From: Lactobacillus equicursoris DSM 19284 = JCM 14600 = CIP 110162
GTDB lineage: Bacteria > Bacillota > Bacilli > Lactobacillales > Lactobacillaceae
Length of the DNA stretch: 40,021 nucleotides
Assembly (NCBI RefSeq): GCF_001434815.1
Contig: NZ_AZDU01000016.1
Span: forward strand, 1 to 40,021
Direction of reading: 5' to 3'
Shown here: positions 1-40,021 of the stretch, piece by piece
Layout of the letters: each line of letters begins with the position of its first letter
How positions within the stretch are numbered: position 1 is the stretch's first letter
Position numbers and translations under genes: made by a program
The notes under the pieces: model-generated
Told to the model about the DNA's origin: nothing
The model's database searches: none
The model's input: only the letters and a program-made list of their open reading frames with translations

Positions 1-165
1 ACTTAAGACATTATCACTTGTTAAACACAGAAAGAAGTTATTTTTTTAATGGAGACTTGTTAAAAAGTTCATTTTGGGCTATTCTAGAATTATTAGAATA
101 AAATTTGAGATTATACTTGGATTAAGCAGACCCAAAATAATCATTGGATATGAGGGGATTTAAGA

Positions 166-879
166 ATGCCGAAGATTTTGATTGTTGAAGACGAAAAGAA
201 CTTGGCCCGTTTCGTCGAACTTGAACTGCAGCACGAAGGCTACGAAACCGTTGTTGAAAACAACGGCCGCAAGGCCTTAGACCGAGCCTTGGCTGAAGAC
301 TTTGACGCCATCTTGCTGGACCTGATGCTGCCAGACCTGAATGGGTTGGAAATTGCCCGCCGGGTTCGGCAAACTAAGACGACGCCAATTATCATGATGA
401 CCGCCCGTGATTCAGTTATCGACCGGGTGTCAGGCTTAGACCACGGGGCAGACGACTATATCGTGAAGCCTTTTGCTATTGAAGAACTCTTGGCCCGTTT
501 ACGTGCAGTACTTCGCCGGGTCAAGATCGAAAAGGATGCTTCTAAAGACAAGCTTCCTCGCCAAAAGGTAGTTAAGTTTAAGGACTTGACCATTGAAACT
601 GCTAATCGGATCGTCCACCGCGGTGATGGCAAGACGGTTGACCTGACCAAGCGGGAATACAACCTCTTGATGACTTTGATTGAAAATAAGAATAACGTTG
701 TTGGCCGTGATCAGCTTTTGAACAAGATCTGGGGACCTGAATCCAACATTGAAACCAACGTTGTGGAAGTGTACGTTCGTTACCTTCGCAACAAGATCGA
801 CATTCCAGGTCAGCCATCTTACATTAAGACCGTTCGCGGAACTGGCTACATGGTAAGAGATGAGGACGACAATGTTTAA
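166..879 (+). CDS. arlR: OmpR/PhoB-family response regulator, ArlR-like
   Basis: DNA-binding response regulator of a two-component system with the kinase encoded directly downstream. The N-terminal receiver domain (about residues 1-115) shows the acidic pair after VEDE, the phosphoacceptor Asp52 in LLDLMLP, the conserved Thr79 in MMTA and Lys101 in IVKPF. The C-terminal winged helix (about 135-232) carries the usual LTKREYNLL and VRGTGYMV motifs. Length 237 aa is normal. The N-terminus closely resembles staphylococcal ArlR, so the ArlR/CsrR name is by similarity. Start ATG has a GAGGGG ribosome site at about 150-156. The 3' end overlaps the kinase gene, so the two are co-translated. Targets cannot be told from this window. 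Confidence 0.95.
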   Translation: MPKILIVEDEKNLARFVELELQHEGYETVVENNGRKALDRALAEDFDAILLDLMLPDLNGLEIARRVRQTKTTPIIMMTARDSVIDRVSGLDHGADDYIVKPFAIEELLARLRAVLRRVKIEKDASKDKLPRQKVVKFKDLTIETANRIVHRGDGKTVDLTKREYNLLMTLIENKNNVVGRDQLLNKIWGPESNIETNVVEVYVRYLRNKIDIPGQPSYIKTVRGTGYMVRDEDDNV

Positions 880-2479
880 AAATCGCTCTAATAGCGGCAA
901 AGAAGGGACCAGACGCGTTTCACTGATTGTGAGATGGGTCAGCATCGTCGCCATGACGATTGCGGTCTCTTTTCTTGTTTTTTCAGCAGTGGTCTATAAC
1001 ACCGTAAGACAGGAATCGCTGAATCAGCAACAAGACACCGCTGATGAAATCGTCCAGGTCCTGAGAAAGCGGCTGGTGGGGATTGACAGCGAGCTAGAAA
1101 TCGCCAACGTGGTCCAGCAGCTCTCGCCCAATACCCGGCGGATTTTGAAGGGTGGACCAACTTTTTCTGACAACAATAATACGACCAGCACTTTTAACGA
1201 CTCGGTCTTGAGTACGGTGACAAATCCAGATGTAACGGTGGCCATTTACAATTTGCGTAACGAGATCGTTTTTCATAACGGGGAAAGCACGCCGAAGCTG
1301 GTCAAGTTTTCAGATGAGCAAAAGTCGGTTGTCAAGGAAAATTCTAAGGGGCAGAGCATTCTCTACGTTTACCGCAAGGTAAGGAGCCGCAAGACCGGCA
1401 AGCTGACTGGGTACATCGTGGTCAAAAACGCCATGACGGCCCATAATCGCTTGATTCGCCGGACTTTGAGCATCATGCTTTGGCTGTCGATCCTAGCGGT
1501 AGTCTTGGCCATCATTGTCTCTTACCTGGTGGTTCGCAGCGTCGTTAAGCCGATCAAGACCATGTCCAAGGTGGCCCGGGAAGTCAATGATGACCCGAAC
1601 AGTACTGCCAGAATTCCGGAACTTAACCGGAATGATGAACTGGAAGAACTGGCACTGTCTTTTAACATGATGCTGGACCGGATGCAAAAGTACATCGAGC
1701 AGCAAAAGCAGTTCGTCAGTGACGTGTCGCATGAGTTGCGGACGCCGGTGGCGGTTATCGAAGGCCACCTCAGCATGCTGAAGCGGTGGGGGAAAGACGA
1801 TCCGCAGATTTTGGAAGAATCTATCGATGCTTCAATTTCAGAAGCTGAGCGGATGAAGCACCTAATTCAGGAAATGCTGGATCTGACCCGGGCTGAGCAG
1901 ATCAGCGTCCACTATCCAAACGCTATCTCTGAGCCAATGGAAGTCCTGACCAGAGTGGTCGGCGACATGGGGATGGTCCACCCCGACTTTAAGATTGGAC
2001 TAGAAGTGGAAGACTTGGACCCTGACACCAAGATCCAGATCTACCAGGGGCACCTGGAACAGATTTTGATCATCTTGATCGACAACGGGATTAAGTATTC
2101 TACCGACCGGAAGGAAATCCTGGTATCGGCTGGTCAATCAGGCCAGGAGATGCAGATCGTGGTCCAAGACTACGGTGAAGGGATTTCAGATGAAGACAAG
2201 AAGAAGATCTTCAACCGCTTCTACCGGGTCGACAAGGCCAGAACGAGAGAAAAGGGCGGTAACGGTTTAGGCCTGTCCATCGCCCAAAAGCTGGTTGAAT
2301 CCTACCATGGCACCATCGACGTTGAGTCGGTTCTGGGCCAAGGCAGTCAGTTCCGGATCACCTTCCCGGTTTTGACCGATGAAGACGTGAAGCGCCTGGA
2401 AAAACGGCAAGAGGAGAAGGAAGCTGAAGGCAATGGTGAAAAGCCAGCAGCCTTGCCGGAAGGAATTAGTAAAGATTAG
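872..2479 (+). CDS. arlS: sensor histidine kinase, ArlS-like
   Basis: Membrane sensor kinase paired with the upstream regulator. Order: first membrane segment about residues 20-42, extracellular sensor region to about 190, second membrane segment about 195-220, HAMP linker, then the HisKA domain with the phosphoacceptor His287 in SHELRTP, and the HATPase domain with N box (DNGIKYS), G1 (DYGEGI) and G2 (GNGLGLSI). Start: an in-frame ATG lies at 860, but the one at 872 has GAGG at 862-865 with 6-nt spacing, so 872 is preferred (535 aa). The last 30 residues are charged and poorly ordered. It is followed immediately by an intrinsic terminator. Confidence 0.95.
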   Translation: MFKNRSNSGKEGTRRVSLIVRWVSIVAMTIAVSFLVFSAVVYNTVRQESLNQQQDTADEIVQVLRKRLVGIDSELEIANVVQQLSPNTRRILKGGPTFSDNNNTTSTFNDSVLSTVTNPDVTVAIYNLRNEIVFHNGESTPKLVKFSDEQKSVVKENSKGQSILYVYRKVRSRKTGKLTGYIVVKNAMTAHNRLIRRTLSIMLWLSILAVVLAIIVSYLVVRSVVKPIKTMSKVAREVNDDPNSTARIPELNRNDELEELALSFNMMLDRMQKYIEQQKQFVSDVSHELRTPVAVIEGHLSMLKRWGKDDPQILEESIDASISEAERMKHLIQEMLDLTRAEQISVHYPNAISEPMEVLTRVVGDMGMVHPDFKIGLEVEDLDPDTKIQIYQGHLEQILIILIDNGIKYSTDRKEILVSAGQSGQEMQIVVQDYGEGISDEDKKKIFNRFYRVDKARTREKGGNGLGLSIAQKLVESYHGTIDVESVLGQGSQFRITFPVLTDEDVKRLEKRQEEKEAEGNGEKPAALPEGISKD

Positions 2480-2481
2480 TA

Positions 2482-2508
2482 AAGAGCCGCATGTGCGGCT
2501 CTTTTTTT
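2482..2508 (+). terminator. intrinsic terminator of the arlRS-like operon
   Basis: Perfect stem AAGAGCCGC / GCGGCTCTT with a short ATGT loop, followed by a run of eight T. It begins three bases after the arlS stop codon. Confidence 0.9.
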
Positions 2509-2535
2509 GGTGGTTGATGTGGGTGCTGCGGCGTG

Positions 2536-3184
2536 CCCCCAAGTTGACTCAACCGGCCTCATTTTGTCGCTTTTTTGCCCCCGAAATGCCTCAACCGTTC
2601 TCGATTTTCCGTTTTTTTGCCCCCGAAATGCCTCAACCGGTCCCGATTTTGTGCTTTTTCGCCCCCAAGTTGACTCAACCAGTCCCGATTTTCCGTTTTT
2701 TTGCCCCCGAAATGCCTCAACCGTTCTCGATTTTGTGCTTTTTCGCCCCCAAGTTGCCTCAACCGGTCCCGATTTTCCGTTTTTTCGCCCCCGAAATGCC
2801 TCAACCGGTCCTAATTTTGTGCTTTTTCGCCCCCAAGTTAACTCAACCGTTCTCGATTTTGTGCTTTTTCGCCCCCAAGTTGACTCAACCAGTCTCGATT
2901 TTCCGTTTTTTTGCCCCCGAAATGCCTCAACCGTTCTCGATTTTGTGCTTTTTCGCCCCCAAGTTGCCTCAACCAGTCCCGATTTTCCGTTTTTTCGCCC
3001 CCGAAATGCCTCAACCGGTCCTAATTTTGTGCTTTTTCGCCCCCAAGTTAACTCAACCGTTCTCGATTTTGTGCTTTTTCGCCCCCAAGTTGACTCAACC
3101 AGTCTCGATTTTCCGTTTTTCTGCCCCCGAAATGCCTCAACCGGTCCCGATTTTCCGTTTTTTCGCCCCCGAGTTGACTCAACC
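2536..3184 (+). repeat. 42-bp tandem array, block 1 (about 15.5 units)
   Basis: Sixteen copies of TCAACC occur at 2549 and then every 42 bp up to 3179 with no insertion or deletion. Each unit has a CCCCC run, then AAGTTGACTCAACC or GAAATGCCTCAACC, a variable GTTCTCG/GGTCCCG stretch, and a T-rich segment. Two unit types (AAGTTGAC and GAAATGCC) alternate irregularly, and a five-unit block is duplicated (2662-2871 and 2872-3081). The + strand is strongly pyrimidine-rich. No gene is supported here: several frames stay open on both strands only because 42 is divisible by three. The array sits between the convergent arlS and yidC genes, each of which has its own terminator outside it. Function unknown. 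Confidence 0.95.
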
Positions 3185-3196
3185 AAACTTGGTTGA
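3179..3196. repeat. palindrome at the orientation switch of the 42-bp array
   Basis: TCAACCAA, AC, TTGGTTGA forms a perfect 8-bp inverted repeat exactly where the unit orientation reverses. Everything to the left reads the unit in one orientation and everything to the right reads it as the reverse complement. Confidence 0.85.
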
Positions 3197-3660
3197 CATA
3201 CATCGGGGGCAATTTTCGGCAAAAATCGATCCGGTTGACATACATCGAGGGCAATTTTCGGCAAAAAACGATCCGGTTGACATACATCGGGGGCAATTAT
3301 TGGCAAAAATCGATCCGGTTGACATAAATTGGGGGCGATTTTCGGTAAAACTTGATCCGGTTGACATACTTCGGGGGCGTTTTTCGACAAAAAACGATCC
3401 GGTTGACATACATCGGGGGCAATTATTGGCAAAAAACGATCCGGTTGACATACATCGGGGGCAATTTTCGGCAAAAATCGATCCGGTTGACATACATCGA
3501 GGGCGATTTTCGGTAAAAATCTATCCGGTTGCTATACATCGAGGGCGATATTCGCCAAAGTCCACCCCAGTTGACACATTTTGGGGGCGACTCCAACCAA
3601 AGTCCATCTCAGTTAACACACTTTGGTGGCGACTCCAACCAAAGTCCACCCCGGCTGACG
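3189..3660 (-). repeat. 42-bp tandem array, block 2, inverted relative to block 1 (about 11 units)
   Basis: GTTGAC or a one-base variant occurs at 3192, 3234, 3276, 3318, 3360, 3402, 3444, 3486, 3528, 3570, 3612 and 3654, again exactly 42 bp apart. Read on the minus strand the unit (CGATTTTTGCCGAAAATTG then CCCCCGATGTATGTCAACC) aligns with the block 1 unit: AACCGG, a CGATTTT segment, GCCCCCGA and TCAACC are shared. Thus it is the same family in opposite orientation. The last three units (from about 3555) are the most diverged. The G-rich strand has one G5 run per unit, too widely spaced for an ordinary intramolecular quadruplex. Confidence 0.93.
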
Positions 3661-3698
3661 GCACCACACTGCGACACTACACCGCGCCATCACACAGC

Positions 3699-3734
3699 AA
3701 AAAAACGGATCCGCCGTCCGGCAGATCCGTTTTA
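3699..3734 (-). terminator. terminator of yidC, possibly bidirectional
   Basis: AAAACGGATC and GATCCGTTTT form a long stem enclosing a small GC-rich inner hairpin. Read on the minus strand it ends in a T-rich tract just after the yidC stop. The flanking A and T tracts would let it also stop transcription leaving the repeat array on the plus strand. Confidence 0.85.
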
Positions 3735-3739
3735 ATATC

Positions 3740-4720
3740 TTATTTCTTCCGTTTTTGCTTACCTTGATTACGCTTGCGCAGGTCAGCGTGTTCTTGGCTG
3801 ATCTTGGCCTTAGCAACTGGTGTAGCGGCACTGTCAGCTGGCTTTAAGATCTCATCGATCTTAGCTTTGGTAACAACTTCCACGATTGGCTTGTCCTTCA
3901 GCTCAGTTTCCATCCGCTTTTTAGCATGAGGCTGCACAATGAAGGTGGTGATCACTTGCTGGATGACCATGACCAGGTTGCCGACCGTCCAGTAAAGGGC
4001 CAGGGCACCGGAGAAGGACATGGCAAAGAACAGGGTCATGATTGGGTTCATCAGCATGGTTGCCTGCATGGTCTTCTTTTGCTCTTCTGGGATCCCAATC
4101 AAGGAAATGTAGCTTTGGATCAAAGCCAAAACGGTGGCGATGATGGCTAAAAGCATGGACTTGCTTGAAAGAGAAATCCCGAAGAAGGTGGACTTAGCCA
4201 GGTCGCTAGAGTAGGCAACAGCTTGGTAAATCCCGATCATGATTGGCATTTGAATGAGCAGCGGCAAGCAGCCGATCCCGCCAGTCATGGAGATGTCGTT
4301 CTTTGAGTAGATCTCTCTTTGCAGGCCGCTCAAAGCCATTTGCTGCTCTGGCGTCATGCCCTTGGTCTTCATGGCTTCTTGCAAAAGTGCCATCTGTGGC
4401 TGCACCCGGCGCATCTTTTCCTGCTGCAGGGTAGCCTTGTGCTGCTGGTTCAGCATCAGCGGCATGATGATCACGCGGACGGCCAAGGTGATGATGACGA
4501 TCGCCCAGCCGGCGCCGTTGGTCCCGCCGATGGCGTGGGCTAGATTGACGGTGATGTGCTGCAAGGGCAGCCCGATCCATTGGTAGATCAAGTGGTAAGG
4601 ACCACTAGTTGGTGCCTTTAAGGCACCAGATTTAGTGCTTTGACTAGCGCAGCCAGACAAGAGTACCATCAAGGCAGCTAAACCCGCTGCCGAAAAAAGG
4701 TATTTTTTGATTTTTTTCAT
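3740..4720 (-). CDS. yidC: membrane protein insertase YidC/Oxa1 family (YidC2 type, lipoprotein)
   Basis: Inserts membrane proteins alone or with Sec. The N-terminus is a lipoprotein signal with lipobox LSGC (Cys24), typical of Gram-positive YidC. The 60KD_IMP core (about residues 55-265) has five membrane segments, and the conserved positively charged groove Arg lies in LAVRVIIMPLM. The C-terminal tail is very basic (ends RNQGKQKRKK), a feature of YidC2-type paralogues that contact ribosomes. The gene is not next to rnpA/rpmH, which also points to the second paralogue. Start ATG has GGAGAG about 9 nt upstream. It lies 32 bp after the acylphosphatase gene on the same strand and is probably co-transcribed with it. 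Confidence 0.95.
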   Translation of the reverse strand: MKKIKKYLFSAAGLAALMVLLSGCASQSTKSGALKAPTSGPYHLIYQWIGLPLQHITVNLAHAIGGTNGAGWAIVIITLAVRVIIMPLMLNQQHKATLQQEKMRRVQPQMALLQEAMKTKGMTPEQQMALSGLQREIYSKNDISMTGGIGCLPLLIQMPIMIGIYQAVAYSSDLAKSTFFGISLSSKSMLLAIIATVLALIQSYISLIGIPEEQKKTMQATMLMNPIMTLFFAMSFSGALALYWTVGNLVMVIQQVITTFIVQPHAKKRMETELKDKPIVEVVTKAKIDEILKPADSAATPVAKAKISQEHADLRKRNQGKQKRKK

Positions 4721-4752
4721 TTAAAAGTTCTCTCCAAATAACTAGGATACGC

Positions 4753-5025
4753 TTAATATAATACATGAAAAGAATGCATTTTTTCCATTTTTGGCAGAAC
4801 TTTTACATCTAAACGGGAAATTTTCGCAAATTGTGACGCGCTTGGGAGCTCTTCTTTAAATTTTCTTAAAGTTTCGGGCTCCCCCTGTAAAACGATCGTG
4901 ACTGTTCCATCTGGATTGTTTCTAACCGTGCCAGGCAGACCCAACTTTTGGGCTAACAGCTGCACGCTCCAGCGAAAGCCGACCCCCTGCACGATGCCGT
5001 GGGCTAAAAATTGCCAAGTTTCCAT
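4753..5025 (-). CDS. acyP: acylphosphatase
   Basis: Small enzyme hydrolysing acyl phosphates such as carbamoyl phosphate or 1,3-bisphosphoglycerate. The 90-aa protein has the family signature near the N-terminus, GVGFRW with catalytic Arg, and the catalytic Asn in VRNNPDGTV. Length is typical. AAGG about 8 nt before the ATG serves as ribosome site. It lies first in the minus-strand pair acyP-yidC and is divergent from the RNA methyltransferase gene, the shared 93-bp gap holding promoters for both directions. Confidence 0.95.
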   Translation of the reverse strand: METWQFLAHGIVQGVGFRWSVQLLAQKLGLPGTVRNNPDGTVTIVLQGEPETLRKFKEELPSASQFAKISRLDVKVLPKMEKMHSFHVLY

Positions 5026-5065
5026 TTGTAAGACCTTCTTTTCTAAACTTTACTTACTTGTCTTT

Positions 5066-5094
5066 TTGCTTTTTCAATGAATTCTGATTAAAAT
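5066..5094 (+). promoter_or_regulatory. sigma-A promoter for the SpoU methyltransferase gene
   Basis: TTGCTT at 5066-5071 and TAAAAT at 5089-5094 with 17-bp spacing. The start codon is 25 bp downstream. Confidence 0.6.
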
Positions 5095-5118
5095 AGTATC
5101 TCTAAGGAGTATTTTAAC

Positions 5119-5883
5119 ATGGAAGAAAGAACATCAGTCAACAATCCCCAAATTAAGGCCATTAGCAAGCTAGAAAAAAAGAAGTACCGGGAAGAGACCG
5201 GGTATTACCTGATCGAAGGCTTCCACCTGGTGGAAGAAGCCCTGAAGTCTCACGTTAAGTACCGAGAGATCCTGGCTACGGAAAAGGCACTCGCCCAATT
5301 AAGCAGTTTGCCTTTTGACCTAGATGATGACAAGCTGATCAAGATCAGCGACAACGTGGCTAAGCACCTCAGCTCAACCAAGAACTCACAAGACGTCTTC
5401 ATGACGGTCAAGATGCAGCAGCCTGGCCAATTTACCTTTACTTACGGCAAATGGGTCTTATTGGACGATTTAGCCGATCCAGGCAATGTTGGAACCATTA
5501 TCCGGACGGCTGACGCAGCCGGCTTTGACGGGGTGATTTTGTCGCCTCAGACGGTTGATTTGTATAACCCCAAGGTGCAGCGGTCCATGCAGGGCAGCCA
5601 GTTCCATATCAGCTTGATTAAGCAGGACCTGGCTGATGCCATTGGCCAGCTCCAAAATGCCGACATTCCCGTTTACGCCAGCATGCTGGACCAAAATGCC
5701 AAGCAGCTAAACGACTTTGCCCCAGTGCCCCAGCTGGGCCTGATCATCGGCAACGAGGCTCATGGCGTATCTACTGACATCGCGGCCTTGGCTGACGAAA
5801 AGCTCTACATCCCCATCAAGGGCCAGGCCGAATCCTTAAATGCTGCCGTTGCTGCCGGCATCATGATCTACCACTTCAGCTAA
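5119..5883 (+). CDS. TrmH/SpoU-family 2'-O-ribose RNA methyltransferase
   Basis: SAM-dependent SPOUT methyltransferase acting on rRNA or tRNA. The N-terminal substrate-binding domain (about 1-100) begins with the usual NNPQIKAISKL and GYYLIEGFHLVEEAL motifs. The knotted catalytic domain shows motif 1 (NVGTIIRTADAAGFD), motif 2 (LIIGNEAHGV) and motif 3 (IPIKGQAESLNAAVAA). The 254-aa length matches the YsgA/RlmB-like group, whose members often precede pheS in Firmicutes as here. AAGGAG lies 9 nt before the ATG. Exact RNA target cannot be assigned from sequence. Confidence 0.92.
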   Translation: MEERTSVNNPQIKAISKLEKKKYREETGYYLIEGFHLVEEALKSHVKYREILATEKALAQLSSLPFDLDDDKLIKISDNVAKHLSSTKNSQDVFMTVKMQQPGQFTFTYGKWVLLDDLADPGNVGTIIRTADAAGFDGVILSPQTVDLYNPKVQRSMQGSQFHISLIKQDLADAIGQLQNADIPVYASMLDQNAKQLNDFAPVPQLGLIIGNEAHGVSTDIAALADEKLYIPIKGQAESLNAAVAAGIMIYHFS

Positions 5884-5893
5884 GTCTTTTTGC

Positions 5894-5923
5894 TTGTATT
5901 TGGTAAGTAAACTATGCTTAAAT
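5894..5923 (+). promoter_or_regulatory. promoter for the HxlR-family gene
   Basis: TTGTAT (5894-5899), 18 bp, then TTAAAT (5918-5923) preceded by the extended -10 dinucleotide TG. The predicted transcript start near 5930 argues against translation starting at 5931. Confidence 0.45.
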
Positions 5924-5960
5924 ATAAGACATGGATAATACTGACGAAAGAAGGACGCGG

Positions 5961-6314
5961 ATGATGTTAGAATCAACCCAAGAAGAAACGCCTTGCTGTG
6001 AAAAAGCAGAAAACTATGAATTGTGCGTACGCTTTGTCAAGGCTTTTGAGATTATCGGCAAGAAGTGGAACGGTCTGATTATCAGCTCCCTGTGCGACAC
6101 CAAGGCCATGCGGTTTAAGGATTTAGCGCACGCAGTTGGCGCTTGTTCAGACCGGGTCCTAGTTGAAAGACTAAGAGAACTGGAGGCTGACGGCATTGTC
6201 AAGCGGTCAAAGGATGAAGACAGTAAAATCGTCTTGTACACTCTGACTCAAAAAGGGGCCGAACTTAAGCCAGTTTTTAATCAAGTTCATGAATGGGCCG
6301 ATAAGTGGATCTAA
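5961..6314 (+). CDS. HxlR-family winged-helix transcriptional regulator
   Basis: MarR-like winged-helix DNA-binding protein of the HxlR family. The core runs from the KKWNGLIISSL motif through RFKDLAHAV, the recognition helix around SDRVLVERLRELEADGIV, and the beta wing ending LYTLTQKG. Three Cys precede the core (a CC pair and ELC), a position where redox or electrophile-sensing members of the family hold their reactive Cys. I start at 5961 because AAGGA sits at 5951-5955; an upstream in-frame ATG at 5931 has no ribosome site and 5964 is also possible. No divergent target gene is present. It may regulate itself or genes elsewhere. Confidence 0.88.
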   Translation: MMLESTQEETPCCEKAENYELCVRFVKAFEIIGKKWNGLIISSLCDTKAMRFKDLAHAVGACSDRVLVERLRELEADGIVKRSKDEDSKIVLYTLTQKGAELKPVFNQVHEWADKWI

Positions 6315-6322
6315 AAATCTGC

Positions 6323-6351
6323 TTGCAATTAATTAAAATTTGGCCTATCCT
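6323..6351 (+). promoter_or_regulatory. promoter of the pheS T-box transcript
   Basis: TTGCAA (6323-6328), 17 bp, TATCCT (6346-6351), placed immediately before the T-box leader. Confidence 0.55.
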
Positions 6352-6356
6352 ATTAA

Positions 6357-6580
6357 TTAATTACTAAGAACAAGACTAGTAGCAAGGCTGAGCTTTAACA
6401 GGGAGGTTTCTTGGCAACTGAAAGGAAACTAAGGCAAGGCTTGTGAATTTCATCTTGCGAGTAGGATCTAATCAATTCCGGCTAACCACCGTTACTAGGT
6501 CAAGAGTGTAGGTCTTTTTGGCCTAAACTAGGGTGGTACCGCGAAGCTTCGTCCCTTTTGGGGACGGGGCTTTTTTTGTT
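6357..6580 (+). promoter_or_regulatory. T-box leader, phenylalanine type, controlling pheST
   Basis: tRNA-sensing riboswitch upstream of pheS. The T-box core AGGGTGGTACCGCG is at 6531-6544 and is followed by the terminator hairpin. The likely specifier codon is TTC (Phe) at 6449-6451 in the context GTGAAT-TTC-A; the methionine T-box in this window has the same GTGAA frame around ATG, which supports both readings. Uncharged tRNA-Phe should bind and favour the antiterminator. Confidence 0.92.
6545..6577 (+). terminator. T-box-controlled terminator before pheS
   Basis: AAGCTTCGTCCC pairs fully, with two G-T pairs, to GGGACGGGGCTT, then seven T. The 5' arm directly follows the T-box core, so the two structures compete. 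Confidence 0.9.
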
Positions 6581-6595
6581 GAAAGGAAAAAGTAC

Positions 6596-7645
6596 ATGGA
6601 TTTATTTGATCGCTTAAAGGCATTGCGCGAGCAAGGGCTGAACGATATCAAAGAAGCAGAAAATGAAAAGAGCTTAAACGACGTCCGCGTTAAGCTGGTC
6701 GGCAAGAAGGGGGAATTGACTGAAATTCTTCACCAAATGAAGGACGTTGCCCCAGAAAAGCGCCGGGAAGTTGGGCAAAAGGTCAACGAACTTCGTGACC
6801 TCTTTAACGAAAACCTGTCCCAAGCTAAGGATGCCTTGGTTGAAAAGGCTATCGAAGCCAAGTTTGAAGAAGAAAAAATCGACGTGACCCTGCCAGGCCG
6901 GCGCCGCCACATGGGTTCAAAGCACCCAATCCGGATCATTCAAGATGACCTGGAACGCTTCTTCATCGGCATGGGCTACCAAGTGGTGCAGGGGCCTGAA
7001 ATCGAAAGTGAACACTACAACTTTGAAATGCTGAACCTGCCAAAGGACCACCCAGCCCGGGACATGCAGGCCACCTTCTACGTTGACGATGACCACCTCT
7101 TGCGGAGTCAGACTTCCCCTGTTCAAGCCAGAACCATGGAAAAGCACGACTTCTCAAAGGGCGACTTAAAGATGATCTCCCCAGGTAAGGTTTACCGCCG
7201 AGACGATGACGACGCTACCCACTCCCACCAATTCATGCAAATGGAAGGGCTAGTAGTCGGCAAGAACATTTCTTTGAGCGACCTGAAGGGGACCTTGGAA
7301 CTGGTTGCCAAGCACGAATTTGGCCAAGACCGCGAAACCCGTCTGCGTCCAAGCTACTTCCCATTCACCGAACCATCCGTTGAAATGGACGTTTCCTGCT
7401 TTGAATGCGGCGGCAAGGGCTGCGCAATCTGCAAGCAAACCGGCTGGATCGAAGTTTTAGGTGCCGGGATCGTCCACCCGAACGTATTAAGCGCAGCCGG
7501 CATTGACCCACAAGTCTACAGCGGCTTTGCCTTTGGTTTGGGACTTGACCGCTTCGCAATCTTGAAGTACGGCATCGATGACATCCGTGACTTCTACAGT
7601 GATGACGTCCGCTTCTTACAACAATTCCGTCAGGAGGAAGATTAA
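6596..7645 (+). CDS. pheS: phenylalanyl-tRNA synthetase alpha subunit
   Basis: Catalytic subunit of the alpha2-beta2 PheRS that charges tRNA-Phe. The N-terminal coiled coil (residues 1-85) precedes the class II catalytic core with motif 2 around [17 protein letters not shown] and motif 3 in [19 protein letters not shown]. Length 349 aa is normal. The start at 6596 has GAAAGG 6-11 nt upstream; an apparent upstream extension runs through the T-box and is not translated. It overlaps pheT by one base (TAATG), so both subunits are made together in equal amounts. Confidence 0.98.
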
Positions 7646-10056
7646 TGTTAGTATCTTACAATTGGTTGAAAGACTTTTTAAAGATGGATGGCGTAGACCC
7701 ACACGCCTTAGCTGAAAAATTGACCCGGTCCGGCGTCGAAATCGCCTCAACCGTTCACCCAATGGACGGCTTAAGCAAGCTGGTTGTTGGTCACATCCTG
7801 ACTTGTGAAAAAATCGAAGGCACCCACTTGAACAAGACCACGGTTGACGTGGGCGAAGACGAACCAAGACAAATCGTTTGCGGTGCACCAAACGTGGCAG
7901 CCGGCCAAGACGTGATCGTGGCCTTGCCAGGTGCCCACCTGCCAGGTGGCAAGATTAAGAAGGGCAAGATCCGCGGGGTGCAATCAGACGGGATGATCTG
8001 CGGCTTGCAAGAACTGGGCTTTGCTGACGGCGTGGTTCCGCCAAAATACGCTGATGGCATCTGGGTCTTCCACGATCCTGACTTAAAAGCAGGCATGCCA
8101 GTCTTTGAAGCCTTGGGCATGGATGACTACGTTTTAGACTTTGACATCACGCCAAACCGGGCCGACACTTCTTCCATGGAAGGGGCCGCCTTTGAAGTTG
8201 GGGCCTTGATCGACCAAAAGCCAAAAATTGAAGAAGTCAGCGTGCAAGCTGATGGCCCAGACTGGACCGGCGACTTCACTGCTGTGGCTGATGAAAAGAT
8301 TGCGCCTAAGTATTACCTGAGAAAGGTTACCGGCGTCAAGATCGGCGAAAGTCCACTTTGGCTGCAAAGAAGACTCTGGAACGCCAACATTCGGCCAATC
8401 AACAACGTGGTTGACGCGACTAACTACGTGATGCTGCTCACGGGCCAGCCAATGCACGCCTACGATGCCAGAATGTTTGCTGACACTAAGAAGATCGAAG
8501 TGCGCTTGGCTAAAGAAGGCGAAAAGCTGGAGCTGCTCAATGAAAAGTTGATCGACTTAGACCCACAAGACATCGTCATCACCGATGGCGAAAAGCCATT
8601 TGGCCTGGCCGGCGTCATGGGCGGCTTCAACTCTGAAGTCAAGGATGACACGACTGACGTCATCTTGGAAGCTGCCATCTTTGACCCAGCCTTGACCCGG
8701 AAGGCGGCTCTGCGCCACGATAACCGTACTGACGCTTCTGCCTTGTTTGAAAAGGGGATCAACTGGGATGCGACTCAAAAGTCCATCGATATCTGCTCCC
8801 TTTTGCTAAAGGAAAACGCTGATGCCACCATTGACGAAGGCACCTTGAAGGCGACTGACACGGTCAAGGCAGAAAAGGTGATCACCACTACCGCTTCTCG
8901 GACCAACAAGATCTTGGGTACCGACTTGTCCATGGACCAAATCGTGGAAATCTTCCACAAGCTAAACTTCGGCATTACTACTAATGGCGACGAATACACG
9001 GTAACGGTGCCAAACCGCCGCTGGGACATCTTCATCGACGCTGACCTCTTTGAAGAAGTCGGCAGGATCTACGGCTATGACAACATCAAGTCCACCCACC
9101 CAGAAACGGGCGAACTGGCTGGCGGCTACACTGAAGAAGAAACCAAGGTGCGGCACCTCCGTAACTTGGTAGAAGGCCAAGGCCTGTCTGAAACCATCAA
9201 CTACTCCTTGACCAGCGAAGAAATGGCGACGACTTTTGTTAAAAAGCCTCTGGCCAAGGTCATGGTCAACTGGCCACTGAACTCTGCTAGAACCACCATG
9301 CGGCAAAACTTGATCTGCAGCCTTTTGGACACGGCAGCTTACAACTTTGCTAGAAAGCAAAACGAGCTGCAAATCTTTGAAAATGGTCGAGTTTACGACA
9401 TGGAAGGCGGCGACTACCACGAACATGAACACCTGGCTGCCATGTACGTGGGCCTTGCTGGTCAAAGCAACTGGCAACACCAAGACGAAAAGATCGACTT
9501 CTACTACGTCAAGGGGCAACTGGAAGACCTTTTGGAAATGGCCGGCGTTAAGGCTGACGTTGAATACAAGGCTGAAGCCATCAAGGGGATGCACCCAACC
9601 AGAACCGCTGCCATCTACATTGACGGCAAGTATGTCGGCTTGATTGGCCAAATTGCCCCAATTTTGACCATGACCGACAAGAACTTCTTGGGCAAGGAAA
9701 TCTACGTTTACGAACTGAACCTGGACGAGATCCTGCCGCTGATGAATAAGGGCGTCAAGTCTAAGCCAGCTCCGAAGTACCCAGCCGTTGAACGGGACTT
9801 GTCAATTTTAGTTGACCAAGACGTAACGGACGCTAGCGTTGAAGCCGAAATCAAGGACAATGCCGGTAAGTACCTGGTCCAAGTTGACGTGATCGACGTT
9901 TACGAAGGCGCCCACCTGCCAAAGGGCAAGAAGAGCTTGGCTTACCGCCTGACCTTCTTGAACGAAAAGGACACCTTGACCGACGCTGTAGTTACCAAGG
10001 CCATGGATCAAGTTCAAGCCGCTCTTGAAGAAAAATTGTCTGCAACCATCCGTTAA
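7645..10056 (+). CDS. pheT: phenylalanyl-tRNA synthetase beta subunit
   Basis: Non-catalytic partner of PheS carrying tRNA recognition and editing. Domains by position: EMAP-type tRNA-binding OB fold about 40-150, B3/B4 editing region about 205-390, B5 about 405-480, and the C-terminal ferredoxin-like anticodon-binding domain about 705-803 (starts KYPAVERDLSILV). Length 803 aa is standard. GGAGG lies in the end of pheS. Codon choice is strongly biased towards C-ending codons, as expected for a well expressed gene. Confidence 0.98.
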   Translation: MLVSYNWLKDFLKMDGVDPHALAEKLTRSGVEIASTVHPMDGLSKLVVGHILTCEKIEGTHLNKTTVDVGEDEPRQIVCGAPNVAAGQDVIVALPGAHLPGGKIKKGKIRGVQSDGMICGLQELGFADGVVPPKYADGIWVFHDPDLKAGMPVFEALGMDDYVLDFDITPNRADTSSMEGAAFEVGALIDQKPKIEEVSVQADGPDWTGDFTAVADEKIAPKYYLRKVTGVKIGESPLWLQRRLWNANIRPINNVVDATNYVMLLTGQPMHAYDARMFADTKKIEVRLAKEGEKLELLNEKLIDLDPQDIVITDGEKPFGLAGVMGGFNSEVKDDTTDVILEAAIFDPALTRKAALRHDNRTDASALFEKGINWDATQKSIDICSLLLKENADATIDEGTLKATDTVKAEKVITTTASRTNKILGTDLSMDQIVEIFHKLNFGITTNGDEYTVTVPNRRWDIFIDADLFEEVGRIYGYDNIKSTHPETGELAGGYTEEETKVRHLRNLVEGQGLSETINYSLTSEEMATTFVKKPLAKVMVNWPLNSARTTMRQNLICSLLDTAAYNFARKQNELQIFENGRVYDMEGGDYHEHEHLAAMYVGLAGQSNWQHQDEKIDFYYVKGQLEDLLEMAGVKADVEYKAEAIKGMHPTRTAAIYIDGKYVGLIGQIAPILTMTDKNFLGKEIYVYELNLDEILPLMNKGVKSKPAPKYPAVERDLSILVDQDVTDASVEAEIKDNAGKYLVQVDVIDVYEGAHLPKGKKSLAYRLTFLNEKDTLTDAVVTKAMDQVQAALEEKLSATIR

Positions 10057-10059
10057 AGG

Positions 10060-10088
10060 TTGACATTCTTGCAATTAAACTCTAATAT
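10060..10088 (+). promoter_or_regulatory. promoter of greA
   Basis: Consensus TTGACA (10060-10065), 17 bp, TAATAT (10083-10088). It begins right after the pheT stop codon, so greA has its own transcript. No terminator is seen between pheT and greA. Confidence 0.75.
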
Positions 10089-10128
10089 TTAACATTGCAT
10101 AAGCGCTAAATAAAGGAGAATTCAAATC

Positions 10129-10620
10129 ATGCCAGAAAAAAAGTATGAAATGACTGCCGAAGGCAAGAAGCAGCTTGAAGAAGAATTACAAAACTTGAAG
10201 TTCGTGAAGCGTCCACAAATCGTTGAACGCTTGAAGATTGCACGTTCTTACGGTGACTTGTCTGAAAACTCAGAATACGATGCAGCCAAAGATGAACAAA
10301 TGCGGCTGGAAGAAAGAATCGATGCCGTTTCTGAACAACTGAAGTACGCTGTTGTCGTTGACACTGACGCTGTTGACCCTGACGAAGTAAGTATCGGTAA
10401 GTTTGTCACTGTCACTGAAGTTGGCGACGATGAACCTGAAACCTACGAAATCGTTGGTTCCAGCCAATCAGATCCTTTCAACGGCAAGGTTTCAAACGAA
10501 TCCCCAATTGGCAAGGCACTTTTGGGCCACAAGAAGGGCGAAACCGTCAAGATCAATGTTGACCAAGCTGGCGTCAGCTACGACGTTGTCATCAACGACG
10601 TTCGCACTAGCCAAGACTAG
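10129..10620 (+). CDS. greA: transcription elongation factor GreA
   Basis: Rescues backtracked RNA polymerase by stimulating transcript cleavage. The N-terminal coiled coil (about 8-78) has the acidic tip in SYGDLSENSEYDAAKDEQ, which reaches the polymerase active site. The C-terminal FKBP-like domain (about 85-160) ends with the usual GKALLGHKKGE motif. The 163-aa length and the strong AAGGAG ribosome site fit the family. Confidence 0.97.
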   Translation: MPEKKYEMTAEGKKQLEEELQNLKFVKRPQIVERLKIARSYGDLSENSEYDAAKDEQMRLEERIDAVSEQLKYAVVVDTDAVDPDEVSIGKFVTVTEVGDDEPETYEIVGSSQSDPFNGKVSNESPIGKALLGHKKGETVKINVDQAGVSYDVVINDVRTSQD

Positions 10621-10647
10621 GCATAGTCATCTTTAATAAGGCAAAAG

Positions 10648-10688
10648 AAAAAGCTCAAGAGCTCCAAACGGAGTTCTTGAGCTTTTTG
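10648..10688. terminator. bidirectional terminator between convergent greA and the YfhO-like gene
   Basis: AAAGCTCAAGAGCTCC pairs with GGAGTTCTTGAGCTTT across an AAAC loop, with A-rich and T-rich flanks so it works on both strands. The stop codon of the minus-strand gene (10655-10657) is inside the stem. Confidence 0.9.
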
Positions 10689-13255
10689 CATATCAGCAAA
10701 AAGGTTAAGGTTAGTAAGCTAATGGCCAGGCCCACCAAGAGGCTGGTTGGCAGGTAGAGCAAAGTCAGCTGGTGGCTGCCCTTGGCCAGGTTAAAGCTTA
10801 AGAAGGCGCCAGCAAAGAGCTTGGTCTTGACCAGGCGGCCATGATCAAAGACCAGCCAGTTTTTAGAATATGGAATGGTCGAAACAAAGAGCTTTTTGCT
10901 AGTCGTGAACTTTTGACTCTTAATGGTCAAGCCGGACTGGGTTAGCCTCAGCTTGGGACTTTGCAGCTGCTGGATCCCCTGCTCAAAGACCTGGTTGTCA
11001 AAGCGCCAGAAGACCAGGCCAGTTAAGTCCAGACTGTCTTTTTCCAAGGTAAAGGTGACCTTGATCGTGGTCTTTTGATTCTTAGCAGCGATATTGACCA
11101 GGCGGATTTGATCATCCCGATTTTCAAAATCGTAATAGATGTCGTTGACCGTCAAGCTGGCATTGTCAAAGTTAAAGGCATCTGGCAATTGCAGGTAGTA
11201 GGAGTTTTGGTCGCTTGGCTTAAAGGTAAAGGTAACCGAGGCTTCCTTGTTGTCCTTTTTCTTGCTAAAGATCAAGGGGTTGCTCTTGTTGACCGTGAGA
11301 TTGTTTAACTGGACTTGGGGCAGGCTCACCTGGTTAAAGAGGCGGCCATTGAGGCCAAGGCCGGTCCAAAGGGCCTCTTGGTTAGCCACTGGATCATTTT
11401 GGACAAAAGTAATCTTGCTAGATGTGCTCTGGCTGGCAAAAATGAGCGGGAGCGCATTCTGATTTTGCAAGATGCTCAGCTGACTTAATTGCTGACTTGG
11501 ATAGTAAAGATCGAGGTCAGCTCGGTGGTTTAGGTTGTCATAAGGCATCCGGGCTTTGGCCGTTACCTGGTCGTCAGAATAATTGGGCTCAAGGTAATAT
11601 TTCACCCCCAAGAAGGCATCGGTAAAGAGGGTGCCGCCTTGGTTGGCGTAGGAGTTGCTGTTATGTACATAGCCCAGGTTAGCCAGCAGGTTGGAGGTCT
11701 TGTGGTTGCTGATTGAGTTAAAGGTAGTGATCCCGTTATAGCTGCCGGTAAAAGGATCGTCATCTGACCGGCTGAAAGCTTTTTCCGTCCGGTAAAAGCC
11801 GGAGTCCTTCTTGGCCAGGTAGTTGGTGGCAGCGTTGACGTTTTTGGCAAACTTGCTGTAGTTCTGGTTTTCCTGGTAGGAAATGGCATTTAAGGAGAAG
11901 AAGAGGTTAAGGGCCAGGTCAAAGGCGACTAAGGCTAGGAAAAAGTGCTGGCCAAAGCGGCTGTAGCCATAGATAAAGCCGATAAAGAGCAGGCTGGCAA
12001 GGTTAAACAAGATGGCTGCGATCTGCCCATTTTTGGTCACAAAGTTGAACTTGTTGGGGTTAAAGCCCAGGTACAGGCAGATGATTGCCGACCAGACAGC
12101 CGCCAGGATCTTTTGTTTAATGTTGAACTTCTTTTGCCGGTCCATGGCTTCGAGGGCGAGGTTTATGGCGTAAAAGGACACTACAAAACTGAAGCGGCCC
12201 GGATACCAGACTGGGAACTGGCCCAGGTGCCAGATTAAGACCAGCGGGGTAAAGGACAAGGACAAGAGCAAAAAGGCCAGTAGGAAGCCTTTAGCTAATT
12301 TTTCCCGTTTGGAAAATTCACGGCTTAAGCAAAAAAGAATCGCCAAGAGGGTAAAGGAAGCCCCGATAAAGATATTTGGCATCCCGTCTGACATTTCGTG
12401 GAAGGAGTAGGCCCCGTTGACCAATTTGGCTAAAAGCTGGTAGGGCGGGAACTGGAAGTTTAGCGTCCACTTGACGTCAGCATTGGTTTTGCCGGCCAAA
12501 AGCTCGATAAAGGTTGGCCAAAGGACTATTCCGCACAAGAAGCTGCCAATAGCACTAGCCTTTAGGTAGGCGAAGAATTTGCTCTTTCTTTTTTCCTGAA
12601 TAATTGCCAACTGGCACAGGAAATAAAGGAAGCCAAAGAGTAGGGTCATGTAGCCGGTGTAAAAGTTGGTAAGCCAGGTCAAAAAGGTGATGATAAGCAA
12701 GTGACTCTTTTTCCCGGCTAAAAGCTGGTCAATGGCGTAAACCAGCCAAGGCAGCAAGATTAGGCTGTCCAGCCACATCAAATTTAAATTATTGGCGATG
12801 ACAAAGCCGGACAGGGCAAAGGCGGAACTGGCCGCCAGCAGGTATTCGTCACTCAGCGCGAATTTTTTCCGCCAAGCCCAAAAGGCGCTAAGGCCGATCG
12901 TCCCGACTTTAGTAGAAATCACCAAGAGAATGGCTTGGGGCAAGAGGGTCTGAGGGAAAAGGAGCAAGAGCAGGTTAAAGGGACTGAGCAGGTAGTAGCT
13001 GTCCGTCCCCAGCATGGAGCCGCCCAGGCCGCTTGAGAAGCTGTAAATCAGCTTTAAGGGATGCTTTAGGAAATTTTGCTGGTAGTAGGCTAAGAGGTCC
13101 ACATACTGCTGGCCCAGGTCCACCGTTAAGACATTGCCCTTTTTGCTTAAAAAGTAGCCCGCAAATAAGAGGGCTGGCAGGGTAAAGGCGATAATGGACA
13201 GCAAGACTTGGTTGCCGCTGAATTTTTTAAAAGGATTTTTATTTGAAAAGTACAT
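10655..13255 (-). CDS. YfhO-family polytopic membrane protein
   Basis: Large integral membrane protein of the YfhO/GT-C-like family; members have been linked to glycosylation of cell-surface polymers, but the substrate here is unknown. The N-terminal half (to about residue 440) is a series of hydrophobic segments, starting with VLLSIIAFTLPALLFAGYFL and with the characteristic GSDSYYLLSP-type motif region at about 80-95. A hydrophilic extracytoplasmic domain follows (about 445-830), and a final membrane segment lies near 835-858. At 866 aa it has the usual family size. The nearest ribosome-like site, GGGGAG, is about 14 nt before the ATG, longer than ideal. It stands alone on this strand between greA and the PBP gene. 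Confidence 0.85.
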   Translation of the reverse strand: MYFSNKNPFKKFSGNQVLLSIIAFTLPALLFAGYFLSKKGNVLTVDLGQQYVDLLAYYQQNFLKHPLKLIYSFSSGLGGSMLGTDSYYLLSPFNLLLLLFPQTLLPQAILLVISTKVGTIGLSAFWAWRKKFALSDEYLLAASSAFALSGFVIANNLNLMWLDSLILLPWLVYAIDQLLAGKKSHLLIITFLTWLTNFYTGYMTLLFGFLYFLCQLAIIQEKRKSKFFAYLKASAIGSFLCGIVLWPTFIELLAGKTNADVKWTLNFQFPPYQLLAKLVNGAYSFHEMSDGMPNIFIGASFTLLAILFCLSREFSKREKLAKGFLLAFLLLSLSFTPLVLIWHLGQFPVWYPGRFSFVVSFYAINLALEAMDRQKKFNIKQKILAAVWSAIICLYLGFNPNKFNFVTKNGQIAAILFNLASLLFIGFIYGYSRFGQHFFLALVAFDLALNLFFSLNAISYQENQNYSKFAKNVNAATNYLAKKDSGFYRTEKAFSRSDDDPFTGSYNGITTFNSISNHKTSNLLANLGYVHNSNSYANQGGTLFTDAFLGVKYYLEPNYSDDQVTAKARMPYDNLNHRADLDLYYPSQQLSQLSILQNQNALPLIFASQSTSSKITFVQNDPVANQEALWTGLGLNGRLFNQVSLPQVQLNNLTVNKSNPLIFSKKKDNKEASVTFTFKPSDQNSYYLQLPDAFNFDNASLTVNDIYYDFENRDDQIRLVNIAAKNQKTTIKVTFTLEKDSLDLTGLVFWRFDNQVFEQGIQQLQSPKLRLTQSGLTIKSQKFTTSKKLFVSTIPYSKNWLVFDHGRLVKTKLFAGAFLSFNLAKGSHQLTLLYLPTSLLVGLAISLLTLTFLLICKKLKNSVWSS

Positions 13256-13305
13256 TAAGAATTAGCTAACTCCCCTTCTTGAAGATAGAATTGTTCCCTG
13301 CTTTT

Positions 13306-13314
13306 TGCTAAAAT
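13306..13314 (+). promoter_or_regulatory. extended -10 promoter of the PBP gene
   Basis: TGCTAAAAT is a good extended -10 element 29 bp before the start codon. No convincing -35 is present at the proper distance. Confidence 0.45.
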
Positions 13315-13342
13315 GACAATAGCTTAGTGAGGATGATTAATC

Positions 13343-15457
13343 GTGAGTTATTTTAGAAAGAATAGCGGAACTGGCAACAAGAGTCAAACCGCGAACACTC
13401 CTTTAAGAATGAAAATTCTTGTCGGGGTCATTTTAATCTTATTTGCGGCGCTGGTCGGGCAACTTGCCTACCTGCAGCTGATCTATGGGACGCGCTTTTC
13501 TTCAGAAGTTAATTCGACTGACGAATCGACCATGACCAAATCCGTTCCCCGGGGGGTCATGTACGACTCCCAAGGCCGGGTTTTGGTCGGCAACAAGGCC
13601 GAAAACGCCATTACCTACATGAGAAGTCTATCAGCAACTTCTAAAGAAATGTACCAAGTGGCAAACACCTTAAGTAATTATATAAAAATTACGGACGAAA
13701 AGCCGACAAAAAGACAGATTGCTGACTACTACCTAGCTGATTCAGCTAGAGCCAAGAAGGTTTATAACGCTTTGCCCAAGTCGCAAAAGAAGAGTTCTTT
13801 GTCAACGTCTGAGGTCAACAATTACGAGGTGGCCTATGTTGAGACTAAGATCAAGCCAACTTTGACGACCAAGCAAAAGACGGCTGCGCTTCTTTATAAC
13901 AAGATGTCGGGGACGTCTACCTTGTCCACCATCAACTTGAAGTCAAATGGCTTGACCAACACGGAAATGGCCCAAGTTGGCGAGCACCTGTCCTCCATGC
14001 CAGGCGTTGGCATTGGGACCGACTGGAATCGCTACTATCCAAATGGTTCTTCCATTAAGAGTATCATCGGCTCGGTTTCAACGACCAAGACCGGTCTGCC
14101 AAGCGACAACCTCCAGTACTACTTGGTTAATGGCTACTCGCGAAACGACCGGGTCGGGACTTCTTATCTTGAAAAAGAATACGAGGCCCTTTTGAAGGGG
14201 ACCAAGGCAACCTACAAGGTAACCAGCGACTCCAGCAACAAGATTACCAAGACCGAGCAAGCTTACAAGGGGCAGTCCGGGGCTAGCTTAAAGCTAACCA
14301 TTGACGCCAAATACCAGGCTGCCGTTACCAAGGCCTTAAAGACCCAGTTTAACGCGGCTTTAAGCGCTGGGGCAGCCAGCCTGTCTAGTGGGGCCTATGC
14401 CGTAGCGATAAATCCGAATACCGGGGCCGTTTTGGCTATGTCGGGGATCAGCTATGACCCAACGACCAAGAAGATTACTGACAATGCCTTAGGCACCATC
14501 AACCAGTCCTTTGTTATGGGGTCTGTTGTTAAGGGGGCACAGGTGGCTGGTGGTTTGATCAATAAGGTCATTACCCCAACCAACAACACCTTGCCTGATA
14601 CGACAATTTACCTGCCAGGGTCACCAGTAAAGAAGTCTGTTTACCCAGTTGGGACTTTCGGCTCCTTATCAGCAACCAGTGCCTTGGAAGTTTCTTCCAA
14701 CATCTACATGATGCAGCTGACCTTGAAGTGGATCAAGGCTAGTTACGTAGCCAAGCAGTATATCTCCATGCCCCAAACTGCCTTCCAGACTTTGAGAAAC
14801 AACTTCAAGATGTTTGGCTTGGGGCAAAAGACGGGGATCGACCTGCCAGGTGAAAGTTCCGGGATTGAAGGTTCATCTTATGACTCTTCAACGGGGGTCA
14901 TCCTTTCTGGGTCCGTCCTTGACGAATCCTATGGTAACTACGATGCCTATACCCCAATCCAGTTGGCGCAATACGTGTCTACCATTGCTAATGGCGGCTA
15001 CCGGATGCAGCCATACGTTGTTCAGTCAATTGGTCATACGAGCAGCGACGGCAAGCACTTCTACGCTTACTACAATAAAAAGCCAACCGTCCAGCTGAAG
15101 ATTCCATGGACGGCAGATGAACTAGTGGTTATCAAGCAAGGGTTCTACCAGGTTGTCCACGGATCTAACGCCTGGGGGACGGCTCATTCCCTGAAGAATG
15201 TCAAGCCGTCGATTTCTGCCAAGACGGGGACGGCCCAGACCTTCTACTACAACACCAAGACGGGCAAGTCAACCGATACGGAATTGATCAACGAAACCAT
15301 GGTTGGCTGGGCATCCTCGAATAACCCGCAGATTGCCTTTGCCATCGTCTTGGCCGGCATCGACCCTGACTTAGAAGGTTCATACAACAAGAACATGGCC
15401 AAGGCCATGGTGACGACTTACTACAAGATGCACAAGGGGCAATTCAGCTCTAAGTAA
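13343..15457 (+). CDS. class B penicillin-binding protein (monofunctional transpeptidase, PBP2 type)
   Basis: Cross-links peptidoglycan outside the membrane. One membrane anchor (about residues 23-45) is followed by the dimerisation domain with the SVPRGVMYDSQGRVL motif, then the transpeptidase domain: SXXK active-site Ser394 in SVVKG, SxN at 451-453 (SSN), and KTGT at 627-630. There are no PASTA domains, which favours an elongation-type PBP (MrdA/PBP2b-like) over a divisome FtsI. Start is GTG with GAGG about 10 nt upstream. The neighbours rpmG, 5-FCL, rhomboid and yqgQ are the usual lactobacillus context of this PBP. Confidence 0.93.
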   Translation: MSYFRKNSGTGNKSQTANTPLRMKILVGVILILFAALVGQLAYLQLIYGTRFSSEVNSTDESTMTKSVPRGVMYDSQGRVLVGNKAENAITYMRSLSATSKEMYQVANTLSNYIKITDEKPTKRQIADYYLADSARAKKVYNALPKSQKKSSLSTSEVNNYEVAYVETKIKPTLTTKQKTAALLYNKMSGTSTLSTINLKSNGLTNTEMAQVGEHLSSMPGVGIGTDWNRYYPNGSSIKSIIGSVSTTKTGLPSDNLQYYLVNGYSRNDRVGTSYLEKEYEALLKGTKATYKVTSDSSNKITKTEQAYKGQSGASLKLTIDAKYQAAVTKALKTQFNAALSAGAASLSSGAYAVAINPNTGAVLAMSGISYDPTTKKITDNALGTINQSFVMGSVVKGAQVAGGLINKVITPTNNTLPDTTIYLPGSPVKKSVYPVGTFGSLSATSALEVSSNIYMMQLTLKWIKASYVAKQYISMPQTAFQTLRNNFKMFGLGQKTGIDLPGESSGIEGSSYDSSTGVILSGSVLDESYGNYDAYTPIQLAQYVSTIANGGYRMQPYVVQSIGHTSSDGKHFYAYYNKKPTVQLKIPWTADELVVIKQGFYQVVHGSNAWGTAHSLKNVKPSISAKTGTAQTFYYNTKTGKSTDTELINETMVGWASSNNPQIAFAIVLAGIDPDLEGSYNKNMAKAMVTTYYKMHKGQFSSK

Positions 15458-15475
15458 GTTTGTTTAGAACAAACC

Positions 15476-15504
15476 TTGCTCTTTTACAAAGTAAATGCTA
15501 TAAT
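15476..15504 (+). promoter_or_regulatory. promoter of rpmG
   Basis: TTGCTC (15476-15481), 17 bp, consensus TATAAT (15499-15504) with the extended TG element directly upstream. Confidence 0.75.
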
Positions 15505-15541
15505 TGTACAGTCAGATATTAAATTGTAGGTGGTGAAAATA

Positions 15542-15691
15542 ATGGCAGAAAACATCATTTTAGAATGCACCGAATGTGGCGACAGAAGTTACTTATCTAA
15601 GAAGAACAAGCGTAAGCATCCGGAACGTTTGACCTTGAAGAAGTATTGCCCAGTTGAAAGACAGGTAACTCTTCACCGCGAGACTAAGTAA
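15542..15691 (+). CDS. rpmG: 50S ribosomal protein L33
   Basis: A 49-residue basic ribosomal protein. It begins with [19 protein letters not shown] and ends HRETK, the L33 signature. The first CxxC pair (Cys9, Cys12) is kept, but of the second pair only Cys36 remains (CPVE), as in the RpmGB type of bacilli, so it probably does not bind zinc firmly. AGGTGGTG gives the ribosome site. It has its own promoter and terminator. Confidence 0.96.
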
Positions 15692-15700
15692 TAAAAGATA

Positions 15701-15725
15701 GCAGGTCGAAAGACCTGCTTTTTTT
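15701..15725 (+). terminator. terminator of rpmG
   Basis: GCAGGTC, GAAA loop, GACCTGC, then seven T, ten bases after the stop. Confidence 0.93.
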
Positions 15726-15804
15726 ATATAGTTTGTTAGTTTTTCCTGATTTCAAAATCAAAATGGAGAAAGTAAGGTCGGCAAGAAGGAAAAAGAGGCA
15801 GACC

Positions 15805-16404
15805 ATGGATAAAAAAGCATTTCGGGCTTGGCAAAGAAACAGGCTAATTACTTTTGCTAAAAGCCCAGTGAAAAAAGCAGAAGATCAAGAATTGCTGAAT
15901 TTGGCGCTAAGCCATCCCTGGGTCAAAAAAGCCCAAAATATTGGCTTAACTTTTTCCCTGCCCCTTGAAGTCAATACTTTGCCCTTGATTGCAAGCCTGC
16001 AAAAAATGGGCAAAAAGGTCTACATCGCCCGCTGCTACTCAAATCGGCAGATGGACTTTGTCTTTTATGAGGCGGGCAGCGAGTTAAAAGAGACCAAGTT
16101 TGGCGTCTTAGAGGTGGCCAGTCAAGAAGCCCCGATCAAAAATAACTTAGATCTGCTCTTTGTGCCGGGGCTTGGCTTTAGCCCAGAGGGCAAGGCCCGG
16201 ATTGGCTTTGGCGGGGGCTACTACGACCGCTTTTTGGCTAAGTACCAAAAAGACTATCAGTTTAAGACAGTTTCTCTTGTCAATTCAGGGATGTACTTTG
16301 AAGAGCCGCTTTGGCCGCAGGAAAGTTTTGATATTCCGCTTGACGACTTGATCATTGTCAAAGAAATCAAGCGACAAGAAGCAGAAAATAACGAAGAAGT
16401 GTAA
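15805..16404 (+). CDS. 5-formyltetrahydrofolate cyclo-ligase
   Basis: Converts 5-formyl-THF to 5,10-methenyl-THF with ATP, returning this folate to one-carbon metabolism. The N-terminus (KKAFRAWQRNRL) and the ATP/folate-binding motif GFGGGYYDRFLAKY at about 137-150 identify the 5-FTHF_cyc-lig family. From ATG 15805 (GAGG at 15795-15798) the protein is 199 aa, close to the family norm; upstream TTG and ATG codons lack ribosome sites. It is the first gene of a run with the rhomboid and yqgQ genes. Confidence 0.92.
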   Translation: MDKKAFRAWQRNRLITFAKSPVKKAEDQELLNLALSHPWVKKAQNIGLTFSLPLEVNTLPLIASLQKMGKKVYIARCYSNRQMDFVFYEAGSELKETKFGVLEVASQEAPIKNNLDLLFVPGLGFSPEGKARIGFGGGYYDRFLAKYQKDYQFKTVSLVNSGMYFEEPLWPQESFDIPLDDLIIVKEIKRQEAENNEEV

Positions 16405-16434
16405 AATAAAGCCAAAGAAAGGGAGGAAGAACAA

Positions 16435-17109
16435 ATGATGGAAAATGTGAAACGCAATTATATGACCTTCGGGATCGTGGCGGTCTTGTTTTTGGTCTTT
16501 ATCGCTGAAACCCTGATTGGGGGCTCTGAGAGCACCTCGGTCCTCTTAAAGATGGGGGCCATGTACAATCCGGCAGTCGTCGTTGAGGGGCAGTGGTGGC
16601 GTCTGTTTACGGCCCAATTTTTACACATTGGGATCATGCACATCGCGTCAAATGCCATCATGATCTACTATATCGGCCAATACGCTGAGCCGATCTTTGG
16701 CCACTGGCGCTTTTTAGTCCTCTACCTTTTGTCAGGTACGGGTGGCAGCCTCTTGACCCTGGCCTTTGGCAGCGACCAAGCAATCAGCGCTGGGGCGTCA
16801 ACCGCCTTGTTTGGGATCTTGGGGGCCATGGCCTGCGTTGGCTTTAAAAACCGCGAGAGCGACATTTTGAGCTTTTTGGGCCGGCAGGCTTTAGCCCTAG
16901 CCATCATCAACATTGTTTTGGACCTCTTTATGCCGGATGTTGACCTCTTGGGGCACCTAGGCGGTTTGATCAGCGGGGGGCTGCTCGCCATTGCCTTAGG
17001 CGACCGGACCTACCAAAACTATGGCCGGCTGGGCCGGGTATTGGCCGCAGCCGGCATCGTGATTTACGTTGTAGTTACTTTACGCTTGGGGATGAATGTT
17101 AGTCTATGA
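16435..17109 (+). CDS. rhomboid-family intramembrane serine protease
   Basis: Membrane protease cutting within or near transmembrane helices. Six hydrophobic segments cover the 224 aa. The catalytic dyad is visible: Ser122 in GASTALFG and His174 in GHLGGLISG. The conserved WR (LFTAQFLHIG) loop follows the first helix. Start could be 16435 or 16438; AGGGAGG is upstream. It overlaps the yqgQ start by four bases (ATGA), so the two genes are translationally coupled. Confidence 0.94.
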   Translation: MMENVKRNYMTFGIVAVLFLVFIAETLIGGSESTSVLLKMGAMYNPAVVVEGQWWRLFTAQFLHIGIMHIASNAIMIYYIGQYAEPIFGHWRFLVLYLLSGTGGSLLTLAFGSDQAISAGASTALFGILGAMACVGFKNRESDILSFLGRQALALAIINIVLDLFMPDVDLLGHLGGLISGGLLAIALGDRTYQNYGRLGRVLAAAGIVIYVVVTLRLGMNVSL

Positions 17110-17333
17110 AAACCTTGAAAACCCTGTATGATGTCCAGCAGCTGTTAAAAAAGTATGGCATCTTGGTTCATGTCGGCAAGCGCAAGTGGGATATTGAGCT
17201 GATGGCCATTGAACTAGACAATCTGTATAAAGCCGGCATCTTGGAAAAGAAAGTCTACTTGAATGCCAAGCTGGTTTTAAGACACGAGCATGAATACGAA
17301 GAAAAACTAGAAAAAGAAAATCGCTTGGACTAG
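17106..17333 (+). CDS. yqgQ: YqgQ-family (DUF910) small protein
   Basis: A 75-aa helical protein with the YDVQQLLKKYGILVHVGKR start and the motif WDIELMAIELDNLY that define the YqgQ/DUF910 family; the B. subtilis member has a three-helix structure and possibly binds nucleic acid, with no established function. It follows the rhomboid gene directly, the same pairing as in many bacilli, where a glucokinase gene usually comes next; here that gene is absent. Confidence 0.88.
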   Translation: MKTLKTLYDVQQLLKKYGILVHVGKRKWDIELMAIELDNLYKAGILEKKVYLNAKLVLRHEHEYEEKLEKENRLD

Positions 17334-17396
17334 TAGCCCCAGAAGGCTTTTAGCGGTATCATAAGAAGTGTTACTGAAATCAAAGGAGTTTTTTGA

Positions 17397-17798
17397 ATGA
17401 GTAGTTTTTTAATCGTTCTTGACGTCATCTTGGGCGTTATCTTATTGACCATGCTGGGCTTTTGGGCATATACCCGGATCCAGTCCAAGCGTCTTGGCGG
17501 CAGCCTCACTAACGAAGAATTCCGGGCCGGCATGCACAAGGCTCAAATCATTGACGTTAGAGAAGCCGATTCTTTCAAGCGTGAGCACATCGATGGAGCC
17601 CGCAACATCCCTTACACCATGTTCAAGTATCAATTTAAGGAATTGCGGCCAGACTTGCCTGTATACCTGTATTCAGACTCTTTGACCATGACCTTGCGCT
17701 GCGCAAACATCTTGCACAAGAACAACTTTAGCAAGGTCTTTTACCTGAAGGATGGCTACTCTCAGTGGGATGGCCGCAAGAAGAGCTCAAAAAATTAA
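17397..17798 (+). CDS. membrane-anchored rhodanese-like domain protein, no catalytic Cys
   Basis: One N-terminal membrane helix (about residues 3-24) and a rhodanese domain (about 38-128) with the motifs IIDVREADSFKREHIDGARNIP and VFYLKDGYSQWDG. The active-site loop where Cys would stand reads YLYSDSLTMTLRCA, with no Cys at the nucleophile position, so sulfurtransferase activity is unlikely. It resembles the YqhL-like proteins found after yqgQ in lactobacilli. AAGGAG precedes the ATG. Role unknown, perhaps ligand binding or scaffolding. Confidence 0.88.
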   Translation: MSSFLIVLDVILGVILLTMLGFWAYTRIQSKRLGGSLTNEEFRAGMHKAQIIDVREADSFKREHIDGARNIPYTMFKYQFKELRPDLPVYLYSDSLTMTLRCANILHKNNFSKVFYLKDGYSQWDGRKKSSKN

Positions 17799-17804
17799 GA
17801 CTTC

Positions 17805-17837
17805 AAGCCTGCTGAGAATTGTCATGCAGGCTTTTTT
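17805..17837 (+). terminator. terminator after the rhodanese-like gene
   Basis: AAGCCTGC pairs with GCAGGCTT around a 13-nt loop, then six T. Confidence 0.85.
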
Positions 17838-17896
17838 CATATTTGCTTTTTCTTGATTTTGATCTTTATTTGATTTTGTAGAAAGATGGAAGAACT

Positions 17897-18817
17897 ATGC
17901 AGAAAGTACTGGCCATCGTTGGCCCCACCGCCATTGGCAAGACCAGTTTAGCCATTAGCCTGGCCAAGGAGTTAAACGGCGAAATTGTCTCAGGCGACTC
18001 CATGCAGGTTTACCAAGAAGTGGCAGTTGGCACGGCCAAGGCCACGCCGGCTGAGCAAGCCGAGATTAAGCATTATTTGGTTGACCAGCACTCCGTTTTT
18101 GACGACTACTCGGTTAAAAATTTTGTCGATGAAGCGATAGATGCGATTAGCGAGATTGCCCAAAAGGGTAAGCTGCCGATTTTGGCAGGGGGGACCGGCT
18201 TTTACGTCAATGCCTTATTAAACGAAATGCAGCTGGGTGACAAGGAAGATGAAGCTAAAAGCGTGGACCCAGAATGGGAAGCATTTTTGGCCCAAAATGG
18301 CCCCCAGGCTCTCTGGGAAGAATTAAACAAGCGTGATCCAGAAGCAGCCAAAAAGGTGCCGGTTGCCAATTCCAGACGGGCTTTGAGAGCCCTCAGCGTC
18401 ATTAGCCGCACCGGGCAGCTTTTTTCCGGCCAGCAAGCGGAGATTCCACCCCGGTATGACTACTTGATCGTGGGCTTAAACGGCAACCGGAACAAGATTT
18501 ACCAGAGAATCAACCAAAGAGTTGACCTGATGATGGACCAAGGCTTATTGGACGAAGCTCGCTTTGTTTATGACAACCGGGCCAAAGAGCACCAGGTCTT
18601 GCAGGCGATCGGCTACAAGGAATTTTTCCCTTATTTTGCAGGGGAGGCCACGCTAGAAGAGTGCGTGATCAAGCTGAAGACTGCATCACGGCGCTATGCC
18701 AAGCGGCAGCTGACTTACTTTAGAAACAAATTGCCGGTAACCTGGTTTGATCCCTTGGATGATCCAGACTGCCAGGAAAAGATTGTTCAAGCAGTTAATG
18801 ATTGGCTAAAGCAGTAA
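17897..18817 (+). CDS. miaA: tRNA dimethylallyltransferase
   Basis: Transfers a dimethylallyl group to A37 of tRNAs reading UNN codons. P-loop GPTAIGKTSLA (residues 9-19), the DSMQVY motif with substrate-binding Asp, GGTGFYVNAL for the isoprenoid site, and the RRYAKRQLTYFRN signature near the C-terminus are all present. Length 306 aa is normal. GGAAG is 6-10 nt before the ATG. In Firmicutes miaA is commonly followed by ynbB and glnRA; here ynbB and glnA follow. Confidence 0.97.
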   Translation: MQKVLAIVGPTAIGKTSLAISLAKELNGEIVSGDSMQVYQEVAVGTAKATPAEQAEIKHYLVDQHSVFDDYSVKNFVDEAIDAISEIAQKGKLPILAGGTGFYVNALLNEMQLGDKEDEAKSVDPEWEAFLAQNGPQALWEELNKRDPEAAKKVPVANSRRALRALSVISRTGQLFSGQQAEIPPRYDYLIVGLNGNRNKIYQRINQRVDLMMDQGLLDEARFVYDNRAKEHQVLQAIGYKEFFPYFAGEATLEECVIKLKTASRRYAKRQLTYFRNKLPVTWFDPLDDPDCQEKIVQAVNDWLKQ

Positions 18818-18888
18818 TATAAAAATCTAAAACAAAATATTAATACAGAAAAATATAGAACATCAGAAAAAAGAAACGAGGCAGTAAA

Positions 18889-20136
18889 ATGAAGGAATTA
18901 CCAGCAGAATTAGCACGGATCGTAAAAGAAGTTGACGAGCAAATCAGAGGTCGCTTAAGAGAAATCGACGACCAGGTCGTATACAACCAGGCCAAGGTCT
19001 TGCAGGCTTTTACCGACAACCAAGTGGCAGAAGCCGACTTAAAGGGGACCAACGGCTACGGCGATGACGACATCGGCAGAGAAAAGCTGGAAAGAATCTA
19101 CGCTCAAGTCTTCCAAACTGAAGATGCCTTGGTTCGTCCGCAATTTGTCTCTGGCACCCACACCCTGGCAGTGGCCTTAGACGGCAACCTCTTGCCAGGC
19201 GAAACCCTGACTTACCTGACAGGGATGCCGTATGATACCATGCAGCAAGTGATTGGTCTCGCGCCAAAAAAGCGCGGTACCCTGATGCAAAAGGGCGTCA
19301 ACTTCTCTTACGTTCCCTTAACTAAAGAGGGTGGGGTGGATTACGCCGAAGCCGAAAAGGTCTTAAAGCGCGACAACCCGCACATCGTGGTCATCCAGCG
19401 CTCCCGCGGCTATGACACCCGGCAAAGCTACACGGTTGACCAGATCAAGGAAATGACCGCTTTTGTGAAAAAGACCTCTCCAGACAGTTTGGTCTTTGTC
19501 GACAACTGCTATGGGGAATTTTCTGAAAAGCATGAGCCAACTGAATACGGCGTTGACTTTATGGCAGGGTCTTTGATCAAGAACGCCGGCGGCGGGATTG
19601 CCCAAACCGGTGGCTACATTGTCGGTAAAGAAGAACTGGTTGAAAATGCGGCAATCCGCTTGACGGCTCCAGGTATTGGCAAAGAAGAAGGGGCTACTTT
19701 GACCAACATGCACGAATTCTACGAAGGCTTCTTCTTGGCACCGCACACGACCGGGGAAGCCATCAAGGGGATGATTTATGCAGCAGCTCTTTTAGAAAAG
19801 ATGGGCTACGATGTCACTCCTAAGTGGAACGATCCGCGGACTGACCTGATTCAGACGATTATCTTCGGAGATCCGGAAAAGATGATCGATTTCACTAAGG
19901 AAGTACAGAAAAATTCGCCTATTGACTCCTTCGTTGAACCAATCCCAAGTGAGATGCCAGGCTATGAAGACAAGGTCATTATGGCCGCGGGTAATTTCGT
20001 CTCTGGTTCAACCATGGAATTCTCTGCTGATGGCCCCCTGCGCCCACCTTACGCCCTTTACATGCAAGGTGGTCTAACTTTTGCTCACGATAAGATAGCG
20101 ATTACAAATGCTGTAAAAGATACTTTTTTTAAGTAA
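18889..20136 (+). CDS. YnbB-like PLP-dependent protein (aluminium-resistance / methionine gamma-lyase family)
   Basis: Fold-type I pyridoxal-phosphate enzyme of the Met_gamma_lyase (aluminium resistance) family, 415 aa. The PLP Lys is expected in AGSLIKNAGGGIAQTGGYI, and the PLP-ring Asp in VFVDNCYGEF. The substrate is not experimentally settled for this family; a C-S lyase role is inferred from fold. It begins 71 bp after miaA with no terminator, so it is probably co-transcribed. GAGG lies 8 nt before the ATG. Confidence 0.88.
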   Translation: MKELPAELARIVKEVDEQIRGRLREIDDQVVYNQAKVLQAFTDNQVAEADLKGTNGYGDDDIGREKLERIYAQVFQTEDALVRPQFVSGTHTLAVALDGNLLPGETLTYLTGMPYDTMQQVIGLAPKKRGTLMQKGVNFSYVPLTKEGGVDYAEAEKVLKRDNPHIVVIQRSRGYDTRQSYTVDQIKEMTAFVKKTSPDSLVFVDNCYGEFSEKHEPTEYGVDFMAGSLIKNAGGGIAQTGGYIVGKEELVENAAIRLTAPGIGKEEGATLTNMHEFYEGFFLAPHTTGEAIKGMIYAAALLEKMGYDVTPKWNDPRTDLIQTIIFGDPEKMIDFTKEVQKNSPIDSFVEPIPSEMPGYEDKVIMAAGNFVSGSTMEFSADGPLRPPYALYMQGGLTFAHDKIAITNAVKDTFFK

Positions 20137-20179
20137 AATGGCAAAAATACCTTTTTTTATTAAAAGTTTTTAGACCAAT

Positions 20180-20208
20180 TTGACCTGAGCCGCTTTGAGT
20201 GGTATCTT
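20180..20208 (+). promoter_or_regulatory. promoter of glnA
   Basis: TTGACC (20180-20185), 17 bp, TATCTT (20203-20208). I looked for a GlnR/TnrA box (TGTNA-N7-TNACA) in 20137-20281 and found none. Confidence 0.6.
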
Positions 20209-20263
20209 TAAAGCATCGATTAGCACAGAGCCAATTGATTAGTTGATCACAATTTATTCTTGA

Positions 20264-21619
<1,356 letters not shown>

Positions 21620-21650
21620 AATTAAGAATTTGACAACTAATTAAGACTGA

Positions 21651-21676
21651 AGATCCGCCTTTGGCGGATCTTTTTT
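21651..21676 (+). terminator. terminator of glnA
   Basis: AGATCCGCC, TTT, GGCGGATCT, then a T run. Confidence 0.93.
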
Positions 21677-21719
21677 ACGTCATAATTTACCAGTAATTAT
21701 TGGACTTAAAAAATTAAAG

Positions 21720-21748
21720 TTAGACCTAAACAGAAAGCGGTTTATATT
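21720..21748 (+). promoter_or_regulatory. possible promoter for the MFS gene
   Basis: TTAGAC (21720-21725), 17 bp, TATATT (21743-21748), 140 bp before the start codon. The stretch between, 21749-21870, is AT-rich and holds no other clear signal. Confidence 0.35.
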
Positions 21749-21887
21749 AGGAAGAAAGCATTTAAAACAAGGGAAAAAGGGAGTTGCGATTTTTAAAGGC
21801 TAAAATGTGATAAACTTTAATTTGTTTTTAAGTATCATTTTTTAGATAAGAAAAAGATTCAGAAGATTACAGTAAGAAGGTTTGTGC

Positions 21888-23105
21888 ATGGCAAGTAATA
21901 GTGAAACAGTTGCCGCCCCCCAAGGACGGATGGAAAAGGAAAAGAGCAGGTCAATTTATTCTAAAGACGTGGTCTTGGTCATGATTGCCTCATTCCTCTT
22001 TTTGTTTGGGACCATGTTTAACAACCCCCTGATTAACGGCTACGCCGAAAGCCTAGGGGCCAGCTCGGTTTTAGCTGGGGTGATCGTCGGGATCATGAGC
22101 TTTGCGGCCATGTTCCTGCGGCCAATCGCTGGGAACTTGACTGACAAGTTTTCTAAGTACCAATTGTCCTTTATTGGCGGGGTCTTGATCTTTATTGGGA
22201 TTGTCGGCTACATTATTTCACCAAACGGCGGCTTTTTGCTGTTATTTAGAATCATCAACGGGACCGGCTTTGTCCTGTGCACCGTCTGCATGACTACCTG
22301 GATTGCCTTCTTGGTGCCGCGCCAGCACGTCGGCGCTGCCATGGGCCTGTACGGCTTGATGAACGCCCTGGCCATGTCCATTGCGCCGGCGATTTCCATT
22401 AACCTCTATAAGGTGATCGGCTACCGGCAAACCATGATGCTGCCAGCGGCTGCAACTTTGATCATGATCATCATCATCCAGTTTGTGGGCAACCGGGCCG
22501 TTCCCAAAAAGCGGACTGGTGAAAAGAAGAAGTTCAAGCTGATCTCAGTCAACGCCTTGCCAGTAGCTCTGTTAACGACTTGCTTTGGCCTGCCTTACTT
22601 CATTACCCAGGCCGATATCGTCACCTATGTAGCCAAGATGCATATGTCGGTAGCGGTGGGGAGCTTCTTCTTCATCTACGCCATCGTCTTGTTGATTATC
22701 AGAACGGTCTTGAAGAACTACTTTGACACGGTTCGCTTTGGCGTTTGGTTCTGGATGAGCCTCATTGCTACGGTCCTTTACCTGGTTGTTTTGGCTTATA
22801 TGAATAACAACCTAATGATGGCCTTAGGGGCAGCCGGCATGGCGGTCGGCTATGGCCTGATTTACTCAGTCCTGCAGTCAACGGCCTTGCTTTTATCGCC
22901 AGCTGACGAGCAAGGCTTGGGCTCCAGCACCTTCTACCTGGGTCTAGACATCTCCATGGCCTTTGGGCCCATGCTGGCCGGGGTGGTCGTCAAGGCCCTG
23001 CCGATCCAGTACCTCTATTTGGTACAACTGGTGGTGGTGCCACTGGCCTTGCTTGTCTACTTCATCTGGCACAAGCGGCTGAACAGTGCTATTGACAACC
23101 ATTAA
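21888..23105 (+). CDS. major facilitator superfamily transporter
   Basis: Twelve-helix MFS permease, 405 aa. The loop 2-3 motif A appears as RPIAGNLTDKFSK. A poorly hydrophobic N-terminus precedes helix 1 (about 28-48), and a basic central loop (VPKKRTGEKKKFK) separates the two six-helix halves. Substrate unknown; no neighbour suggests one. I start at ATG 21888 because AGAAGG sits 7 nt upstream; a TTG two codons earlier is possible. Confidence 0.88.
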   Translation: MASNSETVAAPQGRMEKEKSRSIYSKDVVLVMIASFLFLFGTMFNNPLINGYAESLGASSVLAGVIVGIMSFAAMFLRPIAGNLTDKFSKYQLSFIGGVLIFIGIVGYIISPNGGFLLLFRIINGTGFVLCTVCMTTWIAFLVPRQHVGAAMGLYGLMNALAMSIAPAISINLYKVIGYRQTMMLPAAATLIMIIIIQFVGNRAVPKKRTGEKKKFKLISVNALPVALLTTCFGLPYFITQADIVTYVAKMHMSVAVGSFFFIYAIVLLIIRTVLKNYFDTVRFGVWFWMSLIATVLYLVVLAYMNNNLMMALGAAGMAVGYGLIYSVLQSTALLLSPADEQGLGSSTFYLGLDISMAFGPMLAGVVVKALPIQYLYLVQLVVVPLALLVYFIWHKRLNSAIDNH

Positions 23106-23127
23106 GAAATAATCGCTATTAATATTT

Positions 23128-23157
23128 AAGCCAATCCATTACTGGGTTGGCTTTTAC
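23128..23157 (+). terminator. terminator after the MFS gene
   Basis: AAGCCAATCC pairs with GGGTTGGCTT (one G-T pair) around ATTACT, followed by a T-rich tail. Confidence 0.8.
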
Positions 23158-23180
23158 TTTTGCCAAAAGTCTCTTATAAT
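23152..23180 (+). promoter_or_regulatory. promoter of the DUF1828-like gene
   Basis: Perfect TATAAT at 23175-23180 with a weak -35 (TTTTAC) 17 bp upstream that overlaps the preceding terminator tail. Confidence 0.5.
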
Positions 23181-23244
23181 AGATAGTTAGAATCTGCACA
23201 AGGCAGATTAATCATCGTGAATAATAACGAGAGAAGGGAGAACC

Positions 23245-23616
23245 ATGAAACTCGAGAAAATCAAAGAAAACTATGTCAATTGGTTGGCTGACCAGTTAAA
23301 GTTCAACCAGTGGTCAGACAGCGTCCTTCAAGTCGAAAACGAACTGGTCGATGCCTATGGCCGCAAGCCTTTTGTCCTAGTCGAAGAAACAGCTGATGGC
23401 TATGTCGTAACTGATGATGGCTTTTTAATGTACAAATATAACCCAATAGGGGAAAACGAAGATCTGAACGAATACCTGGCAGGCATGGTGATCGACGCTG
23501 GCTTTGATTTTGATGAAGAGCACGGCGTGATTTCTAGAAAAAGTTCCGAAGAGAACTTGCCGGCGGTGATTACCGGACTGATTCAGCTGGAAATCATGGT
23601 TTCCTTTATCGCTTAA
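23245..23616 (+). CDS. DUF1828-like protein
   Basis: A 123-aa acidic, probably soluble protein without signal or membrane segment. The central VLVEETADGYVVTDDGFLMY segment, with its VTDDG turn, resembles the DUF1828 family often seen in lactic acid bacteria and on mobile elements; function is not known. AAGGGAG lies about 6 nt before the ATG. It lies 39 bp upstream of the APC permease gene without a terminator, so the two may form an operon. Confidence 0.75.
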   Translation: MKLEKIKENYVNWLADQLKFNQWSDSVLQVENELVDAYGRKPFVLVEETADGYVVTDDGFLMYKYNPIGENEDLNEYLAGMVIDAGFDFDEEHGVISRKSSEENLPAVITGLIQLEIMVSFIA

Positions 23617-23655
23617 TTAAATAATAAAAGACTAGAAAAGAGAAAGAAATAAAAA

Positions 23656-25107
23656 GTGGATTCTTTAGATCAAACCGATAAGAGAAAATACATCTCTTGG
23701 CCAGTCATTGCCTTGATGGACTTCGTAACCGTCATCGGCTTTGACGACATTATCTACAACTTCCAAAACCAGGGCCTCGCCGTGGTCAGCGACTGGGTCA
23801 TGCTCTTAGTCCTCTTCGTTATTCCTTACGAAATGATGGTGGGGCACCTGGGCAGCGTCTTTGCCAAAGAAGGGGGTGGCTTGTCTTCTTGGATCCGCCA
23901 CACCTCTGGCGACAAGATGGGCTACATTGCTGCCTGGTGCTACTGGGTAGTGTCTCTGCCATACCTGGTTGACGTGGCTAACTCAACCGTCATTTCCTTT
24001 GCCTGGCTGATCAAGGGGCGGGCGCTGGATGATTCAGAAATGTCCAACTGGGCCTTTGCCCTCTTTACGGCAATCCTATTTGTCTTATTCATCTTCTTCC
24101 AGCACAAGTTCGCCAATTCCCTCCAGTGGCTGTCCATCATTGGGGGCGGGGCCATGTTTGTTATGACGATTCTTTTTGTCATCATGACCTTCGCCTACCT
24201 AGGCGAAGGGCGGCCAATTGCCACCCAGCCTTTCCATTTCAAGAATTTCATGCCAACCTTTGACATGAAATTCCTGACTTCCCTGGGTCTGTTGATCTTT
24301 GCTATGAACGGGAGTGAGTTCGTTGCTCCTTATGTCAACGAAATGAAGGATGGTCCACGGGACTTCCCGAAGGCCATGTACATGCTGGCGGCCATGACTG
24401 GCTTTTTGACCATCTTTGGCTCCTTCAGCTTGGGCGTCTTCTTTAACGCTCATAAGCTGCCAAACGACCTGAAGATGAACGGGTCCTACTACGCCTTCAA
24501 GGCCATGGGAGACAAGTTCGGCATGGGCAACTTTTTCCTCTATGCCTTTATCGTCACCCAGGCTCTGTACATGCTGGCCCAATTAGCCGTCTTGGTCGAT
24601 GGGGGTGCCCGGATCTTCTTGTCAGACACGGCTAAACGCTACTTGCCAAAGCAATTAACCAAGACTGATAAAAATGGCCTGCCAATCAACGGCTACTGGC
24701 TGACCACCTTTATCTGCTCAGTCTTGCTCTTCCTCAGTTCAACCCTGCCAAGCGTGAACGACATCTTCAACCAGCTCTTGAACTTGAACGGGATTGTCTC
24801 ACCATACGTAACGGGTCTGCTCTTCTGGGCCTTTATCAAGGTGCGGGTGCACCAAGAAGACTATCCATCTGAATATGTCTACATCAAGAACCGGAAATTC
24901 GCCATCTTCGTTGGTTGGTGGTGCTTGATCGTGACCTTGACGGGTGCTACCTTCGGGATTTTGCCAATCGATGCCAAGTTTGGGACTAGCAAGTGGACCC
25001 ATATGCTGATCTTGAATATCGTCGAGCCCCTCTTCATGATTGGCTTAGGCATCATCTTACCTCTCATTGCCAAGTGGCAGAGAAAACGGGATGGGGAAGA
25101 AGCCTAG
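23656..25107 (+). CDS. APC-superfamily amino acid permease
   Basis: Twelve-segment amino acid transporter of 483 aa. The first helix is interrupted near FVTVIGFDDIIYNFQNQG, at the position of the substrate-binding break in APC transporters. The pattern resembles the glutamate/GABA-antiporter and YjeM-like branch, with GGLSSWIRHTSGDKMGYIAAWCYW after helix 2. The substrate is not predictable. Start is GTG at 23656 with only a weak AGAAAG site, so the start is less certain than the gene. A strong terminator follows. Confidence 0.85.
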   Translation: MDSLDQTDKRKYISWPVIALMDFVTVIGFDDIIYNFQNQGLAVVSDWVMLLVLFVIPYEMMVGHLGSVFAKEGGGLSSWIRHTSGDKMGYIAAWCYWVVSLPYLVDVANSTVISFAWLIKGRALDDSEMSNWAFALFTAILFVLFIFFQHKFANSLQWLSIIGGGAMFVMTILFVIMTFAYLGEGRPIATQPFHFKNFMPTFDMKFLTSLGLLIFAMNGSEFVAPYVNEMKDGPRDFPKAMYMLAAMTGFLTIFGSFSLGVFFNAHKLPNDLKMNGSYYAFKAMGDKFGMGNFFLYAFIVTQALYMLAQLAVLVDGGARIFLSDTAKRYLPKQLTKTDKNGLPINGYWLTTFICSVLLFLSSTLPSVNDIFNQLLNLNGIVSPYVTGLLFWAFIKVRVHQEDYPSEYVYIKNRKFAIFVGWWCLIVTLTGATFGILPIDAKFGTSKWTHMLILNIVEPLFMIGLGIILPLIAKWQRKRDGEEA

Positions 25108-25141
25108 TACATAATATAGCTTTGCTATTAATAGAGAGATC

Positions 25142-25175
25142 AAAAAAGAGATTTGCTTTAGCAAATCTCTTTTTG
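25142..25175. terminator. terminator between the convergent permease and oleate hydratase genes
   Basis: AAAAAGAGATTTGC, TTTA, GCAAATCTCTTTTT: a perfect 14-bp stem with A and T flanks, probably active in both directions. Confidence 0.9.
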
Positions 25176-25209
25176 TTTTATCAGTTATTCTTGTTAAAAA
25201 AATTTAGAG

Positions 25210-26985
25210 CTACTCAATGAGCTTAGCATTCTTCAACAGCTCTTCCAGCCAAGTGCCTTGGACCTTCTTCAAAGCGCCTTTCAGGGCAAATTTTGGAATT
25301 GGCAGGTCCATCTGGTCTAATGGCTTCTTGTCGTTTAAGTAGTAGGTTGCCTTGAGCAGTTCCCGGATGTCGTAAACCGAGTCAAAGACCTCTGGCACCC
25401 CGCGGTCTACGTTAAGCAGGGTGTAGACGGCTTCCATAGCAGTTCTGACCGAGTATTCAGTGGTGAAGACGGTGTCGCGAGTCGGGGATTCAGCGAAGTT
25501 GCCGAGGAAGGCCAGGTTGACTGAACCTGCTGGCACAACTGCTGGGCGGTCGCCCTTCTTGCGGAGCTGGAAGTAGGCAGTAACGTATGGCATGTAAACT
25601 GGAACGGTGTTGACATAGTCCTTTGAAGCGTACTTCTTGATCAGGTCGTCTGGAACGCCCAGGTGGTAGAGGAGCTCTTCCGTGATCTCTTCACCACTGC
25701 AGTCAACAACGCGCTTCTTAATGTAGTTGCCTAAGGTGTCGGAGTAAAGGGCATAGATCCAAACCACGGTCTCGTTTTCCTTTTGGTCCTTGAAGTGGGG
25801 CTGTCTGTGGATGGTGAAGCTAAGCATCCAGTTAGAGTCGGTGACGGTGATGATCCCGCCCGTGTTGACCCGGTGCTGGTGGATGTCGCGCTTGGTCAGC
25901 CGTTCAAAGTATGGTTCAAGAGTGGCATCTTTCATAGTCATGGTTGCGGAAATGAACCAAGCTCGGTCCGGGATATTTTCGCAGAAGACCTCAGGGTGAC
26001 CAAAGGCTGGGTCTTGCTTAGCCAGGTTTTGCCACAATTTCCAGCTGCCGCCAAGGGCATGGGTGATTGGGGCTGGGGTGTCATGGGTCCCATAAGTTGA
26101 GCTTTCAACGATGGAGCCGTTAGTGACATATACCAGGTCGTCTGGAGTCAGTTCGATTTCTTCTTGCTCGCCATCTCTAGTCAAGATAATCTTCTTGGCT
26201 AATTTTTCCCCATTGCTGGTGTCCACTTCGATATTTTGCACTTGGCAGTTGTAGACGATATCTACGCCGTGGTCCTTGAGGTAAGCCAACAGAGGCTTAG
26301 TCATGGACTCGTATTGGTTGTACTTGTTGAACTTCAAAGCTGACAAGTTTGGCAAGCCATCGATGTGGTGGATAAAGCGCATTGCATAGCGGCGCATTTC
26401 AATGACTGAGTGCCACTTTTCAAAGGCAAACATGGTTGCCCAGTAGGTCCAGAAGTTGGTCTTGAAGAAGTCTTCTGAGAAGTAGTCTTCAATGGTAATT
26501 CCTTCTAGGTCATCTTCTGGGGTCATGATCAGCTTGACAATTTCATTAGCACACTTGCCTAGACCGTATTGGCCGTCGGTTGGTACTTGGTCCCCTCTGT
26601 GGTGGATCAAGCGGCAGTTTGAGGAGTTTGGGTCATCCTTGTCCAGCCAGGCATACTCGTCCAGGTAGGAGGCACCTGGAATTTCCAGGGATGGAATGGA
26701 CCGGTACATGTCCCAGAGACATTCAAAGTGGTTTTCCATTTCCCGGCCGCCCCGGATAATGTAGCCGTATTCTGGGCGGTTGATCCCGTCAAGAGAACCC
26801 CCAGCTAGGGCTTCTTCTTCAAGCAAGTGGATCTTCTTGCCGTCCATGTGGGCATCCCGCACCATGAAGACGCAGGCTGCTAGGCCGGCCAGACCGCCGC
26901 CAACAACGTATGCACTCTTTTTATCAGCATCTTTTGGTTTTCTAGCGTCAGTAAATGCTTCATAATTACCGTTTGAATAATACAT
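25210..26985 (-). CDS. ohyA: oleate hydratase (MCRA family, FAD-dependent)
   Basis: Adds water to the double bond of unsaturated fatty acids, giving 10-hydroxy acids; in lactobacilli this is considered a detoxification of oleate and linoleate. The dinucleotide-binding motif VVGGGLAGLAACVFM near residue 27, the GGREMENHFECLWD segment and the long substrate domain are characteristic. Length 591 aa is normal. I start at ATG 26985 with GAGGTGA at 26991-26997; a GTG nine bases upstream lies inside that ribosome site. The gene stands alone, with a promoter overlapped by a CcpA-type operator. Confidence 0.96.
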   Translation of the reverse strand: MYYSNGNYEAFTDARKPKDADKKSAYVVGGGLAGLAACVFMVRDAHMDGKKIHLLEEEALAGGSLDGINRPEYGYIIRGGREMENHFECLWDMYRSIPSLEIPGASYLDEYAWLDKDDPNSSNCRLIHHRGDQVPTDGQYGLGKCANEIVKLIMTPEDDLEGITIEDYFSEDFFKTNFWTYWATMFAFEKWHSVIEMRRYAMRFIHHIDGLPNLSALKFNKYNQYESMTKPLLAYLKDHGVDIVYNCQVQNIEVDTSNGEKLAKKIILTRDGEQEEIELTPDDLVYVTNGSIVESSTYGTHDTPAPITHALGGSWKLWQNLAKQDPAFGHPEVFCENIPDRAWFISATMTMKDATLEPYFERLTKRDIHQHRVNTGGIITVTDSNWMLSFTIHRQPHFKDQKENETVVWIYALYSDTLGNYIKKRVVDCSGEEITEELLYHLGVPDDLIKKYASKDYVNTVPVYMPYVTAYFQLRKKGDRPAVVPAGSVNLAFLGNFAESPTRDTVFTTEYSVRTAMEAVYTLLNVDRGVPEVFDSVYDIRELLKATYYLNDKKPLDQMDLPIPKFALKGALKKVQGTWLEELLKNAKLIE

Positions 26986-27042
26986 GTCATTCACCTCGTA
27001 AAAAATACTTATTGCTTTTCTTTGTTATCTATTTCACCTCAA

Positions 27043-27071
27043 ATTGTAGCATTGGATAAAAGCGCTTTCAA
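27043..27071 (-). promoter_or_regulatory. promoter of the oleate hydratase gene
   Basis: On the minus strand TTGAAA (27071-27066), 17 bp, TACAAT (27048-27043) with extended TGC before the -10. Confidence 0.8.
27057..27070 (-). promoter_or_regulatory. cre-like site (CcpA operator) over the oleate hydratase -35
   Basis: TGAAAGCGCTTTTA on the minus strand matches the cre consensus TGWAARCGYTWNCW at 13 of 14 positions. It overlaps the -35 box and the spacer, the placement expected for catabolite repression. Confidence 0.65.
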
Positions 27072-27153
27072 GTTTTGCTGGAGATTTTTAGATATTTTAA
27101 TAATATTTGTAATGAAGAATGAAAAATGTCAAAAAATCAAATGTAGAGAAATT

Positions 27154-27162
27154 TGCTATAAT
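27154..27162 (+). promoter_or_regulatory. extended -10 promoter of the ClC pseudogene
   Basis: TGCTATAAT, a consensus extended -10, 36 bp before the presumed TTG start. No good -35. Confidence 0.55.
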
Positions 27163-27198
27163 GGATTCAATTAAGAATATAACAGGAGCGACTGAAAC

Positions 27199-28389
27199 TT
27201 GAAACGATTAAAAGGCATTGCCTTCTTCTATGCCAGCTTGGTCAGCATCTTGATTGGCCTGGGGGCGGGGCTCTTTTTAACGGTAACCAGCTAATTAATC
27301 AACCTGGTCTGGTCAAGGCCCGTATTGAGCAGGCCGGTCTGGATGCTGGCTTTAGCAGTTATTTTTGGCTTGATTATTGGTGTTTTGCAGGCCAAAATTG
27401 GCCAGTATCCGAAAACGATCAAGCAGATCCTGGCTGAATTTAAGGCTAGCGGCAAGGTCGAGAGTCAGAGCTGGAAGACCTGGATCAACGGCGCCGTGAT
27501 CTTAGCCAGCGGGGCCAGCGTGGGGCCAGAAGCGTCCATGACCGGGATCATTGCCCGCCAGTCCAGTTGGCTGGGGCAGAAATTGACTAATTTTGTGACT
27601 GATGCTGATCTAGCTGGTGCCAGTTTTTGGCAGCAAAATCAGGGCTTTTTTAAGGCAAAAAGTGAAGCAGACCAGCCGCTAAAGAGCGTCTTTGCTAGCC
27701 AAAAGCGGCAAAAGGCGGCCTATGCGATCTGGATTGCACTAGGCATAGTTGCCTTTATCTGCTGGTTGAAGGTCTTCCCAGAAAGCAAGGTCTTTGGCAT
27801 CAGCTGGAAGGCAGTAAATTGGACCTGGCAGGGATTGGCTTTAAGCCCGGTAGCCTTAGTTATCGGCCTTTTATTTGGCTACTTTTTCTTAAAAATGGAA
27901 CAAGCCGGCGCCTGGCTGAGTAAAAAAATCAAGAGCTCAGTCTTGAAAGGTGCCTTAGGAGGCCTGCTCTTAGGGATTTTTGGCATCTTTTCGACTTACT
28001 TCCTCTGGTCGGGGGCCTTTACCATGTGGAAGCTGGTTAAAGAGGCTGCAGTTTTAGGACCGGTCCTGCTTTTGTTTTTAGCCTTTGGCAAGGCGATCTT
28101 AACCAATCTGGGCTTTGGGTTAGGCTGGCGGGGCGGAACGATCTTCCCGGCGATCTTTTGCTCGGTCTCCTTGGGGATTGCCTTTGCTCTGGTCTTGCCT
28201 TGGTCGCAGAACCTGCTGGTTGCCATTATTACGGCGGCCAGCGTCAGCTTGATTGTGGGCCGGCCCAAACTGGTTGCCGTCTTGCTGATTTTTCTATTTA
28301 CTTTGAAACTAGCCCCAGTCATTTTGGCTGTTTGCTGGTTGTGCGAGCAGCTGCTGAATACCAAGTGGCTCTTAGATAAATTGCAGTAA
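27199..28389 (+). pseudogene. ClC-family chloride channel/transporter, interrupted by an in-frame stop
   Basis: Reading from TTG 27199 (AGGAG at 27184-27188) gives an N-terminal membrane helix (IAFFYASLVSILIGLGAGLF) that stops at TAA 27292-27294, codon 32, then continues in the same frame for the rest of a ClC protein to 28389. ClC signatures are intact downstream: GASVGPEASMTG (the GREGP-type anion site) and GWRGGTIFPAIF (GxFxP-type). The intact gene would give 396 aa. A CAA-to-TAA change would explain it. A shortened product could only start at an internal GTG/ATG near 27320-27345 with no ribosome site, and would lack the first helix. Confidence 0.85.
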
Positions 28390-28418
28390 AAAATGGACTC
28401 TGCTTGAGTCCATTTTTG
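28388..28418. terminator. terminator of the ClC gene, shared with the opposing small ORF
   Basis: AAAAATGGACTC, TGCTT, GAGTCCATTTTT, a perfect 12-bp stem with A and T flanks. Confidence 0.9.
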
Positions 28419-28424
28419 CTTTTA

Positions 28425-28526
28425 TTAATGTAAATCTTCTGGATTAAAGCTCATCCCCTTGTGGTAGTACTTACGGTCGTCTGGGTTATAGATTTTCCCT
28501 GCCTTGAAATCATGGTAGTTGGACAT
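28425..28526 (-). CDS. possible 33-aa small protein
   Basis: A short frame beginning MSNYHDFKAGKIYNPDDRKY and ending NPEDLH, too short for usual gene finders. ATG is preceded by GCGAGG with 6-nt spacing, and the stop is eight bases from a bidirectional terminator. A possible promoter on the same strand (TTGTCA, 16 bp, TAATTT, about 28583-28556) overlaps the -35 of the divergent Met T-box transcript. Composition is polar and aromatic, without signal or membrane helix. I do not recognise a family; it could also be a remnant. Confidence 0.5.
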   Translation of the reverse strand: MSNYHDFKAGKIYNPDDRKYYHKGMSFNPEDLH

Positions 28527-28576
28527 TTGTTGCCTCGCTTACGCAGAGAAAAAGTAAATTATTTTTTTAAAGACAG

Positions 28577-28605
28577 TTGACAAGCTTAAAAGTTAGCCGT
28601 AAGAT
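28577..28605 (+). promoter_or_regulatory. promoter of the methionine T-box transcript
   Basis: Consensus TTGACA (28577-28582), 17 bp, TAAGAT (28600-28605). Confidence 0.65.
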
Positions 28606-28611
28606 AATGAT

Positions 28612-28886
28612 AAATAAATTAATGCTTGCTTAGAAAAGATGAGTAGCTATTCTAAACTTTTTACAGAGAGCCAGGGCAGGTGAAAGCTGGCAATTGCGAA
28701 GGTAGTGAAGATGGTCTTTGAGCAATCAAGGAGTGAATCCTTAGCCCCTTGCAGGAGACGCCTGTTATCGCGTCAAGGTTTAAGAATGAACCTATTGAGG
28801 GCTGGGCCGTGAGGCACAGCCGAAGTAAGAGTGGTATCACGCAAGTGCGTCTCTTGGCTAGAAATAGCTAAGGGCGCACTTTTTAT
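28612..28886 (+). promoter_or_regulatory. T-box leader, methionine type, upstream of the MetE-family gene
   Basis: T-box core GAGTGGTATCACGC lies within 28829-28842, a variant of the usual GGTGGNACCGCG. The likely specifier is ATG (Met) at 28711-28713 in GTGAAG-ATG-G, the same frame as the Phe specifier in the pheS leader. The terminator pairs 28843-28859 with 28866-28882 and runs into T. Uncharged tRNA-Met should switch the gene on. Confidence 0.88.
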
Positions 28887-28924
28887 TTACCAGTTTTTTA
28901 ATAAAAGATTTGAGAGGCAGAAAC

Positions 28925-30037
28925 ATGACTTCAGCACCATACCGTTATGACATCGTCGGCAGCTTCTTGCGTCCAGCAGAATTGAAGGAAGCTAGAGAAG
29001 AATTGAAGGAAGGCAAGATCAGTCAAACAGACTTGACCAAGGTCGAAGACAAGTGGATCAAGGACCTGGTTGACAAGGAAAAGGCAGTTGGCCTACATGC
29101 CGTAACCGACGGTGAATTCCGCCGCTCCTGGTGGCACCTGGACTTCTTGTGGGGCTTAAAGGGCGTTACTAAATATGACTACCAACACAGCTACAAGTTC
29201 CACGGCGAAAAGACCAGAACTGATAACGCTGAATTGGGCGGTAAGGTGGAATACAACCCAGACCACCCATTCTTCAAGCACTTCTTGTTCACCAAAGAAG
29301 CAGCTGGGGATGCGGTAGCCAAGCAAACTATCCCATCACCAACCATGCTCTTTAGAGACGACCGTTCTGACAAGTGGCCAGACTTTTACGCAAGCTGGGA
29401 TGAATATTTAGCAGACTTAGCCAAGGCTTATAACGAAACGATCAAGCACTTCTACGATCTTGGCTGCCGCTACTTGCAAATTGACGATACCACTTGGGCC
29501 TTTTTGATCAGCAAGCTTAACGAAACTAAGGACCAAGCAGAAGAACATGCTAAATACGTTCAACTGGCTGAAAGTGCTGTTAAGGTGATCAACGGGGCCC
29601 TTGAAGGCTTGCCAGCAGACTTGACGGTAACGACCCACATCTGCCGGGGCAACTTCAAGTCAACCTTCCTCTTCTCAGGCGGCTATGAACCAGTTGCGCC
29701 ATACTTGGCAAAGTTGAACTACGATGGCTTTTTCCTGGAATATGACTCAGACAGATCTGGCGACTTAGCGCCAATCAAGACTATCTGGAATGACCGCAAG
29801 GATGTCAAGATTGTCTTGGGCTTGGTAACGTCCAAGTTTGGTGAACTGGAAGATAAGGACGACTTGTTGGCCCGGATTAAGGAAGCAAGCGGCTACGTGC
29901 CACTAGAAAACTTAGCCCTCAGCCCACAATGTGGCTTTGCGTCAACTGAAGAAGGCAACAAGCTGACTGAAGCAGAAGAATGGAACAAGCTGAAGCTGAT
30001 CAAGGAAGTCGCCGACGAAGTTTGGGGCGAAGAATAA
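28925..30037 (+). CDS. short MetE-like (cobalamin-independent) methionine synthase family protein, YxjG/YxjH type
   Basis: Corresponds only to the C-terminal catalytic domain of MetE, 370 aa against about 750 for full MetE. Zinc ligands of that domain are present: His and Cys in THICRGNF, Glu in FFLEYD, and Cys in LSPQCGFAS. The N-terminal NxVGSFLRP-like motif (DIVGSFLRPAEL) is typical of the YxjG/YxjH group, whose methyl donor is uncertain. Control by a Met T-box supports a role in making methionine from homocysteine. ATG 28925 has GAGAGGC 7 nt upstream. A terminator follows. Confidence 0.9.
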   Translation: MTSAPYRYDIVGSFLRPAELKEAREELKEGKISQTDLTKVEDKWIKDLVDKEKAVGLHAVTDGEFRRSWWHLDFLWGLKGVTKYDYQHSYKFHGEKTRTDNAELGGKVEYNPDHPFFKHFLFTKEAAGDAVAKQTIPSPTMLFRDDRSDKWPDFYASWDEYLADLAKAYNETIKHFYDLGCRYLQIDDTTWAFLISKLNETKDQAEEHAKYVQLAESAVKVINGALEGLPADLTVTTHICRGNFKSTFLFSGGYEPVAPYLAKLNYDGFFLEYDSDRSGDLAPIKTIWNDRKDVKIVLGLVTSKFGELEDKDDLLARIKEASGYVPLENLALSPQCGFASTEEGNKLTEAEEWNKLKLIKEVADEVWGEE

Positions 30038-30054
30038 CCATTAACTATCTCTAT

Positions 30055-30090
30055 CAAAAAAGATCTGTGATAAATTCACAGATCTTTTTG
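30055..30090 (+). terminator. terminator after the MetE-like gene, convergent with degV-family gene
   Basis: AAAAGATCTGTGA, TAAAT, TCACAGATCTTTTT: long perfect stem, likely bidirectional. Confidence 0.92.
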
Positions 30091-30110
30091 CTTTTCTTCT
30101 ATCTCATTGC

Positions 30111-31043
30111 TTATGCAAATTTTTCGCCAACTTCAGCTGAGTTGATGCCGGTTATCGGCTTGCCGTCTTGGTCAAAGTAGCTGTCTAGGTTGCGACACCA
30201 GATGATGGCGATGGTGTTTTTCCCGCAGTGGACGCCGACGACCGGGCCGATGATTGACCGGTCAAAGTCGTCTTGCGGGAATTTTTCCTGATAGTCCTTG
30301 AACCATTCATCGCCCCTTTTGGGATTGTCCGCGTCAAAAATGGTCGCGTGGATCGGATAATCCTTGTCCTTGGTCAAGCGGTCAAAGTCTTCTTGGATAT
30401 GGCGATAAGCCCGTTTATACTGTCTTTCCTTGGCAATGGCGGAAATGTGGCCAGTCTTTTGGACATCCATGGCCAAGATTGGCGTGATGTGAAGCAGGGT
30501 CCCGATGAAGGTGGCGGCGTTAGACAGGCGGCCAGTCCGCTTCAAGTGGGCCAGGTTGTCGACTAAGAAGCGGACCCCGATCGTTTTTCTCAAATCTTCC
30601 AGGTCATGCATGATTAAGTCCACGTCAGCGCCAGCGGCAACCAGGCGGGCTGCCAAGATAGCGCAATCAGCCAAGCCAGCGCAGGTGGTGTGGCAGTCAA
30701 AAGGATGGATCTTGATCCGATCTTCTTCTTGGGCATAGGCTACGAGGTTTTGGTAGGAGCTAGAAATCCCGCTTGAAAGGGGCAAGATGATCACGTCGGT
30801 ATAGCCATTTGCCACGTAGTCATCGACGAATTCAGTAATTTGGCCAAGCGATGGCTGAGAGGTCGTTGGCAGGTCAGTTGCGGTCTCGATTTTTTGGTAA
30901 AAATCTTCATAGCTGATGTCGACCAGGTCATAGTAGGTTTTGTCGCCCCAGATCAGGGGGATGGGGACAACATCAATGTGATATTGTTCTTGCTGTTCCT
31001 TGGTGAGGTAGGCGGAGCTATCGGTTAAAACTGCAATCTTCAT
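30111..31043 (-). CDS. DegV-family fatty-acid-binding protein
   Basis: Soluble two-domain protein of the DegV/FakB family; studied members present fatty acids to the kinase FakA for membrane lipid synthesis from exogenous fatty acids. The N-terminus MKIAVLTDSSAYL contains the DSS phosphate/carboxylate motif, and TTSQPS at about 75-80 and a late GVHCGKNTIAIIW match the ligand-binding positions. From ATG 31043 (AAGGAG 8 nt upstream) it is 310 aa; in-frame codons upstream lack a site. Its promoter carries a cre-like site. The ligand cannot be read from sequence. Confidence 0.92.
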   Translation of the reverse strand: MKIAVLTDSSAYLTKEQQEQYHIDVVPIPLIWGDKTYYDLVDISYEDFYQKIETATDLPTTSQPSLGQITEFVDDYVANGYTDVIILPLSSGISSSYQNLVAYAQEEDRIKIHPFDCHTTCAGLADCAILAARLVAAGADVDLIMHDLEDLRKTIGVRFLVDNLAHLKRTGRLSNAATFIGTLLHITPILAMDVQKTGHISAIAKERQYKRAYRHIQEDFDRLTKDKDYPIHATIFDADNPKRGDEWFKDYQEKFPQDDFDRSIIGPVVGVHCGKNTIAIIWCRNLDSYFDQDGKPITGINSAEVGEKFA

Positions 31044-31131
31044 TTTCTTCTCCTTGCTTGATATCTTTTCTTGCAAATCATTCCGTTGAGAATGTTTAAT
31101 ATGTTTAGAAGTTAATCACTTTTCTACCTTT

Positions 31132-31160
31132 ATTGTAAATTATTGCGAAAACGATAACAA
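31132..31160 (-). promoter_or_regulatory. promoter of the DegV-family gene
   Basis: Minus strand TTGTTA (31160-31155), 17 bp, TACAAT (31137-31132). Confidence 0.65.
31146..31159. promoter_or_regulatory. cre-like site between degV-family and HIRAN genes
   Basis: CGAAAACGATAACA departs from the core cre pattern TGNAANCGNTNNCA only at the first base. It covers the -35 and spacer of the DegV-family promoter and lies about 45 bp upstream of the divergent HIRAN -10. Confidence 0.45.
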
Positions 31161-31201
31161 GAAAAGTAGATTAAGATTTATCTGCTAAGTTATTTAAATA
31201 G

Positions 31202-31210
31202 TGCTACAAT
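31202..31210 (+). promoter_or_regulatory. extended -10 promoter of the HIRAN gene
   Basis: TGCTACAAT with no clear -35, 76 bp before the start codon. Confidence 0.4.
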
Positions 31211-31286
31211 TTTATCTGAAAAGACCATAGAAATTTGATCAGATTATTGGGTCAAGCTATTTTATTAAAATAAGGGAGGGACTACT

Positions 31287-31670
31287 ATGGCAGATATCTT
31301 TTTCACCATTACTGGCACTAGCCACTATTTTGGAAATAAGATTTTTGAACGCAAGATAAAGGTGAAGCTGGTTAAAGAACCTGATAACGACTACGACAAA
31401 GAGGCGATTCGCGTTGAACTACGGGGCCTAGGCAAGGTGGGTTATGTTGCCAATAGTCCTTACACTGTTTTAGGTGAGAGCATCAGCGCTGGGCGATTAT
31501 ACGACCTCTTTGGCAAGGAAGCTGAAGGACGGGTTTTGTACGTGCTTGACCGCGGTATTGTCTGCGAATTGCTGGTGCCAAAGGACTGGCATGATCCGCG
31601 CTCATTCAGCTTTGACAAGCTGAAGAAGCTGCGCCGCCGGGACAATGGGAATCAGCAGCAACAGAATTGA
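31287..31670 (+). CDS. stand-alone HIRAN-domain protein
   Basis: A 127-aa protein that is almost entirely a HIRAN domain (about residues 5-98): the ITGTSHYFG start, LVKEPDNDYDKEAIRV and GKVGYVANSPYTV are the family landmarks. HIRAN domains recognise DNA 3' ends in eukaryotic HLTF helicases; the bacterial stand-alone form has no settled role, and DNA binding at damaged or stalled sites is inference. The C-terminal 30 residues are basic then Gln-rich. AGGGAGG precedes the ATG. Not in an operon. Confidence 0.85.
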   Translation: MADIFFTITGTSHYFGNKIFERKIKVKLVKEPDNDYDKEAIRVELRGLGKVGYVANSPYTVLGESISAGRLYDLFGKEAEGRVLYVLDRGIVCELLVPKDWHDPRSFSFDKLKKLRRRDNGNQQQQN

Positions 31671-31704
31671 AAAAAGCATAGAAAAACACAATTATTTTTT
31701 AGCG

Positions 31705-31757
31705 GAAAAAGCCTGGTTTGAGGACAAAATGTTGTTCTTAGACTAGCTTTTTCTTTT
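31705..31757 (+). terminator. long hairpin, probable terminator after the HIRAN gene
   Basis: GAAAAAGC pairs with GCTTTTTC at the base, and after one bulged C fourteen more pairs (several G-T) lead to an AATG loop, ending in TTTTCTTTT. The rest of the 31671-31931 gap is AT-rich with no further signal I can support. Confidence 0.7.
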
Positions 31758-31931
31758 AGCCTAAATTACGAACAAGGTAAAAGCCGAACAATTCCTGAAT
31801 CTGCGATTAATTAGGCAATTGTTGAATAATTTTTACTGAGAAAAAGCTCTTTAAATCTCAATTGAAAGTGATAGAATAGAAAAAATTTACAACTATTTTT
31901 CATGATTTCAGCAATTATTGAGGACTTAAAG

Positions 31932-32927
31932 ATGCAGAATTTGATTGACCTCCACTTACATTTAGACGGCTCCTTGCCAGTTTTATCCGTGAAAAAGATA
32001 TTAGCCAAAGAGGGCAAGACCATGTCCGATCAAGAACTAAAGGAGCGCTTGTCAGTCGGGGAGGACTGTCAAAATTTAGCTGAATATCTGGATAAGTTCA
32101 ACTTCCCACTGGAATTGATGCAAAGCGCTGAAAACTTGCACCTGTTAACTTGCGACCTCTTAAAGGATTTAAGAAGCCAGGGCCTGGTTTATGCTGAAAT
32201 CCGCTTTGCCCCGCAGCAGCATACCAAGACTTTGACTCAGGCTGAAGCCGTACAAGCTGTGATCGCTGGTCTAGAAGATTTTTACGCTTGGTAAAAAGAG
32301 CAGGCAGATGACCGAACAGATCTCCATGCCCAGATCCTGTTGTGCTTAATGCGCCTTGAGGGCGTTAGCGACAAAAACTGGGAAACGGTTAAGGTTGCTA
32401 AAGAATTTTTAGGCCAAGGCGTAGCCGGGATCGACCTGGCGGGACCTGAAAATGAAGAGGTGGCTAACCGCAAGTTTGCGCCATTTTTTGCCAAGGCAAA
32501 GGAGCTCGGCATCCCTTACACTATCCATGCCGGGGAAGCCATGGGCCCTGAATCAGTCAAAGAAGCTCTAGCCATGGGGACCAAGCGGATCGGCCACGGC
32601 ATCCGTTCTATGGAAGATCCTGAGCTGATTAAAAAATTAGTCCAAGACCAAATTACCTTGGAATGCTGCGCCAGCTCCAACTTGAACACCAAGATTTTTG
32701 ACGACCTTTCTCAGTATCCCTTAAGAAAGCTGCTGGCTAAAAAAGTTCAGGCCACGGTCAATACCGACAACATGACGGTATCTCAGACCAACCTGCCAAG
32801 AGAATACAAACTATTAGAATCTATTGGCTTAACATCAGCTGAAGAAAAGCAAGTCTATTTAAACGTGGTTAACGCCGCTTTTTGTGACCAGGCTGAAAAA
32901 GAGCGGCTGTTAGATCTAGTTAGGTAA
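31932..32927 (+). pseudogene. adenosine deaminase, interrupted by an in-frame stop
   Basis: Full-length adenosine deaminase (331 codons) with a single TAA at 32292-32294 (codon 121), after FYAW and before KEQADDR in the same frame. Metal and catalytic motifs are otherwise kept: HLHLDGS at the start, HAGE, IGHGI, and NTDNM where most members have a second Asp-containing motif. A CAA-to-TAA change would account for the stop. The downstream part could only restart at internal ATGs near 32340-32349 without the first metal-binding His pair, so it should be inactive. GAGG precedes ATG 31932. Confidence 0.88.
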
Positions 32928-32943
32928 GAGATAAATCATTACC

Positions 32944-32974
32944 AAAAAGGACATCCATTCGGATGTCCTTTTTT
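32944..32974. terminator. terminator after the adenosine deaminase pseudogene
   Basis: AAGGACATCC, ATTC, GGATGTCCTT, then T run; A-rich 5' flank lets it also serve the convergent cysK transcript. Confidence 0.92.
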
Positions 32975-33064
32975 AGATAGTATCGATGTTAGTTTTTGTA
33001 ATTAATTTCGCTGTTTTGTAATTGAGGATTATTACTGATATTAATGTTATTTTTATATTCGTTC

Positions 33065-33988
33065 TTACTTGTACAAAGCCGTTGACAAGTAGCGTTCGCC
33101 ATTGTCTGGGGCAACGGTGATAACCTTCTTGCCCTTGCCCAGCTTCTTAGCTAATTCAATGGCGCCGTGGATGTTGGCCCCAGCTGAGATCCCTGGCAAA
33201 AAGCCTTCCAAACGTGCCACTTCTCTAGCCGTTTCAAAAGCATCGTCGCTTGAAACTTCTACGATCCCGTCGAAGATTTCTTGGTCCAGGGTCTTAGGAA
33301 TAAAGCCGGCAGAGATTCCTTGAATCTTGTGTGGCCCCTTCTTGCCTTCCTTTAAAAGTGGTGATTCAGCTGGTTCTAAGGCGTAAACCTTGACGTCGCC
33401 CGCCTTCTTGAGGGCCCGGCCGATCCCAGTCAAGGTGCCGCCAGTCCCGACGCCAGCTACAAAGGCATCTGGCAAATCGCCTTCAAAGGCTTCAACGATT
33501 TCCTTACCAGTCGTCAATTCATGGATTTCTGGGTTGGCTGGGTTTTCAAACTGCATTGGCATGAAGTAGCCTTCGTTTTCAACTAATTCCTTAGCCTTAG
33601 CAATGGAAGCAGCCATGCCGCCCTTGCCATCAGTCAAGATCAGTTCAGCGCCGTAAGCACGAATAATCTTTTTTCTTTCATCGCTCATAGTTTCAGGCAT
33701 GATGATGGTGAGTTGGTAGCCCTTGGCGGAAGCCACGGCAGCCAGACCGATCCCGGTGTTGCCGGAAGTTGGCTCAACGATCTTGCTGCCAGGCTTCAGC
33801 TTGCCTTCCTTTTCTGCCTTTTCAATCATGGCCAGAGCAATCCGGTCCTTAATGGAGCCGCCAGGGTTAAAGAATTCCAGCTTAACGTAAACATCTGCAG
33901 CGTCTTTTGGGACGACCCGGTTGAGCTTTACGATTGGGGTGTTGCCGATAGTTTCCAAAATGTTGTTGTAGATCCGATTAGTAGACAT
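33065..33988 (-). CDS. cysK: cysteine synthase (O-acetylserine sulfhydrylase)
   Basis: Makes cysteine from O-acetylserine and sulfide. PLP Lys47 in GGSIKDR, the substrate loop [10 protein letters not shown] at about 73-82, and the phosphate-binding GTGGTLTG near 180 are present; 307 aa is normal. I start at ATG 33988, with AAGGAG 9 nt upstream; the upstream in-frame ATG is inside that site region. The start overlaps the end of the acyltransferase gene by 11 bases, so the pair is translationally coupled and forms a two-step Ser-to-Cys operon. Confidence 0.96.
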
Positions 33989-34790
33989 AGTATTGTGCTC
34001 CTTTTGCATTTTTTACAGTAGTCATCCAGTTGTTAAAAAAGTGTTTCTGCGTGCTCCGCCAGGTGAACAGGGGCAGAGCCATCGCGTCTTCATCTGCAAA
34101 ATAATTTTCAGGCTTAGCCAGGCCTTGGTCATCACCTCCTCTAGCGGTTAGTTCTCTTTGATATTCCTTTTGAAAGGCACTTGGTCCATACTCCAGGTGG
34201 GTAAAGAGGAAGCTTTGCTCGCCCTGGCTAGCCAAGGTCAGGTGGCCGCTTTCTGTGACCGCGTTGACCGTTAAGGGACTAGCCAAGACTTCGTCCACGT
34301 TCATCTCGGCGTAGCGGGCATGCGGGGCCTTGAAGCCTGCGGTTAAGCCTTTTAAAAGGGGTGTTTTGTTGAGGATCTCTTGCGGGTAAATGCCAAAAAG
34401 CTTCTCTGGCAATTCATGCTTCTCAATTCCGTAAAAGTACTTCATCGCCGCCATTGCCCCCCAGCAGACGTAGAGCTGGGGGATGCGCATGTCCTTTAAC
34501 AGATCAAAAAGCTGAGTAAGCTCTTGCCAGTAGTCGACTTCCTCAAAAGGGATGCGCTCGATTGGGGCCCCGGTAATGATGAAGCCATCGAGTTTCTTGA
34601 CTTGCTCGAAATCAAGCGAGGAAGCCTGCCAGCCAGCTGGTATCGGCTGCTTCATGTGGTGGCTTTTGGGGTAGAAGTAGCGAATTTCGACCTCGGGGTT
34701 GGCTCTTTTTAAGACATGAGTAAATCTTTTTTGCGTATCAACCTTGTCATGCATGATGTTGAGAACGCCGATTTTTAATTTCATGGTCAA
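33978..34790 (-). CDS. MetA/HTS-fold acyltransferase, probably serine O-acetyltransferase (often annotated homoserine O-succinyltransferase)
   Basis: Homoserine transsuccinylase fold of the glutamine-amidotransferase class: nucleophile Cys in [11 protein letters not shown] and the His-Glu pair in THLEYG. By name it would acylate homoserine, but the orthologous gene preceding cysK in Lactobacillus casei was shown to acetylate serine, and the overlap with cysK and the Cys-codon leader support the same function here. Start: AAAGGA at 34804-34799 sits 8 nt before TTG 34790 and 14 nt before ATG 34784, so TTG is slightly preferred; the difference is two residues. 270 aa, near the norm for the short lactobacillus form. 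Confidence 0.88.
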
Positions 34791-34826
34791 GCTGATGGTC
34801 CTTTCTAAAAAAGTAAAAATGGTAAC

Positions 34827-34861
34827 AAAAAAGACACGCATCTATTTCGGATACGTGTCTT
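34827..34861 (-). terminator. attenuator terminator between the Cys leader peptide and the cysteine operon
   Basis: Minus strand AAGACACGTAT (34861-34851) pairs with ATGCGTGTCTT (34841-34831, one G-T pair), ending in six T. It stands 37 bases before the first enzyme codon, after the promoter, so it must be conditionally bypassed for the operon to be expressed. Its 5' arm is also half of the antiterminator. Confidence 0.92.
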
Positions 34862-34943
34862 CAACAATCTGTGCTATTTATCTAGGCCAGTCATTTTCGC
34901 TAATTAACTCAGCCCACGCCAAATAGTGGATTGTCCAAGACAC
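34855..34943 (-). promoter_or_regulatory. antiterminator pairing of the cysteine attenuator
   Basis: Minus strand GTGTCTTGGACAATC (34943-34929) can pair with GATTGTTGAAGACAC (34869-34855): thirteen Watson-Crick pairs, one G-T and one mismatch in fifteen positions. The first segment is also the loop and 3' arm of the upstream hairpin; the second contains the 5' arm of the terminator. The three structures exclude one another. Confidence 0.85.
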
Positions 34944-34996
34944 AATCCACAACAACAAGTTTCTTGATTAGCGTTAAAAATTGACTTGCTGCTCAT
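34904..34996 (-). CDS. cysteine-rich leader peptide of the cysteine operon
   Basis: A 30-codon frame with a consensus AGGAGG (35010-35005) 8 nt before its ATG. The N-terminus is MSSKSIFNANQET, then Cys14-Cys15-Cys16-Gly-Leu-Cys19, and it stops 43 bases before the attenuator terminator. Four Cys in six codons is extreme for such a peptide. The triplet TGT codons end one base before hairpin 34950-34926 begins, so a ribosome waiting for Cys-tRNA would cover that hairpin's 5' arm. The peptide is a sensor of translation; no function of the product itself is suggested. Confidence 0.88.
   Translation of the reverse strand: MSSKSIFNANQETCCCGLCLGQSTIWRGLS
34926..34950 (-). promoter_or_regulatory. anti-antiterminator hairpin of the cysteine attenuator
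   Basis: Perfect 9-bp stem GTGGATTGT / ACAATCCAC with the loop GTCTTGG, starting at the last base pair of Cys codon 16. When it forms it locks up the antiterminator segment 34943-34929 and leaves the terminator free. Confidence 0.85.
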
Positions 34997-35027
34997 TTGG
35001 CGAACCTCCTAAAGAATTTATACTGAA

Positions 35028-35056
35028 AGTATACAGCTCTTTTCTTAAAACGACAA
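35028..35056 (-). promoter_or_regulatory. promoter of the cysteine operon leader
   Basis: Minus strand TTGTCG (35056-35051), 17 bp, TATACT (35033-35028). Predicted transcript start near 35021 gives a leader of about 230 nt. A second TATAAA at 35022-35017 has no matching -35. Confidence 0.65.
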
Positions 35057-35113
35057 GTGCAAACTTATCATTTTTTATTTATTTTGCTGAAGTATCAGTC
35101 TAATAGTTGCTTA

Positions 35114-36508
35114 CTATTCGTTAGTACTCCTTGCTTGCAGGTGGAAGTTGTGCCAGATCAGACAGATAGCGATTAGGCCTAAAAGGGCAAAGAGGCAAAA
35201 GTCTAGTTTCCCGCCTTGGTAGCTTCGCGTCGCCAGTCTGCCTTGACCATACTTTTGATTAAGGGAAATCAGGGCTGTGGCGATGCTGACACCCAGAGAG
35301 CCGGCGAATTGCTGGATCATGTTAAAGGCCGAGTTGACGTCAGAAACGGTCTTTTTATCAACTAAGGTTGAAGCATTAGAAATAGAGTTGGCAAAAGCCA
35401 GGTTAAGGCCGGCCCGAAAAGCCACGTGACAAAGGATGATTAAGGCCGGAGTCAAGACCGGCTGCAGGAGGGCAAAGCCTAGGTTGCCCAGGAAAAAGAG
35501 GATACCACCAATACTGATCGGCTGCTTAAAGCCATACTTGTCGGCTAATTTACCTGCCCAAGGGGAGATGATGGCGCCCACAAAGGAGCCTGGCAAAAGG
35601 CATAGCCCCGCAATTAGGCTGGAAGCGGACAAAACATATTCGGCATAAGTCGGGATGGTGACTGACAGGCCGATATTGGCAAATTGCAGGATAAAGTAGG
35701 TTAAGGCCGCTAAAACAATGGTTAGCTTTTTAAAAATCGTCAGGTTGAGGAGCTGACTTTTGCCATGATCGTTGACGTAAACAAAGGCAGCAAAGAAGAC
35801 CAAACCGATTAATAGGTTGATTAAGAAAGCAACGGAAAGACCCTGGCTGCCGATGACGGACATGGCGTAAACGACGAAGAAGAGTGAGATCCCGAGCAAT
35901 AGCAAGGCAGCGTAGCTAAAGGATGTCTGGTTGCCCATCGGCCGGTTGCGAACGTAAAGCTGTCCGCCCAAAATGCTAATGAGGGCTAAAGGCAAGAGCA
36001 GCCAGAAGATCATCCGCCAGCTGGCAAATGATAGGACGATCCCGCCGTAAGTTGGCCCCAGAGCCGGAGCCAAAGAAATGATCATCCCGGCGACACCGGT
36101 CATCAGGCCTAGTTTTTCCTTAGGAACCTGGGTGAAAATCAACTGAAACATGATTGGCGTGGAGAAGCCGGTAGCGATCCCTTGAATGATTCTCCCAATT
36201 AAGAGGAGGCTAAAATTATTGCTTAAGGCTGCCAGACAGCTGCCCAGGATAAAGGCGACCCCCGCCCCTAAATGGAGCCATCTAGCCGGAATTTGCCGCA
36301 AGAGATAGGCGGTCGTCCCCATGATGATGGTGACGGTGAGCAAGTAGCCGGTCGTAATCCACTGGATGGTGGACAAGGGTGCACCAAATTGCTTGACCAA
36401 GATGGGGTAGGTGACGTTCATTGAGGTCTCATTTAAGATCCCGATGAAGGTTAAGAGCCCGACACTGAGGATGGCCAATGTCGTGTTTTTACTATCAGAT
36501 TGTTTCAT
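35114..36508 (-). CDS. DHA2-family MFS drug exporter (EmrB/QacA type)
   Basis: Proton-driven multidrug efflux permease, 464 aa. Motif C, characteristic of exporters, is seen as GMIISLAPALGPTYGG in helix 5, and the first helix has the acidic ILNETSMNVTYPIL motif (motif D1) of 14-helix members. About 13-14 hydrophobic segments can be counted. AGGAGG is 13 nt before the ATG, somewhat far. The 5' leader contains a terminator-like hairpin between the promoter and the gene, suggesting induction by relief of termination. Confidence 0.92.
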   Translation of the reverse strand: MKQSDSKNTTLAILSVGLLTFIGILNETSMNVTYPILVKQFGAPLSTIQWITTGYLLTVTIIMGTTAYLLRQIPARWLHLGAGVAFILGSCLAALSNNFSLLLIGRIIQGIATGFSTPIMFQLIFTQVPKEKLGLMTGVAGMIISLAPALGPTYGGIVLSFASWRMIFWLLLPLALISILGGQLYVRNRPMGNQTSFSYAALLLLGISLFFVVYAMSVIGSQGLSVAFLINLLIGLVFFAAFVYVNDHGKSQLLNLTIFKKLTIVLAALTYFILQFANIGLSVTIPTYAEYVLSASSLIAGLCLLPGSFVGAIISPWAGKLADKYGFKQPISIGGILFFLGNLGFALLQPVLTPALIILCHVAFRAGLNLAFANSISNASTLVDKKTVSDVNSAFNMIQQFAGSLGVSIATALISLNQKYGQGRLATRSYQGGKLDFCLFALLGLIAICLIWHNFHLQARSTNE

Positions 36509-36534
36509 AAAAGTGAAAGTTCCTCCTAAAAAGA

Positions 36535-36570
36535 CAAAAAGACTGTTAGCGGAACTCCGCCACAGTCTTT
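36535..36570 (-). terminator. terminator-like hairpin in the 5' leader of the drug exporter gene
   Basis: AAAGACTGT and ACAGTCTTT pair, enclosing an inner GCGGA / TCCGC stem, then five T on the minus strand. Only 26 bases separate it from the ATG, not enough for another promoter, so it is better read as an attenuator than as the end of the upstream hydrolase gene. Confidence 0.75.
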
Positions 36571-36601
36571 GGATAAGTCGTATTAAATTATTTTCAACAG
36601 T

Positions 36602-36610
36602 ATTTTAGCA
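36602..36610 (-). promoter_or_regulatory. extended -10 promoter of the drug exporter gene
   Basis: TGCTAAAAT on the minus strand, about 94 bases upstream of the ATG and upstream of the leader hairpin. No clear -35. Confidence 0.4.
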
Positions 36611-36694
36611 TAACTTTTTGAAAAAAACTGACAATCATTGCTGATTTACCAGCTAAAAGTTGAATAACAAACGTTGGCTATCAGAGCAAGGGGG

Positions 36695-37450
36695 CTAAGC
36701 AATTTTTCTGAGCCACTTGATCAAGGCTTGGGCAATCAGCCTTTGCTGTTTTTGGTTAGAAATCGTTGCCTTTTTATCTCCCCTTTGATCGCCATAAGAA
36801 CCAAAGCCAGCATGATTGCCGCCTTTAATGGAGACAAAAGTGGTGCTTTTTGGAAGGTATTTTTTGCCCTTTTGATAGTTTTTCCAGTTTAAGACCCCAT
36901 CCTGGCTGGCCGTAATGGAGAGGGCTGGAAAAGTCTTATCGTCAAGTCTGCCTTTTTGATCGGCATAAGCTGCTAAGAAAAAGATCCCTTTTAATTTTTT
37001 CTTGGTGCTTTGATTGGCATAGCGGGCGGCCATAGCCCCACCCATGGAATGGCCACCGATTACGAATTTCTCTTTCTTTCCAGTCATGGAGTCAGCCGCT
37101 TTTGCTTTTAAGACTGCCATGTTAAGAGGAAAGTGGGCAATTTTGACGGTGTAGCCGGCGTTCGCCAGCTTTTTAGCCCAAATGCTGTAGGCATCTGGAT
37201 CGACTAAGGCGCCGGGATAAAAGACTACAGTCATTTTAGATTGGCCCTTGCTCTTAAAAGTTGTCTCTTGCTTGCTAGTTACCGCAACTTTGGCGGCTTC
37301 CTTGGCTGCTGGACTGGCCTGGTAGTGGCTAGCCTCCCAATAGCCACTAGCAGCTAAGAAGATTAAAAGGATGGCAGAAAGGGTGATTAATAATCTCTTT
37401 TTGCCTTTAGCCTGTTTTTTGCTTTTACTATTCTTTTGTTTATTGGTCAC
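36695..37450 (-). CDS. extracellular alpha/beta hydrolase with N-terminal membrane anchor
   Basis: A very basic N-terminus (residues 1-19) and one hydrophobic segment (about 20-38) place the 251-aa protein outside the membrane, probably as a signal anchor. The hydrolase domain (about 70-250) has the nucleophile elbow GHSMGG, an acid in SQDGVL, and the late His in GGNHAGFG, the catalytic triad of the abhydrolase_5 group. Oxyanion region begins VVFYPGALVDP. Substrate unknown. Start is GTG with AGGGA 6 nt upstream. Confidence 0.88.
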   Translation of the reverse strand: MTNKQKNSKSKKQAKGKKRLLITLSAILLIFLAASGYWEASHYQASPAAKEAAKVAVTSKQETTFKSKGQSKMTVVFYPGALVDPDAYSIWAKKLANAGYTVKIAHFPLNMAVLKAKAADSMTGKKEKFVIGGHSMGGAMAARYANQSTKKKLKGIFFLAAYADQKGRLDDKTFPALSITASQDGVLNWKNYQKGKKYLPKSTTFVSIKGGNHAGFGSYGDQRGDKKATISNQKQQRLIAQALIKWLRKIA

Positions 37451-37507
37451 TTTCTTCCCTCATCATTAAATAAATACTCTATATATTCCTAACGAACTTT
37501 TTATGGC

Positions 37508-39883
37508 TTATTTCCGGTATAAAAGCAAAGCCGTCTTTTCCAGGTCGATCGTGTAGTCTTCGCTAGACAGTGGCCGCTTGGTCATGCCCTGGTCGGTTGA
37601 ATAGATGATCAGCCCCAGCTTGCTGCCGGCTGGCAGGGTGTAGTAGGTTGGCTGGAGTTCAAATTCCAGGTCCACGAACTGGCCTGGTTCCAGCTTGCTT
37701 GGCTTTTTCATGTCCTCGTAATTTTGCAAGTTCATGTGGGCCTTGGTGATCAGCTTAGCATCAGTTTCTTTGTCAGGCACGAATTCTTGCAAAGAGTCTG
37801 CCCCAAAGCGGAAGCCAAATGGCTGGTTGCCCCGGGCCAAAATCTTTGGCGTCGCCGTCAGCCGCTTGCGCTTGCCCAGGTCAACCAAGGCAACGGACAA
37901 TTGGCCAACATTCTTGCTTGCAGCGACGCGTACGTGAACCTTTGGCCGGCCGACTAAAGTAACGGGGTGGATGAAGTCTTCCGTTTCAAAGCGGAGGCTG
38001 GCCTTGGCCCACTTTTCCTTACCGGAGATAAATTGGTATTCCCAGGCTGTTTCGCTGATCCCGCTGTCTTTAAATTCGCTGCCGCCGACATCGGTGAAGG
38101 TCAATTGGCCTTGTCCCGCTTGACTGGTTGACAAATCGCCGTCAGCTGTTGGCTGGTAAACTACAACTTGCCCCAAGTCATTGGACCAGTCGTTTTCACT
38201 GTGCCACTTGTCGGCTTCCAGGTTGTCTTGAATCATGACCTTTGGCCATTGTTCATAGGCACCATTTTCAACGCCTAAAAGTTCATGTACAAACCAAAGG
38301 TTCATTAGGTCGGTAAAGTCGATGGAAACCAGGTTATTCATGTTGTAGTGGGGCCCTTGGTGGAGGAAGAGGTGGGATTCAACTGGTAATTCCTTGACCT
38401 TTTGCCAGATCTTATAAACGTTCTTTGGCTTAACGTTCCAGTCGTTCAAGCCGTGAACGGAGATCCAGGAGCACTTGATGCCATCAGCGTGGTGGCGGTA
38501 GTTTCTGGCTTCCCAGAAGTCTGAATATTGGCCAGTTGCCCGATCTTGCTTTGCTTCCAGCTCTTTTTGCTCAGCTTCATAGGCCTTTTTAGCAGTGAAA
38601 TTGCCCCCGTCCCAGAGGTTGGACTGGCAGACTTCAGCTAATTTATCTAGATCTTCGCCTTGGCATTCGCCAGGAGCAACTACTAGACCGTGCTCGCGGT
38701 AGTAGTCATACCATGAAGAGATAGCAGCTTCTGAAACTACCGTCTTTAAGCCTTTGACGCCGGTCGTAGCGATGGCAATTTGCAATGTGCCTAGGTATGA
38801 CCGGCCTGTCATGCCGATATTGCCCGTGCACCAGGATGCCTTGGTTTCAAAACGGCGGGTGCGGTCGGTATAAGCCACCCGGTCACCGGTCAGCCATTCG
38901 ATGACTTCCTTTTGAGAAATGGTTTCTTCCGGTGCTCCCGTGATCCGGATGCCGTCGCCGTGCCGATTGCCAATAGCGCCAGAGAAGACAGAGGCAAAGC
39001 CGCGGGCTAAGAGGTATTCGTTTAGGCCATATGAGGACTTGCCGGTTGCCAGTTCCGTAGCAGGCACGTCTTCGTCCGTTGGCTTTGGTGCAGGAATTAA
39101 TGGCTTAGCTACGTACTTAGGATTGGTCCAGGTGGTGGAGTCAGTCAGGTCTTCGTCAACATTGTGGTTGGTCTTGACATTGTCGATGATGCCGCCAAAA
39201 TAAGGGGATGCAGTGTAAAGGGCTGGCACCTGGATTTCCTGGCTTTCAAAAGGCCGGAAGATGGTAACGGGAAGCAGGTCGCCCTGGCCATCGCCGTCAG
39301 TGTCCAGATCACTTTGCACGTAAACAACTTCCCGGATCACCTTGCTAGTGTCAAAAACTGGGAGGGACTTGCCGTTAAAGAAGAGGAATTTGTTCTTGCC
39401 CCAGAACTGGGTAAAGTAGCCCTTGCCGGCCATGACGTCTAAGAGGATCTGCCCATTTTTAGTCCGGGTATTCAGCAAGCGGTAAAAGGCAAAGATGAGG
39501 TCGTCCTTGCTGTTCAAGCTGGGGATAGCTGGCAAAGCATGCTTTTTTACACAGGTAAAGGGATCAGCAAGTTGGTAGTCATAATTTGGGTGGTAGCCGA
39601 GAAGCTGCAAGGCGACATTAGCAAACTCGCTGGCGGTCATGGCTTGGGGGCTGGCTAGCAAAAAGCTCTTTAGGTCCTCATTTTCACTGACCGCAAATTC
39701 GCAAAGGCGGGCGTCCTTAGCTTGACGCGTAGTGGCTTCAGCAAGCACGTTGCCAGTTAAGACGGCAAAGAGCTCACTAAAGGAGAGAGTTTGGTAATTT
39801 TCCGGTAAAAAGTTGATCTCAAGCAGTTCTTTTTCGGCTTGCTCAGGACTGGTTTCAACATATGCATATTGGTTGTATTTCAT
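37508..39883 (-). CDS. pepX: Xaa-Pro dipeptidyl-peptidase
   Basis: Cytoplasmic serine peptidase removing X-Pro dipeptides from casein-derived peptides. The N-terminal helical domain (about 1-200, starting [17 protein letters not shown]) is typical of lactobacillus PepX. Catalytic Ser362 lies in GMTGRSYLG, the His in HLFLHQGPH-type context near 500, and a C-terminal jelly-roll domain spans about 555-791. Length 791 aa agrees with the family. GAGGT lies 6 nt before the ATG. No convincing promoter is seen in the 138 bases from 39884 to the window end. Confidence 0.97.
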
Positions 39884-40021
39884 AATCTACCTCATTAATA
39901 AAGAGTTCTATCTTTTCTATTTATTGATGATTTGTCTACTTCTAATTTTAGCTTAATCGGGGCTTGGCGGGTAGAGGGAGAGGCTTGGTAACAAAAAAGT
40001 AAATTTTTTTGCAAAATAGAA

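Follow-up and report, generated by a model that had tools for sequence, protein, structure and literature searches.

Introduction

The trp and his operons of Escherichia coli are the classical examples of ribosome-mediated attenuation. In the Firmicutes, attenuation by amino acid-specific leader peptides has long been deemed absent or rare, T-boxes serving instead (PMC2965389; PMC1262725), and the cases closest to the present one are Rli60 of the Listeria ilv-leu operon, a ribosome-mediated attenuator (PMC5864092), and the His leader peptides predicted before hisS*/hisZ in bacilli (PMC2965389). As regards cysteine, leaderless polycysteine ORFs acting by translation attenuation have been described in mycobacteria (Canestrari 2020, cited in PMC13236596), and Cys leader peptides have been predicted in Actinobacteria without conserved terminator hairpins (PMC1262725).

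The locus considered here lies in a 40,021-nucleotide stretch of DNA from Lactobacillus equicursoris (hereafter the window, i.e., the whole stretch analysed), where a short ORF with a run of Cys codons precedes an hts-family acyltransferase gene and cysK; all coordinates are those of the window, and all elements of the leader and operon are read on the minus strand. With the classical attenuators (E. coli trp and his, Listeria Rli60), as far as their available descriptions go, this locus shares a leader ORF with regulatory codons, a mutually exclusive antiterminator and terminator, and the biosynthetic operon of the sensed amino acid downstream. It differs from them in that the amino acid sensed would be cysteine, in that the antiterminator strand lies directly 3' of the codons and, at sibling loci with Cys-ending peptides, in that the Cys codons are placed within or directly before the predicted terminator stem. 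With the mycobacterial polycysteine ORFs it has in common a short Cys-run ORF ahead of cysteine genes but, unlike these leaderless ORFs, for which the available descriptions give no conserved terminator, the window ORF is endowed with a Shine-Dalgarno (SD) motif and an intrinsic terminator. The His leaders of bacilli, likewise a predicted leader peptide system in Firmicutes, differ in the amino acid, histidine, and in the genes concerned. An earlier interpretation of the same DNA from its letters alone (hereafter the sequence-only reading) had held a Cys attenuator to be undescribed in lactobacilli, and literature searches, with most subscription papers outside their reach, indeed turned up no description of a cysteine leader attenuator in Lactobacillaceae. 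Since the structural features are in place and no earlier report was found, the window leader is, by testable structural features, a cysteine-specific variant of the classical attenuator, widespread in one family, the Lactobacillaceae.

The leader of the hts-cysK operon

The leader ORF (34904-34996) comprises 30 codons, encoding MSSKSIFNANQETCCCGLCLGQSTIWRGLS and followed by a stop, its translation being judged from the SD motif and open frame only; the SD, AGGAGG (35005-35010), also stands upstream of the leader ORFs of the two homologues, in genomes G001 and G031. Three consecutive Cys codons (TGT TGT TGT; codons 14-16, 34949-34957), considered as the sensing codons, are kept in both homologues, while the Cys codon at position 19 (34940-34942) is an Arg codon, CGT, in G031, where its pairing partners are changed to match. 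This AGGAGG and the 30-codon frame with its Cys codons had been pointed out in the sequence-only reading and are borne out, whereas the promoter it placed at 35056-35028 stands only in part: a putative sigma-70 promoter, TTGTCG-17-TATACT (35028-35056), matches the consensus at 9/12 positions, but promoter-type sites of this kind occur in the region at about chance frequency (2 found against 1.1 expected), for which reason the promoter evidence is weak. The arrangement suggests a transcript that would carry a 5' leader upstream of the ORF and be read from the SD. No Rfam RNA was matched in the window leader, even at E up to 1, nor did a T-box covariance model match upstream of the window hts.

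Downstream of the terminator, as anticipated, lie the hts-family acyltransferase (33978-34784; Pfam HTS, 1.9e-63) and cysK, i.e., cysteine synthase A (33065-34009; TIGR01139, 440.8 bits, cut-off 350.95). In L. paracasei, the gene annotated metA upstream of cysK encodes a serine acetyltransferase (PMC6004538), and the window hts-cysK operon therefore very likely converts serine to cysteine. A second MetA-like protein, 37% identical to that of the window, is encoded in the same genome (L082, contig C114 of G000), no Cys-rich short ORF being listed in the 420 nt before this match. Elsewhere in the window, a T-box leader is found at 6357-6559 on the plus strand (Rfam RF00230, 97.9 bits), so T-box regulation is used elsewhere in the genome; the start of the ORF that follows resembles what we take to be pheS.

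The leader RNA is predicted to adopt alternative structures. Hairpin A (34926-34950; arms 34950-34942 and 34934-34926; -11.8 kcal/mol), a protector competing with the antiterminator, has arms pairing at 9/9 positions in the window, G001 and G031. The antiterminator joins a 5' strand directly after the Cys run (34929-34943) to a 3' strand overlapping the terminator 5' arm (34855-34869), 14 of the 15 positions being paired in the window, namely 13 Watson-Crick pairs and one G-U, with one G-G mismatch. The intrinsic terminator (34827-34862; -17.1 kcal/mol) consists of a 13-bp stem (34862-34830) with a 7-nt loop and a U-tract (34832-34827). Antiterminator and terminator are mutually exclusive in the window, as is characteristic of a ribosome-mediated attenuator. 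These three elements had all been proposed from the letters alone, i.e., hairpin A at 34950-34926, an antiterminator for which recounting gave the same pairs, and a terminator ahead of the two genes. No mention had been made of an outer stem, closing the leader's own start codon (35002-34995/34924-34917; 8/8 pairs), or of an inner stem in which codons 2-5 pair with the Cys codons (34993-34984/34960-34951; 10/10 pairs), which together with hairpin A would build a cruciform (34917-35002; -31.6 kcal/mol).

The RNA spanning 35030-34820 has a folding z of -4.22, none of 200 dinucleotide shuffles being as good; in its lowest-energy fold, the terminator accompanies the cruciform and its hairpin A. 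Two shorter RNAs, one starting at 34952 (z -4.72) and one at 34936 (z -5.35), where the loop of hairpin A and its 5' arm are missing, were likewise equalled by 0/200 shuffles each, and the latter folds into the distal portion of the antiterminator alongside the terminator. The predicted energies are close, with -34.0 kcal/mol for the antiterminator against the values given above for the cruciform and the terminator. Hairpin A is finished about 70 nt ahead of the completed antiterminator 3' strand, and its kinetic priority over the antiterminator is therefore plausible.

Equilibrium folding with a modelled ribosome, the RNA being cut ahead of the terminator 3' arm, was run on 23 leaders. In the window, the lowest-energy structure contained the antiterminator when the ribosome was stalled and hairpin A when it was at the stop, an expected difference that was absent from the lowest-energy structures of G001 and G031. 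The probability that the terminator 5' arm is sequestered upstream, an average that includes other pairings of this arm, was 0.83 for the free window RNA, 0.66 with the ribosome stalled at codon 14 and 0.77 with the ribosome at the stop; despite the switch in lowest-energy structures, the window pairing probabilities do not increase with stalling. Sequestration increased upon stalling at the first Cys codon in 6/23 leaders and not in the others, including G001 and G031. In these models, equilibrium folding alone does not yield a clean switch.

Conservation in the genus

An HTS relative (E 1e-20 or better) is present in 15/75 genomes of the genus, and the leader was found at 3 of the 14 hts loci examined, namely in the window, G001 and G031. 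The homologous leader peptides are MFNNALQNMNFVNTCCCGLCLKQSTVWRTINSN (G001) and MSNKNLFQQNMTACCCGLRLKQSTIWRWLKAA (G031), and the AGGAGG, the Cys run, hairpin A, the antiterminator and the terminator are all kept in the three loci. The antiterminator pairs at 15/15 positions in G001 as well as in G031, the G-G mismatch of the window being an A-U pair in both. The outer stem (8/8 pairs in the window, 7/8 in G001, 8/8 in G031) and the inner stem (10/10, 6/10 and 7/10, respectively) of the cruciform are less well kept than hairpin A and the antiterminator.

In G031, the U at 34942 is replaced by C, turning Cys19 into Arg (CGT); one pair of hairpin A goes from U-A to C-G, the antiterminator partner, which also belongs to the terminator 5' arm, from A to G, and the terminator 3' arm from U to C. 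As the alignment reads, this compensatory change preserves RNA pairing and costs the peptide its Cys19 codon, which suggests that codons 14-16 rather than 19 act as the sensor; the Cys19 codon would then probably be structural rather than sensing. Aligned with its closest homologues, the leader thus retains its Cys codons and its alternative pairings, with a compensatory change. The sequence-only reading, according to which homologous leaders should hold both, stands for these two homologues; 11 of the 14 hts loci examined in the genus are leaderless.

A motif near CTTTACTTATTTTTTATAAGC was seen by eye immediately ahead of the gene at nine of these 11 leaderless loci (L092, L094-L098, L100, L101 and L106); it may be a transcription-factor site that replaces the leader. 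The G001 contig (L001) is titled Faecalicatena absiana, a member of the Lachnospiraceae in the NCBI taxonomy, while G001 stands in the genus of the window; the record is probably mislabelled.

Cys-run leaders across the Lactobacillaceae

A strict leader was defined as a short ORF after an SD-type motif with three Cys in six residues or a Cys-Cys end, sought for hts loci within 450 nt upstream. Among 397 genomes of the family, an HTS protein search gave a match at E 1e-40 or better in 105, and the hts set comprised 102 loci, i.e., 14 of the genus of the window and 88 others. It left out 18 matches, 17 of them at 38% identity or less and one a partial match in G417, and the genus set left out G011, which is interrupted by N, as well as the MetA paralogues found in G000, G001 and G031; about eight low-identity MetA-type paralogues stay among the 102 loci and count as misses. 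cysK2 was matched in 106/397 genomes, two partial matches (G425, G320) being left out of the set. Short upstream stretches were used unaltered (G388 in both sets, G202).

A strict leader was found at 45/102 hts loci, against 0/102 in the reverse complement and a mean of 1.6 and a maximum of 4 loci over 40 rounds of shuffling, and at 77/105 cysK2 loci, against none in the reverse complement and a mean of 0.77 and a maximum of 3 loci over 30 rounds; taken together, these leaders span 14 genera. By genus, hts leaders occur at 3/14 loci in g1, 18/19 in g4, 12/14 in g6, 2/4 in g13, 2/11 in g23 (Ligilactobacillus), 7/16 in g31 (Liquorilactobacillus) and 1/4 in g34, with 0/14 in g12 (Lacticaseibacillus) and none at the six loci of g2, g14, g15, g16 and g27. 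Cys triplets in short ORFs preceded by an SD are present at 39/102 hts and 65/105 cysK2 loci, with 0.0 expected from shuffles; when triple runs of the 20 amino acids were counted, Cys alone was enriched, every other occurring at no more than two loci. Hence a Cys leader attenuator, which the sequence-only reading had deemed unusual in lactobacilli, is by these counts common in the Lactobacillaceae, though present at just 3/14 hts loci in the window's own genus.

The Cys run is constant across genera while the surrounding sequence differs, and the peptide residues upstream of it diverge widely among leaders. The cysK2 leaders share residues besides the Cys run, e.g., R-[FL]-x-R, and those 3' of the run coincide with the antiterminator strand. 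The strict criterion undercounts: a looser one was applied to 27 of the 28 cysK2 loci that lack a strict leader, and 25 show by eye a Cys-Cys ORF, many with a common R-C-x-A-C end and some with loose start codons only; these were left out of the counts because they are uncontrolled. A looser Cys ORF, outside the strict criterion, is also present in G116 (g4). With Rfam at gathering score, 40 related loci gave three T-box matches, none of them ahead of the gene, one being downstream (L156) and two on the opposite strand (L247 and L248).

The breadth of the leader class was seen only when the search began from the genes. A degenerate CCCG-x-C codon pattern searched in the 397 genomes led to 30 inspected loci, all of which except that of the window looked out of frame or otherwise unconvincing by eye, and the reversed pattern likewise gave matches; at least one pattern match outside these 30 loci (G096:C62) turned out afterwards to be a genuine leader.

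Terminators, antiterminators and other output architectures

A hairpin with U-tract of -9 kcal/mol or stronger lies past the stop in all 108 leaders with an internal Cys run (31 hts and 77 cysK2), against 6.2% of 324 shuffles. An upstream hairpin with U-tract of -12 or stronger is also present at 41/85 loci without a strict leader, in part because such loci carry leaders missed by the strict criterion. The segment that best complements the 5' arm of the terminator starts 0-8 nt past the Cys run in 72/77 cysK2 leaders and in 11/13 hts leaders outside g4, e.g., GCGTCTT/AAGACGC in g3 and GTGTCTT/AAGACAC in the window. In a swap test on 28 non-redundant leaders out of 90, the g4 hts leaders being left out, pairing with the own terminator averaged -12.25 against -8.98 (sd 0.43) with swapped ones, and 0/5000 permutations reached the own-pair mean; for the six non-redundant hts leaders alone, it was reached in 2/5000. 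The own terminator was the single best partner in just 6/28 non-redundant leaders, and the advantage of the antiterminator duplex over shuffled strands is modest, 39/108 leaders falling below 5% and 22/108 below 1%.

The antiterminator rule fails in the g4 hts leaders (18 leaders, 4 non-redundant), where 4580/5000 permutations were as good; a separate antiterminator strand was rejected for them on this count, and a different pairing or kinetics must be at work. In an alignment of 19 g4 hts sequences, 14 pairs show two-sided changes, against 5.2 in shuffles; covariation is seen in hairpin A, in the terminator and in an outer stem, and 93.7% of cells are paired, against 35-49% when the alignment is slid.

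Cys codons close the peptide of the remaining 14 hts leaders, whose architectures are single-sequence predictions without shuffle control. In six of them, the Cys codons together with the stop would make up the 5' arm of a hairpin resembling a terminator, and in six others a predicted hairpin with U-tract starts at or just past the stop, with loops of about 50-90 nt. In the last two (G430 and G149), pairing can occur between the hts SD and start codon and the leader's Cys codons and stop, which suggests a possible translational action on hts; at these loci (L158 and L159) the peptide ends in Cys-Cys-Cys, and the pairing with the hts SD/start is predicted at -25.1 kcal/mol. At L190, L199, L202 and L211, the Cys-run ORF ends about 270-300 nt upstream of hts and a long-looped hairpin with U-tract starts at or near its stop; a second short Cys-Cys ORF lies closer to hts at L199, L202 and L211.

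The cysK2 operon of L. paracasei and its plasmid copies

In L. paracasei FAM18149, expression of cysK2-ctl1-cysE2 in cysteine-deficient medium was reported to exceed that in methionine-deficient medium by log2 2.9 to 3.2 (about 8-fold); high read coverage of its 5' UTR and a palindromic terminator were noted, and the mechanism of cysteine repression was termed yet to be discovered, the authors also invoking antisense RNA and a possible RNase III bias (PMC6004538). The published palindrome is one base off the terminator that follows the Cys leader in the L. casei/L. paracasei copies analysed here, with the difference that the available text of that paper mentions no leader ORF (PMC6004538). The cysE-cysK operon of the same strain gave log2 1.1 to 1.2 in RNA-seq with no significant change in RT-qPCR, and was considered constitutive by the authors (PMC6004538); a strict leader is found at none of the 14 Lacticaseibacillus hts loci. 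FAM18149 itself stands outside the genomes analysed, and its data concern another operon and another genus than the window; with this scope, the contrast between a responsive cysK2 operon, of a type that carries the leader in the L. paracasei copies analysed here, and a cysE-cysK operon taken as constitutive, of a type without a strict leader at the Lacticaseibacillus loci analysed, fits the attenuator model.

A query lying inside the cysK2 gene of G312 found 14 plasmid records, from L. casei, L. paracasei and L. rhamnosus, with an identity of at least 99%, and 13/14 of these plasmids are typed mobilizable. In an L. paracasei plasmid record, the gene order is cysteine synthase, PLP enzyme and serine O-acetyltransferase, and the operon is preceded by the ORF MTQSMFNAINCCCRTTRFWRCSAC and a terminator. 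The 345-base leader stretch reaches a query cover of at least 80% in 14 of 32 matching plasmid records, all Lacticaseibacillus, these 14 being listed in full with an identity of 98.8% or more; the 18 further records hold part of the stretch, those listed at about 89-91% identity. Locus L237 and the plasmid records place cysK2 with its Cys leader on Lacticaseibacillus plasmids.

Discussion

In our judgement, the window leader is very probably a ribosome-mediated transcription attenuator sensing charged tRNA-Cys. The three-way switch with classical geometry put forward in the sequence-only reading is supported by the present analysis, and is kept with a compensatory change in the two closest homologues. 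A ribosome would translate the Cys-run leader peptide on the nascent RNA. When Cys-tRNA is scarce, it would stall at codons 14-16 and cover the 5' arm of hairpin A, so that 34943-34929 could pair with 34869-34855 before the terminator 3' arm exists; with the antiterminator formed, the RNA polymerase would continue into hts-cysK. When cysteine is ample, the ribosome would get to the stop codon, cover distal parts of the antiterminator and then depart, and upon its release hairpin A, the cruciform and the terminator would form and transcription would stop, the cruciform additionally shutting the leader's own start codon. For the organism of the window, we infer expression, stalling, kinetics and a cysteine response of this kind, with readthrough into the operon increasing upon cysteine shortage.

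At the scale of the Lactobacillaceae, it seems likely that these leaders make up a leader-peptide regulon that is specific for cysteine, extends through the family (at least 14 genera) and covers two operon types, hts-cysK and cysK2-ctl1-cysE2. Sensing would follow the same principle throughout and act through different outputs, i.e., an antiterminator strand after the Cys codons, Cys codons and stop within or directly before the terminator stem, or, in two genomes, Cys codons pairing with the hts SD and start codon.

Other explanations can be weighed against the attenuator. An ORF and hairpins brought together by chance ahead of a constitutive operon with an upstream terminator would agree with a promoter match at background frequency and with 11/14 leaderless hts loci among those examined in the genus, but folding z values of -4.2 to -5.35, the compensatory changes in G031 and the Cys-specific enrichment across the family make such a coincidence hardly credible. 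It is also very improbable that another RNA sensor, such as a T-box or a metabolite riboswitch, acts here with the Cys ORF being incidental: a T-box is indeed used in the window genome (6357-6559) and L. paracasei has a T-box for Cys (PMC6004538), but the window leader is without an Rfam match at E up to 1, the T-box matches in the 40 related loci lie downstream of the gene or on the opposite strand, and the element constant across genera is the Cys run, set in varying sequence.

The readthrough might instead be set by translation of the leader itself rather than by codon-specific stalling, the leader being then a general translation or drug sensor, or encoding a nascent-chain arrest peptide. 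In its favour, drug genes of B. subtilis are under ribosome-dependent leaders of this sort (PMC4191407; PMC6851288; PMC9226507), and the cysK2 leaders share residues besides the Cys run (e.g., R-[FL]-x-R). On the other side, the downstream genes here make cysteine, Cys is the sole enriched amino-acid run, the shared residues 3' of the run coincide with the antiterminator strand and the peptide sequences ahead of the run are widely divergent. This explanation appears improbable, and sensing of charged tRNA-Cys by stalling at the Cys run is the reading retained here.

A cysteine-specific class of leaders over 14 genera of lactic acid bacteria would account mechanistically for a cysteine response that has been published without an explanation and that, in L. 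paracasei, has been linked to the sulfur flavour of cheese (PMC6004538). If the regulon reading is true, it explains the cysteine repression of cysK2-ctl1-cysE2, and it further implies that ribosomes must keep pace with the RNA polymerase on these leaders, unlike in B. subtilis, for which runaway transcription has been reported (PMC7858274). As such, the leaders would allow the coupling of transcription to translation to be tested readily in vivo, in bacteria whose lineage is related to that of B. subtilis.
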